Translations under genes and position numbers: made by a program
Shown: piece after piece, positions 1 to 64,000 of the stretch
How positions within the stretch are numbered: the first letter of the stretch is position 1
How the letters are laid out: each line of letters starts with the position of its first letter
The notes under the pieces: model-generated
Told to the model about the DNA's origin: nothing
The model's input: only the letters and a program-made list of their open reading frames with translations
The model's database searches: none
Assembly (NCBI GenBank): GCA_019915015.1
Contig: JAHBBC010000004.1
Coordinates: 1,054,001-1,118,000 of the forward strand
Direction: 5' to 3'
From: Auriscalpium vulgare
Lineage: Eukaryota; Basidiomycota; Agaricomycetes; Russulales; Auriscalpiaceae
DNA: 64,000 nucleotides

Positions 1-3000
1 CCGTCCGATTACGATGAACGGACCGTCGTAACGGGGCAGCATCTTGCGGTCGAGCGATTTCTCGAACTGCGTGAAGCGCACCAGGACGAGGTCCCCTCGT
101 TGGAAGCCGTAATTCTTGATCGACACTTCGTGGTCGCGCTCGAAAATTAGAGCATCGTGCCGCCGCTTGTCGAACACCTTCGAGTGGAGTGTGCGGAGCT
201 GGGTGCGGCGCTTCTGTAGTGCGACAGCGCGTCGCGCGATTAAATCCGTGGTCGACAGTATTGAGTCGGGCGGTGGTAGGAGGTACGTCGCTTCGACGAT
301 ATCGAGGGGCATCAACGCCTGCGTGCCGGTCGCCGCGAAGTAGGGGGAGCAGCCCATACGCCTGCGCGTCGTGATCCTGTCCGCCCAGAATACCGAGTGT
401 GCGACCGCGGCCCACTTGCTCGCGTCACCGTTGGCGGCTTTGTACAAGGCCTGTCGGACGTCGAAATGTGATCGCTCTACGATTCCGTTGGATCTCGAGT
501 TATAACCGGAGATGCGGATGTGGTGCACGCCGTAATCTTCTTCGAGATGCTTCATCGCTGCCAGGTACGGCGTTCCGTTATCCGTTACAATTTCCCGGAG
601 CGCTCCCCAGCGACAGAGTACGTCCTCGAATATCCATCGTGCGAGCGACTTCGCGTTTTCCTGTCGCAGCATACGCCATTCTGGGAAGTGCGAGACCGAG
701 CACCTTCCTTGTACGATGTATTTAAAGCCCCGTGAAGCCGGCATGTGCATGGTATCAGCGTACATCTTGGCAAACAGCGGCGCCGGCGTCGCGACCGTTG
801 GGGGATCAGCACGTGCTTCACCTGCCGCACCTGGCAGATGTGGCACGATCGCACAAACCACGCGACGTCGCGGTCCATGTAGGGCCACCAAAAGCGTTCG
901 AGGAGAAACATCTTCGTCGGGTACGCGCCGCGATGGCCGACGTCGTCGTGGCACGCCTTCAGGGCTCCTATGCGGCGTTCCGGGGGCAGTACGAGTTGGT
1001 GTCGCCCCTGGGGCTCCTTGCGAAAGAGACTCGTGCCGTCGAGGAAGAACTCGGTGCAGTACCGCAGGAACGTCGCATACTCTTGGTCGGCTAGGCCTTC
1101 CGGCCGCTGGAGCGTGTTGTGCCATTCCCGTACTCGCACGATTCGTTCGTCGGCTTGCTGCGCCTTGATGTCGCGGTCGACGGCGTCGTAAGACAACTCT
1201 GTCGGGGCGGCCTGGGTAACGAACGTCGCGATCGCGGCCCTTGGGTGGTCGCGCGGATCCCCCGACCGTGGCCTTGTACTGCGCGGTACGTATGCGTTTA
1301 CGAGGTGAATAAATCCATACATGGCGTCGACCCAGTCCTCGAACCCGTCGTGCTCGTTTTCTGGTACGTCGCCCGGTTGGCGCCTTCGTCGTGACATCCC
1401 GTCAGGTCCATGAAATAGGCCGGGCACGTGAACGAGGACGAAATGGAACATTAGAATGGCAATAATCCACCGATTCATGCTGGCTGAGGGTTCAATATCG
1501 GGGTTGTCGAGCATGCCCTTAATGTAGCGTGCGTCGACTTCCACGACCATGTTCCGCACTCCGATGAGATATATCTTCAGCGCGCGGAGCGCCCGAAACA
1601 GGCCGTATAATTCTAACTTTGGTTGCGAAAAACGCGCCTCGCGATCGTTCAACGCGATGGACCCAAACCGTGCGTACCGACGCTTCTTGCGACTCTTCGG
1701 ATCGTCGGCGTCAGCCTGGCACAGCAAGAACCCGACCGCAATAGGAGACGTATCGACCGCGAGGATAACCGGTTCGCCCGACTGATAGTCGATCGGTTTC
1801 AGAGCTGGCGACTCCAGCAACGCGCTTTTGAGATCTTCCATAGCTGCTAACTGTTCCGCTCCGAATTCGAACGGCACATCTTTCCTTGTAAGGTGCGTGA
1901 GCGCATGCGCGCGATGTGCGAAATGGTGGATGAAGATCCTCAGCACCCCGACCGTCCCGAGGAACGCCCGTACATCAGACAGGTCTTGACATGGCCCCCA
2001 ATTCACAATCTTAGCCACCCGTTGTTCGTCGGGGATCCGCCCGTCCCTCGTGCAGCGGTGTCCGACCACGACAATTTCGGGCGCGCACAAAATAGTCTTC
2101 CAACCCGAAAACGTCCCGCCCGAATAACCCATGCGCTGTACGACGCGGTTGAGATTCTGAAAGTGTTCCCAGACAAATCGGCGGATGCCCTCGTTGTCAG
2201 CGATTGTCTCGTACTTCCCCTGGTCGTCCTTGTATTCGCTCGCGGGGCCCTTGACCGGTACGTCATCAATAAACGGTATCGTGACGTGGGGAATTTCCGG
2301 CCTCAGGATATGTGTGACGTCGTCGTGGAAGATAGGCACTGAATTCGTCCAGCCCATCGGTAGTGTTACCAACCGCAGCGCGCCGTAAGGGGTCTGGAAC
2401 GTAGTGAGGTCGCGCGACGCTGGGTCCAACGCTCGCTCGTCGTATCCGACGTACAGATCCAGCATCGCGCCGCAAGCCCGACCCGCGAATTGCTCGGCCA
2501 GTTGGTCGGTAAACGGGGGCACACCGGAATGAGCTATCGTGACGGCGTTTAACGGCTCCAGGCTGTGCACTATGCGCAGGCTCGTTCCATCCTTTTTGAC
2601 CACGCAGAACCACCGCGACCTATACGACGAATTGGATGGTTCGTAGACGTTCGCGGCCAACTTCCGACTGATTTGTTCCATGACTTGGTCGTAGATTCCC
2701 GGCGGGATCGGTATGTTGCGTTGTACCCATGGCGTGTGCGGTACGACGGGTATCGTGACCGGCGGAAAGAAATCTTCGCGGAAGTGGCCTCGCTCGCTGT
2801 CGTCCCACGCGAACGCACCGTTGTGCTCGCACATAAAATGGTGCATCAGCTTGCGTTCCTCCTTCCACAAGAAGTCCCCCTCGTGAACTACGTCGAATTG
2901 GTCGCGGCGCTCCTCGGTGTAACGCCCCGTCGGCCGGAAGTCGGGGGGCTTCGTCGGTAACTTGGGTAGTGTCGCTAGCGGGTCGCCTCGTATGTCGCGT

Positions 3001-3395
3001 ATGATTCTGAACTGCCCAGGCAAGTCGGCTAGTACTGGCTTCACTTTTAGGTGGGCGGGCTTATACTTTTTCTTGGTCGCTGCGAAAACCGCGCGTGCCC
3101 GCGCGCTGCTAGGCAACGACTTACAGTCGCGAAATTCCTGTTCGCCCGCGAACGAGGGCACCCCGGCTGGGGCGAGAAAGAAGACGGGCGCCGACGGAGC
3201 GTCCAAAGTCGCGTCTGTCGGCCGATTAAATATGGGAGGGGTAGATTCTGGGAGATCGCAAAATGATAGATAGGTTGCTCGTAACTCTTCCGGCGAACTA
3301 GAGGAGTCGAAGGGGACCACGGCTTCCACGGAAATAGGATCGGCGGCGTCGCCCGTGAACTCGAGGACGAGCGCCACTTCCGCCTGGTCGTCCAA
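1..3395 (-). pseudogene. pol polyprotein (RT, RNase H, integrase), frameshifted and partial
   Basis: This encodes the replication enzymes of the retroelement. The open frame 585-3395 (936 codons, first codon TTG) contains a reverse transcriptase of Ty3 type, with LPMGWTNS before an FIDD catalytic box in place of the usual YxDD. It continues with RNase H (AVDTSP, later VEVDA) and an integrase H2C2-type zinc region (CHDDVGHRG...CHICQVRQ). After LIPQ the frame degenerates near 797-803, where the minus strand has a run of five C. A frame one base away then stays open to position 1 and carries the integrase core: TDNGTPY and a Glu in GIVERSH, with 34 residues between Asp and Glu (DD35E spacing). 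One indel therefore separates the zinc domain from the core. The pol frame lies in the -1 phase relative to gag and is open across the gag stop. Confidence 0.85.
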
Positions 3396-3403
3396 CGACG
3401 CCT

Positions 3404-6400
3404 CTAGAGCCGAAAATCCCTGCGCTCGCCGGCGCTCTGAACGATGCGACGCGAGCCTCGCTCTACTGTCGGGACGGTCGCCGTCGCTTGAGTGTTGGGA
3501 TCGGTGATCGTGATGGTCTGTCGCTCATCTTCAAAGTTGCGGACTATACTCCCAGTGAGGACGTCGAAGGGCCTCCCTAGCAGGATGTCGTAGGCCGGAG
3601 AACGTATGACGTGTATCTGCACGTAGAGCGTAATGTCGCCTAGCTTTAGCGCTACGTTGCGGGCTAGCCCGAGGGATTTGTCAATCGAGCCGTTGGCGGA
3701 AAGCATGTCCAGTGTGATCGCGGGATCGTATGCTAGGCCGAGAAAATGGCAAACGTCCTCGGACATGGAGATGACCTGCGACCCTGGGTCCAGGATGGCC
3801 TCAATGTGCGCTTGGTTATCCACCAAGGGCAGGACCGCTCGCAATGCCGATGACTCCTTTGCGACCACCAGCGGGGCCGGTTTCTCGGCCGAGGCACTCA
3901 TCAACGTCAGCATCGGGTCGGAGAGCACTAGCGACCCGCGAGGCGGCACCGCTGGCTGGCTCTGTATGGCCTGCAAGAACGACGACGGCATGTGCGAGGT
4001 GTATCCCCGCGCTCGATCTCTCTCCTGCTCGCGCTCTTCCTCGTACAAGTCGCCGGGTAGGTCCGACCACTCCTTGGTAGGCCCTTCCCCTTCCGCTACG
4101 ACCGTGTGTAGGACCGCTACTGGGGAGTCCCCGCTGGACAGTACCGGGGCCGCTATGCGTCGCGGGGTGATAGCGTATCGCAACTGGGAGCGTACTTCTG
4201 GCGCCAGCGACAGTAACTCGCTCTGCGTCAGAGTGACGGAAGTCCCCATCGCGCGGCCGTAGACTTCCTTCGCGACCTCTTCACTATGGATGGGCGTGTC
4301 CTTGGTATAGGCGGCGACTGGCTTCTTCCCTTTGTCTGGTCGGGACGCGTCCCCGACGGGTATGTAGGTTGCGTCGGGTACGGAGGCAAACGGATGGATG
4401 GGTTCCGGCTCTATCTCGTTGGGGTCCTTCTCGACTGTCGGTTCGCCCTCGCTCGCTTCCCTCGCTTCTTCCGCATCCTCTGGATCTTCGGGCACCGCGA
4501 ACGTAACCTTCGACCGTTTTGCCGTGAATTTCGACGGGGATATCACCACCTCAGGGACTAGCTTCCTGGATCGCACTCTCTCCCCGGGCAGCGGCCCGAT
4601 TGGTGGCGGTAACTCTCCGTTGCGAATCGCAGCCTCCCTTCGGACCCGGCCGGCGTTCCTCTGCTCCTTCATGAGTGTTAGCACCGCCATCTCTTGACGC
4701 AACTCCTCTAGTCGCTCGTCGTCCGTCAATGGCGGGATTAACTGGATGAGCCCGGCGACGGGCTGGTCGCGCGCGGGTCGGAGTGGGTAGTCGGTGACAG
4801 CGATGGGGCCTGTCGATGCCAACATCATTGTTTCCGTCGCGTTGCCCGCGACTCTGGCCGCGACGTCGGCGCGCAGTCCGGACGGGTCCGTGCGATAATA
4901 TTCGTCTACCCTCGCTTGAATCGGGCCTAGCCCAAATGGCACTGGCCTGCCGCTCTTGAGTACCACCTGGTTCATCTCGTTGCGTACCACCCGCCCCGTC
5001 GCTATGTAGTCTTGCAGGACGAGGCATTCGCGGATGAAGTGCTCGGGGCCGTTGCAGAACGAGCACCTGGCGCCATCCTGTCCCGGGGCCGGGCGAGGAC
5101 GATCGAAACGAGCGGCCGACGCCATCATCGGGCCCGGTGGCCCGCGCGTGTACGCCGACGGCTGCGGGCCTGCGTTACTCATCCCCATCGCATCGGCTCT
5201 CCCCGCGCTATACGCTTTCGCGATCTGCTCGGCCGCCTTCTCCATCAGAGCGGCAAACTGCTCGACCTTGATCGCAGGTTCTTCCGCCTTGACGGCCACG
5301 GGTTGGGACAAGTCGGCCAGACCCGCGGGGACGCTGAGCCCTGCCGATCGCGGGGTGCTCGACGTGCCGTGCAGCACGTACCGCGCCGCTTCCACTATTT
5401 GGTCCATCGGGTACGGGCCGTCGCGATCGTGGTCGGGATACTTCAGCTGCAGCCGCTGCTCTATCCTATCTTGCAGTCCCTTCTGAAATCCACGCAAGAA
5501 AGTGTAGTCGCGGTCGCGCTCGGAGATACGCTGCCGCCCTATAAGAAACTGGGAGATCGCGTAGAAACCGCGATAGTATTCCCCAACGTCGCCGATGGTC
5601 GTGATGCCTCGGCGGGCTGTCTCGGCGACGAGCTGATCGAGGTCGCCCATCGTGTATTTGCGCTCCTCGTCCGCTCCGGGGTATAGCGCTATGATCGCGG
5701 TCACGAACTCTTCGAACGTCGCATTGCCCGCGTACTGGGGTCGGCTTTGCCACTGGTCTGCTGTAAGGACGTCCAGGTATCGCGTGGCGTGCTCCTTCTT
5801 CTCCTGGTCCTGGCCGTCCTCGATACCCGCCCGCGTGAACAAGTGCCTCAACTCCGCGAAATAGCGTTGCAGCTCGCGCGGCTTAAGATTGTCGAACTTA
5901 GGGGCTTGGCGATCGCCACGGGTAGGCATCGGAGTGGCCATGGTCGTGCGACGGGGTAAACGCGATAACGGAGTACTGGATTGCGATGTGGGAGAAACTG
6001 GTCGGGAAACCTGTGCGGCCGCTCCACGCCCGTCTCCTGATAAACCTCCGTGCGTTCCGACGTTTCCGCGGTCGGAAGCCGAGCGGTCGCTGTCGGAAGG
6101 CACCTGTGCCTCGTCTCGGTCCTCATCAATCAGCGCAGCCACTTCGGGCTCCGATTCCGACGGGGTAAGCTCCGGCGACGACCATTGTCGCATCGCTCCG
6201 CCAGTCAGCAACTCGATCGACGCCTCATTGACGTCCAGGAGCTCCTGATGGAGGGACCGTCTACCATCCCAACCGTGCTCCGACTCTTCCGATTGGACAG
6301 GGCCTGCCTCCGCGTTTTGATCGCCGGGAGCCTCGCCCGCAGCATCCCCGTCGTTCTCGGGTGCTGCGTCCGACACACCCGATGCCTCGCCGTCGTCGTT

Positions 6401-6586
6401 TTCGTTGTCGCCCTCGGCGCCTTCAGCGCTGGAAGTCGCGCGCTCTTCGTCCGACGCCCCACCTTCCGACGATGCGAGGTGTCCTGGCATGGACTCCGCC
6501 CGCTGACTGGTCGAGTACTCCGACGGGGCCGATCGGGGCGGTGCACGTCGAGTGGGCTCTACGATAACCCTCGCCTTTGGTGCCAT
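3404..6586 (-). CDS. gag-protease polyprotein of Ty3/Gypsy-like element
   Basis: A 1060-residue ORF starting at ATG 6586. The first ~200 residues are acidic and low in complexity. A helical capsid-like gag region follows (from FDNLKPRELQRYF onward), then a CCHC zinc knuckle CSFCNGPEHFIREC at about residues 507-520. A basic, charged linker leads to a retropepsin-like protease near the C-terminus, with the active-site motif ILDPGSQ (Asp near residue 933) and a downstream ILLGRPF strand. Having the protease on the gag ORF, with pol in another frame, implies recoding or independent initiation for pol. The gag stop (TAG, 3404-3406) overlaps open pol frame. The ORF itself looks intact. Confidence 0.88.
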   Translation of the reverse strand: MAPKARVIVEPTRRAPPRSAPSEYSTSQRAESMPGHLASSEGGASDEERATSSAEGAEGDNENDDGEASGVSDAAPENDGDAAGEAPGDQNAEAGPVQSEESEHGWDGRRSLHQELLDVNEASIELLTGGAMRQWSSPELTPSESEPEVAALIDEDRDEAQVPSDSDRSASDRGNVGTHGGLSGDGRGAAAQVSRPVSPTSQSSTPLSRLPRRTTMATPMPTRGDRQAPKFDNLKPRELQRYFAELRHLFTRAGIEDGQDQEKKEHATRYLDVLTADQWQSRPQYAGNATFEEFVTAIIALYPGADEERKYTMGDLDQLVAETARRGITTIGDVGEYYRGFYAISQFLIGRQRISERDRDYTFLRGFQKGLQDRIEQRLQLKYPDHDRDGPYPMDQIVEAARYVLHGTSSTPRSAGLSVPAGLADLSQPVAVKAEEPAIKVEQFAALMEKAAEQIAKAYSAGRADAMGMSNAGPQPSAYTRGPPGPMMASAARFDRPRPAPGQDGARCSFCNGPEHFIRECLVLQDYIATGRVVRNEMNQVVLKSGRPVPFGLGPIQARVDEYYRTDPSGLRADVAARVAGNATETMMLASTGPIAVTDYPLRPARDQPVAGLIQLIPPLTDDERLEELRQEMAVLTLMKEQRNAGRVRREAAIRNGELPPPIGPLPGERVRSRKLVPEVVISPSKFTAKRSKVTFAVPEDPEDAEEAREASEGEPTVEKDPNEIEPEPIHPFASVPDATYIPVGDASRPDKGKKPVAAYTKDTPIHSEEVAKEVYGRAMGTSVTLTQSELLSLAPEVRSQLRYAITPRRIAAPVLSSGDSPVAVLHTVVAEGEGPTKEWSDLPGDLYEEEREQERDRARGYTSHMPSSFLQAIQSQPAVPPRGSLVLSDPMLTLMSASAEKPAPLVVAKESSALRAVLPLVDNQAHIEAILDPGSQVISMSEDVCHFLGLAYDPAITLDMLSANGSIDKSLGLARNVALKLGDITLYVQIHVIRSPAYDILLGRPFDVLTGSIVRNFEDERQTITITDPNTQATATVPTVERGSRRIVQSAGERRDFRL

Positions 6587-7019
6587 CGGGTTGCTGAGCG
6601 GTTGACACTAGCCCCCTCGCGGTGGGCTCCACAAATGATGAGATGAACCCTGGGGGAGGCCCCGGGAACGTCGATAGAAATGGAGGGAGCGAGCAGCCAA
6701 CCGCTGGCCCAAGAGGTAGTGGGTCGGAGGAAGAAACCCAAGATCGCGACCGTGCCCCGAACAAACCACCCAGGACCCCGCGGGTCCTGCCCTCGTCCTG
6801 CGGCCCTCTCCCTCTCTCTCTCTCTCTCCGCTCCCGTCCGACCGTCGCACGTTGCGTCTCTTCCCACACTATTCGGTGCGACCCTCCCGTCTGTCGCCGC
6901 CGGTCCGTCCTAGTTGCGGAGTCGCCCTTGCCGTCCGACCGTCCGACCTGTGTCCCCGCGCTTGTACCGTCCGAGTCGCTATCCTGGAATATAAACGTCA
7001 GTCATAAAACCTACCACAC
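6587..7019 (-). other. retroelement leader with candidate primer-binding site
   Basis: Untranslated stretch between the candidate LTR and the gag start. Three bases inside the LTR edge, the minus strand reads TGGTAGGTTTTAT (7004-7016), a possible tRNA primer-binding site since such sites begin with TGG. I could not match it to a specific tRNA. A CT-rich microsatellite lies around 6806-6830. Confidence 0.35.
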
Positions 7020-7861
7020 TGTATCACTCCAGTCTGTGGTTGAGTCGGGGCAACGTAGCCCGTGGTATCGCAAAGGTGGCGCGACCTGGATGTCGCTACG
7101 GCTTCCTGGTTTAAGGCATCGTGTCGGCCCAGCGGTCTGGCTGTGTCGCGTCGTGCGATGCTCTCTGTGAAGCAGGAATGAAAGGTGTAGTCTCGGGTGT
7201 AGGCCCAAGGTCCAAAAGTGTCCCTACAACAAGTCGAATCGCGTCTATATACCGCTGCTTCGTCAGCTCTTCCCACGCGTCTGCGCTCCTACGCGTCCTA
7301 CCAAGTTCCGCGCCCGACCGTTCCGACTCCCTACCTCGGCTCTCCGTCTCCTCCCCAGACGCTCGCTCGCTTTGTGCTGTCCCGTGGTCGTGCCGGTGCC
7401 GCGACGCCTGTGGGGCGTCTCGGGGGTGTGTGTCTTGGTGTAGCGGTGTGATTGGTCCGTTTCGGTGCCTGTAGCGCTGCGGGTCCCATCACCGGCGTGC
7501 GCGGAGACGACGGGCGAGACGTCGGGGGCTCGCCACGGTGGGCGGGGTCCATCGAGCAGGGTGCGGTGACGGCCCCAGGGAAGAGGACGCGACCAGGCAG
7601 CACGAGCGCGGACGCCGTCGTCGAGTCGCGGGTGCGCCGAGTGCAGAGCGGGCCAGCAGCACCCTATGCACGCAACACGGGCCAGAGCCTGTGTCATCAC
7701 TCCGAGCAAGACACATCGCGACGTACCGACCGGCACGGGGACCGAACGAACGGGCTGCTAAAACGCTGCGCTCATCGAGCACATGGTAAGGCAGGACGTT
7801 GTGGGCACCCAGCGAGTTATCGGCAGCGCACATGACGAAGAGGAGCGGGGGAAGCGTGACA
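7020..7861 (-). repeat. candidate 5' LTR of the retroelement
   Basis: The segment is bounded on the minus strand by TGTCAC (7861 side) and GTGATACA (7020 side). These form a short imperfect terminal inverted repeat with TG...CA ends, sitting at the expected distance upstream of gag. A TATA-like sequence lies inside on the correct strand. The partner LTR is outside the window, so the boundaries are unverified. Confidence 0.4.
7246..7253 (-). promoter_or_regulatory. TATA-like element in the LTR
   Basis: The minus strand reads GGTATATAGACG here, about 230 nt inside the proposed gag-proximal LTR edge. A start site about 30 nt downstream (near 7215) would give a typical U3-R-U5 arrangement. This is inferred from motif and position only. 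Confidence 0.35.
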
Positions 7862-8772
7862 GTGAGGTGGAAGGGAGGGAGCGCCGCGAGTCAGCGCGTC
7901 GCGGTACGGGTCGGGACGAAGTAGGCGCTCGGCAGGGATTTTGACACGCCGAGGGGAGTAGTCTTGGGGGCTTATGTACCCGTCCCGCTACCAGCAATAT
8001 CTTTCTTAGTGAGTGCTAAAGTACGATCATCATTGTCCTTGTGATCATGAGTACCGTTGTCCTTTGGTTGTTCATCGTTGACGTTAAGCCATCAGTGCAG
8101 GAATTGGACAGTGTGTTGGCGCGCACAGCCAGAAGGTAAGCACCATACCTTCCTGCCATGCTGATCGCACTCGTATTTCCCAGCCCTTCGTCATCTGTTG
8201 ACCCGCAACGGATTGTCGTCAAAGTTGCACTGTCCGTCCTCAATGAGTCCGCGTTTTTCACCATCGTCATGATGCGCTCGTCGCTGATCAGCATGAATCA
8301 GACGACGGTCGAGAACATCTCGGTGTGCTCCATGAAGCAGCGCGGCAGTGGTATGTTGGGGGACGTTACTCCTGATGGAACGTCTCGCGCCTCCTTAATC
8401 TGCCGCGTCGAGCAGGGTCTGGCTCTGCAGAGCGAAGCGCCGCACGTTGGTGGGCCCGCATGGGCAGGACCGGCGACGTGCGCCTCGGCCTGTGGACGTT
8501 GTTCCGTGTTTTCTCGTCTTGCTTGTCAGTGCACACCTGTGCAAGCTAACGGGAGCGGACAGTGCCACAACGCCGTGCCTCAAGCCATACCTGATTCTCC
8601 GCACAGCGTCGCCATCCGCGTGTGTTCGGTGAAGGCGTTGGCCCGGTCGATACGGTCTTGGGGCTGTTCCGAGGTTTCGCTTATGGTCGCTGTATGTGAT
8701 TCCCACGCTTCCCGAAAACGTTGCAATGCCGAACGCACTCGGCGCAGTAGTTCTGGGTGCAGGAGGGTGCAG
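7862..8772. other. no supported gene
   Basis: Short overlapping open frames occur on both strands, but none has recognisable motifs, consistent splice structure or a credible start. Nothing further is supported. Confidence 0.5.
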
Positions 8773-8890
8773 GCTTTGCCGACAATGAACGGCCCGGTCC
8801 AAATTTCTGCGCGGGCTTAGCCGACAATAAAAGGCCTTCTGCATGTCCAAATTTCTGCACGGGTTTCGCCGACAATGAAAGGCCTTTTAG
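8773..8890. repeat. short tandem repeat, three units
   Basis: GCCGACAATRAAAGGCC-type units begin at 8778, 8820 and 8868 (spacings 42 and 48), separated by TCCAAATTTCTGC followed by a GC-rich hinge. The first unit has an ACGGCCC variant. Confidence 0.75.
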
Positions 8891-9172
8891 ACATCTAAAT
8901 CATTGTACCGCTTTCATATAATCTCGTCTGCCGTCCGCGCCATCCGTCCCACCATCTGAGCTCTCCATCACCACCAACAAGCCCCGACGCCACTGGAAAC
9001 ATGAGCGACGGTGCCACGATCGATGCTGTCGAAAGGTGCGTTGTATTACTTAGCATAGCATTCTTGCAGTCCCATCTAACTGTGACGCCTTGTAGTCGAC
9101 AGGGCATTGCTGCGAGCGTGGCTTTTTACATGTCAAAATCATGGTACCGCTTTTATAACCTCGTCTGCCACC
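8890..9172. repeat. dispersed direct repeat pair of about 45 bp
   Basis: The sequence around 8890-8933 (AAATCATTGTACCGCTTTCA then ATCTCGTCTGCC) recurs in diverged form at 9126-9172 (AAATCATGGTACCGCTTTTA then CCTCGTCTGCC). No gene is seen between or after the copies up to 9959. Confidence 0.6.
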
Positions 9173-9959
9173 AGAAGCTAGGATCTGGGGTATATGGCAA
9201 TGCAATGGCCATGGGGTCCTCACTGGCCCAAGACCCCGCCAGCTCGTCGTCAATTGGACAGCCCCGGCCGATTGTACGTGATGCTTAAGGGCACAGTGGA
9301 ATTGATTTGCAGTACAGTAGTACATCATATCCTGTTATGAAATCGGTTATGACATTAATCGTGGATAAAAGTAGACTGAGGATGACTCGGAGTCACTTCA
9401 GCCTTTCCGTGCACTCCACTGACAACACCCCCCTCGATGAGCAGAGACGACTAGCAATGGAGACGGCGATGGATCAATGACGAGATCATCCAAACTGAAA
9501 GCTGTGATGGTGTCATGGTGAGCAGGTACGTAGACCAACACGTCTTGTCTGCTGAAAGTCAGATTCCCCGCCGTTTATTATAACGCTGAGATATGATGCG
9601 GTGATGTGTGAGAGGGCAGGGTTGATATGTACTTATCCGGCGGCGGGCCTTCGTGTGTTAAGGGATTGGGCATGGTAGGAGCCATTGGTCGCCAGAGGTG
9701 CCCACGCATCGTGCGCAGTCACTAGTCACTCGCACTTGAGTTGATGCATCTCTCTCTGACAGGAGCTGCAGCCCTTGCTCGCCGTGCTCGGATGCCGTAG
9801 TGATGCACTGTATAGTACGCATGTACATAGTCGCTGAGTGCATGGTAGGGAAAAAGTACGCACGGAGACCGTCCATGCTCTTATACCTCCGCTGGCGCCT
9901 GGCATTCGCATCGCAGCGGTCGCTGGCGCATCTCTCCCTAGGCCATGTTGCCCCTTGTT
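9173..9959. other. no supported gene
   Basis: Only short frames without motifs are present. The sequence leads into the tandem repeat block at about 9960. Confidence 0.5.
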
Positions 9960-10815
9960 GCCCGCGCCTAACCACCTTTCGCACCCTTCTCTCGAGGTCC
10001 TTCGACGGCTTCAAGTCGCACGAGCCGTGTGTACTGTGGTACTCGAAGCCGTTCGCCCAGTGCTTGTTGGCCTTGTTGCAGTTTGGTTGGACAGGAGCAA
10101 GGAGAGGGTAGGATGCGAGAGCGTCGTGGACGTGGAAGAGGAGGCCTTCAAGTTCGAGGTCCTTCGACGGCTTCAAGTCGCACGAGCCGTGTGTACTGTG
10201 GTACTTGAAGCCGTTCGCCCAGTGCTTGTTGGCCTTGTTGCAGTTTGGTTGGACAGGAGCAAGGAGAGGGTAGGATGCGAGAGCGTCGTGGACGTGGAAG
10301 AGGAGGCCTTCAAGTTCTAGATCCCGGCTTGCGCGGGTTCCGCTTGGCCCTGGCTTGGCCCAAGCCGCTGCATCTCTCCTTTCGTCATGTTGCCCGCGGC
10401 CTCACCGCCGTCCACACCCTTCTCTGCGAGCAGGCTCACGACCCTATCGAGTTCCTTCGACGGCTTCAAGCACGAGCCGCGTGCACTGTGAACCGTGGTA
10501 CTTGAAGCCGTTCGCCTGCTTGTACGACTTTTTTTTTTGCAGTTTGGCTTCGGGCAGCGAGGGACAGGAGCAGGCGCATGGTGCGAGAGCGTTGCTCGTG
10601 CCCTCGCCGCCGTTCACATCCGTCTCTGCGAACAGGCTCGCGACACTCTCGAGGTCCTTCGACGGCTTCAAGTCGTACCGAGCCGTGTGTCCTGTGGTAC
10701 TCGAGGCCGCTCGCCAGCTTGTACGACTTTTTTGCAGTTTGACTTCGTGCAGCGGAACGGCTTGGACAGGAGCAAGGAGGGCGCGGGGTGCGAGAGCGGT
10801 CTGGTCACCGGAGTG
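9960..10815. repeat. tandem repeat block, 162-bp unit plus two diverged copies
   Basis: Two nearly identical 162-bp units begin at 9993 and 10155 (CGAGGTCCTTCGACGGCTTC). Because 162 is a multiple of three, an open frame on the plus strand (9838-10320) repeats a 54-residue unit. Two diverged copies follow near 10449 and 10648, with T-rich runs (about 10531 and 10727) inserted at the same relative place. I read this as non-coding repeat rather than a gene, since frames are open on both strands and no known motif appears. Confidence 0.8.
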
Positions 10816-11305
10816 AAGCAGCCTTGCTGAAGACAGCTGGTGTGTCGTCTCTCGTTGACCTGCTGGGACATTCCTGCTAAACAAAAAGCAGATTTTTTGT
10901 CAAAATGTAGCAGGTGAGTGGGTTACATGTTTGTAGCATTTAGAAAACTACCGTCATTGGAACATTTGTGTGGCCTATGCAATATGTGTCGGAGGATAGA
11001 TGGACGTTGTGCGCGTATATCGGTGAGTGTTTGTACGACTCATGAGGATCTGATGTGTAGGATCTGTAAGTAGGATGGCCTGCTGGTTGGTTAGAAAGCA
11101 CATGCGGTCGTGATTCCTGAGGAAAGGAGTGCAAAGTGAGTATCTGAAACAGCAATATCGTTAAACTTATGTTATCAGCAGGACCGATATAAATGCAGAT
11201 CGAACGTATATTGCAAGGTATGCGATTGTATACGCTCATGGTTGGACGTTGGGTGTTTGACGGCTACGGTGGAGAGCGCATGGGATGGGTCGGAATCACT
11301 AGGTG
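10816..11305. other. no supported gene
   Basis: A comparatively AT-rich stretch between two repeat blocks. No coding signal is seen. Confidence 0.5.
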
Positions 11306-11640
11306 ATCTAACCCACGCCGCCTGCGGCTTGCTCATGCGAACAATATGTGGCGACATAGGAGATCTGTGGGGTGAAAATCAATTAGATTTTAGGTGAGTG
11401 TGCCCGCTTGGTTGATGCATGATGCGCTTACGATTGCTCTTTCAGCTGCGCTGCCCATGCGAAGGATATACGGCGGTATAGGAAGATGTGAGGTGAAAAT
11501 CAATTGGATTTTTCAGGTGAGTGCGCCCGTTTGGTTTGCATAATGCGCTCACGGTCACTCTTTCAGCCGCGCTGCGGCCTGCGGCTATCTCAAGTTGAAG
11601 ATGAAGTGGCAATATAGAAGATATATGCGGTGAAAAACAT
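11306..11640 (+). repeat. tandem units resembling small exon-intron modules
   Basis: Units of about 121-137 bp share GGTGAAAATCAATTRGATTTT followed, in the first two, by a GTGAGTG donor-like site (11394 and 11517), an about 50-nt spacer, and CTCTTTCAG acceptor-like ends (11445 and 11566). A third copy begins near 11568 and has lost the donor. The exon-like parts carry no recognisable protein. Confidence 0.6.
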
Positions 11641-12029
11641 TCCTGTGTATTGAAGGAAGGGCGACTTACAGGCGAGTGCGATGAAGCATATGAGATGATT
11701 AGGCGTACAGCTCATCGCATGCATAGGACGACGGCTTCTCCGAATGACGACCGATGCGGGGTGTCTGACGGTAGCAGGTTAGTCGGATCCGATCAAAGTA
11801 TACGAGCCGACTAACCGGGGTGTTGGGGCCGTCGAGCTCGTCAGCTTGTGAATTTACGGCTTTACGGTGCGAACGGGTGCTTACCGTGGGCGATGCACAA
11901 TGGGGAAGGTGAGTTACGATTCCTTTGAATCGTTGCTTATGTCATCTACATCCAGCATTTTTTCGACCCATGCAACGACAGTCTGTGTCGCCTTTTTTGG
12001 AAATACACTCCCACGCTATGTCTACTCGC

Positions 12030-12445
12030 ACTTTCAATGCTCCCTCACGATTGCTCATAATGATCACATGAATTGTTGCAAATACAGTAATTACAAAACC
12101 ATGTAATGCCTACAAATGATACATAAGAGTGATATTGTCGAGATTGACAGCATGAGTAGTGTGAAGATGATGACATCATTCCGGGTTTTAAATTGCATTT
12201 AAAACCCGGAATGATGTCATTGCTTAGTAATAGGCCTCGCACTCTGACTTTCCACACTCCCTTGCTTTTGCTCAGAATGATCACATGAATTGTTGTAAAT
12301 GCAGCATTCAGCAAACCTTGCAATGCTTACAAGTGATGCAGAATAGTGATATTGTAGTGATTGCATAGTGTAAAGACAATGTCATCATTCCGGGCTTTAG
12401 ATGCAATTTATAACCCGGAATGATGTCATCACTCTTAGTAATAGG
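12030..12445. repeat. 217-bp direct repeat, two copies each with a hairpin
   Basis: The TGATCACATGAATTGTTG segment occurs at 12061 and 12278 (period 217), and the similarity continues through TAGTAATAGGCCT. Copy 1 contains a perfect hairpin with 23-bp arms (12170-12192 and 12198-12220) around the 5-nt loop TTGCA. Copy 2 has a decayed version at 12379-12428 (core TCATTCCGGG / CCCGGAATGA). The form suggests a small inverted-repeat transposable element or a structured RNA. Confidence 0.8.
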
Positions 12446-13015
12446 CCTGGCACATCTGCCCATACCAAAGTAGCCCGTAGCGCAGCCCGAGATATGTGCT
12501 TCGCCCACCGCTGTCCAGTGCATTGCAGGGCGAGCGGCCCAGTTGCATAGCAGTGTCACACAGTGCAGCAGGGGCTCTGCCCTGAATGCTCTAAGTAGTC
12601 ATTATATTCATCCAATGTACCTGCAATAGATATATGTAATATAAAAGAAATTCTAGAGAAATCTGAGTCCAACTGAGAGTGGAATCGTACCGCCGTGCTG
12701 CGCACCGGCCCACTCCCAGCAAGTTAACTGTTTGATAAGTCCCCAAGATATCCCGGTCGTGAATAAAGGCGTCGTGAACTACGAAGATACTAAGGTACGA
12801 GCAGGAAATCAACAGTGAGGATGACCGGGTTGATAGCGCGTCAGACCGATAGAAACTGATTAAGTATAGGTTGAAGAAGATCTGAAAGGTGTCCTTATGT
12901 GCGATGGAGGAAGAGGTAGACGAAAGGCAGTAGTAAGTGACCGTGCGCGGCACATGTGTTGTGCTACGTCGCTGTTTCAGCTTCCGCCGGATCGCGCTTT
13001 TTACCTCGTACGATC
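12446..13015. other. intergenic, upstream of the homeodomain gene
   Basis: No gene is supported. The last ~120 bases before ATG 13016 would contain the 5' untranslated region of the homeodomain gene. A minus-strand frame at 12591-12953 has no motif support. Confidence 0.45.
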
Positions 13016-16000
13016 ATGTCAGATCGCACGCTCGACTTTACTTCCTTTGCTGAACATCTCCCTCTGTTCGAGCAAGTATGGGACGATGCCGGAGCCGCAG
13101 TTTCAACTGGAGACTTTCCAGGCTGGATAGGTCAAGGAGTTTCCCATAGCGGTGAGTACGGTGGTGCTTAACAGAAGGAGATGGACTGACCGACGGAGTC
13201 CGTCATCATAGTCTATGGGGCGCATGATTGTGTCCGTTTCCTCACATACACCGCCGACGATTCTCTATGTCCTCAGGACGAGGGGGAAATTGGAGGCCCC
13301 GCTTGGACCGGCGATCATCCTCTTGCGGAGGGTAACGTGCTTCATCATAAATCCGACTTTGTGCTCGACTACGGTACGTGCATGCTGTGCTGTTCAGACC
13401 CGCAGACTGACCAGAGAAAACTTCTAATCATGTAGACGCGCCGTCGCAAACGGCGGCGTTGCGGTTGTTCGACCGCGATGTCGTCGGATTGTTCGGCTAT
13501 CCCCAGCTCTCTGAGCAGGAGATCATTCCCAAACCCATCCCCAGCTATTCTATCGACCTGCCACAGCTCGGGCAGACCACATATTTCGGCAGGAGTTCGA
13601 TTGCGACAGCCGATGGCTGTAGAACGATGGAAAACGAGATGTTGCTCTCCTTAGCGAATAGCGCCGCAATTCCTTCCGCGGACGACATCGCTTTCCCTCT
13701 CACAACGCACACACCGATCGAACATACCTTTCCTTTTGCGGGCTCATTTATCAAGTCGGCAAGCCATCACACAAGTTATTATCCGAGCGTCCAGGATCTT
13801 CATCTTGCCGTCGATCCTCCGTTGGGCGATGTCGATGGCCATCTCTCGAACTCGAAGGCGTTCACGACTTCCGTCTCTTGTGTCCGAGCACAACACGATG
13901 AAGGGTCATTAGAATGTCTAGAACCCATGCCTCCGAATTTAGATGCAGGAGCTATCGGAACTCCTGGCGTCTCCTCTGCACATGTACAACCGCTACTTCC
14001 CCTACCGGGCCCGGGACGGCCGTCCACCGCTACACGTCTCGGTACCGCCCCCACAGCGTACTACTCCACCGACCTTGCTCTCGGCGATTTCCCGGGCGGA
14101 AGACCTGGATTGGGCGGGATTCGCGGGCTCAGCGATTATTTATCCTCTCAACACCCTCATGGTGAACGCGCCCGTGAGCCGGCGCACCCCGCCGCCGCCG
14201 CACTTCAGCCACCCGCCGCACACGCAGGCCTCGGCGGGCCCGCCTTCCAACCCGGAGATGCAGGAGAACTTGGCGCATCCGGATACGACTCTCCCTTTTC
14301 CTTCCACGCGCCGGCGCTCGCCGACCGACCCGCTGCATCCGTCCCTCGACCTTTCCCAGGAGACGATGATGCCGCACTGGAGCGCCTTGGCGCTGGGGGC
14401 GACGGCAGCGAGTCAGCCGCTCGATCTCGGCCGCTCTCCAGCAATGCCGCCGATGCAGATGCAGCAACTCGACCATTTTTACCAATTCCAGAGGCAGCGG
14501 GAGCAGGCGGCGCACCAGCATCAAACGAAATCGACGGCACGGTCATCAATGACCTCACAAAATACGCGCGATCTCGGGACCCCATTGCCAACGAGGTCAA
14601 GAAGAAGCGCAAGCGTGCCAATCAGTCTCAGCTAGAAGTGCTGATCAAAGCCTGCCAAAGTAACGCAATGCCGTCGACGGAGGAGCGTGTAGCTTTGGCG
14701 CAGGAATTAGACATGTCGGCGCGTAGTGTTCAGATCTGGTGCGGGCCCATCTTCCCATCTACCTTCATTGTAACTCACTGGAACCGTAGGTCTCAAAACC
14801 AACGCCAATCACAGAAGAAAGAGAGGGCGCACCAAGTGGACTGTCGCGTCACCAATCTCGCAGGCCGCTTCCCAGGAGACGATGATGCCGCAGAGCGCCT
14901 TGGGACTGCTGGGGGCGACGGCAGCGAGTCACCCCATCACTCTCGGCCGCTCTCCGTCATGGAGCTCACCGATGCCCCTGCAGATGCTGCAACTCGCCCA
15001 TTCCTTCCAATTTCGATGGCAGCGGGAGCAGGCGGCGGAGGCGGCGCACCGGCATTAAACGAAATCGACGTCACTGACCTCACGAAAGTCCTTGCGAACG
15101 ATTTCAACAACTCCATTATCTGTGATCCAACTTCCCATAATCAAGTTGACGACAAGCTTATACTTGCATGGATGAATCCACTTACTCCGAGTGAAGTGGT
15201 TCGTCTGGGAGAGGATTGTCTGGGAGAGGATTACGTGCCGAGGCTGCAAGATCCAGACGTCGTAGAGCACGGCGTTTATACTGAAGACGATCTACCTCGG
15301 TTTGCAGAAGAGTTCCCACAACGTCTGTCGCCAGGTCAGGCTTGTCTCAATTGTTTTCGGGATAGACGTAGGGTGAGTGTACTCGTATAATGTGAACATC
15401 TAGATCTACGAGCTAACTGTGGGCATATATAATGTAGTGTAGCGGAGGTCGACCAGAATGCAGCAGGTGTTTGAAACAGCACAGGGTGTGTCAATACCCG
15501 GTTTCTCTGACTCGCGAAGAGCATCGCAAGAGAGGGATATTTATCCTTGATTGTCATGCATTTCATGCAACCAGCTTTGAAGAGTCGAGAGGACCTGGGG
15601 GTCTTGGTAGTCACCGAATTGAGAAGATGATGTCTGACCAGGATACTCTCTGTGCGTGTTCTGACTCCGCTTTCGCGATTCCCGCTCACGTCCCCCAATG
15701 CTTTCCAGATTCTCCACGGCCGACATCTCAGATAGGCCATCATGATGCGTCGGTTGAAATAACGACGCCCGTCGGGAGCGGTGCTCAGCTGCCCTGCACG
15801 CGAGCTCGGGACCCCATTGCCAACGAGGTCAAGAAGAAGCGCAAGGGTGCCAAGCGCAAGCGTGCCGATGAGTTTCAGCTAGAGAAGCTGATGAAAGCCT
15901 TCCAACGTAACGCGAAGCCGACGACGGTGGATCGTGAAGCGTTGGCGAAGAAATTAGACATGTCGGCGGATAGTGTTCACAACTGGTGCGGGCCCATGTT

Positions 16001-16188
16001 CCCAGCTGCTTATTGTAACCCACTGGAAGCGTAGGTTTCAAAACCAACGCCATTTACGGAAGAAAGCACGCCGTGTCCTCAGTGCCGGCCCCGCGACTAC
16101 TCGCGACAAACCCGCTGGTCTTCGCACATCCGGCGTTGGTCATCCATACCCCTCGAGTGACGCACCCGCCTTACCTTATCCTGGGTGA
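13016..16188 (+). CDS. homeodomain - Zn2Cys6 - homeodomain putative transcription factor
   Basis: Model: exons 13016-13151, 13212-13373, 13436-14738, 14790-15372, 15438-15985 and 16035-16188. All introns are GT-AG with matching phases, giving 961 residues. Homeodomain 1 is at about residues 490-548: typical 60-residue form, VQIW|SQNQR across intron 3, F20 replaced by C and F49 by S. A zinc cluster with six cysteines at 719, 722, 729, 736, 739 and 746 (CX2CX6CX6CX2CX6C) is interrupted by intron 4 immediately before the third Cys. Homeodomain 2 is at about 868-927 (LMKAFQRN, VHNW|FQNQR across intron 5), with W48, F49, N51 and R53 kept. Both homeodomains follow the same RDPIANEVKKKRK lead, so they arose by duplication. 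The N-terminal ~380 residues are unfamiliar, and residues ~300-480 are Ala/Gly/Pro-rich with a second open frame. Expected nuclear DNA-binding protein. The main doubt is whether all exons belong to one transcript. Confidence 0.72.
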
Positions 16189-17595
16189 GCGCCGGGTATG
16201 TTATGTAGCTACAGATGGGCACTTAACGGGAAGCTCAACGCGGAATGCCGTATCGAATTCCCCTCTGTGGGCGAGTTGCGTATTTGTCCAGGCCCCAGAA
16301 AGTAGAATATGTGGTAGAGAGCCAGGAGCGCGGTTCTCTTTCCTCATCCGGATATCGTGTGGATAGTGTGACGTGACCGTAGTAACGGACCGTAGTCACC
16401 CTAATGGTTCTCTGATCCACCGAACCCCCGCGACGAGCGTCCGCCATCGAGCACCCTTCGACGAGCAGCGCTGAGACGATGCTACATGGTCTATGAAACG
16501 GTCGCATAGGCCTGGAAACCTATATGGCGACTGGCCAGTACCCGGCGGACTCCGAGAGGCTTTAAAATCGCAACCCTCCGGCAACACCTGGCTACTCTTT
16601 TCCCGACCTACACTTGTACTTTTTGCCTCTTTTCAAGCAGCTCGTGTGGCATAGAGTCAACTCAAAACTCTCGTTCTCACGACACATACTTATTCAACCC
16701 CACAGTGGGGTTTCACCCAATGCGGCCGCGGTCGCGACCCGCCGCGATCCGATCGTCCCAGAGGACTGCACGCTCTCAAGGGCCTGGACGTCCGATCTTC
16801 ATTGAGATTCATCTAGTCTTCGTAGCTTGACCTTAAAGGTATTGGCTAGATGGTACTTAGTCGCTCTGAATATAAGATTCATCAGGAGAACAGTCAGAGT
16901 TCCAGGGCTCCAGCAGATTCTGTCACATTGAATCCTGTTTCTACTGTGACGAGTTAGTGGCGAGAGGCTAGATGACATGGGTGTCTCGTGACTGGCGAAG
17001 GTCTTCCAATATCTCCACCAAAAGCATCGTGTACGTGACTGCAAACAGAATGAAGAAGACGTAAACAAAGGCGAGAGTAACGGTACAAAGGATCCGTATG
17101 AAGGCGCACACGATTGTGGCCAACATGCGGGCAATCCTATTCACTAGAGCAAAGGTCGTCGTCAGTCGTTGTGATTGCGAGCATCATACCACACACCGGT
17201 ATCCAAGGCCCCCTCCGCCCTCTTCTGCCGCATTTCTTGGTCCCTGTGAGAAGCCGAAGCCGGAGATGCGAACCTGACGCACAGAGCCGTCGGGCTTCAT
17301 TGACGTGACAAACACAGTTAATACCATCGTAAGCCACGCCCCATTCATAGGTGTGCCATCTTGTTCAACTTCTTCTGCCATGTATGATGATTGTGAGGGA
17401 CAGAAGGGGACAGAAGGGGCTGAACGATACATCACCTTTATACGCCACATGCATAACCTATTCCTTTGTGCACTGCTCGCTCGCCAAATTCCGAGATTGG
17501 TCGCGTCGCAAGCGCGACGCGCGTACAGTGGCACATCTCCATCGTATAAAGCCTAATCGGAGCCCATCGACTTTAGTGTCACTTGTCCATCGATC
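16189..17595. other. intergenic with two dispersed repeats
   Basis: No gene is supported. The stretch contains one copy of the ~100-bp dispersed repeat (16672-16785) and one copy of a ~60-bp repeat (16814-16885) that recurs near 54.7 kb. Short open frames have no motifs. Confidence 0.5.
16672..16785 (+). repeat. dispersed repeat family, copy 1
   Basis: Contains GTTCTCACGACACA, CCCCACAGTGGGGTTTCACC, AATGCGGCCGCGGTCGCGAC and GTCCCAGAGGACTGCACG. It matches the copies at 18957-19046 (inverted) and 19812-19918. Confidence 0.75.
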
Positions 17596-18523
17596 ATGTT
17601 ACGTCTCACCTCTGTCCTCATCCTCTGCCTCCTATCCTCGTTCAGCGCTGCCACGAGGTCCTTTGCACCCGCATTCACCAATGCTACTCGCACTTTAGCC
17701 ATCGTTGCCCCAGACGGTCGCAGCAGTATTGCTTGCGTGGAAGGTCAGATAGGCGTAGCTCTCGCCGAGGCCCTTAAGTACACGCTCACCTCCTTGGTCG
17801 TGCCTGCCGTTTCTCTGGGAATACCAGCAGACGGGGACCTGAAAAAGGCTATCGAGTCAGCACGTATCCTGTCGTTTGTTGCCTCACAGAGTCAGCACAG
17901 ATTCAAACCGCTGATCCGCCACGCAAAACTCTACGAGAAAGAGCTCCGTCATGCACTCACTGCGCGGACTAACGTTCGGGACCAGCTGGAGAAGTATGCA
18001 TATTGGTGAGCCCTAGCCATGTGTCACGGCATTTACCAGACAAAGCTCACGCACATGTAGCCAGCATCGTATCCGCGCAATCCTCGAGGGTGAAGAAGAG
18101 GCGGCATTTCTTGGAACCCTATTCCAGGCGATCCCGGCACTTCTGGACCAACGAGCGAGCCTCCATGCCGCAGTGGCGAGATCGAAGACAAAGTTTGAGC
18201 AAAGCAAGGCTCGCTTCGCGGAGATTGCCGACTTCATGGCCGGGGACCGTCGCGACTCCTCCGGCGATCGTCACTTCGTCTCTTCCGTCATGCGGGCCAG
18301 GAGCATGGGTATCGCCGGCCTGAGCTCGCACGCGCTGGTGGACTACCCCGTCGACTCGCATGTCCACATGCTTGCCATGTATAAGATCGTGGAGATCACC
18401 GGCGAGGCTGCGCCTCTTATGGACAGACTCGTGAATCAGTTGAGGGGACAGTGGGAGGAATGTGGCGAGAAGAGAGAGATGGTCGCGATTTTAAAGGGCA
18501 TGGGCGCTATCCCGGGGGCTTAG
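17596..18523 (+). CDS. predicted secreted alpha-helical protein of unknown function
   Basis: Two exons, 17596-18005 and 18061-18523, joined over a 55-nt GT-AG intron with matching phase, giving 290 residues. The N-terminus MLRLTSVLILCLLSSFSAAT looks like a cleavable signal peptide. The rest is mostly charged and predicted helical (KLYEKELRHALTAR, ILEGEEEAAFL, RSKTKFEQSKARFAEI), with few cysteines and no family I recognise. It ends MVAILKGMGAIPGA. The start is chosen as the first ATG of the hydrophobic leader. It could be a helical effector-like or toxin-like secreted protein, but nothing in the sequence shows activity. It has no clear sequence relation to the other leader-bearing gene at 31.2-32.3 kb. 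Confidence 0.6.
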
Positions 18524-18883
18524 TAGTCAATTGCAACTAAGTGACCAAGTCTACTTACAGTAACCTTACTGCACTAGAGATCTTGAGCGCACGCTGTAAT
18601 CTCGGAGCCGGTGTTGCCGCCCCTGCCCAGCTCAGCAAATCTCTGCGCGTCGGACTACTGTCGGACTCTAGGTCGGACTCCACCTCAACCTGTCAACATT
18701 CTGGCCCTATGGAGTCAAACACAGTCAATGTGTCTCTACCCAGGCCTGGCCAGCGTCGGGCGCGCGCGGAGATTTGGGCAGGCGTAGCGCATTTACGACG
18801 CCTGTAGTATGTACGGGCCACGAGCGGGATTGCGCGCGCCGCGCGGTCTCGCGACGGGTCACCAGTCACTAGTCACCGGTCAC

Positions 18884-18924
18884 CGTGCTGGGAAAGTGCC
18901 GGCACCCGGCACTTTCCCAGCACG
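18884..18924. repeat. perfect 17-bp inverted repeat (hairpin)
   Basis: CGTGCTGGGAAAGTGCC (18884-18900) is followed by the loop GGCACCC and the exact complement (18908-18924). It could be a hairpin terminus or a palindromic binding site. No poly-T follows it. Confidence 0.8.
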
Positions 18925-18956
18925 CGCCCGCGAGCCTCGGACTTCCAACCCGCACC

Positions 18957-19046
18957 CCAAGTACCAGAACGTGCCGTCCTCTGGGACAACCGATCGCGGC
19001 CGGACGCGTCCGCGACCGCATGCGGTAAACCCCACTGTAGGGGCAG
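18957..19046 (-). repeat. dispersed repeat family, inverted copy 2
   Basis: The reverse complement matches 16672-16785 and 19812-19918, including CAGTGGGGTTTACCGCATGC and GTCCCAGAGGACGGCACG. Confidence 0.65.
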
Positions 19047-19811
19047 CGCGTCGGTGGTGTCCATTGCCCAATGCCCGGTCACTCATTCAATGTATTACTC
19101 GCTCCTTAGACACCCTCTGTAGGCTGTATGTATCATGCACGTACATTCTCATTATCCTGAACGATGTTCGTGTCACTCGCTCTTTGCAAACTGCTCCGTC
19201 GACGGATGCGTGACCGCGTGACCCGACTGCCGACATGCCGTCTGCCACTCGTCCGCTGTCATCACCAGAGGTGGCCACCCCTCCCGCGGCCGAGCACGCT
19301 GGTTCGTGTCCGAGGCGATGTGGACTGCGTCAAGCTCTCTGCGCGCAAAGAAGGTCAGTGCGTCTGGTCGGACGCTGCAGCGCTATTACTTACTGCGCCC
19401 GCGCCAATCGACATCCTAAACGGGCAGGTATTCGGAGACCGGCTCGCGCCTCGCGGCACGGCACGGACAAGCGGCGTGGGCGGGTTCAGTCTCAAGGGCT
19501 TCAGGCCCTCATGAGCTCGCTTACCGGTGTAGACAAGGAAAACATCTGGGGCGACAGAAACTAAAGGAGAGCGCGACGCGCTGAGCGACGCGTCAACGCG
19601 TGATAACCCAATATATTAATGATAACCACAGATGTGTCAGTGTCACGCGGTCGAGCGGCCTGAGGTATTAAGAGTGTATTGGGAGTGCAGCGCTCAAGGA
19701 GACTCAGGCTGTGGCAGATGAGCACGATAGATAGCATTACTCAGATCGAGTGCATTGGCGTTGTTGCCAATGCAAGGGGTACAGAGACTGGCGGTACGGT
19801 GGGAACTAATG

Positions 19812-19918
19812 CTCTCGTTCTCACGACACAACCCCACAGTTGGGTTTCACCCAATGCGGCCGCGGTCGCGACCCGCCGCGATCGATCGTCCCAGAGGACG
19901 GCACGCTCTCCCAAGTAC
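19812..19918 (+). repeat. dispersed repeat family, copy 3
   Basis: GTTCTCACGACACAACCCCA, then TTTCACCCAATGCGGCCGCG and GTCCCAGAGGACGGCACG. It lies just outside the left end of the inverted-repeat element. Confidence 0.75.
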
Positions 19919-19958
19919 AAGGATCAGCCGCTATCGAAGGAACATTTAGATACACAGG

Positions 19959-21463
19959 ACTTCAGGCCCTAAAACCAGCAGCGGGAATTCATATGATATA
20001 GCATATATCTGTATCTATCATATGAATATCCGTAGGGTCCCCAAATGTCCTGTCTCTTCCCGTGAATGTCCTGCGTACAGTGCACCTGACCTGTCGCGTC
20101 GCTCCGATCCGGCCACGTCGATGACGTGCGCGCATGCAGGGTCCTCAACATCTGCCATCTCTCGCTGCGCACATTGGGCAAAGTCGAAATCACATGCGGG
20201 AACGGGCAGAGCAAATTCATCCAAGTCGTGCGCTGGCAGCTACGTTCACTCCCAACCACCACCACCCGACCTCTGCGCGCAGCGCCCGCCGGCCGCCGCA
20301 GACCCCCTACCTTACTCTCCTGCTCGTGAATCTAGGCTGACGCGATCTGTGCTGAGCTTCTGGCTTTGAGGCTGTGCTCCGACCTGGTGCTACAGCTATC
20401 TGGGTTGACTTGCTTGGACATGCGCCAGTTAACTTACTGACATTCCAAACAGTTACAGCACGCCCACCGCGCACTCAAGTACAGAAGCCTGCATGTGTGC
20501 ACGCTGCACAAGTTCCGCCGCGATGCCGCCTGCGCCGAACCTCCACCACCATGCCGCGCCAACGCGCCTCGCACCCGCACAAGCTAGGTGGCATCATCTA
20601 GAGGCGGCCTACGACCACGTTGAGGCACGTGAAGGAGAATGGGGTTGGCCGCTGGAGCTGGGATAGGCGTGCAGTGACAATCCAGCCTGAGGTTCGTAGC
20701 ATTCACGCGCTTCCTCTGACGACGACTCACAACGCTGACAGTGACGACGACAACGACAACGACGACAAGATCGCCTCTCGTGTCTCACGATGCTAACGTG
20801 ATAGGACTCCTAGCGCCTGCCAACTGGGATGGTGGTCACCAAGTACGTTTCCCATCTGCTGCGTGTGGGTAGCCGTGGCGAGCGACAGCGACGGGTCAAC
20901 GTTGACGCGCACGCACTGATAGGTGCGCTAATCCTTTTGGCTTTTGTGTAGCCAATATACTTACTGTAGACGGTACTCCGCCCGCAATGGTTCCAATGCC
21001 GACGCCTCGTGTTGAACAACAACGCCGCCAAACGAGGACGGGCGCACACCGACGACACCAATGACACCGATGACGACGACGCCGAAGAGGACGACTTCGA
21101 TGCGAGGACGATGTCGACGACGAGGACGACGACGAGGACGAGGACGTCGATGGCGATGACGCGGCGCGCCGACACGCGTTAGTAGCGACAATGCCGACAA
21201 CGCAGACAAAGAGGACGGGCGCGCGGAGACAAGGCCATCGCCGACGCTGCCACGAAGAGAACGGGTGCTCGAAGACGACGTGGCCTGCCCTGTACCACAC
21301 GGGTGGGGGAGGGAGCCCGACGACGCGACAGGTCAGGTGCACTGTACGCAGGACATTCACGGGAAGAGACAGGACATTTGGGGACCCTACGGATATTCAT
21401 ATGATAGATACAGATATATGCTATATCATATGAATTCCCGCTGCTGGTTTTAGGGCCTGAAGT
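19959..21463. mobile_element. 1.5-kb element with identical 143-bp terminal inverted repeats
   Basis: 19959-20101 and 21321-21463 are exact reverse complements by eye, beginning ACTTCAGGCCCTAAAACCAG at each outer end. Within each arm is a smaller palindrome (TTCATATGATA ... TATCATATGAA). The interior (about 1.2 kb) has no transposase. It contains GAC/GAT-rich stretches (about 20730-20775 and 21030-21165) that would read as Asp-rich. It looks like a non-autonomous DNA transposon. No clear target-site duplication is visible, because the repeat runs to the edge of the similarity. Confidence 0.8.
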
Positions 21464-22847
21464 TACCTTGCTTGCCAAGGTTTCTCGCACCCCCGTAATT
21501 ATAAGCGCCCTAACCTTTTTCGACAACAAGTGCAAACAGACCGACTCTGTCACGTGTCCGCAGATATTATCTCAGTACGATCCCATGCCATATCTCCCAT
21601 CAAACTCTGCACTGCTACGCTCCTTCCGTCGCATTGTACACATTGCAGTTTTCCACAGAGACCAATTGCTGTTTATTCTTATCCCTCTCACTCATAAGTA
21701 ACACACTGGGCTGCTATGTGGTATGTACTAATTGAGCTCGCGGCGTCGCGCGCTCCTCTGATGCTGCTAGTAACTGCCTGTGTAGATCCCACATCGTCAC
21801 TCTGCCCTATTCCCTGCCATAGCTTCCCGTGCTGCTAACGTTACAGCAGCCCAACGTGCTTTCGTCTTCCGATCCCGCATCAACAGTCGCTCATCCTCCT
21901 GCAACAGAGGTGCCGGGAGCGCTTCGAGGAACGCGTTGCCGTATGTGCTGACACTTATTCTCGGTGCTTACTAGTCTTCACTACAGAGCTCCCTAGCATT
22001 TTTCAGCTGCGCAACTGTCCGATCAAGAGTGAGATAGCTAGCTGCACAGGAGCTCAATGGTATGATCGAGACTCACCGTGTCATCCCCATACCGGCGTAT
22101 GACATGCACGGAGAACCGGAGTTCTACCGACGGCGCTTTGAAGGCGCACTTGTTGAGGTGCGCCTCAACCTCACTCATTGGTCCATTGCTGCCCGGCCGC
22201 AATGCCAGCGAGCCAGCGTCGGACACCTATGTTGCCGACATCGTGTCCATCCGGGTCACTGTCTCGCCACCTCCTTCCAGGAAGCCGGTCACTCCGAGGA
22301 AGCGCAAGGTCTCTGTCATAAATCCCTTCGTCCAGGACAGCCCTTCCAAGAAGACGTACCGCGGCATCTTCCCTCGCAGCATGGTGGGAATGTGCTAAGG
22401 TCAGCTTATCTTTCATAGTATCGTGAACTTGTGCTGATGCTCCGTCGTCAGGTTGTCGTACATGCAACATGGGATACCCGTAAATAGCGCTCGATTGTCC
22501 TTCCTCTCGTCATTGTTTATAGCCAACTTACCTGCCTCTCCCTTGCCAACATGATCTACCTGCCGTACCTTACGCTCGCCCCTTGCATAATGCATTTCAC
22601 GTACATGTTTGCATTCTAACGCCTCTTCACGTACGTACATACATACATAGGTATCCTACTATCACTACTTATCCGGTCCTTTTGCGACTAAAATACATGA
22701 CGTTGTCACTTCCCACTGTGCCTGCCAGTGGAAGGACCTGGAATCCAACGGCAAGCAAGGTGGCCGCCGACGCAGTCGGCACTTCCCCAGTCCATGTCGA
22801 CATGGAATTGTGTAGGATCCGGACGGATACGTCCTGCCGCGTTCAAT
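21464..22847. other. no supported gene
   Basis: Short open frames on both strands only, with no recognisable domains. Ends at the start of the 150-bp leader repeats. Confidence 0.5.
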
Positions 22848-23340
22848 CGGAGTTGCCGACTTCATACTCCGACGCCTTTCGAGCTCGCCGTCAACACTCG
22901 TCAACATCATCTCGACGTCGCCGTTACTATCTCCTCCCACAGTGTTTCTGCCTTCGTCGGTCTTCCGCGAAGTGTTTTGTTCCTTCGTCGGTCTTCCGCG
23001 AAGTGTTTTCGACGGTCTTCCTGTTTCTTTCGAGCTCGCCGTCAACACTCGTCAACATCATCTCGACGTCGCCGTTACTATCTCCTCCCACAGTGTTTCT
23101 GCCTTCGTCGGTCTTCCGCGAAGTGTTTTGTTCCTTCGTCGGTCTTCCGCGAAGTGTTTTCGACGGTCTTCCTGTTTCTTTCGAGCTCGCCGTCAACACT
23201 CGTCAACATCATCTCGACGTCGTCGTTACTATCTCCTCCCACAGTGTTTCTGCCTTCGTCGGTCTTCCGCGAATTGTTTTCTTTCTTCGACGGTCTACTT
23301 GTGAGTTGCCGCCGTCTCTATCCACCGCCACCCTCATCTG
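22848..23340 (+). repeat. tandem 150-bp leader repeats, three units
   Basis: GAGCTCGCCGTCAACACTCG recurs at 22881, 23033 and 23183 (periods 152 and 150). Each of the first two units holds two copies of CTTCGTCGGTCTTCCGCGAA followed by GTGTTTT. The block sits directly upstream of the 958-codon gene. A related block lies at 28.12-28.66 kb. Confidence 0.85.
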
Positions 23341-23620
23341 CTCACATCACAACTTGAGGCTGAAGCGACGTCGACCGAAATCTGAAGGCTTGCTCTTTCC
23401 CGCCCACCTCGGATCCTCTTTCAATTATACTTGACCGTCATCCGCGAAGTTTTTATCTCCTGTCCATACCTTACACAGGTGAGTCACCGTCTTCCCTGTG
23501 TCGCCTGAAGCCGAAGCGACTTAGAGCGACATTTGCAGGTCAGAAGCCTATTCACCCCACCGCTCGTACCCTTGACGGCTTGGAGGTCCTCCTCGAGCCC
23601 CGGTCCCCATCGACTCCGCG

Positions 23621-26497
23621 ATGCCCAAAGCCGCCATCTCTTTTCCGCGCCTGCTTCATCTGAGGGCTCAACGTCAGGCGTTCGTCCTCATCGAGTGGGA
23701 CGTCACCACATCACGGCGCATCCCCGACCACGACCGGCGTTTGTGGAGTCTCAGCGAGTACGGCTCCCTCGATCCATACGACTGGGCCTCTGACCTGGAC
23801 TGGGACGATGCGGACGCTCCATGGCGGGCGTACATTCCTGCGCAGGGCACGCGCGACTGGAAGGCAATCAAGCTCGACTGGATCTTCCCCTCCCAGGCGC
23901 ATTTCGTAGACGTCAAGACGTCATTATATGGAGCCGTGGTCGACCAACAAATTCGTGAATGGTACAGCAAGGCCGTCGCGGCAATCGAGCCGCTCGTCCG
24001 AGCCCTACACAACCCGTCGTTCCCACCCCCCTCCACACTCCCGTCCGCCGACTCCGTGCCCGAGATGTTCGACGACATCCCTGCAGTTCGCGCCGCATAC
24101 TGGCAGTGGAGGCGACCCTTGTTGGACAACATGGGGTACGTCCGGTGGGCTGCCGCACAACTGCAGACCCCATGGCAGCTAGACGGCATCATCGACCCTA
24201 CCTCCGAGTCTGCGAGCTTTTTCAGAGATGTTGCGCAGAAGACGGTCTCGCGCGGTGTTACATTCGCCATTTGGGGCTATGTCGATCCTGTTCTCCTGGA
24301 TATGCTGAGACGAGACCGCGTCAACTACGCGTACACTTGGGGTTCCGACTTCGAGGATAGTCCCCATTCCCATTTTTCCCAATTCCGTATCCCTCAGGAC
24401 CCATATACTTGGTACCATGATAGGTCTCTGCCTAGCCTCACAAACATTCTCGTCCGGTGCTGGGGCGACAAAAAGGGATGGGTTGCGCGCACTGCCGCTC
24501 AGGCGTCGCATTGGCGCGACAAATTCGCCAGCATAGACGCGCAAAGCCTCGCCGACTATATCAACCTTCGCATATTCGTTCAAACGGCCAAGCTGAAAGA
24601 AGACTATGGGCTTGGCCTGGCCAGCGACGACGACGACGACGACGACGACGATGCGCTCGCCCCAAAAGGCGAACCCTGGTTCGATTTGGAGGACTACTTC
24701 AAATTTTTTAAACCATCCGCAACTTTCATCGCCAAGGTCGTCCGCAAGCCCAAGGTCGTCTGCAAGCCCACGCGGCCCAATCCTCATACAGGCGTGGCGC
24801 GCCGTATCCCGCTTTCCCTGGCTGCTCCAGTCCCCCGGTCTCCCTCACCTGTCAGGCCCGAGCCACGGAGTGTTGCGTCTGAGGCCATCCTCCAGGATGA
24901 GGCAGCCAGCCGCTTGCCGTCTACAGACTTACACGACGACGATGACCAGTTGCCCGACTATGAAGATGTTGTCATGCGCGACGCTCACGACATGGCCCAA
25001 GAACTCTTGAATGACATAGCTGTCCAGTTCTCCGACGCCCCGCTGGATCGCATGCCCTCGCCCCGAAATGTCGTCACCGGTCGGTCGCCATCACCTTCAA
25101 GGCGCGGGTCGCAGATGGCTGCCTCCGAGTCTGCCCTCCTCGAGGAAAAGGCCTCTCACCGCTCTCCTCATCACGATAGCAGTGGTGACGTGGACATGGA
25201 GGACAACGAACAAATCATACCGTCATACTCATCAAAAGATACAGTCTGCACCCCGGCCCCCGCCGCCACCACCCCGGCCCCCGCCGCTCCCGCCGCCCTC
25301 GCTCCCGCCGCCCCCGCGCCTACTTCCCCTACCCACGCTCCTGCTTCCCCAGCCCCCGCCCCCGCTCCTGCTTCCCCAGCCCCCGCCACCGCTCCTGCTT
25401 CCCCAGCCCCCGCCCTCGCTCCTGCTTCCTCCGCCTCCGCCCCCGCTCCTGCTTCCCCAGCCTCCGCCCCCCCCGCCGCCCTCACAGCCTCTGCCGCTCC
25501 GGAACCTGGGGAACTTCTTGCAGAGGAGGACGAAGGCATGTCGCCACAGAATCAACTGATCTTCCAAGGCTGGATGGATCGGTACTCTTTCCCCGACCCC
25601 ACCATGCGCCCGGTCGGTGCTGCCCCAGGCTCGGACCCGTTTGATATCGATCATGAGACATACTCGCAGGCGATCATAAAGCTCCCTGCCCTCTCGGAGA
25701 TCGTCCTTGCATCCTGGTGGGAAGCGGGAGCAGTTAACACAGGCGACAATCTCCTCCGGCTTGCCGTCAGTCGAGGGGTGCCCCTTCGCATCTGCTGGCC
25801 GGCGCTGTGGGGCGAGCAGATGATTGCCACGGCCTCTACTTTCCATCCCGCACTGCCTCCCCCCGACTGGTACGTCGGTCTGACTGGTCCCCTTGGCCTG
25901 GATCGAAAACCCGCGTCTCTCTTGATCCAGCGATGGAAGGCACGTATGCGAGTCCTCTTCCAGTCCAGTGCGGGGGCGCGGTTCTTGTTTTATGGCGGCA
26001 TTGTATGGCGCATCGCTCGAGAGTTCATGAGCCCTGAAGCTCTCAACGCAGCGCTCCGGTTTCCCTCCAGCCTCTACTATCGACACGGCGTGCGGTTTAT
26101 AGACAACAACCTTCACTCAGAGACACCGGTGGACGCTAGCGCTGACGATACACTGGCGGCGGTGCTGGGCACAGTGGCCCATGGGCAGAATGCTCATACA
26201 CTCTTTCCCCCGCCGGCTCAGTGGAACGCATCCTGCCTGTGGAACGGCTACTGGAACGAGCTTTGCGAAGAACACTTCCAGCGCATCTGGAGGTTCGTCG
26301 ATGAGGAACAGGCGTCTTTCCACCCCATGAGACATTGGCGCATGAGTTTGCGCGGCTGGACGCCGGACTTGCGCAATACAAAGGCTGCTCGTCGCGATCA
26401 TATCAGCAGCCTCGGAGCCATGCGCCAGGCCGCCAATATCATGATCGTGGACTCGCCTCTTGCTCGATCAGGTTATCTGAGCCTCGGCCAACTTTAG
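23621..26497 (+). CDS. large intronless protein of unknown function (958 aa)
   Basis: Single ORF starting at ATG 23621 after a possible 5'-UTR intron (donor near 23480, acceptor TTTGCAG near 23540). The N-terminal half (about 1-330) is rich in Trp, Tyr and Asp (DLDWDDADAPWRAY, DPYTWYHDRS). An Asp run (about 337-345) is followed by a charged, Ser/Pro-rich linker. A long Pro-Ala-Ser repeat (25250-25490) leads to a conserved-looking C-terminal domain with SLLIQRWKARMRVLFQS, GARFLFYGGIVWRIAREF and HFQRIWRFVDEE. I recall similar architectures as repeated, poorly characterised genes in Agaricomycete genomes, possibly carried by mobile elements, but cannot name a family. No transmembrane segment or catalytic motif is evident. 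Confidence 0.75.
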   Translation: MPKAAISFPRLLHLRAQRQAFVLIEWDVTTSRRIPDHDRRLWSLSEYGSLDPYDWASDLDWDDADAPWRAYIPAQGTRDWKAIKLDWIFPSQAHFVDVKTSLYGAVVDQQIREWYSKAVAAIEPLVRALHNPSFPPPSTLPSADSVPEMFDDIPAVRAAYWQWRRPLLDNMGYVRWAAAQLQTPWQLDGIIDPTSESASFFRDVAQKTVSRGVTFAIWGYVDPVLLDMLRRDRVNYAYTWGSDFEDSPHSHFSQFRIPQDPYTWYHDRSLPSLTNILVRCWGDKKGWVARTAAQASHWRDKFASIDAQSLADYINLRIFVQTAKLKEDYGLGLASDDDDDDDDDALAPKGEPWFDLEDYFKFFKPSATFIAKVVRKPKVVCKPTRPNPHTGVARRIPLSLAAPVPRSPSPVRPEPRSVASEAILQDEAASRLPSTDLHDDDDQLPDYEDVVMRDAHDMAQELLNDIAVQFSDAPLDRMPSPRNVVTGRSPSPSRRGSQMAASESALLEEKASHRSPHHDSSGDVDMEDNEQIIPSYSSKDTVCTPAPAATTPAPAAPAALAPAAPAPTSPTHAPASPAPAPAPASPAPATAPASPAPALAPASSASAPAPASPASAPPAALTASAAPEPGELLAEEDEGMSPQNQLIFQGWMDRYSFPDPTMRPVGAAPGSDPFDIDHETYSQAIIKLPALSEIVLASWWEAGAVNTGDNLLRLAVSRGVPLRICWPALWGEQMIATASTFHPALPPPDWYVGLTGPLGLDRKPASLLIQRWKARMRVLFQSSAGARFLFYGGIVWRIAREFMSPEALNAALRFPSSLYYRHGVRFIDNNLHSETPVDASADDTLAAVLGTVAHGQNAHTLFPPPAQWNASCLWNGYWNELCEEHFQRIWRFVDEEQASFHPMRHWRMSLRGWTPDLRNTKAARRDHISSLGAMRQAANIMIVDSPLARSGYLSLGQL

Positions 26498-26910
26498 GGG
26501 AAGCTTTCATTCAACAGTGGGACGGGTTGCCTGGTCTCTTTTGTCGTTTTCGTGCGGACCCACCACGTCTACATCCATTCATGTACTACCAATTGCCACG
26601 CTCATGTACGTCTGTTATATGCATAATTGTGTATTTTCGCCACGCGTCTGATTTGCCTATGATCTCGCCGCACCATCTGATTGTAAGCCCACTCGTATCT
26701 CAAGCCTTGCAAGGACTTGACGAGGACGCGTCGCTCGTTCGGGGATCTGGTAGTACTGTGATATACTTTCCAACTCTCGCTAGAACCCGTGGAATCCATC
26801 CGGGTGACTGAAACCGAAATTTAGTGACGGTCGTGAAAGCTCCAGGCCGAGGTACTTCAGTGTGTATCGCAGAACTCATCAATCCTCGTCCCTCTCGACA
26901 CGTCTGCGTC

Positions 26911-28020
26911 ATGTCCTGGACGCCTCACACGTCGGAGTGGTCTGTTCATAGCCGTTTGAGGGCGTTCGAGCATGCCATGCAGTACCCCCCGTACGTATCC
27001 CTTCAGCCCCCGCCGCCAGGTCTTTCCTTGTCTTATTGCGCAACAGCTCCTTTGGCAGCCGCTTCTACCAACTTCCGTCCACTCAAGCCCTCGCTGACCC
27101 CGCTCTCGTGGTGCCGGGCGGCAGGATCTCCTTCGAGATGGGTCACAACTCCTACAACCACCACTCCAGCGACGCCCTCGTCGGTCACTCCAGCGATGCC
27201 CTCGGACGTGGCGCTCGCCGCTACCAGCGCCACCGTCGACGTGGCACTGGCCACGGCGGAGAACAAGTACCATGGCAGGGTCGTCGAGGCTGACAAGCGC
27301 TTGGACAAAACATATCGCCATGTCGTCGCAGAAAAGGGCAAGCTGCGAATACGGAACTTGACGAAGCCATGAAGCGCATCGAAGGTCTGGAAAAGCAACT
27401 CGCCCAAACGCAGGAGGAGCTTGTTCAGACGCGGGAGTTGGTGCTGATGTGGAAGGCGAGATGCAGAGAAGAGCATGCCATGCTAGGAGAGCAGCAGGAG
27501 AGCTCGACTGCTACCCAGAAGCTTCGGGAGGACGCTGTGAGACGCGATGAACACTTTGTCTGCCAACATGCGGCGACTTGTCATCGACGCGGAAATCTCC
27601 CTTGCGGACCTTGAGAGGTTGGAGCAGCGACTCACCAGCCTGAATACTATCATCCCCCGTGAGGACTCCTCCCTCTCGTCCGCCCAGTCTGAGCTACTCT
27701 CGGACTTATGGACACGCCTTGGTGGTAATCGTCAAGCAGTGCGCGGCTTCGAAGAGCACCGAGCGCTCTAAAGAAACGTTGGAAGCTACCGTCAACGTGC
27801 CCTAGCGCATGTGGTTGCGGCCCTGCAAACACTCAAGAGCATGAGCGAGGACATGGAGGACCTGCGCGAAAGGGTGGCTGCTCCGGAGTTGGTTGGCGAC
27901 AGGATCCTGGTCGAGGTGCACATGAAGAGCATACGCGCTGGTTTGCATAGGATTCAGGAGCGCAGGATAAGGGCGGAAAGGCCTAAGGGGGAGGACGCTG
28001 TCGAGTGGTTGACCTCCTGA
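26911..28020 (+). pseudogene. coiled-coil protein, frame-disrupted
   Basis: Coding-like pieces lie in several plus frames downstream of the 958-codon gene: MSWTPHTSEWSVHSRLRA (26911), an ALATAENKYHGRVVEADKRL helix (to 27330), EGLEKQLAQTQEELVQTREL (27380-27490), NTLSANMRRLVIDAEISLAD (27547-27770), and EDMEDLRERVAAPELVGDRI (27811-28020). Together they resemble one long coiled-coil protein whose frames do not join cleanly. There is a stop at 27769-27771 and the codons between pieces change phase. It may be a decaying gene or a multi-exon gene whose splice sites I could not place. Its position directly after the 958-codon ORF suggests a paired unit. Confidence 0.4.
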
Positions 28021-28119
28021 TCATCAACGTTTCTAGTATCAAGCCCATACTGTACATTCCGTGCGAACACTAGTAGTATGATGATGCGTGGTGACTGAGT
28101 ACTCACTGAGTTAGTCTGT

Positions 28120-28660
28120 GCGAGTTTGGCAAATTCAATCGGAGTTGCCGACTATACTCCGACGCGCTTTCGAGCTCCCCCGGGCCGTCAACACTCGTCG
28201 ACGTCAGTCTCGACCCCGTCGCCGCGGTTACTATTACTACTATCTCCTCATCCCCTGCCTACCGTGTTTTATGCCTTCGTCGGTCTTCCGCGAAGTGTTT
28301 TGTTCCTTCGTCGGTCTTCCGTGAGGTGTTTTCGACGGTCTTCCTGTTTCTTTCGTTCGCTGATAACACTCGTCAACATCATCTCAACGTCGCCGTTACT
28401 ATCTGCTCATCCCCTGCCCACCGTGTTTTTGCCTTCGTCGGTCTTCCGCGAAGTGTTTTCTTTCTTCGACGGCCTTCCTGTTTCTTTCTACCACCATATC
28501 AGACGGTCTACCACGAGTGTTCTCTTTTCCCTGTCTATACCTAACTGACATTGTGAGTTACCGCCGTCTCTATCCACCGCCACCGTGACCCTCATCTACT
28601 CCGTTGCAAGCCTCTTCGTCTCCCGCCTTCACCACCCGCTCGCCCGCTCAAGTGCAAACT
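28120..28660 (+). repeat. second copy of the 150-bp leader block
   Basis: TTCAATCGGAGTTGCCGACT, the TCGTCGGTCTTCCGCGAAG units and the sequence TACCGCCGTCTCTATCCACC all match the block at 22.85-23.34 kb in the same order, with substitutions. No 958-codon-like ORF follows, so this is a leader without its gene. Confidence 0.8.
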
Positions 28661-28949
28661 CGATGGCAACACAGGTGAGTACATTTCCTACGAGAACGAG
28701 CTGCCTTTGACCGTGCCGCCCGTCTTCTCGCTCGCCCGTCGCGTCTCCCGCCTTCCAGAGGCCGCGCTGCGTCGCCACGCTGCAAGCAAGCTCCGACAGA
28801 GGCCGCGTGATGTCGCTGAGGAAAGGAAGCAGCGGGAGGGGCTGGCGGCTGCGAAGTAGAGTCGCGTTCACGGTCTTGTTTTGCGCTCGCGACAGCGTCC
28901 ATTCCCGTCGCGCACGGACGTCCAGCCCCGCGCACCGCGACGCCACAGT

Positions 28950-30130
28950 TTACACAGCATCCAGCGGGTTCCCCGGCCGTGGCCGGCGCAGCCGCCCAAA
29001 CAAGTCGTTGAGCCCCTCGCAGGCGTCGGCGTGACGCGCAGGACCTACCGCCCGCTCACGCGCTCGCCTCCACGACATCCACCCGCCATCTCCGCACGCG
29101 GGGATGATGGAGAAATGACGCGGGAGCGCATTCGGTGGGCGGCGGTGAAGTCTCTGGGGTCGCGTCCAGGGACGATATCGACCGGTTGCGGCCACGTCCA
29201 GCTGGGTGTTAACATCGCGCGCATGCGTCCAGACAGCGTCGTCGGCGGTGTTGGCGCTGCACACCGCGTCCTCGCGCGCTCAGTTGTTGTAGTGCGTGTA
29301 CATGGCCGAGGGGATGATGATGGGGATCCCGGCGCCAACTTCGAATTCCAGACCGAGCTCTTGAACGACGAGGCGGCAGCATGACCTATGGTCGAAGTCG
29401 AAGTCGCCAAATGGAATGATCAGGCAGACGACTTGAGAGCCGCGGTGCAGACCAAAGTAGTAGGCCTGGAAATCGCCCCGCTTCCCCCCTTGAAAAGTCG
29501 GCGGCACCGTGGACAACGCCTCGGCCGCATCTTGAAGGGGGCCGCTCATACTCGGCCACCTTGGGCCTTCGGGGCTCCAGGCACGTAGCAATACAAGGCG
29601 GCCGTCATCATCGTAGACTTCGACCCCTGCACTACATTCTATGAGGTCAGCAACGACAAAGAAACGTCAGCAGGCGGTTCGGCGCGCCCGTCTCCCATAG
29701 GAACGAGGACGCGTACGTCCGGTCCTTCCCCAATCGCTCCAAAGCCGGTGTAAGGACTGCCGCGCACGAGCGATGTGCTCGACACCGCGCACTGCAGGCG
29801 TACGCGCTGTCCGACGCGCCCGTTGATATAGCGCGCTAGGCGGTCTGCTTTCTGGATCTTCCTCTTGCTGAGCGTTTCAGCGGCCTGCGTCGGTGGCGGT
29901 CCATTTCGGGCGGGCACGGCCTTGACATGGCATGCGCCCGCCTTCGGTGCGTTGAGCAGACGAGCTATCGCCTCACGAACTTGCAGTTCTATGTCCAGGC
30001 CTTCATCCCAGGATGCGGGGTCATCGCCTTCCTCCGTCTCGTCGACCGCGACCGCCGGGTACCGCAGGCCGTCCGTAAGCCGGGTGGACGAGCGCAGGTG
30101 ATATCTGCCGGGCGTCGTGCTGTGGAACAA
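28950..30130 (-). pseudogene. TE-associated dioxygenase-like protein, frameshifted remnant
   Basis: An N-terminal helical piece (ORF 29639-30130: MFHSTTPGRYHLRSSTRL..., KRKIQKADRLARYINGR) breaks near 29663. The neighbouring frame then continues VVADLIECSAGVEVYDDDGR, LLRAWSPEGPRWPS, TVPPTFQGGKRGDFQAY, YFGLHRGSQ and GAGIPIIIPSAMYTHYN to about 29285, after which similarity fades. The block order recalls a repeated Agaricomycete protein family with a double-stranded beta-helix (dioxygenase-like) end, but that link is from memory and modest. At least one frameshift and loss of the C-terminus make it a pseudogene. Confidence 0.4.
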
Positions 30131-31216
30131 ACCGTCATCAACGGCGATCGACGACCGCGTGCAAAGCTGAGCGTCGGCAGGCGGGCCCTCCCCGCGGAAA
30201 GGCCGTCTCAGCCGACCTGCGGCGTTGGGGACAAGCTTGGCGCAGTCGTGGCGTAGGAAGACCGCCTCGGCCGACCTGCGACGCGCCTAGCGCCCTGCCT
30301 GAGGCCCGCCTGCCCTACAACCACCTCGACCGACTCGCTTGTGAAGCGTGGAGCTCGGCGTTGCTAGGTGTTGCTATGTAGTATGGTTGCTACTGGCTAC
30401 AGCAGCCAGGGGGACCAAGGGGGGATCCGAGTCGACGCAGCGGCCAAGCAGCGTCCAAGCGGGCCGCGCGCGCTCGGCCCGTTGCGCCGCGCACGCGCAG
30501 CCTATGCCCATTTGACTTCAGAGAGGTACCACCAAGGTACCACTCATCCTACTCCATCATCGCCCCCTCCCCGCGAACGGGCGCACATCCCGCCCAGGCG
30601 TCTTGTCCCCGCGTTCACACCAGGCTGGCCAGAGAGAGAGAGACCGATGACTGCTGCCTGGCATATAGTATAGTATTACACCCTCTCCGGCGCCCATCCG
30701 CATCCCAGCCTTGCTGGACGCCCCTCCACCCCGGACGCTCCCCCCAGTCAACGGACGCCTCCCGCCCGCAGTACAATCTTGCTGGATGCCGTGCACCCCT
30801 CACGCCACTAGTAGACGCCTACTCGCTTGGCGGGCTCTTCTGCCGCTCGCGCGATGTATTCGCGCGCCAATGTCATCCACGTCGCTAGGGCCCTAGTCTC
30901 CGTGGCTGACCTCGGCACAGAAGAACTTCAAGATAGTCGTTCTAGCTAGGGCCCCACCGATCACCGACACATGCAATCCAACGAGCACGCATGATGCAGG
31001 GCTCCAGTCAGGAACATATCATACTAGAGCTTCCGGCGTCACTGTATATCCGGCGCCGGATATCTTCAGCGCTCATTGCGCCCGCGCGCAGAGAGCGCTA
31101 TAAGTACAGAGGCGCGCATGCGATATCAGTATTCAGAAAAGCAGGTGATTTATAGTGATTTATTCGCGGCCTGAATCTGAGCAGCGCCGCAGAAAAGCTC
31201 GGAATATACATGTCAG
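30131..31216. other. no supported gene
   Basis: Contains a short AG microsatellite (about 30634-30644) and a perfect 18-bp palindrome ATATCCGGCGCCGGATAT (31046-31063). No coding evidence. Confidence 0.5.
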
Positions 31217-32309
31217 TCAAGGCGATCGACCCAACTCGTCTGCGCGACCGTTAATGAAGAGATGATTGAAGATATCAGTAGAGCTCACCAGTCGACGTTT
31301 CCCCAGATCCCGAACCACCTCCAGATGTGCATGAATCCTCAGCACGAGTTGGGGTACCAAATCGACAAAAATGTCATCAACGGTGACGTCGTAAGCCCGT
31401 ATGTAATCGCGGATGCTATCTCCATGGTTTTGCAGCGCGATGATATGCCCTTCGAGGGCAAAACGGAAAGCCACAGCCTGTTGTCGACGGGCCTGAACGC
31501 TAGATATAATCTTCGATTGGCGTTGCGCTGCGGCGAGTCGAGCGGCATTCCAACCGATAATCGTCGTAACGCCCGAGGAAGTTATCTTCGCTCTCTCGAT
31601 CGCCGCTGCTGTCTCCGCTTCGATGACTTCCAGCGCGTTGAAGTGAGGAGCAAGCAGACGAGCGTCGACGTCGGAGATGGTGTGGGTGATGATGGCCAAT
31701 TCCCCGACGGCAGCAGTGACCACGGCGCTAAATGCCTTGATGCGAGTGGCCTTCGCATCCGCGATCATGCTGCAGGATGATGCGGAACCCATGCAGCACA
31801 GCAAAGACGGAACGCCGGCCTTGATCGACTCCAAGCCGGCTATGGTAGACTGCTGAGACAATGTGATGCTGTGGGAGCATAAGAAAGGGCCCCAGACGGG
31901 AAGTTGACCTTACTCACTGATCCATGACCTTCTCGCTCTTCGCAAGGAGCGCCGAAATGTGATCAGCCGACATCCTGAGGCCATCCAAGATGTTCTTGAT
32001 GGGTGCAGACAGTTCATCTTTGGATGTGATGTCGCTACCGCGCACGTCGGCCATTGCACGATCAAGGGAAATGATCAGCGCGGCAATGTTATCGTACGAA
32101 TCCTCTGTGATGGGCGCTGGCGAAGTGGTGAGGGTTTGTGGGACAATGATTTTGCAGAATTTGACGCTTCGTATGATTGGTAAGGCGCAAATGGACGTCG
32201 AGGCAGAGTGGAGGTATTCAGCAGCCTTCCACGCGACGCCGATTAGGGGCGCCACGTAGACGATGAGAGTGGGCAGCGATGCGAAAACGATGTAGTAGAA
32301 CGCCTTCAT
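31217..32309 (-). CDS. membrane or secreted protein of unknown function
   Basis: Two exons on the minus strand, 32309-31918 and 31868-31217, joined over a 49-nt GT-AG intron in matching phase (347 residues). The N-terminus MKAFYYIVFASLPTLIVYVA is strongly hydrophobic and could be a signal peptide or membrane anchor. The rest is Ala/Ile-rich and predicted helical (AKATRIKAFSAVVTAAVGEL, EVIEAETAAAIERAKI). It ends GRADELGRSP. I recognise no family. The reverse-strand frame 31262-31780 is a shadow. An alternative acceptor just upstream of the CAGTCT at about 31850 would alter the junction by a few residues. Confidence 0.55.
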
Positions 32310-34159
32310 GGCAGAATGGAGCGGTGGGGAATGGGCAGAGACGGCAATTTCATGCGAAGGTTATGTAGGGGCGATGACATTGGCTCTTTCGAGTCCTTAC
32401 ACCGTTTCAACGCTGTCTAACCACCTCCCATCCAAGCTCTTTCAGCCTTGATTGATATTCCAGCCTTTGTTAAGAGTTGCTTTAGGCGAGAGCAGGGTCA
32501 ATAGCCTCACGTGCTTTGTCTTGTCAAACAAAGATCAGTTCGAGGAGGGCACGCAAGCGACGTTGGGGGGTCCGTGAGATCATTTCACAACGCTGCTGAA
32601 GTACAGCGCCCTGGTCCAAAGGCTAGCTAGCTCCCTGTTAGTTCGCCCCGCCTCTGAAAGCTCTGAAAAGAGCGATGACGGAATACGTACTGCTCTGGGC
32701 GGTCCGCGGCTCTGCCAGTGGTGGGCCCGGGCTGATGCCCTCGGCGCCGTGTCTGGATAACTACAACGACGTTAGAGGCACGACACGTGTATGATAGCGG
32801 GAGATACTCACCGGGGGGTCCGCGATATGGCACACTTACGACGCGGGCTTTGCCGCTTGCGTTCCGACCGGAAGTGCCGATGGACGGGCCACGCGGGTGC
32901 TAAGTTGGCCAAATAGGTAGCACCTGAGGCAGCATCATGGGCATGGAATCGAGCTGGAATGCTCTGAAGGGAGAGCTTTAACGTCGCGATGTGCGTCGCG
33001 CATGGCCTGTTGAAAGTTGTACATTTCCTCAGAGTACACAGCATCGGAGGCCTCTGGGTCATCGGGGATCCATTGCTGTTCGAGGCCCGAAGTATTACGC
33101 ATTGGTCGAAGAGCCGACGATGCTTGAACCTTGGGATCTCGGGCTTGAACTCCGGGTCCGCGACGCCCGCGCATGGCTAAGAGACGCCGACCCTCGCGAA
33201 CGACCAGCGACATGAATCAACTGCGGAACGCACTGAATGGGTTCTCAATCGCGCCTCGGGAGGAGTTATAACGGCCTTGGGTATGCAATTGGCCTTGGGT
33301 ATGCAATTGACGCGCTGGGAGCTCGGGGACGGGCGATTGCCAGCTGTTGTGCCCCGAAGCTGTCGGGTAGATACCATTACTATAGGATCGCGAGGACAAA
33401 GATTGGTGGCCGAGACCAATAGGATTGAAGGGGTCAAAAGTTAAAAACACCTGCCGTGGCTGACAGACCATAAGCAGGCGAGACGGACACTCGCCTGTAA
33501 ATCAGCACTGCCACCGGACCCATGCACAAGACGCGTCGGATATGTCAATCCGAGAGAATCAGCGCGCAACGAATAACGAATAACGGCTGGGGGCCGCGGC
33601 GGTGAGCGCGAGGAACGGCGACGCACCCTCAGAGTCCAGTCAGAATACACACGGAGTCGGACAAGACATACCGGAGCGACAGTTGAACGTTGAACGTAGC
33701 TGCTGCGCGATCGATCATCATTGGCTCCGAGTCATTGGCCTACGACAAGCGCGAGGCGAAGTTGCTAATAAAGAGGAAGGAGGACATGGTGGGTTGGGGT
33801 GTAGGGGCGGCACTCGACGGACGCGTCTTATGCAAGAAATACTATGGAGCCAGCGTCCTCAAAATTAGGCGGCTTGTTGTTCAAGCAATATGTGGGGTGC
33901 GTATCAGAAAGAGTGCGCAGGGCAGACGGAATGAGCGGCGGACGGCGGGAAGGGCGGGCGGGAGCAGAATGCAGGCCCCGAGTGTAGAGGTGGGTGGGAT
34001 AGCGGGAATCTAAATCAGGGGAGGCGGAATCGGGCCTGCCTATAAGAAGCCGGAATCAACGCCGTACTCCGGCCGTACTACGGCGCCGTACAAAACCGCC
34101 GTACTTTCCAATGCCCTGACTTTCTGCTAATTTTGACATCACACACACCTCCAAAGCTC
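32310..34159. other. mostly non-coding; possible minus-strand gene fragment
   Basis: Two minus-strand frames read like real protein: 33217-33471 (FDPFNPIGLGHQSLSSRSYS) and 32935-33213 (SEEMYNFQQAMRDAHRDVKA). They could be neighbouring exons, but I could not join them with confidence. A 20-bp tandem duplication (GGCCTTGGGTATGCAATT) lies at 33272-33309. Nothing else is supported. Confidence 0.35.
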
Positions 34160-35466
34160 ATGGCCCAAGCACAACTCCAGCTACGTCGTATCTTCGACTT
34201 CGAGCTGCCTAGAGCACATCGCGCTGGAAACGTTTCCTGCGTTGCTTTCAGCCCATCTGGGCAGTATGTCGCGAGTGGCGAGAAGGAAGGTCGACTTGGA
34301 ATTGCTTCGGTCACAGACAACGCCCTCCATCACTGCATTGAGGTCCCCGGTTCTGTCAGTGCCCTGGCATGGATACCCCAAAATCCTAGCAAGCTAGTCT
34401 TTGCGACTCAAGACGGTCTGATCATCACTGTTGTCATCACAAAGGCCAGTCCTGTGACATCCTATCTATGGCCCTGGGGTCTTCGCCCTCTGACTTTCTC
34501 GCCTGCATTTTAGGATCACCTCGATATAACTTACTTCCGAGTATACTCACACTCAATTGCCTGCCTCGCGGTTGATGTATCTGGGCGGTATTTGGCGACA
34601 GGTGCAGCGGACGATCTGCGCATATGGCGGAGCTCTGACGAATCTCGTGAGTGAACGTGGCCAGGTCTCATTCGTCGGTTCCCTACTTGATTTCAACGAC
34701 AGATGACTGGGAAGAGTACCGTCAATTAGGCGATCCGCAGAGATCTGGAGACAATATGAAGGCTCCGGTCCGTCTTATTGGCCTGTACTGGCGTGGTGGT
34801 TCGCGGAAAGGAATGAATCTAGTGGCAACATATGCTCACCATGGTATCCAGTACGTTTTTATTGATGCCACTTATACCGCTGAGCTAAGGATACTGCAGA
34901 GTGTGGAACCTGGAGGAGGCCAAGATCATATTTGCATCACCCACGGCTTTGCCCATGTACGTCGCCATCGCCATTATTCTTCATCTAGCCTCTCATATAT
35001 CTCGTATGAAGTCGCGCAACAAGCCTATCGGCCGATGGGGAATTGCTCGTCGCCGCAAAATTAGACTTTTATGATGTATACCATGTTGAGACCGGCCTCA
35101 TCCGTCATACATTGTCACACGGTGTACCCGATGGCGACGATTGCCCTGTAATCTTTCTGGACGACGGATTCGCGATATGTGGAGCACAATCCCCCACACA
35201 TGTTTGTCTCTGGTCTACCGAGCTCGGCGATAGGCTGCAAACGTTGCAACATTTGGGTAGACTTCCTGCCACCTGTGACATCTTCATGCTCATGCGAACT
35301 GTTTCAGAGCACGGGCGAATGAGCGCATTGGGGGTAATGTAGCGTCACGTTTGTGATGGGAGTGAACTTATCTCCCCTCAGTCATTTAGCGATTCAAAGA
35401 CCGGTGAATTCCTTCTCGCAACAGCATCTGGCCGGATTGTGACCGTTTGGCGTGCTCAAGAACTTG
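34160..35466 (+). CDS. WD40-repeat protein, possibly incomplete at the 3' end
   Basis: Exons inferred: 34160 to about 34443, then 34514-34646, 34705-34850, 34900-34956, 35024-35333 and 35382-35466. Introns 2-5 have good GT-AG ends and matching phases; the first intron's donor is unclear. The product starts MAQAQLQLRRIFDFELPRAH and shows WD40 blades: NVSCVAFSPSGQYVASGEKE, SIACLAVDVSGRYLATGAAD with LRIWRS, VWNLEEAKIIFAS, HVCLWSTELGDRL, and GEFLLATASGRIVTVWRAQE. It would form a beta-propeller scaffold. No stop follows in frame within the last exon; a GTGAGC donor sits at 35467. The continuation may therefore be the coiled-coil gene about 1 kb downstream or may have been lost. Confidence 0.65.
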
Positions 35467-36622
35467 GTGAGCCCTCAGCTCTGATGCGACGAGCAAGAGT
35501 TTCATGCGAGGTTTAGACCGTAGCGTCGAGCCATCGGAGGCAAACCGCACTTGGTCTCAGCGGAAGGTCGGAATCTCCCATCACTGGTCATTTGCTAGAC
35601 TCACCGTAATGAACTAGAACGACCTTGCCATGCTCATTTTAGTCGCTTCGAGCCTCGTGCTCTGCATAGGTCAGCTGGTTGACACCCGCACACTCATGTC
35701 GCTCATGAACCCCTAGCCTTCATCCATGCTCGTTTACAGTAGTCCTGCATGCATCCTAGGGCGCGTTTGGCATTTGTGGAAGTGGGCGGCGCCCGGTCGC
35801 ATCCATGGCGGGGAGCAGGCGATGGCGGTGGTGGCGGCGGCGGCAATCATGGCGGGGTGTTAAGACATGGGGGGGGGCGAGAATTCGCAGGGCTCGGTCT
35901 GAGTGAAAGATGTAGAGATAGTCGAGTTCGTGGCTGGGATGGAGGACGCGCGGATCGGTGATGTTGGCGAATAGCGTCAGGCTGGCAGAGAGTTTGGCCG
36001 AGATACTTAGTTTTGCAGGTTCATCGGAGCCGGCCGTGTTAAGAACGTCCCGGCTGTGTTTCTCGACCCTAGTGCGCTCTGCTCGCTGCGACCGAGGGCG
36101 CGCGGGGGGACGGACGTCTTGGCTTCGATCGAGAAGACCGAGGCCGTCACCACAGCGGTGCGCGTACGTCGCTTCTCCGTACGAACCTCCTCTCTAACGT
36201 TCTCTCCAGCGGAAGGCCAAGAAGGCGCAACGCCGAGGCGCCCGTGGATTGCGGCGCACGGATGCAAGTAGTACTCCGCCGCGCGCTGCGGCCACGCGGG
36301 CGCCAGGCGGCCAGGGGCCAGGGCCCTTTCTTCTCTTCTTGGACACGGCGTCACGTGGGGCCGGCTGGGAACGAGCTATTGTCAATGTCATTGAACCTGC
36401 TCAGTGCTCACCTAAGGCTACTCATAGTACCGTCGGCCCAGTTACTCAACTACAAGGGTCTTTGTGACAGGCCTTTTGCGTCCAGCTTCCAGGGATGGCC
36501 CGCCCGACTCTTTTCATCCCTACGATCCAAGCAGTCGCCTGTATCCGTGGCGATCCAGTGAGCATCATCCTTACCTTTCGGTGGTGGCATCATAACCGAT
36601 CTGGTCCAGCATCAGCATCGTC
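35467..36622. other. GC-rich interval between WD40 and coiled-coil genes
   Basis: 35750-36350 is visibly GC-rich with G and GGC runs (about 35826-35878) and open on both strands, unlike its flanks. From about 36358 to 36560 a plus frame (WERAIVNVIEPAQCSPKATH, later FSSLRSKQSPVSVAI) could be an exon. It can be spliced in phase into the coiled-coil gene (donor 36560 region, acceptor CTGGTCCAG). Confidence 0.35.
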
Positions 36623-38008
36623 ATGGCTGAAGCCTGCAATCGGCCTCAATGCATATTGATTGAGAAGGTACAGTGGCATTCTGCGGTGACGCGCATTTAT
36701 CGACGGCTAAATTTTTACAGCAACGAAACGAAAGCTTCAAGAACGCGGAACTCCTCGAAAACGCACATAGCGCAACATTGCAGGAACTCGAGAAGCTGCA
36801 CGATGAAGCAAAAGAACAGCGCCAAGCGATGGAGCGCGAGAATAGACAGCACACAAAAACGGAAGGCGAGCTCGCTCGCGCTAATGCGCTCACTCTACAA
36901 TTAGAGGATGCTGCTAAAGCCAGAATCGACGAAATTACTAATTTGGAAGAGGAGTTAGCTGGGCTGAGACGGCAGTACGAAGGCGCGTGGTGCTCAACCC
37001 ATACTCGTTGTTTAATGTTGACCTCGTGTCTGCAGACGAGTTTAACACCAACACCAAGCTATCAAACAAACGTCTGTCAGCCGAACCGCCCGGGCCCCAT
37101 GATACTTCGGTAGGTTGATCGTTGTCAAGCCGTTCAACTTTCATTCTAATCGCCCGCAGTTGACAGCAAGCGCCGTCAACGACGTGGTGACCCGCGCCGA
37201 ACATGCCGGGAGTTCCGCGTCCATATCCAAAGAACTTGGCGCTCGGTGCCGTGAGCTCGAGTCCGCTCAAGCCCAGTCAGATAATGCACTGCAGGAGGCA
37301 AAAGCGAGTCTTAAACAGCAACGTGAAACGATTGAAGACTTGGAAGCAGCACTCCGGCAGGCAAACCAGTATTTGGAGGCGCAACGCGACGATAACGAGC
37401 AACTGCGCTCATCTTGCGCAGCAGACCATGTCGGTTAGTGCTCGCGGCCAGCTAATTCTTCTTTTCTTGCCCCTGATATTTTCGTAGATAGGGCAAGCCA
37501 TTACGAGGCCGTCTCGCCATTGACGGGTTTGTCCGACCATAGTACTCTCACCCCAGCGCAGGTGGCCTCGAATGCAGAATTAGAAGAGCCTCGGTCGTCT
37601 CCGCAGTCAGTGCTTCGTGAATCCCGTGCAACGCAGACGAACAGCATATCGGTGAGTCTTAAATTACTCCGCCCATGCCCGCGTCCGATGATGTCTATGA
37701 TACAGACTGTAGGATCGACCTTTCGCAGTGAAAACTGGATCACCGCGCAGGGTCGGCTTCCATGTCAGAAATCCATTATCGTGATTTTGACGGGGTCTGC
37801 AGGGCAAGCAGTGCTGAGGCGCCGGCGCCAAATCGGCTTTGCTGTCTTCTCCCTCTGCTTCATGATCATCACGATCTCAGCTATGTGGGTGGGACAGCGC
37901 CCCCCGCATGATGTCCCACCTGCATCCGACATCCGGTCTGCAATGCCCCTTTCCTCATATCTAAAAAGGCGTGCGCTACTAGAGGCTGAAGGATATCATA
38001 CTGTCTAG
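36623..38008 (+). CDS. coiled-coil protein with C-terminal membrane anchor
   Basis: Pieces: exon 36623-36667, exon 36721 to about 36988, an exon near 37040-37109, exon 37160-37433, exon about 37488-37650, and a last exon to 38008. The product contains long heptad-like helices (LQELEKLHDEAKEQRQAMER, ARCRELESAQAQSDNALQEA, IEDLEAALRQANQYLEAQRD), then a Ser/Thr-rich linker, a hydrophobic segment IGFAVFSLCFMIITISAMWV and a short tail ending EAEGYHTV. This suggests a tail-anchored coiled-coil protein. The join around 36988-37050 is unclear: the obvious donor and acceptor do not give a clean phase, so an exon boundary is misplaced or the gene is damaged. It may be the 3' part of the WD40 gene upstream. 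Confidence 0.55.
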
Positions 38009-38599
38009 CAAGACTCAATGTACCATGTTTGATTTTTGTGCCGTGGAAATTTCTCTCGCGGCTCGGCCGGCGTCGGCCGCTACTACGATGGGTGCCAGTA
38101 AGCTCGGCCGCGCGTAGTATCAGATAAGTACGGTGGTGGTTGCGCATTGCGCATGCGTGGTTGGTATGCGGCCGTCCCTCCAGAGTAACTAATTACCTGA
38201 TTCCTGCTGCCACAGCTGGGGTTCTCCTTTTACGGTTACGACGGCGTCCTGAGTCCTGGAGAATGTGTGGGCCCCGATGCTTTGTGTCTGTACAGGCGGC
38301 GCGAGAGAGCGCGAGAGGCTCCAAGGACCGCCAACAAAGTGTGTAGCAGCTTACTCGGAACTATATTCACTGAACATCTTATCCTTTCGGCCAACTTAGA
38401 TTGCGCTCGAGAGCATATGTGACTTAATCAAGCCGGTACTATCATACCCGAGACGACACGTCGAACGTAAATGAAGACCTCAACCGTGAACTCGCAGTCC
38501 ACGTTTCACACTGTCACATCCGCAAGCCCTGCACGGTGCCAGCGCTGTGCGCATCCTCGCCGCAAAACAGGGACTTCCCTTCACGCGCCGCACAGACTA

Positions 38600-39000
38600 A
38601 CCCGCCGAGGTGGTCAAGTCTGACACGCACATGGAGCGTTTACGGCAGTGCCTGCTCAGCAAGGGCGCAGCGATCAAGCACAGCGAGGAGCGCCGCCATG
38701 GGCGCGAGGTCAACCGATGTTTGGCAAGCAGGGGCAAATCAAATCAGATGCTAAAGGAGCACGAGCGTCTGAGCAAGAAGGACATGCAGACGGGCCTCAA
38801 ACGCAGTACGTATCCAGGCTGCTTTTTAACTGCACCTTGCTGAAGCGCTGTTGGTCGCAACCCAGAGCACAAGAGCACGCCGGATAACGTCCAAGCAGAC
38901 GACGATGCATTCGCTGACGCCGTCGAGACGCGATCTTCGACAACCCTTTAAGTGCGCCCGCGGCCGCGGCTCCAGCAGCGCAGGCAAGAGGGCGATTCCG
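38600..39000 (+). pseudogene. EBP2-like (rRNA-processing) pseudogene fragment
   Basis: VKSDTHMERLRQCLLSKGAA, IKHSEERRHGREVNRC, LKEHERLSKKDMQTGLKR (38607-38813) and, after an intron-like gap with GTACGT donor (about 38814) and ACCCAG acceptor (about 38870), HKSTPDNVQADDDAFADAVE (to about 38933) match the layout of the conserved C-terminal half of EBP2, a nucleolar protein of 60S ribosome assembly. Expected lysines and the glycine-rich basic tail are degraded and the frame is lost after ADAVE. The retained intron indicates a DNA-level duplication, not a retrocopy. Confidence 0.6.
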
Positions 39001-39009
39001 TGGCACGCG

Positions 39010-40614
39010 TGCGACAGGCGTGATGACCAAGGGTCGGACGGCCGTTGTTGGTGGAACATCACAGTAATGCTGGGTTCCTATGCACGCGGCTGTGTCGCCC
39101 GTTCTCTTCTCACTGGTTGCAGTCTTCGGACGTACTGCACAGTACACACGGGGCCACGGAGCTGCCCATCCATAGATGAGCAGCAGAAGTGGCCAATTTT
39201 TACGAAAATATCTGTTATTCTACGGGTCCACAACGGTAAGAGACCTGTTGGACGTGGCCTCAAGTGCTCCCCAGTGTTTTCGTTATCGTAAACCCCCGTG
39301 CAGCGGCACGGGTCACGACTAGTCTCTAATAATAGAAAGCAACTAGGTCGAGACAAATAAGCGAGACAATTGAGTGATCCGATTGGCTGAAGAGTCAAAG
39401 AAGCGTTCTCATTGGCTGAAGAGCCACCCGGCGCCAAAAGTCAAAGACGCGTTCTCATTGGCTGCCTACTGGAAGTTCTCACGACTGAAGAACCCGCCGT
39501 CCAACTTGGGCCCACGCCCGTCGCCCGGCGACACGTCCACGTCTCGACAATTTATACAAGGCATGGCAGTACGCGACGGGGAGGGTAGCAGGAGATAGCC
39601 CTGGGCGTCGATGCCGGCGTCCGTGGGCGGGGGCGGGGTGAAGCAGCAGGAGTCTGCCGGGAGGCCGTTTGACTGAGCGGACACAGTGGGACTCCTGCGG
39701 CATGGCTGTGGCTGACAGGCTGTGGCTGTTGGGGGAGCCGCAGAGAAGCGAGGCGAGCAAGTTCACCTGCGGCGGCCCAGATGGTATCTATCTTGTGGAT
39801 TGACGGGGCGTAACAAGCACGAGGTAGCGGTACGCTGGATACGTTTTCTACTACTTAAGTAAGGTTTGACAGCGCGTCGGACTATCTCGAGAAGACCGTC
39901 GAGCGTATCAATTTCATCCGCCGCGTTATACCCTCAGTGAAAAAGAAGCAATGGCAGTCGGGCCGCACGGCCATCTACTAAAACAGCAGCTGCGTTATGT
40001 ATAAGCAGCATGGTCACTCCAACCCACCGTTCTTCCCACGAGACCGCAGGACGGAGATTTTTGAAGACCTCCCTCGCTTCCTCGTCTTGCAGGAAAGGCA
40101 CATCCCATTCTTTAATTCGGTGTCAGGTGAGCAATAAAACCCGAGACAGGCACCGCGTAAGCATCCGAGTCGTCGTTCGGAGACCGCCCTTTTCCTTGCG
40201 TGGGCCGGGAGCGATGCCTACGGACGCGCGAAAGTGGTACGCGCTCGCGGGCTCGAATTATGTTTTTAAATTGGGCCAGCAGGACATCTGGCGTGCATTT
40301 TTCTTTTTCCACTTGCAGAGACAAGCTTGCCAGTGGCACGGAGCTTATAAGGGTGAGTCGGCGCGGTACTTTGATCATATCTTTACCCATCGACGGGGGG
40401 CATGCGCAGTGTTATACGGCACCCCGATCACGCGCACAGTTGCTACGTTTGTTCCGCTGAATGTGGTGCGTTCTGTGTGTCCGTTTCGCAGACCTCACGC
40501 TCATACCTTCACGGACCCGCCCCCTTCATCCGGCAGCTCACGCCGTAACGAAGCCGAAGATCGCCGCGTCGGAGCTCTGCGTTTTTTCTGCTCAGCCCGT
40601 CTCACACTGTTCCG
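39010..40614. other. no complete gene; one exon-like piece
   Basis: A direct repeat GTTCTCATTGGCTG occurs at about 39404-39417 and 39451-39464. At 39994-40128 a plus frame reads MYKQHGHSNPPFFPRDRRTE then DLPRFLVLQERHIPFFNSV and stops at a GTGAGC donor, which resembles a first exon with no recognisable continuation. Nothing else is supported. Confidence 0.35.
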
Positions 40615-40863
40615 CCGGCATACGAGTCCAGCAAGCCCGGTGTTCCTGCATCCATTGCAGATTGGGTCAATGTCACACGCCTCTGCAAATCATGGGCAAC
40701 GGTCACTCTGAACCACGGGCCGCTGTGGGCATGCATATCACTCCCGTCCTCCCTTTCTTGGCTTCGCCAACTTCGTATGCGCAGTCTGACGGCCCCATTG
40801 TCGTTGGACACCGAAAAAGAAGGCTTCGATGAATGTGCCCAGAAGATTCATCCCCATGTTTGA
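40615..40863 (+). pseudogene. F-box-type protein fragment
   Basis: The plus frame reads ADWVNVTRLCKSWATVTLNH, GPLWACISLPSSLSWLRQLR and APLSL, and stops after HPHV. This is the part just after the F-box helix pair in the very large family of Agaricomycete F-box proteins (VTRVCRSWR...LWSHISL...). The upstream F-box start and the LRR-like remainder are missing, so it is a fragment. Confidence 0.5.
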
Positions 40864-41227
40864 CTGCCTTCAACTTTTCTCAGCGGCACATGTCCGATCA
40901 TGATCTCTCCAGTTTCCTAAGCGCTCCCCATATCCGCATTCTGGGGAGATAAACTCAGTCGATGCTCAAAACGCCCAGGGAAGCGGCATAGATGCCGCAC
41001 CAATAATGCCCTGAGCGCATGGACTGCGAGCGCCGTCCCGCGTCCCACGTGAATTCCCGTCCTCAACTTCGCATCCAGTTCTTTGCCGCTCGACCCTCCC
41101 ATCCGGCAATGCCGCAACCACATGTGCAACGACAGCCTCCGCGACCTCCGCGACCTCCGCGCTGTCGATCACTTCGCGGAGCACCTCGTCCGACCCAGCA
41201 ACCCCAGCACCAGCACTGACCAGGCTA

Positions 41228-41938
41228 TTGCGACCCCGAGACATGCTCCCCCACTCCCACCCACGTCTCCCGCCCCCCAAAGCATTCCGTCGCACCGCTA
41301 CTTCTGTCCTCGCCGGCTACTGCGACCCGCGCCCCGCGCGCGACGTCCTGACCAGCGTCCTTAGTGGCGTCCCCTTTGACAAGGCCGTCGAGGAGCAGAA
41401 GCACGAGCGCAAGGAGCGAGCGCAGGCGAAAAATAGGACGAAACTGGCTGCCGCTGCGCGCGATCTCCCCCGTGAGCCTGTGGCACCCGAAGCCGTGCCC
41501 GCACCGCCCCACGTCCCCCCGACCCTTGTCGAGCACCACGTCGAGGCCTCGACATCCTGGGGCTCTCGTCCCGTTTTCCACCTTGCAACCAAGCTGCGTT
41601 CCAGCTCCGTCACCCCGCCGCCGATGCCATCCTCGCCACCCACGACAACCGGCCCGTCCATCTCATCTAGCCACCACTTGGGCAGCGACTCTGGCACGCC
41701 GGCGCCGCCACACCCGCGCAAGAAGCGCCAGGCGTCGCGGAAGGGGTGGAAGGGCTGGGTGGAGGGTTCGCCTGCGACCCCGGGGAAGCTCATCGACTTC
41801 GAGAATGTGAAGGTGCTGAAAGGGAGGCACACGAGGAGTGGGAAGAACTTTGATGGTGTTCGTGTTAGCAATGGCACTTCATTAGAATGTAATCTTTCTG
41901 AACGACCTCCGAGTCTATGCCATCCTCTGCACATGTAA
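41228..41938 (+). CDS. basic, low-complexity protein of unknown function
   Basis: 236-codon ORF. It has TSVLAGYCDPRPARDVLTSV, a charged helix (AVEEQKHERKERAQAKNRTK), a Pro/Ser-rich middle, then RKKRQASRKGWKGWVEGSP and KLIDFENVKVLKGRHTRSGK. The last block looks like a conserved basic motif in a real protein. The start is uncertain: an upstream exon in another frame (from about 41083, including AVDHFAEHLVRP) may belong to it, but I found no convincing junction. It lies 120 bp upstream of the Zn2Cys6 gene, in the same orientation. Confidence 0.45.
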   Translation: MRPRDMLPHSHPRLPPPKAFRRTATSVLAGYCDPRPARDVLTSVLSGVPFDKAVEEQKHERKERAQAKNRTKLAAAARDLPREPVAPEAVPAPPHVPPTLVEHHVEASTSWGSRPVFHLATKLRSSSVTPPPMPSSPPTTTGPSISSSHHLGSDSGTPAPPHPRKKRQASRKGWKGWVEGSPATPGKLIDFENVKVLKGRHTRSGKNFDGVRVSNGTSLECNLSERPPSLCHPLHM

Positions 41939-42058
41939 TCCGCACGCCACATACAAGTATTGTCGTCCCTAGAGCCGCGTCGGTGCCTGTACTAAAGCAG
42001 CTATAAGCAGCCGTAAGAACTTACACGCATCACAGAAGCTACCCCTCCCGCGTCCCCC

Positions 42059-43098
42059 ATGGCCGACGCCCGTGGCCAGTCCGGCGACCCCGACGACGGC
42101 CACCTCGACTTGTCACCCACATCCGATGCAGTCCACCCTGAGATGACCATGCATCCCGTCTTTCCCGCCATCCCCTTGCACATGTACCCCTTTGCCAACG
42201 GTCTCACGCCCCAGATGCATTCCAAGCGCAGGCAGGTCAAGAACGCCTGCACAAACTGCCAGAAGGCCTGCAAGAAGTGCGACGAGGCCCGCCCCTGCCT
42301 CCGCTGCGTCAAGTACGGCATCGGCGAGGAGTGCGTAGATTCCCAGCGCAAGGAGCGCAAGAAGGGAATCAAGCGGGGGCCTTACCGGAAGCGGGGGCCT
42401 TACAGGAAGCGCGATAGAAAGAGTAAGTTGTCACCCCCTTCCAATACCGTCCCGCCGTTGCGCGCGCATATTGACTCTCGGTCTGATAAACCAATCGTGC
42501 AGCCACCAACGTCGAGCAGCCGCTCGACGCCGCCGCCGTGGCCGTGCATCAGGGGGTGCCCACGGCGAGCCCTCCGCCCCAGGTGCCCTACATGGGCTAC
42601 CCCCCGGGCTACTACGGCCAGCCTTACGCTGCCCCCATCGCGACTCCCGCGCCCTCCAAGCCTGGCGAGGCGCACGCTGCCCCCATCGCGACTCCCGCGC
42701 CCTCCAAGCCTGGCGAGGCGCACGCGTACTACCCGCACCCGCACTCCCAGTATTACGTCCCGCTGCAGCACCCCCAGCAGCAGCAGCAACCTTTCCCACC
42801 GCCGCCTCCCATCCATGAGCAGCAGCCGGACAACGTGGCCTACTACGCGCCGCCACAGTTCTACCCCGGCCCGTTCATGCCGCCGTACGCCAAGCCACAC
42901 CCGTACAATTACATGATGCCACAGCCGCGCCAGCGCCCCGACCACATGCCGCCCATGTACCAGAAGCCGCATCCGGGCGCGCCGGGGCAGGACGTGGTGG
43001 GGTATGCATCGGATGCATATGGGCAGTGGTCGGCGCGAGGACCATATGGTTGGAAAGGCACGTCTGAAGAACCGCGACATTGTAAGATTAGAGAATGA
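42059..43098 (+). CDS. Zn2Cys6 fungal transcription factor
   Basis: Two exons, 42059-42422 and 42503-43098, over an 80-nt GTAAGT...CAG intron in matching phase, giving 319 residues. The zinc binuclear cluster is KNACTNCQKACKKCDEARPC then LRCVKYGIGEEC (six cysteines, CX2CX6CX5CX2CX7C), followed by RKERKKGIKRGPYRKRGPYR, a basic tail in which KRGPYR is duplicated. The rest is Pro/Tyr/Gln-rich with an exact 17-residue tandem repeat (AAPIATPAPSKPGEAHA). The cluster-plus-KRGPY arrangement is one I associate with a conserved basidiomycete factor family. Targets are unknown. It is nuclear by inference. Confidence 0.8.
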
Positions 43099-43769
43099 GC
43101 TGCGGATGACGGAGGGACGATGGCAACAGACTGCGGGATCCGTTCGACATGCGCTTGAAGTATCGGGGTCCATTTGCGCACAAGCAGCTCGTTCACCGTG
43201 CTCAAAAACATGCAGTTGACACGCCAATATAATAAACCGCCGCCCCGTAGCATACACCGTGATCAAACGCCAAACCACGCCGCGTACACACCCGCACTAT
43301 AGAAACTCTCCCTCTGTCAGCCGTACTGTACGAACCCAATATACAAACCCAAAAGCAAACCTACTCGCAGGGTTATAAGAACGAAGATGACAAGGACAAA
43401 TATGCCCTCACTTTGGTCGAAGGAGAGACGTCTGCGGTCTACTGGCGTCAAACCGGCGTAGACGCAGAGGCGGTGTCGAAAACTTCGTGGTAAAGCAAAA
43501 GGAATTGATTGATTAACATACGCGGATAGCCGACCAGAGATGCCGGTGTCTGCCTCATAGATTATCTGCGCGGGCGTAGGGCGGGGTGGACGGGGGCAGG
43601 GGCTGCGATCTTGAGGCTGGGGAAAGCGCCGGGCGCGGGCGGACGACGCCGTGCTGCGTGCTGATGTGGCGCTTTGCGTTCGAGGACTTGTCACTCGTCG
43701 CAACGGGGTACTTGTACGCTGGAACGGAGTCAACACGGCGCGCGCGCGGGAGGGGCGAGGGACGCACGT

Positions 43770-44325
43770 TTAATGCCCAAGTGCGAGTTTATATCGTGCG
43801 CAGGACGTTCGGACGCGGGAAAGCCTTCTCGCAGAGCTTGCAGTGATGCATCTTGAGCTTTGCCTGCTTCCAAGGGCCCCGCCGAGATTGAGCGGGTGAA
43901 TCCTTGCCATCGCCCACGACGGTCCCAAGGCGCCCTGCGGCACCGCTTGTGGGGGGCGGATGTCGGAGAGCGTCAGCTGGTGCGAGGGAAAGGGAGAGTC
44001 GTATCTGGATGCGCCAAGTTCTCCGGGCGAGACGGGGAGGGACCGTCGTGTGGCCCCGGCTTCGCGACCTGCTGCTGGACACGATGCGGTCATCAGGGAC
44101 ACTTGGATGCGCTCGAGGTGTCGCTGGATGCGCTCGAGCGCCGACAGCAGCGCGGTGCCGCCGCGCTCGATGTGCTTCGCCTCTCATCTGGAGCTGCGAG
44201 GTCGACTTGCAGTGGCTGCGGAGGGTGGAAGGCTTTGTGGACCGCGTCGTGGTGGGAAGGAAGTGGGATTGTTGAAAATCGCAACATGAAACTGCTAGAT
44301 CCCTTGTGTTCGTATCGACCAGCAT
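43770..44325 (-). pseudogene. C2H2 zinc-finger gene remnant
   Basis: One minus frame ends KQAKLKMHHCKLCEKAFPRP then NVLRTI-stop. This has the CX2C half and the phenylalanine of a C2H2 finger but lacks the histidine pair. Another minus frame upstream reads GELGASRYDSPFPSHQLTLS and DIRPPQAVPQGALGPSWAMA. The two frames overlap, which suggests a lost junction or frameshift. The same DNA (GAGAACTTGGCGCATCC and GCGCCTTGG blocks) is present inside exon 3 of the homeodomain gene near 14.26-14.40 kb. Confidence 0.45.
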
Positions 44326-45238
44326 GCGCGGGACGATGCGCCAGCGATAAAACGCGTCCCCGTAAGCTTCGTAGTGACAAGAAATGCCGGAGCTACGCTC
44401 CGCCTGCGTGCATGCTAAGAGTGCCTGTCGCTATAAATATCTGTTGACCTACAGGCTGTGGACGCCGGCCTAAGTCGACTGTACATATACTGTACTCAAG
44501 ACGCCACTGAACCTGGATACAAAGCTCCCGTAGCCAGCTCTGTATGATGACCGTCAACGTGTTTTGCCATATATTCGTCTGCCGCCGTCCAACGTGCATC
44601 GGATTGGACTGTACAGTAGGGTGTGAATGTAGGTGCACAGGAGCTATGTATTTATGGATGGCTGGCACGAGAGGACCAGAACAAGCAGCGGCCAATGGCG
44701 CGACGACATGCCGCGGTGTACCACCGGCCAGCGGGCGTCTCTCAGGCGGCCGGCCATGATCAGTGAGCTCACGAAGCGACTGGCACACGGGAAGAGGGCC
44801 CAGGTCAGCCACGGAGACTAGGGCAGAGTCACTCAGAGGACGAAGTACTGTAATGTACGTCCCAGTCACGATGTCAAGCTCTGGCTGGCTGGGAAGATAT
44901 AGAATTTATGCAGAAAATATTCCAGTGTGCACGGGCAATTCAATGGACTGGCACGATGATCTCAGCACGGGGGCCCCAGAGTGCCGGGCGCCGCCCGGCA
45001 CGGAGGGGCCCTCTCTTTTATTCGGCCTGAAAGTGTCTACAGGTACGATAGTTACAGAACCCGTGCGAACGCATGCGAACGGGCATGAGCTATGAATTGC
45101 TGAAGTAGTTTTCACCGATGCATGTACATAATCCGTGCGGCGCACGGGCATCTGCTAGTAATCTTAAAGAAAGAGTAATAGCTTGAGACACCTTTTTGTG
45201 TGCATTCTCTGGATGTATCGGATGTATCGGCGAGTACT
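44326..45238. other. no supported gene
   Basis: Short frames only, with no repeats or motifs of note. Confidence 0.5.
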
Positions 45239-45701
45239 TCAGAAGCTCTTCATGATAACTGCATGCTTTCTGACGAAACGAGAGTATCTGGAAGGTATTG
45301 TCAAGTCATGGGACGCAATGCATTGGCAAGAAATACGAACACTGCCCAACCGCTCATGCCTTCTTGTCGCCTCTAAACGTCTCACCTTCTTTGAGCGAAC
45401 ATCGGCAGGGTTCTGCTGCTCCTTGTAGTGGCCCCTGAGCGTCTTCAGATGTACAATGAAGGCGGTCTTGATTACACTTGGGTCCTGGCAGGTATACCCT
45501 GCTGCGAGGAATTTGTCGACGAAGACAGAAGGCCGCATGTTCCATAGGGACTTTTGTGGGCCTGACATGTCAATACGAAAATTGTCTTGCGTAGGCCCGC
45601 CCAAGCCCGAATCCGAATCGTTGAACTTCTTGAGAGCCGTCTGGCCCGGCGGCGTTGGAAAAGGTGCACGAGGATCGTCGCGTCCGAGGAGTGAAAAGGT
45701 A
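45239..45701 (-). pseudogene. fragment of a repeated TE-associated protein
   Basis: The minus frame reads DDPRAPFPTPPGQTALKKFN, DNFRIDMSGPQKSLWNMRPS, VFVDKFLAAGYTCQDPSVIK, TAFIVHLKTLRGHYKEQQNP, then a basic stretch (RSKKVRRLEATRRHERLGSV) and a stop. The DNFRIDMSGP...WN...VFVDKFL order resembles a multi-copy Agaricomycete family of unknown role that I associate with transposon-rich regions. An upstream coding piece may lie at about 45770-45900. It is truncated at the C-terminus. Confidence 0.4.
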
Positions 45702-46046
45702 CAGTATTAGTCAACGATCTGTACACTGGCATGTTTGCAAAGGGCGCGGAGAACTCACGTGCAGTAATGAGTGATCGTAAGGCTTGGACTGAGGCGTCGG
45801 ATTTGTGGCGACGTAGCCGTGAAATTCCTCCTGCGTCCTGTCCGAGTAAATTCCAACTGGACGGGAGGAGGGACTTTGCTAGGATGCGCATCATCCCTGG
45901 TCTCGGTAGAGGCCAAGGCCTGCGCGGACCGTAGCGGCCCGTTTTTCGCACGACCTCTCCTGTCTCCCCGGACCCGCCGTCCTTTGACTCCGCTTCGTCC
46001 CTAGCTTTCCCATCTTCCTCTCTTTCTTCCATGCCCTGCTCTTTCC

Positions 46047-47568
46047 ATGTCTTTCCTCAAGCGTGTTGCTTCTCCTCTTGACGACCCCAGGCCCGTATGC
46101 CGTGCGCGGTCGTCGGATGCTGCGAATGGTGAGTGTTGTGTTTGCCCTTGTCACTATCTTCTTATGCATTTGATCAGTCTTTTCCTGCTCTTCCTCTGCC
46201 GCGGCCGCCTCCAGTGGTTTGCCCGATGCCTGTTTACTGCCTCGCCGTGCCGCAAGCCCCGCTGCTGATCTGGACTCCTCGGCCTTCGCTTCTTCCTCGC
46301 GTGTGCGGGTGGAGGACATGCCGGTCCCCGCCGTTTCTGCACAGGGTGTCCCATGGTCCGCTTCGGCTGCGCAATGTACGTCTTGTCGATTACACATAAC
46401 GGCGTGGATACTTATATGCTTTGCAGCGGATTTTGTGACATCCGAACTTCCGCGGCCGGCACGGGCTTCGCCTACGTTGCGTGAGCGGCAGGAGCCCTTT
46501 GTTTCGCATTCGATGGATCCTCACCATAGTTCCTCCACTCGCGAGGGTTACCGGCCTATCCAGCGGCTGTCGCGCGATCCTCTTTGTCTTCCGGATCCTG
46601 TATACGATCCCGCCGGTGCGTTTCCACTGTCGCCTTCTTTCTTCGTAAGCTGATGCCGTTCTTGCAGTCGGTCGTCTTGTGGTCATTGGGCATGATTTGG
46701 TCGAGGACTACGGACACGGACGTTTGGACACTTGGACGCTGTCGCTCGCGGGTCTTAATCAATGGTACATGTGTTTTCGTGTGTCGCCGCCTCTGTCACC
46801 GCCGTGCCTTCCATTGTACCGCGTGAACGGCGCCGGTATGTTGTCATTAACCCGTCCGCTATGCCTTTGCTGCTTAGCGGTTTTCTGTACTTCACTTTGG
46901 CTCATTTTAGGCTCCTTGCCCGTGTCCATGGTCTTGCTCCGGACCGCCGACAAGGTAAAGCAGACGTCCGGTCCATGTTGGAGAGTCATCGGTGTTCATC
47001 TCAGTGCAAGGAGCGGAATTTTGTGTTTTTCCAGCTGGTCAATGAACGTTGCCCTCCGGGTCGCGGTGCACGCGCCCCGCGTTCTCCTTCTCCAACTTCC
47101 GCTTTCCCATTCACTGAGCCGCGTGCTGAGCCCAGACCCTCGCTTTTAGTGCCGCAGACTGCTTCTAATCTCCCGCCGTTGGCCCAGGATGACGAGTTCC
47201 CATACATGTATGACGACGCGTTGTGGTATGGAATAATCCGCGAGTGGCAGGATCATTTCACCCTTTCTCGGAGGCGGTATGTGGTGTGCGCGCCTTGTGG
47301 CCAGAACAAATTTCCTTACGAGGTGACGGAGCAAGCATTTGATTCGCTAGAGTTCTCTTTGCTCACAGACCACGACATTCCTGCAGAATTGACACCTCGT
47401 TCGTATGATTTCGAGCTTTACCGCCGCGCGCTGTTGCATGCTCGGGGTCTCTCTGAGCCGTTTGCTCGGGGTCTTTGCGATAGTTGTGCATCTGCGCTGC
47501 GTGGTGGTCGGAAGCCAGTCGACGCCATTTCCAATAAACAGTACTACGCCTTCGAATGCTCTTCATAA
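46047..47568 (+). CDS. Helitron-associated-type protein, truncated
   Basis: Six-exon model: 46047-46128, 46178-46375, 46427-46615, 46668-46835, 46911-46954 and 47005-47568. All introns are GT-AG with matching phases (414 residues). The early part is Ser/Ala/Pro-rich, then GRLVVIGHDLVEDYGHGRLD and TWTLSLAGLNQWYMCFRVSP. The C-terminal part has VVCAPCGQNKFPYEV, LCDSCASALRGGRKPVDAIS and NKQYYAFE. The paired CX2C with a following P-x-A-x-x-N sentence resembles the zinc-binding N-terminal region found upstream of the helicase in fungal Helitron ORFs (DUF6570-like). The ORF stops right after YYAFECSS, before any Rep or helicase domain, so the element is truncated. Confidence 0.5.
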
Positions 47569-47751
47569 CAAGGCATTTTGTATGAAAGCAGAGACCACGT
47601 TGCCATCCATAGCTGTTCGAGGACATGTTATCACTAGCCTTCCTTAGTCCTTGGCAGCCAATGGGAGTCAGAAGGCGCCAATTTTCAACGAAGCGACCTG
47701 CCGGCTCGGCGAGGACGAATGGGCTCGGGTGTTCGCGATCGGCGGGATCTG

Positions 47752-48608
47752 TCAACGGATGGAGGTGGCAAATCCATCCATTCGCGCTCCTTGTTGCATA
47801 ATCAACTCCGTCAAGGCAGTTTGCGCTGCGGGCGGTCACGGTAAGAGCGATGTGAGCTAGGGCGAAGAGTTGCTTACGCGGAGCGATGTATGAATGGCGG
47901 GGCAGCACTTCGAACGGCTGCGTCTGCGTCTGTGCAAGGAAGCCGCTGCTCTCCCCGACGCGTATTACGCCAACATCGCTTCTGCAACGCACAACATGTC
48001 AGCTCATGACGCGGCGCGTATGTAGGTGCGGGGGTGACGTGCATCGAGAGGCATATGAGCGCCGCGCGCAGCGAGTAACGGCCGATGGCGTAAACGCTGA
48101 CGTCGGGGAAGAGGAAGTACATGCCCGGGCCACCCTGCGTGTTCAAATTGTGCAGAGAATGTGGCGAGGATACGATGTTCCCGTAGAGTAGCCGGTGGGG
48201 CGGGAAATGGCTGCTCGCGTGCGACGCACAGTCAAGTACGAGCCCGCCGGGCGTTAGCAGAGAAAGGTGGCAGATCAGGAACGGGAGCTCCGGGTCGCTA
48301 TGCGCGGGGCCCTTTAAGGGGTTGATCAGATGGGGCGGGGCAGCGTGAGATAATGCGGCCTACCTCTCCATCACGACATCGCCGCGCGCGTCCCGCACGA
48401 CGAGCTGCACGACGAGCTGCGGCGCCAGCCGCAGCCGCGACAGCGGCTGCTCGCCGAATTCGGCGGAGACCTCGGGCTGCTGCACAATGTGGAGCGAGTA
48501 GGTTCTGCAAGTGGAAAGAGGCTCATGCGTTGCGGAGCTTGCGGCATCATAGTATGCGCGGGCCAAGAGCGACTGCGGCGTGATACGCGGAAACCCCAAT
48601 GCATCCAT
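47752..48608 (-). CDS. compact velvet-domain regulator
   Basis: Four minus-strand exons: 48608-48364, 48297-48043, 47981-47878 and 47825-47752, total 225 residues with consistent phases. Velvet signatures in order are RTYSLHIVQQPEVSAEFGEQ, QLVVQLVVRD, LPFLICHLSLLTPGG, LLYGNIVSSPHSLHNLN, MYFLFPDVSVYAIGRYSLRA, GESSGFLAQTQTQPFEVLPR and the terminal ALTELIMQQGARM. Velvet proteins (VeA, VelB, VosA) bind DNA as dimers and couple development to secondary metabolism. This one is nearly domain-only. Intron 2 works in phase only with a GC donor (AT|GCACGT), while the nearest GT gives the wrong frame; the others are GT-AG. Which velvet subclass it belongs to cannot be told by eye. Confidence 0.75.
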
Positions 48609-49514
48609 AGTGATCCTGAGAGTGTGTCTGAAGTGGAATCGTGCGAGCACGAGTGATGGTGCGCAGGATATCAGAAGAAAACATTTAGAACAATCGCACA
48701 TAAGTACGCGAAGGTCGATGGACACCATGGAATGGCCCGCGGACAACAACGATCTCCTGGAACCAGCTTGATCGGAAAGCCAAACCCCACGGTGTCGGCC
48801 GCCGGGCCAGGAACAGATCTGAGATAATGACAACGGGGTTCCTTTGCGTGACCTTGATAGCGTCGGATCATTGCCAACTCTACCATGAACTTCAATGGCT
48901 TGCTCCCACGGAGGGGTTCCGGGAACGAAATCTTCGTGAGGCCAAGATGTTTGGGCCTTCGCTGTCATAAAATGAGATCTCATTTCTTACGGCGTTCCCG
49001 TGCCTGACCTTGCCATTGGGTGTCAGCGCATCATGATCCGACGATATGCAGCACACACGCTGAGGGGACAGTCTTGTCCTTGAAGAACTTCGTCAGGAGG
49101 TTTGAGGCGAGCTTTTTGAGCGCTTAATGTGGCGCTCAATCAACCGTAACAATGCGTCCTTTCGCTGCCAACATGCAGGCAATTCATGCCAAGAGCATGT
49201 TGCGGAGAGTAGCGACAACAGGAAATACGCACGAGGGCGGTGCCGGGAGCGGTCCGTTCAGCGCGTCGGATGAAGTCTCTCGCCTCTCGCTCCTCCTGTC
49301 CAGGGCCTGTAGCACTCATGTTGGGCTCAGTCGAGGCAGCAGTTGTCGCCAGGCCGCGCAAGAGACAACAAACAAACGGGGAGAAAGGGCGAGCCTTGAC
49401 AATGAGATACCGCAACCCTCAGAGAACGTGACATAAACGCGCTGATGCTACACTGCAGATGATATGCATATCGACTCCGAGACATTCAAATCCAGAACTG
49501 TACAGTGAACATAT
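48609..49514. other. no supported gene
   Basis: Lies between two genes on the minus strand: the 5' side of the velvet gene and the 3' side of the double-Zn2Cys6 gene. Only short frames without motifs. Confidence 0.5.
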
Positions 49515-50974
49515 CTAAATACGCCAACGACACTTCCCCCCTGCCGCAACGACGACAGGCCCGGGCGCGTCCAAGCGCAGGCCGCGCCGCGACTCCTCTG
49601 GATCCTCGCATACCAAACCACGCCGTGCACACTGCCTGCCAGATAACACGTCATGAAGTCAGCAAAACAAAGCCAGTGGTAATGACGAGCTCACCCGCAC
49701 GTTTTTTCATAGACTTGGGTTAGGTTTGAAGGGCCGCAGGCGATCTTCCTGGCCCTGCAGAACAAGCAGGCCATACTCTGAATGACCCTGTGGCGCCCGT
49801 CCTTTCCGTCGTCTTCTGCTGCGGCAGGCGGCGGCAGGAGAAAGGTGTTCGCGGTGGGAGGAATGACGGGAGCAGGGTATGTGGTGTCCGTGGCGTGAGG
49901 AATGACGGGAGTAGGGTCTTGTCCCGGCGCCGGTGCGGCAGGTTCGAATTGCAGACTCGAGGGGGGATACTTGCATCGCAAACCACGCCGCGAGGGGAGA
50001 TACTCGCATAGCAAACCACGCCGTGCACACTGCCTGCCAGATAACACGTCATGAAGTCAGAAAAACAAAGCCAGTGGTAATGACGAACTCACCGGCATGT
50101 TTTTTCAAAGGTTTGGGTTAGTTTTGAAGGTCGGCAGGCGATCTTCCTGGCCCTGCAAAACAAGCAGGCCATACTCTGGATGACCCTGCGGCGCAGCTTC
50201 CCGTCCTTCCCGTCGTCTTTTGCTGCGGCAAGCGGCGGCAGGCGAATGGTGTTCGCAGTGGGAGGAATGACGGGAGCAGGGTGTGTGGTTTCCGTGGCGT
50301 GAGGTATGACGGGAGCAGGGTCTTGTCCAGGCGCCGGTGCGGCAGGTTCGAATTGCAGACTCGAGGGCAGATGTCGGTACCCATTGTCTCCGGTGTTGCT
50401 CGACAGGGGGGATATGCAGACGCCGTCGAAGTGAGTGGGAGGGGTCTGAGGAAGTATGGGATGGGGCTGCGAGTAGCAGGCGTGCTCGACGAGCTGGAGT
50501 TGCTGGTTAAGTTCCATTGGGGATACGACAAATGCGCCGGGTGGCTCAGCGTTAGTTAAAAACTCAGGGAAGTAGCCCCACTGCTATAGATGCATTAGTC
50601 GGCATCTTAGCTTGAGCATGCGTGGGAGGAGTGAGTCGCCATACCTCCCGCTCGGGGCTCATGTCGTACGGAATATTGCCGTAGTAAATATTTGAGTTCT
50701 CTATGGCGTCGGCGGGCCCAGTGATTTCTAGGGGAACGTAGGCATCGGGGAGGCTCATGTCGTACGGAATATTGCCGTAGTAAATATTTGAGTTCTCTAT
50801 GGCGTCGGCGGGCCCAGTGATTTCCAGGGGAACGTAGGCATCGGGGAGGCGGGTGAGCTCAGGTGAGCGGTAGACGTCGGCGGGGCCGGTGGGCTCGGCT
50901 CGAGGGTACTCAAGGTGGTAGTGGCCGGCATTGGTGGGGATGGTGCACTCGAGCGGGCGGTGGGCGGCGTACAT
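49515..50974 (-). CDS. transcription factor with two tandem Zn2Cys6 clusters
   Basis: Four exons on the minus strand: 50974-50645, 50580-50093, 50033-49695 and 49635-49515. Phases match throughout, giving 425 residues. Exon 1 contains an exact-looking 32-residue tandem repeat (LPDAYVPLEITGPADAIENS...). Cluster 1: Cys 249, 252, 259, 272, 275, 282 (MACLFCRARKIAC, then EKTC|RQCARRGLLC across intron 2). Cluster 2: Cys 362, 365, 372, 385, 388, 395 (same motif, across intron 3). Both are CX2CX6CX12CX2CX6C. The two copies, with their introns and the preceding Pro-rich stretch (FEPAAPAPGQDP), are a tandem DNA duplication of about 400 bp. The C-terminal tail is short. Expected nuclear DNA-binding protein. 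Start chosen at the first ATG of the open exon. Confidence 0.7.
49606..50380 (-). repeat. tandem duplication of about 400 bp within the Zn2Cys6 gene
   Basis: Plus-strand sequence from about 49616 (ACCACGCCGTGCACACTGCC) recurs from about 50014. The markers TTCGAATTGCAGACTCGAGG recur 404 bp apart (49943 and 50347). The copies differ by scattered substitutions and small indels, all preserving frame. Confidence 0.9.
50656..50847 (-). repeat. 96-bp tandem duplication in exon 1 of the Zn2Cys6 gene
   Basis: Two 96-bp units (CTCATGTCGTACGGAATATT onward) sit head to tail with one visible difference (TTTCTAGG versus TTTCCAGG). They add 32 residues in frame. Confidence 0.9.
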
Positions 50975-53895
50975 GGCAGGAAAAGCGGGCACAGGACTCC
51001 CTGCGCAGGCATGGGGGCCATAATATATGTGGAGCTTTTGTATTGAACGCCGGTTAGTAGGGGAGCCTTCAGTTGGGTTCGGCGGTCCTGCAGCGACAGC
51101 TCAGCTCCTCAGCATCTGACATGGCGCGCGGTAGCGCGCCATACAATTGCAGCATGTTTAATACCGCCGAGATCCAGAGCATCGCGTACTAGTATTGCGT
51201 AACCGCAGCGTCAAATATGGCCACGGCGCACAGCCTCCCGCGCTCACGAGTTGCGTCGTCTCGTCTCGGCGCGGGCGCGATCCACGGCTGCTCGGTCTCG
51301 TTCAGCACATTGGACTGCCGTGACATCAAGTGAGCTGCAAGTTGTTTTCCCGTTTGGTGCCTCCAGCGATCACTGATCGCTGGCACACAGGCTGTGCAAC
51401 GCCGTCAAGAAAGGTCAAGAAGGGCAGGAGCTTACCTCAATAGGTCCGCTCTTGTTCAGCGAGCGTACCCCGAATTAGTGAGCACTCCCGTTACTGCAGT
51501 TGGGCTGCCCGACGTCAAGGGTAGCTTCTTAGAACAAACAGAGCGTTCGTTGCTTTCATCTGACACAGTGCGTCATATCTTTTTTCTTTCTCGTCGCATG
51601 CATTGCTTCAAATTGGCGCACCGTTTATGGAGCGGATCACACGCTGCGTCGACTATGCAGCAGCATCTCGAGAGATGCATCGATTTATGGCACCTTCTGC
51701 CGACATTTTATCTAGGTTCGAGGTCCACATGGCTGCCAGCGCCCTGCTATTTGCATACGCGTCAGAAGGCCGCCCCAGGTGCGGCGGCCAGGTGGATGTG
51801 GCGACCGAGAGCCGACGCTGCGGAGCCCCGTCACTCCGCAAATGGATGAGCAAGTTGCCGTCGCAATTTATGCGCACTGCACTGAGCGCCGAGCTCGACG
51901 CTCGAGCCCTGAAGTGCAGCGCTGGCGACTACTGAGCACCCCGCGGCAAGTCGAATACTCTGCTGACAGCCATAGTGCAAGGCCAATTCATGGTGAAATG
52001 GAAGTCATCCTTTTCAATTGATACACCCAACCAAGTATTATTGTTGACGGCCAGCTGGTCTGCCGGGATTATATTCCGAGCTAGTCTCCGTTGCCGACCA
52101 CGCGCGGAAGACAGTCGTTCCGCCACTAAAAGCCTCCCCAGCACCCCGGGGTAATCAACTGGATTGGGCCTATTTGGCGCTGCTGATTTCACCAGTGATT
52201 CTCGAACTTGGGGAATTTGGCGAAGAGGCACGAGTAGTATCAGCCCCTTCCAGGCAGAAGGGACGACAATCGTGAGGCGGCCCGGTACGCATGCACTGCG
52301 GTCACATTCACGTACATTTCCTCTCACAGCATCCACCCTCTACGACTTCCGTGGACGCCACTCCTTACGCAGGCACCAACTGCGCGCCAAGCCCGTCGAA
52401 GTTGTCTCCAACCCTTTGAAAGCCACAGGAATCTGCTCGCGGAAAGCGAGCTCTTCGCCGTGGACGCAGTTTGAGCGGTGGCTAGGCATGGAGGCAGGCG
52501 CGGGGGAGCAGGCGCGTGTTTTCACCGCGCGCAACTACTTGAAGCTTTGTCTAGTGCCGGAGGGGCAGGGGCACCGTTGTTCACTGGTCCTAAGAGTACT
52601 TCCCGACGGCGCGCGGCCAGCGGCGGCAAACGATTATCATCCTCGAGCTCCGCCGCGTCCCTTCCTAGTGCGACCGATATGGGCGCTTCTTCCTCGACTT
52701 GCACACCATGTGTCTCTAATTTGCCGCATTTAATCCTCCCACAATGGCAGCCGAGTAGTCACCACTGTTGCGAGACCTCAGCTCGACACTTGCACAGGAC
52801 GGCAAACTTGAGATTGACAGGTACGAACGTGCGCCACAGCATCGTGCCAGTGCGTCCATCGCAGCTGCGTCGACGTGCGGTGGACTGACCGGCGCTCAAT
52901 ACTGGAGCTTATTACGCTCGCGCTCGAAACAGTGATTTAAATTTCGCTCTAATAATTGTCTGCGTGGTAAAAAGACAAAGTGCTCGGTCGTTAGGCACTA
53001 AAGGTGGGCTCGACAAGCGGACGATGAAGTCCGCACCGTGAGCCCGCGGGATTCGGCAAAAAAAGTGACTGACACATAGAAGATCAGTTTACCCGCCGAG
53101 CAAGGAGATTTGGTATCGCGTTGTTGTCCTACCCGTCCGGTCCTCTCCAGGGATAAGATAGAAGCCATTTGTTGCGGTGCCTGTGCTCGCATCGACGAAC
53201 TCTCCGACGCTGCCTGCGGGGTGGTCCGCGGATAGGGTGAAACTAAGATCACCGTCATGCGAGAAAACGATACAGGAATCGATGAGCGATGCACTGGCGA
53301 GGGACGTCGGCACGGACTCAGATCCAAGTCAGATGACGGACGCTAGCGGAAGAAGAGGAGTACTCAGATATTGCTCGCTAATCACTAAGTATTCCTATTG
53401 TCCTAGCAGATTTTTGCACAGCGACGGCGGTGCTTAACATGGGCTTCCACCGCGCCTTCTTCTTCCTGCGCTCAGGCTCCGCGTTCCCCCCGGAATTGTT
53501 GCCCGCATCTTCTGTTATGGAGGCCACCACTCGGCGAACAGCTACTGTGGTACTTATGCATATCGTCGAACTTGTACGCTTAATACTGCCGTTCTGCAGC
53601 CAACAACGATTGTTCCACAGAAATCATGCTGATGTGTACATATGTGGCCAGGGGGAATCATCGCTTATGTGTTCACGATGTCACGGTGAGAGCTGGTTAT
53701 TTACGATTCATATAATTTGTGTTCTATCCCTTATACTAATACGTATGATGCGCTCGCCCGACACGCGGTACGAAATTCAAAGGCATGCGCTTCGTAGTAT
53801 GCTTGCCCGCGCGCCGGCGATCGGCGTCCGCATTGCGGCCTGGCTCGTACTGCGCGGCCGTCAGCGCGTGAATGTGGCGGAGAACGCGGAGCTGC
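50975..53895. other. no supported gene
   Basis: Several open frames exist (51603-51935 +, 52164-52733 +, 53430-53915 +), but none shows known motifs or convincing splice structure. A ~75-bp segment (52075-52125, TAGTCTCCGTTGCCGACCAC) recurs in diverged form at 53914-53958. A perfect palindrome with 10-bp arms lies at 51363-51383. Confidence 0.4.
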
Positions 53896-54438
53896 TCACC
53901 GGGGGTGGGGGTTAGTCTCCGTTGTTGACCTTGCGCGGAAGACAATCGTTCCGCCGCGGGGTGCCGATGGACTGGCGGGGCGCACCCGCCTTGCTGCTGC
54001 TCCCCCATGGGCCTTGCACGTGCACGGGTGCGGGGTGGCCGGGGGGAAGTCCGACTCGGCGCGTACGCGGATGATTTCGTCGCCCGGCTTTGCGAAGAAT
54101 TGGTGCTCCTGGCGGTGGAAGAAGGAGCTCGTTGACCCGCTGACATAGTGGTTATTCGGCGGATGCGGAGATATCATCATGAGCTCCTGGCCCATCAGCG
54201 GCGGCGGGTAGATACTAGGAGGTGGCTCGGGAAGTGCGGGCGGCGGAGCTCTGTGTGTGTATGGGGGTCGGTGGGCGGGCGGAGGCTCACTTCTGTAAGT
54301 GTAAGTCGGAGCGGCACACGTACAATTCGCCCAGCTCGAGATATGCCTGCGCTTGCGGCTGCCGGGGTGGCTTGGTGCGCGGATCGTGTGCTCCTGATGT
54401 AGCGGACGCGCGACCTTGATGCAGGGCACGGGCATCAT
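53896..54438 (-). other. possible proline-rich coding exon
   Basis: A minus-strand frame of 180 codons reads YRSEPPPAHRPPYTHRAPPP, ISPHPPNNHYVSGSTSSFFH, and FFAKPGDEIIRVRAESDFPP. The composition resembles the activation tail of a fungal regulator. Another minus frame just upstream (54442-54580) contains DDLLQLVHELTKIFAAPSH. A gene may be present but I cannot assemble it. Confidence 0.3.
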
Positions 54439-55879
54439 GCATCATGACGATGCTCTAGTACTCAGTGTTGAAGCAGGAGGCCGCACCTCCTCCGCCCCGA
54501 GAAGCGGCGGCGGCGGCATGACTCGGAGCTGCGAAGATCTTGGTAAGTTCATGCACAAGTTGTAGCAAGTCATCGGAGGACGTACCAGAATCCAACTCGG
54601 AGAGCCAGTGCTGACGTGGCGCCCTGGGATAGCCTTGTCCAGACTCAAAAGGTTGCTAAATTGCGACAGAGACAAAGCAGCACCATACGAATGCCAGGGC
54701 CAGGCAGGGTCACTGGTAGTCTCCGTAGCTTGACCTTATGGTATCAGAAGATAGTCGTTCTGAATATAGGTCACTGGTGTAGCTTTGTTCAAAGTTGGCG
54801 CACTGGGACGGCACAGCCAATTTCGCAGGACGCAGCCGCACTGTGATAAGATATGTAGCTGATAAGATGACACCGCCGGTGTCCCGTCCTCTCGCCATCG
54901 CACGCTTTCTGGCCCTTAGACTTGACTCTCTGACCATCGCGATGAATACAATCCGGTACCAGGTTCCAGGGTTTCACAGGTACTGGGTCATGCGGCTGGT
55001 TGGATTTTGCCGCGGGCGTTGTGCAGAGGACGCAGGTTGTCGCGTTCACACGCTCCCGCTTTTATAGCGTCGCGCTTCCTCTGCCCACCTCTGCCCACCT
55101 CGCGTCGCGTTCCTCACGCCTCTGCGCGCGCGTCGCATCTCATCGCGTCCCTCTGCTCTGTGCACGGTGCAACACACGCAGCACACCCGTTGTCTGATGT
55201 CTCCTAGCTCGACCCGCGGGAAGGCTGCCTATATCCATAATCCCGGCTTCCTTTGCCCGCCACCTCTCTGCTTCTTACCACCATCTACTTCCTCCCAGCA
55301 CTATGCTCCACCCCCTTCTCCATCCCCTTCTCCTGCATCCTCCCATTCTCTCTGCACCGCCCTCCCATCGCGCCATTCCTTGAGCCTTGTGTCGGTCTCG
55401 CTCCAAACTCGTCGCAGGCCCTCGGTACACAACCCGCTACCTCTAAATGTGAGCTTCTAGCTCACTTTTTGCGCATATACTGACCATTCCGTCGCTATCC
55501 GGCCATACTGGCCCTTGCCTCTGTGTGCACGAGGGAAGTGAGATAAGAACAACGCGACTGTGCAACATGTGACGCACTGTCACACGGCTTCCTTCGTCTC
55601 TACTCGATGGCTTTTTGGCCCACCGTCTGTTGTTGCCCTCATACCGTCCATTTGCATGCTCACTAAGACTCCAGGACTCCCTCAAAGATGTGGCCGTCAT
55701 CATGTCAGGCTACGGCGCGGTCGAGGTGACTTCCAGGCCAAATGACGGCGGTGTAGGCACGGTGCGTATGCGGTGCTCTCGATCTCGCTCTCTTCTGACC
55801 TCGGTCGTATCTTACCAGCACATGCAAGTTACATCGCCAAAGTATCAAGGCGGCACCGCCGGCGCCAGCGCCGCCTCGT
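54439..55879. other. no complete gene
   Basis: Contains the 54.71-54.78 kb repeat shared with 16.8 kb and a CT-rich region (55040-55400). Short frames have no motifs. Confidence 0.4.
54714..54780 (+). repeat. repeat shared with 16814-16885
   Basis: GTCTCCGTAGCTTGACCTTA followed by TAGTCGTTCTGAATATA matches GTCTTCGTAGCTTGACCTTA and TAGTCGCTCTGAATATA at 16.8 kb. Both copies are on the plus strand. Confidence 0.65.
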
Positions 55880-56380
55880 GTGCCTCCCACCCCGTCCAAC
55901 AATCCGCTCCCTGAAGACAACGGCCACTCTGCTGCGCACGGCCCAGCTCCCCGCAACCCTGATCCCACGCACGCACCCACTGAAGGTGACCTCTCGCCCG
56001 CGGCCCCTCCTGCTGGCACGGACGAACCCCTGGCCCTCGATCGCCCAGACGCCCCCGCTCCCGCCGCCATGCACACACCCATCGTCATCGATACTCTCGA
56101 CGCCCCCGATCCCGCCGCGCAAGTCGAGCAGGCCGCCACGCCGGAGTCCGCAATATCAGGATCGCGCGAGGCCACGCCGTCCGATGATGGCACCCGCGTC
56201 AGGACGCCGTCGGACTGGGGCGAGTATGCCGCTGATGGCATGCTCTTCCTCAGCCCGTCGGAGGCCCAGCTCGTGCCCATGGACGGCGCTCCTGGCTACT
56301 TCCAGATGATGAGCCCTCGGGTTCTCGATATCCTGGATGGCCGCCGCGGTAGCGCCTCTGAGGCCGCCTCGTCTTCGTGA
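55880..56380 (+). CDS. Pro/Ala-rich acidic protein, possible terminal exon
   Basis: An open frame of 166 codons, PTPSNNPLPEDNGHSAAHGP..., with AMHTPIVIDTLDAPDPAAQV, DWGEYAADGMLFLSPSEAQL and YFQMMSPRVLDILDGRRGSA, ending ASSS. It is acidic and disordered with a conserved-looking end. An upstream exon (from about ATG 55702, MSGYGAVEVTSRPNDGG) and intron (donor GTGCGT near 55761, acceptor TTACCAG near 55820) are likely, but the phase of the join is unresolved. Function unknown. The opposite-strand frames are low-complexity shadows. Confidence 0.4.
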   Translation: MPPTPSNNPLPEDNGHSAAHGPAPRNPDPTHAPTEGDLSPAAPPAGTDEPLALDRPDAPAPAAMHTPIVIDTLDAPDPAAQVEQAATPESAISGSREATPSDDGTRVRTPSDWGEYAADGMLFLSPSEAQLVPMDGAPGYFQMMSPRVLDILDGRRGSASEAASSS

Positions 56381-57413
56381 GCCCTCCTCTCGAATGTCTG
56401 GCGTTTCTGAGCTCACTTCAACCCTCAGACTTGCGCACGCCGAGCTGTCGACCGGGCAGCCTGCAAATCGCTCGTCTCGCCAGCGCAAGCGTGCCCGCCA
56501 GGCGAAGCGCGCGTGAACAGAGGCTCAGGCAGGCGTACCGCTGTCTGTCGTCGGCGGCCTGCGTCGTGCTGGGGGACATGAATAGTGCCGCTTCATTGGG
56601 CTGGTCTTTAGCTATAGTATTAACAACTTTTGAGGCACGCGGGATGAGAAATGAGCGCAAATCATGTCTTACTCGTGTAAGTACAAACAAGTTATATCAG
56701 CAATGTAGCTCTGGTGGGACGCAAGTTACTATAGTTAGCAAGTTAGCAAAAACTGTCCAAGCGCTAAGCGGTCAAGGCAGGCAGTCAGACGATGGTATGA
56801 GCGATGCCAACAGGAAGCCACATACCAAATTTTCTTCAGATGGCCAGCTCATTCACGGCGTCCTCCACAAATAACCCGTTAGCGCCGCCGAGTACTGGAG
56901 GCACCGGGGAGGGCGGCGAGCTCGCGCGACGTGCCCGCGCGCGCCTGTGCACCGGCGCGGGGTGAGCGGCCGGAATGGCACGCACCCCGCGATCCGATTA
57001 GTCTTGAAAGGCTAGCGCGCAGCCCTTGTTCCGTCCTGTTGTTTTGCGCCCAGCAAGCAGAGTACGCACGCATTGCCATCTTGGCCATCGCGCTTGCTCA
57101 CACACGGTGTCCGTTCTACAAGGCAATCTCTTCGGACAGAACGACCTCTGCCTGTTCCGTTTCAGTGCCAAGGTACGCCGACGGCATCGTTTCTGTCTTT
57201 GACCATGCCCTGATATTGCCGTACATTCTCTGCGTCTGGCACTCCTGTTGGATCGACACCTCCGCCTCAATACGTACCAAGCGATCGGGATATCGAACGC
57301 TCTCCACGCACCACCCAAAGTCCCGCCTTGCACAAGCAGCCGGGTGCCTTGAAACACCGATCTCTGCACTGCGAGCAAACTAGAAGATACGGTGAAGCCG
57401 TCACAAATCGCGT
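56381..57413. other. no supported gene
   Basis: Short frames on both strands only, with no repeats of note. Confidence 0.5.
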
Positions 57414-59163
57414 ATGGCCTCATGGGCGCCGCTCTGGGAAGTCGAGGATGGTGAGATCGTGGAGGACTCTACGCGCCCGGAACTGCGGCAGGCGGGCCCA
57501 TCGGCGCAACAGGAGGAGGGCATTCAGGCTGAGTCGGCCGTGGCTGCGCTCGGGGAACAGGACGTGCAAGACAGCGCAAGGTTGGCGGCGCAGGGAAAAG
57601 GGAAGGGTAAAGGGAAAGGTATGTGGTGCGTTTGTACTGTCGTTGATGTGCTTACATGGGTACGTCGATCATAGCGCGTGCACTAACTCCTTCGATCAAC
57701 GAGGGTGCAGCCCCAAAGGAGGACATAGTGGCCGAGGCATTTGATGAAGACATTCAGGAAGCCATTCGGCAGTCACGGCGCGAGCAAGACGTGGCAAACA
57801 TGCCAGCGGCTCAGTCGGCAGCCTCGACCTCACAAGCTGTGATCGAACGAGTGGTGGCGCAGCCCTCAGTCTTCAGGGATCCAGGTGAGTCGTAGTGTGC
57901 ATACGCAGGGAGCAGAGGAGGCTGATGTTTTGACTAGTCGCAGCGGCACACACAATGCATCAGCGTTCAGTTCCCAGACACGTTGCCGTGGCGGCTATGC
58001 CCCTGGAGCTTCAGCTCATGGTCATGGAATGGGTCTATAGAAACACACAGGCCGATGAAATTTGGTATACCACTCTTCGTGGGATTTGGTATGGCACTCT
58101 TCGTTCGTGCCTGCTTGTCTGCAAGGCATGGACAGACCCCGCACAACGCCTCCTGCTCCGCCGCCTCCCTTTCCCCTTGCATTTTCATTTTGGCTTGAAA
58201 AAGCATCGCCACGCCATGTCGCTGCTGCTTACCATCCGCGCCCGACCTCTTCTTGCAAATCACATCATCTCTGTGATGCTTGACCTCACGGAGATAAACT
58301 TGGAGTCCTCCAGCCCCGCCAGTGCTCACCTGCTGAAGCGTTGCAAAGGCATCACCTGTATCCGGGTCGAGGGTACCAACTACCTGTCCGGGCAATGGGA
58401 ACAGTTCCTGCCGCGTCTGCGCTCCTTTGACTTGCATCCCGTCGTCCTCCATATTAGCAACGCCCATGCACACGGAATCACCGACCTCGTTGGCATGTGG
58501 GCGTCAACATTGCGCATCCTGGAGTTCAGCATGGGGAATTCCACCAACCCTCATTGGCCGCAAATGGATCTGTCCTCACTCGAGGCCCTCTCAATAAAGC
58601 GTTTCGCTGGATTGAACATGATCACACCTGACGCCGAGTGGCCTGCACTCCGCGAGCTGGAACTAAAGCCTGCCTTTGAGGACTGGGGGACTCACCGTGT
58701 GTACGAGGACTACTCTCATCGTGTGTTTTCGTCGGGGATGCTCAGTCGGATTGATACGCTCTGGATCGAAGGGGCGTACCCACCCCCAGAGTTTTTCCTG
58801 CGGATCATCCACCTTGAGAGCCTTGGTTTTAGTGAGCTTCCCGAGGACAACATCTTTTCGTTCCCGGACACCCTTCGACATGTTGGGTGGCATCCTCGCC
58901 CCCTAGACTTCCGTTCCTTCGACTTCAGGCCTTTCCGCTCAGCTCTGCGCACGCTGCCAAATTTGCAGTGTGTAACGATGACGCCAGATATGAGTCGGCA
59001 CAGACGACAGCAGAGGATCGAATTCCAGGAATTTTGTCGTGAGATTGGCGTTGCGCTGGTGATATGTGTGGGCTCCGACGATCTCAGGGTACATTTTCTA
59101 CACTTTTTTGTATGGAGCGTGATGCTGACTGCAACTCTGTCGGTTAGTAAAGTAGTACTTTAG
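57414..59163 (+). CDS. UIM-like / F-box-LRR-like protein
   Basis: Three exons, 57414-57618, 57675-57884 and 57944-59163, GT-AG introns with matching phases, 476 residues. After a Lys-Gly run (GKGKGKGKG) comes FDEDIQEAIRQSRREQ, which fits the ubiquitin-interacting motif (acidic cluster, then Ala and Ser at helix positions, then Glu). An F-box-like segment follows (MPLELQLMVMEWV ... CLLVCKAW) and then LRR-like strands (LRILEFSM, LSSLEALSIKRF, WPALRELELKP, HLESLGFSELP, LPNLQCVTM). F-box proteins link substrates to SCF ubiquitin ligases, and a UIM would bind ubiquitin itself. A short in-frame tandem duplication (GMALFV/GIPLFV region at DNA level, ~58060-58110) sits inside the F-box-like part. The C-terminal VHFLHFFVWSVMLTATL may be read-through of an intron donor near 59085. 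Confidence 0.6.
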
Positions 59164-59223
59164 TCTAGTACAGTAGCAAATGCAAAGTTCCAATACTAGC
59201 TGATACATATACATCGTAGTAAA

Positions 59224-60420
59224 GTGTGTACTTCAGTGCATAGTAATTACTGTGCACCCTTTAAGGTGTTCAGACCTCAGGTATTTTACGGTGCTGTATT
59301 TACTTTGCCGCATTACAGTATTTACTACGGGCCCCGTGTGGGCCAATATGTACATAAACAGGGATGCATAGTATTCACTGGTGTTTGGCACGCAGTATTC
59401 ACTGCGGGTGCACAAGGGACGCGCATTATTTACTCCGGGCACCCAGTAATTACTCCGGGTGGACAGTACTCCTGGCGCGCAGTATTCACTCCAGGCGCGC
59501 AGTTTACTCCGTGCGTGCAGAATTCACTCCGCTGCTCAGTATTCACTCCGGGGGCGCTCTGGGCACGAAGTAATTACTCTGGGTGGGCAGTACTCCGGGC
59601 GCGTAGTATTCACTCCGGGCGCACAATTCACTCTGTGCGTGCAGAATTCACTCCGCTGCTCAGTATTTACTCCGGGCGCGCAGTATTCACTCCGGGCGCG
59701 CAGTTTACTCCGTGCGTGCAGAATTCACTCCGCTGCTCAGTATTCACTCCGGGGGCGCTCTGGGCACGCAGTAATTACTCTGGGTGGGCAGTACTCCGGG
59801 CGCGTAGTATTCACTCCGGGCGCACAATTCACTCTGTGCGTGCAGAATTCACTCCGCTGCTCAGTATTTACTCCGGGCGCGCAGTATTCACTCCGGGCGC
59901 GCAGTTTACTCCGTGCGTGCAGAATTCACTCCGCTGCTCAGTATTCACTCCGGGGGCACTCCGGGCACGCAGTAATCACTCTGGGTGGGCAGTACTCCGG
60001 GCGCGCAGTATTCACTCCGGGCGCACAATTCACTCCGTGCGTGCAGAATTCACTCCGGATGCTCAGTATTTACTCCGGGCGCGCTCTGGGCACGTAGTAA
60101 TTACTCCGGGCGCACAGTAATCCGGGCACACAGTATTCACTCCGGGCGCGCATTATCGGGAGCCTGCTTGCAGTATTCACTCCAGGAGCCTTATTTACTT
60201 TCACTCTGCGGGCCCCGAGTATTTACTTTCACTCCGCCCGGCACTGCATGCGTGGTATTTAATTTCTGCGCCTTGTATATTGCGGCGTATAGCGTAGTAT
60301 TCATTGCGGCTGGTAATGGCCGGTGTTCACTATTACGAGGACTTGAGGCAGCCTAGCGTACATAGTAGTAACTACTACGGGTGCCTTGTACATGTGCGGC
60401 CTATAGCGTAGTAATCACTC
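59224..60420 (+). repeat. minisatellite with 201-bp higher-order repeat
   Basis: Monomers of about 20 bp around CAGTATTCACTCCGGGCGCG, with variants (CAGAATTCACTCCGCTGCT, GTAATTACTCTGGGTGGG). A larger unit starting GGGTGGGCAGTACTCCGGGC repeats at 59581, 59782 and 59983, an exact 201-bp spacing. Because 201 is divisible by three, two plus frames remain open for hundreds of bases. I treat these as repeat artefacts, not genes. Confidence 0.9.
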
Positions 60421-60513
60421 TGGAGAACATAGCCGACCTAAGTCACGACTTGCAAAGGTTTTTTGTTACCGCAAGGCTCACAGTCCAGACTCGTGGAAAA
60501 AATTCATTCGCGC

Positions 60514-63500
60514 CTACAGCGCATCATCGATAATATTATCTACGTCACCTCCTGGCTGTATGAGGTCGGCTCCATCCAATCTGCCCGCCGCCGTCAACGC
60601 AGAAGAGTCCAGCTCGTCTGACGAGTCCTCCTCACCACCCTCTGAGCCCGTGCCATCGTCAGATTGTGCGCTGCCCTCCGTTTGCGCACCGTAATCGTAT
60701 CGTGGAGCGGAGTCGGCAATGCATGTCGCGGGCTCGTTGGAGACCTCTGGCCAGAGATCCGGCAGCTCCAAACCCGCAAGGACGGGCTTCCAGAACGCGA
60801 TGAACGAGTCCCCAATCTCGTCGAACTGAGCAGCTTGACGGCGGGCATATGCATTCAGTCCTGCCACAATATCGGGGCGGACATCAGGCCGGCTGTTGAG
60901 TAAGGCCCTCCACTCGTTTGCCCGTGCGCGCATAAAACGTACCGCGCGTACCATTTCAACTTGTAGTAGCTCAATCTCTTCTTCCCAACGCTCAACACGG
61001 GCCTTGGCATTTACCCAGTCTACGCGGACACCTATAACAGAAGCTCAGTAAGGGAAACCACGCGTCGAAACAACTTGCACGTACTGTCTGTAATCTCTGC
61101 CTCCGTTGCATCCTCGTCTGCCCCTGGAACATCGCGGATGTCCGGTCGTAAGTTGCGCCATATCCAGCTTGCTTCAAAGTGGCCTTTCCCGAGCTGATTT
61201 GGCTCCTGGCGCGGTCCCTTGAGGTCGCTGTCACGCAACTCTCGGAGCTTGTGCCTCCAGTCGCCATCGGGGTCGAGCTGCTCGAGAGCGGAATACGCGG
61301 CACGGTAGCGCTGCGCATGACGCGTAACCTTCTCCATCAGCCGTGTAATGAAGGTCCGCGCACGCGTGTTTGCGTTTTGCCCAGGGCCTGCAATGTGTAC
61401 GCGCTTGAAGTGCACATGCGTGTGGCGGATACGTAGAGAGCGGCGCACCTGTCGAATTAAGAGAGTCAGTTGTGCACTCAGTATGCTCGAGCGGTCAATC
61501 ACGCACCTGGTAGAGGGCGTCCTCAGCCTGTGCTAAGCGTAGCCGTCGCTCCTTGTCGGCCAGCCCAGAGACACATCCTGTGCGACGCAGCTCAAGCGGG
61601 AGCTGCGATGGCAGATACAGAACCTCGTTCTCAGGGTGATCACTTGCTGAGGGCGTAGTGTTGAATGCCAAGGCATCAATGTCTGTGTCCTGCGAGTTGG
61701 AGAGCAATTGAGTGACGCATGGAATGTAGAGTTGTTGAATGGGGCGCCAGGATGCGAGTCTGTGCCGGAGCACAGCCTGCTTCTCCCGCAGCGCGACTTT
61801 CTCGACGCTATTGTGCCGGTCCTTCGGCGTTCTTCTGCTCCGACGAGTCTTTCCTGATGACTCCGATGCCTCCGGATCAATGCGGGCGCCGGCAGCAACA
61901 CTCTTGGCCTTCTCCCGTACGAGACGTCTGGGCAACAGTTAGCAGCATTAGTATAGCGACAATGAATCGACGTACTGTTGCTCCTCCAATTCAAAACCGA
62001 CCGTCAAGAACATGCTTGCTGTCGTCTCGTGAGGCGATAGCTGCCCTTGGACCGCCTCCCGTGCCTCCTCTTCCGCCAGTTCAAGGCGCACATCAACCAG
62101 GGACATTGCTGTGCGGACGATCCGGATCAATAAGAGGAATGCAAATGGGGAAGCGGAACTTACCAACAACCGGCTCCTCGTATGGATTCGGCGCCGTCTT
62201 GTCGATTTCATATGCACGCATCATTTCTGTCCACTCCTCCTGCGTGTCCTGCGGGATGTTCTCGCAGGATTCATCAAATGCAATGCGCTGCTTGCGTAGC
62301 GCCTCCACTGCAACCTTCAAGCTCTTCTTCACGGCTTGCGCTGCAGATTCCGTGGTGCGTGACATCAGCTACTGCTTCTTATCATTCAGGGTCGCACTCA
62401 CGAATTGATATGGTCTTGCGCCAATTGATGCCGCCGCACGCATCATCTAGATTCTCTTGACGTGCCGGGCCTGTCATCTCGCGTGTACTCAACGCGAAGC
62501 CGTTGAGCTCTGCCCACCCCGTCTCTACCCCCTCTCCATGTGTGCGCCCCACTCCCCACGTATTGTTGAGCGAGAATTCTGTCTGGCACTTGGGCCGTGT
62601 GCGATGAGGTGAAACTTCGGAACACCCCACTTAAGTCGCAGGGCCTCCGGATCAATGTGGAAATTGACCGGGTATCTCGGCATGCGGGTCTGGAAGTTCT
62701 TTGAGAACGAGCATGCGATGTCATAAGAGATGTAGAGCGTCTTGATGGCCGGCGCAGACAGTGCGAGTGCAGATAGCAACATATAGTCCATGCTTGCATA
62801 CCTACCAAGCCGTTAATGAAAGCTGTTTGGACTTAGAACAATAGACGTACCTTTCACCAAAGCGGAGATCCCCAACAGAATGTCGAAGGTAAAAGCAGTG
62901 CCTCGAGCAGACGACAGCCCCGACGCCGTTGATGCTGAACCGGCGTTGCGTCGGCATGTTCGCCTTGTCGACCGCGGCGTGATTGGAATCACAGTACTTC
63001 GGCTACATTGCAGTCTTAATACAATCGTGATTGATAGATAAGGATATTGCGTACCTCTGGTTCGTGCTGGTACTTCTCGCAGTGAGCGCTGTACGTCTTT
63101 TGCTCGACAAAGTAGCTCCATCCAGGAGACAGCTCAGTGTCGACGAGACCGCGATTCTTGAGCTTCATCTTGAAATTCGCGTCCATGGCTAAGAACATAG
63201 CGTGCTTCCATCTGTATGAAAGGTATGAGTAATAGCTGATGTGCAAAAGAAGCCGACCTACCGCTCACTGTCCGGTGCATCTTCCCAGCCGTCCGGCATA
63301 TTTACGCCGGGCTGCGGGCACTGCGGGCACTGCACAACAAGCGCGCCCGGTGCCGTTGCCTCGATACCAGCAGGATCATGACCGCGCGCTGACCGTTTGA
63401 GCGCACGGACATTTCGATAAAAGCGTGCCACCCGGATGAATTCTCGGTAGCGGTACTACGGCCATGCGTTAGCAAGGAAGTGCAAGAATGATTAATTGAC

Positions 63501-64000
63501 GGACCTTTGGAGGACGTGTACCAATACCATCCGTGAGGCGAACAAGGCTGCACCAGAAGTCGTACGCATTGAGTTTGCTCTGGAGATTGAGAGCATGAAA
63601 TGTCTTCAATGTGCGCAGGGTAATTGCAGTCTGCGGACGTTCGATAGTCGCAGGCCAGAGGGAGGCACGAAGGAGTTGGGTGAAGTGATGTGCGGCGCCA
63701 ACGATGCCGCACTCGCAGAAGTCAATGTAGACTTCGTGAATGCCGCTTATGTCAATGACTGTCATGGGCGTATTTTTGACGAGGGGATGAGGACAGATAC
63801 CGCCGCCATGGCCGAGTTGAAGGCGCTGACCGGCAGCGCAGAGCGTGTACTTCTCGAAATATTGGCCGTTCCATCTCTAGTGTAGACTGTTAGAATGAAA
63901 TGGCCGCGTTGATGCGAATCAGCACGCACCTCAATACGATGAAAGGGAAGCCTCTCATGCTCAAGCACAACACAGTTGCTGCAGAAATGCTCCCCTGTCA
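60514..64000 (-). CDS. KDZ (Kyakuja-Dileera-Zisupton) transposase with CxC2-type region, partial and frameshifted
   Basis: Minus-strand exons as read: >64000-63930, 63876-63505, 63456-63262, 63211-63055, 63002-62851, 62801-62402, ~62368-62164, 62108-61975, 61927-61507, 61448-61085 and 61031-60514. The 5' end is off the window. Diagnostic stretches in order are EHERLPFHRIE|RWNGQYFEKY, IHEVYIDFCECG, TLRTLKTFHALNLQSKLNAY, RGHDPAGIEATAPGALVVQC, FLAMDANFKMKLKNRGL, MDYMLLSALALSAP, ISYDIACSFSKNFQTRM, GVPKFHLIAHG, GVGRTHGEGVETGWAELNGF and DDACGGINWRK. A one-base shift near 62593 separates AHG from KCQTEFSLNN. The last exon is acidic and ends DNIIDDAL. It would be a transposase of the KDZ order; as read here it is probably inactive. 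Confidence 0.85.

Follow-up and report, generated by a model that had tools for sequence, protein, structure and literature searches.

How did a fungal gene come to encode two homeodomains with a Zn2Cys6 cluster between them, and is it a single gene at all? Both questions are raised by positions 13016–16188, on the forward strand of a 64,000-nucleotide window of the Auriscalpium vulgare genome (the window being the whole stretch of DNA analysed, contig C4, C4:1054001-1118000). An earlier note, made from the DNA alone, had drawn six exons there, with GT-AG introns and a product of 961 residues. We compared the window with its source genome (51.63 Mb, 96 contigs) and with protein databases; coordinates without a contig prefix are window positions, and the features are collected in Table 1.

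Table 1. Features of the gene with two homeodomains (HD1, HD2) and a Zn2Cys6 cluster, and of its surroundings, in window positions; A and B are the paralogues described in the text.
Feature	Position	Strand	Remarks
Unit common to the C4:934k and C63 copies (minus insertion)	8594..16310	+	C4 copy compared up to window position 8613
805-bp insertion, window copy only	11917..12721		5-bp target AGTTA duplicated; stops 294 bp short of the ATG; multicopy repeat family
Exon 1, acidic N-terminus	13016..13151	+	Common to paralogues A, B and A. vulgare P0121
Exon 2	13212..13373	+	Spliced model
Exon 3: N-terminal region, captured linker 1, HD1 up to W48	13436..14738	+
Linker 1, from C2H2-finger gene C22:781.9-782.5k	13964..14523	+	Donor frame to 14207, shifted frame from 14208
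HD1, residues 487-546	14596..14826	+	Pfam; spliced over intron 14739-14789; F20C at 14654 and F49S at 14792 relative to A
Intron 3, between W48 and F49, 51 nt	14739..14789	+	Open if retained, 17 extra residues
Exon 4: HD1 end, linker 2, acidic segment, first half-cluster	14790..15372	+
Fusion junction	14868..14869		A-like sequence ends at 14868; linker 2 (matches B and C2H2 donor) starts at 14869
Linker 2, second piece of C2H2-finger gene	14869..15054	+	Shifted frame throughout
Acidic segment, residues 633-716, net charge -11	15085..15336	+
Zn2Cys6 cluster, residues 719-746	15343..15491	+	Pfam; split by intron 15373-15437
Exon 5: second half-cluster, spacer, HD2 up to W48	15438..15985	+
Second junction, inside exon 5	15733..15745		B similarity ends near 15733; C1 homeobox similarity starts at 15745
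HD2, residues 864-923	15843..16071	+	Pfam; spliced over intron 15986-16034
Exon 6, including stop codon	16035..16188	+

The six exons splice into 2886 nt encoding 961 amino acids with no internal stop, and all five introns (60, 62, 51, 65 and 49 nt) are GT-AG, as had been drawn. Exon 3, intron 3 and exon 4 lie within one unbroken 659-aa open reading frame (13411-15390), which carries HD1 as far as W48, linker 2 and the first half-cluster, and a single unbroken frame of 198 aa (15438-16034) carries the second half-cluster and HD2 as far as W48; intron 4 alone is therefore needed to chain HD1, the cluster and HD2. The interval 13436-15372 was open in none of 5000 first-order Markov simulations, and exon 4 taken alone in 59 of 20000. 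Two of the introns have support from outside the gene: the sequence of intron 3 is missing precisely between W48 and F49 in the annotated A. vulgare homeobox protein P0001, and a paralogue of the window gene (B, below) has an intron at the place within its own Zn2Cys6 cluster that matches intron 4. The proposals that the exon 3-4 frame runs on into the cluster, and that the cluster is completed only by the splice over intron 4, thus hold, and the reality of the join is supported at the level of reading frames. The interval 13016-16188 is one predicted protein-coding gene, not three genes collapsed by assembly.

The Pfam scan that the earlier note had suggested finds all three of its DNA-binding domains. 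In the whole protein, for which seven families are listed at E<=1, PF00046 matches in two stretches (88.5 bits combined; cut-off 22.9 bits) and PF00172 at residues 717-754 (26.8 bits; cut-off 21 bits); scored apart, HD1 reaches 51.0, HD2 57.4 and the cluster 33.2 bits, all above the cut-offs. The cysteines at 719-746 of the spliced model show the proposed spacing, CX2CX6CX6CX2CX6C, which falls within the pattern CX2CX6CX5-12CX2CX6-8C that, with the PF00172 score, marks membership of the class. The cluster shares its spacing, basic loop and loop proline with those of the Gal4 class, and its best solved-structure matches are GAL4, PUT3, LAC9 and Pho7. Unlike Gal4-class proteins, the predicted product has its cluster in the C-terminal half, between two homeodomains, and PF04082, the fungal-specific middle homology region, is absent among the seven families listed at E<=1; many Zn2Cys6 proteins lack this region. 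Residues 1-100 have a net charge of -15, and this stretch and the acidic segment at 633-716 both contain aromatic residues; acidic stretches of this kind resemble acidic activation domains.

The key to the nature of the gene is an internal duplication, which the earlier note did not describe. HD1 and HD2 lie in two copies of one block, which align over 270 nt at 81%, including the intron between W48 and F49, and the linker before HD1 recurs before the cluster (196/214 nt, 76%). Two paralogues lie on the same contig. Paralogue A (C4:877.9-879.7k) consists of the N-terminus, linker 1 and one homeodomain; its identity to the window sequence is 88% across 12724-13520 and rises to 95% across 13629-14868, where the match stops exactly at 14868. 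In paralogue B (C4:985.1-987.0k) the N-terminus and a single linker lead directly into the acidic segment and a Zn2Cys6 cluster, all six cysteines of which are retained. B has no homeodomain between linker and acidic segment, and none of the 24 PF00046 matches in the genome falls at its place. A second cluster downstream in B scores 23.3 bits and ends at a stop; a reading of B as one gene with two clusters is possible and was not adopted, as it needs an extra intron of 116-155 nt for which four alternatives fit, and a two-cluster reading of C4:926-929k is likewise possible and was not adopted. The orphan N-terminus was found nowhere else in this genome beyond the window gene, its copies, A and B.

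Divergence between the window gene and A is very uneven, with 95 substitutions/kb in the 5' flank and exon 1, 3.5/kb over 13986-14560 and none in intron 3. The very low values over 13986-14560 and in intron 3 suggest recent conversion or exchange between the two genes.

Donors for most of the remaining modules can be named. For the linkers the source is a gene at C22:781.9-782.5k, whose 828-aa open reading frame also encodes C2H2 fingers; its DNA matches them at 84% over 556 nt and, for linker 2, at 86% over 189 nt. Linker 2 also matches B (96% over 51 nt). Linker 1 leaves the C22 frame at 14208, and linker 2 is read out of that frame along its whole length. B shows the identical change of frame, and since B and the window gene are about 13% different in the linker yet share the frame shift, we infer that it is not a base-calling error.

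The homeodomain of A matches a homeobox gene at C1:1688.5k at 79% over 184 nt, and HD2 matches the same gene at 75% over 146 nt, in each case with the start of the intron included; a further 62 nt just upstream of HD2 match it at 82%. On this similarity both homeodomains derive from a YOX1-like homeobox gene. The C1 gene agrees with A. vulgare homeobox protein P0001 at 387 of 389 compared residues apart from gaps, and some sources call its protein family YOX1/YHP1. These basidiomycete YOX1/YHP1-like proteins share with the window gene the intron between W48 and F49; the C1 gene differs in having one homeodomain and no cluster, and is otherwise unrelated except for the 62 nt upstream of HD2. 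The earlier note had looked to the Polyporales, which is not borne out: the likely homeodomain donor matches Auriscalpium vulgare, a member of the Russulales. For the Zn module, similarity outside the family is highest at C4:927.8k and at the corresponding places on C63, reaching 44-48% over 33-40 residues; a candidate donor on C13 was rejected, the match being weak (34%, E 0.07) and lying in a stretch without a visible cluster.

The same comparisons give the fusion a direction. Downstream of 14868, A reaches a stop within five codons, and its DNA there still matches the C1 homeobox gene (23/26 nt, E 5e-4, a short match), so the 3' end of A would be the older and that of the window gene the derived one. 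From this short stretch, the window gene looks to have lost an A-type 3' end and gained linker 2.

We therefore favour, as the probable history, a young chimera generated by DNA-level duplication and fusion within a small transcription factor family on contig C4, whose protein would be an activator. The type A gene combines the orphan acidic N-terminus, a linker copied from the C2H2-finger gene and a homeodomain copied from the YOX1-like gene. An A-like upstream gene would have lost its last codons and stop and joined B-like sequence in frame at the fusion junction; the B-type part would have contributed a linker, the acidic segment and the Zn2Cys6 cluster, and at the second junction B-like sequence passes into a second copy of the homeodomain. 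In the protein, presumably made, the acidic N-terminus and the segment 633-716 may activate transcription, while DNA would be read mainly by the Zn cluster and HD2, with HD1 weakened or dead and dispensable. The expected composite target would be a CGG half-site, typical of Gal4-class clusters, near an AT-rich homeodomain core, with a preference probably altered via the changes I47N and Q54H in HD2.

The two homeodomains have fared differently. Homeodomain positions are numbered by the usual convention, with F20, W48 and F49 in the hydrophobic core and N51 and R53 as contacts. HD2, by sequence a regular homeodomain, keeps F20, W48, F49, N51 and R53, whereas in HD1 the phenylalanines that A and C1 carry at 20 and 49 are replaced by C20 and S49. 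These are the only two coding changes between HD1 and the homeodomain of A inside the domain (C506F and S535F, read towards A), and both fall in the core (hypergeometric 0.034, with a conventional core set and the test chosen after seeing the data). Of 57 positions in HD2, 18 are changed relative to both A and C1, R43D, Q46H, I47N and Q54H among them, and none of these 18 is one of the 11 core or contact positions (hypergeometric 0.009, again with a conventional core set and a post hoc test). HD1 thus looks damaged, and may be weakened or dead. Composite recognition by three working modules, as first proposed, is doubtful because HD1 carries F20C and F49S; the part of the protein that works is more likely made up of the acidic N-terminus, the Zn cluster and HD2.

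Estimates of dN/dS (counting method, codon bootstrap) display purifying selection within the family only in the N-terminus, where comparison with B gives 0.55 (0.39-0.76). Against B, the captured linker gives 0.87 (0.48-1.66) and the Zn part 0.77 (0.49-1.23), or 0.95 (0.48-2.39) up to the cluster end; HD1 against HD2 gives 1.66 (0.73-5.09), and the homeodomain of A against HD2 1.50 (0.73-5.71). Compared with the C1 homeodomain, HD1, the homeodomain of A and HD2 give 0.29, 0.26 and 0.32, each with an upper bound below 1, values that include the time before capture.

These estimates bear on the alternative that survives best, and which we regard as less probable but as a serious rival: a non-functional or decaying chimera whose product has no role. 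Segmental duplications in a region rich in repeats would have shuffled its pieces, too recently for the frame to have closed. Such decay would agree with dN/dS not below 1 for the linker, the Zn part and the HD1-HD2 pair, but not with the N-terminus, whose upper bound is 0.76. It would account for the core losses in HD1, while HD2 avoids core changes and B keeps its six cysteines. Paralogue A does have a frame break, in exon 2, where the aligned gaps total four bases; yet six of the nine coding gaps between the window gene and A are multiples of three, and the remaining three form that one cluster in exon 2 of A. The 805-bp insertion upstream of the window copy, and other fragments of the C2H2 gene on C4 at 1097962-1098024 and 1180415-1180537, speak for shuffling and decay; the frame over 13436-15372, open in none of the simulations, speaks against it.

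Much less probable is a division into two transcription units, overlapping or side by side, of which the first would encode the N-terminus with HD1 and the second, starting in exon 4 (e.g. at M592), the Zn cluster with HD2. The halves do derive from separate genes and there are methionines in exon 4 behind HD1, but the 3' end of A with its stop codon is missing from the window and no in-frame stop occurs between HD1 and the cluster.

The favoured chimera is present more than once. Further copies of the gene and its 5' flank, with the same domain arrangement, lie at C4:934-937k (inverted) and C63:13.7-16.9k, and another, partial copy extends off the end of C63. Across 3589 nt the two full copies show no difference from each other and five from the window copy; four of the five differences are coding, and three of those four change amino acids. 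The copies end at different points: A matches across 9762-14868, B across 9369-15733 and the recent copies across 8594-16310. Carriage by a transposon would leave shared element ends and, in most classes, target duplications around the copies; no shared ends were seen by eye among A, B and the recent copies. Helitron capture of the gene is possible but not supported; helitrons of Pleurotus ostreatus are said to show no tendency to pick up pieces of host genes (PMC4289320). The insertion that sets the window copy apart recurs at full length and 99-100% at eight other sites, among the 113 matches listed. The MIP peptidase gene is linked to MAT-A. An assembly artefact collapsing neighbouring genes, which the earlier note had asked a genome comparison to reveal, or the mating-type A homeodomain locus, has next to no probability: identical junctions recur in three copies on two contigs, even if the C63 copy may be a second-nucleus allele (the matching strain is dikaryotic in the available text of PMC8401616), and the peptidase_M3 (MIP) gene is at C12:1481380, with homeodomain matches some 28 kb away at C12:1509922 and 1511516 and with the 16 PF01432 (peptidase_M3) matches on C12 and C3 and none on C4.

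Relatives outside this genome are few. A protein database search with all 961 residues, length-limited and with low-complexity linkers in the query, returned nothing at E<=0.01 among 8000 scored candidates. These linkers probably filled the word list, and a composite query without them was therefore searched, with 38 hits at E<=1 among 7996 scored candidates. P0121 alone matches over a sizeable part of that query (31%), the other 37 covering 7-21% and belonging to homeodomain families. None of the 38 hits of this length-limited search has both a homeodomain and a Zn cluster, and none has PF00172. P0121 (FA95DRAFT_1682584) is like the window gene in joining this orphan N-terminus to the linker from the C2H2 gene, with 47-49% identity to the window protein and B; it is unlike it in being a 435-aa model with no Pfam domains and with the linker in the donor frame throughout. 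P0121 was not found at high identity in this genome, where its best N-terminal match is 57%. The DUX-type double homeodomain likewise has two homeodomains, and DUX4 is the best solved-structure match of HD2, but the similarity is only that of homeodomains generally, DUX lacks a cluster, and its origin is separate.

The combination of Zn cluster and homeodomain is itself known in fungi. Shelest 2017 (PMC5415576) reports that 35 of the 191 fungal genomes surveyed encode such proteins, at most three in any one genome, in a table that gives neither domain order nor number and in which the homeodomain class is broad; a dual-specificity type is there one represented in at least 5 genomes. The statement that no described regulator has this order thus survives in part: the combination had already been catalogued, while the literature searched, largely outside subscription journals, yielded no HD-Zn-HD protein whose two homeodomains are paralogous. 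With at least two DNA-binding domains of different classes by Pfam, the window gene falls under the definition of a dual-specificity transcription factor, provided that the model is one transcript. It resembles the dual-specificity factors of that survey in uniting Zn2Cys6 and homeodomain in one predicted fungal protein, and differs from its types, as far as the available text describes them, in having two paralogous homeodomains flanking the cluster and the intermediates A and B surviving alongside. Gain, duplication and decay of one of the domains are likewise reported there for proteins of Aspergillus nidulans that combine C2H2 and Zn cluster (PMC5415576), the damaged module in the window gene being HD1 and not a C2H2 finger.

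More striking than the combination is the preserved record of assembly. The origin of multi-domain regulators has mostly had to be reconstructed from ancient cases whose traces have faded; in this genome the fused product stands beside its donors and its relatives with a single module, the junctions are readable to the base, captured coding sequence is used in a shifted frame inside a predicted regulator, and P0121, from another A. vulgare record, presents the fusion of N-terminus and linker without a recognised DNA-binding domain. We tentatively raise the possibility, for which the balance is somewhat against, that in the C4 cluster an acidic N-terminal scaffold has repeatedly been refitted with modules from three transcription factor classes (C2H2-gene linker, YOX1-like homeodomain and Zn2Cys6), yielding new regulators in one species, of which the HD-Zn-HD gene would be the latest, with HD2 re-specified and HD1 being discarded. 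If expressed, this gene would allow a direct test of the gain of a composite target by a fused regulator and of the fate, change or loss, of a duplicated homeodomain.

The third intron of the chimeric gene is open to translation throughout its length, and its retention would therefore place 17 extra residues in the recognition helix of the first homeodomain while leaving the frame unchanged. Upstream of the gene lie imperfect tandem repeats that are common to its two paralogues on this contig (A, with one homeodomain, and B, with a Zn2Cys6 cluster), and an insertion containing two near-perfect palindromes, which among the matches listed occupies nine full-length genomic places at 99–100%, itself included. 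The pair of overlapping ORFs at the start of the window looks like the polyprotein of an LTR retrotransposon.

Fragments of the C2H2-finger gene that donated both linkers of the chimeric gene are also found elsewhere (see table). One lies within a 213-aa ORF in the window. Another, at locus L048, sits at the end of an ORF that looks like a WD40 coatomer subunit and is possibly a second chimera. The window holds a further Zn2Cys6 gene, whose cluster scores 26.8 bits. At locus L031 there are two more clusters, separated by roughly 1 kb and scoring 38.8 and 39.3 bits, both split by an intron at an identical position.

Coordinates of features in the window and on contigs of the same assembly (C4 is the contig containing the window)
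Feature	Location	Strand
Overlapping ORFs, 979 and 1067 aa	window 585-6607	-
Tandem repeats	window 9989-10798	
805-bp insertion	window 11917-12721	
Intron 3, 51 nt	window 14739-14789	
Zn2Cys6 gene	window 42017-42916	+
C2H2-gene fragment, 86% over 63 nt	window 43962-44024	-
Zn2Cys6 clusters (L031)	C4:926-929k	
C2H2-gene fragment, 80% (L048)	C4:1180415-1180537	
Peptidase_M3 gene and two homeodomain matches	C12:1481380-1511629	
Homeodomain pair	C66:42367-44074	

P0002, a second homeobox protein of A. vulgare, has a divergent homeodomain, and one part of its N-terminal region appears in duplicate. Since the Peptidase_M3 gene on C12 lies about 28 kb from two homeodomain matches, and the same pair is present on C66, the region on C12 is probably the mating-type A locus, of which C66 would carry another copy.
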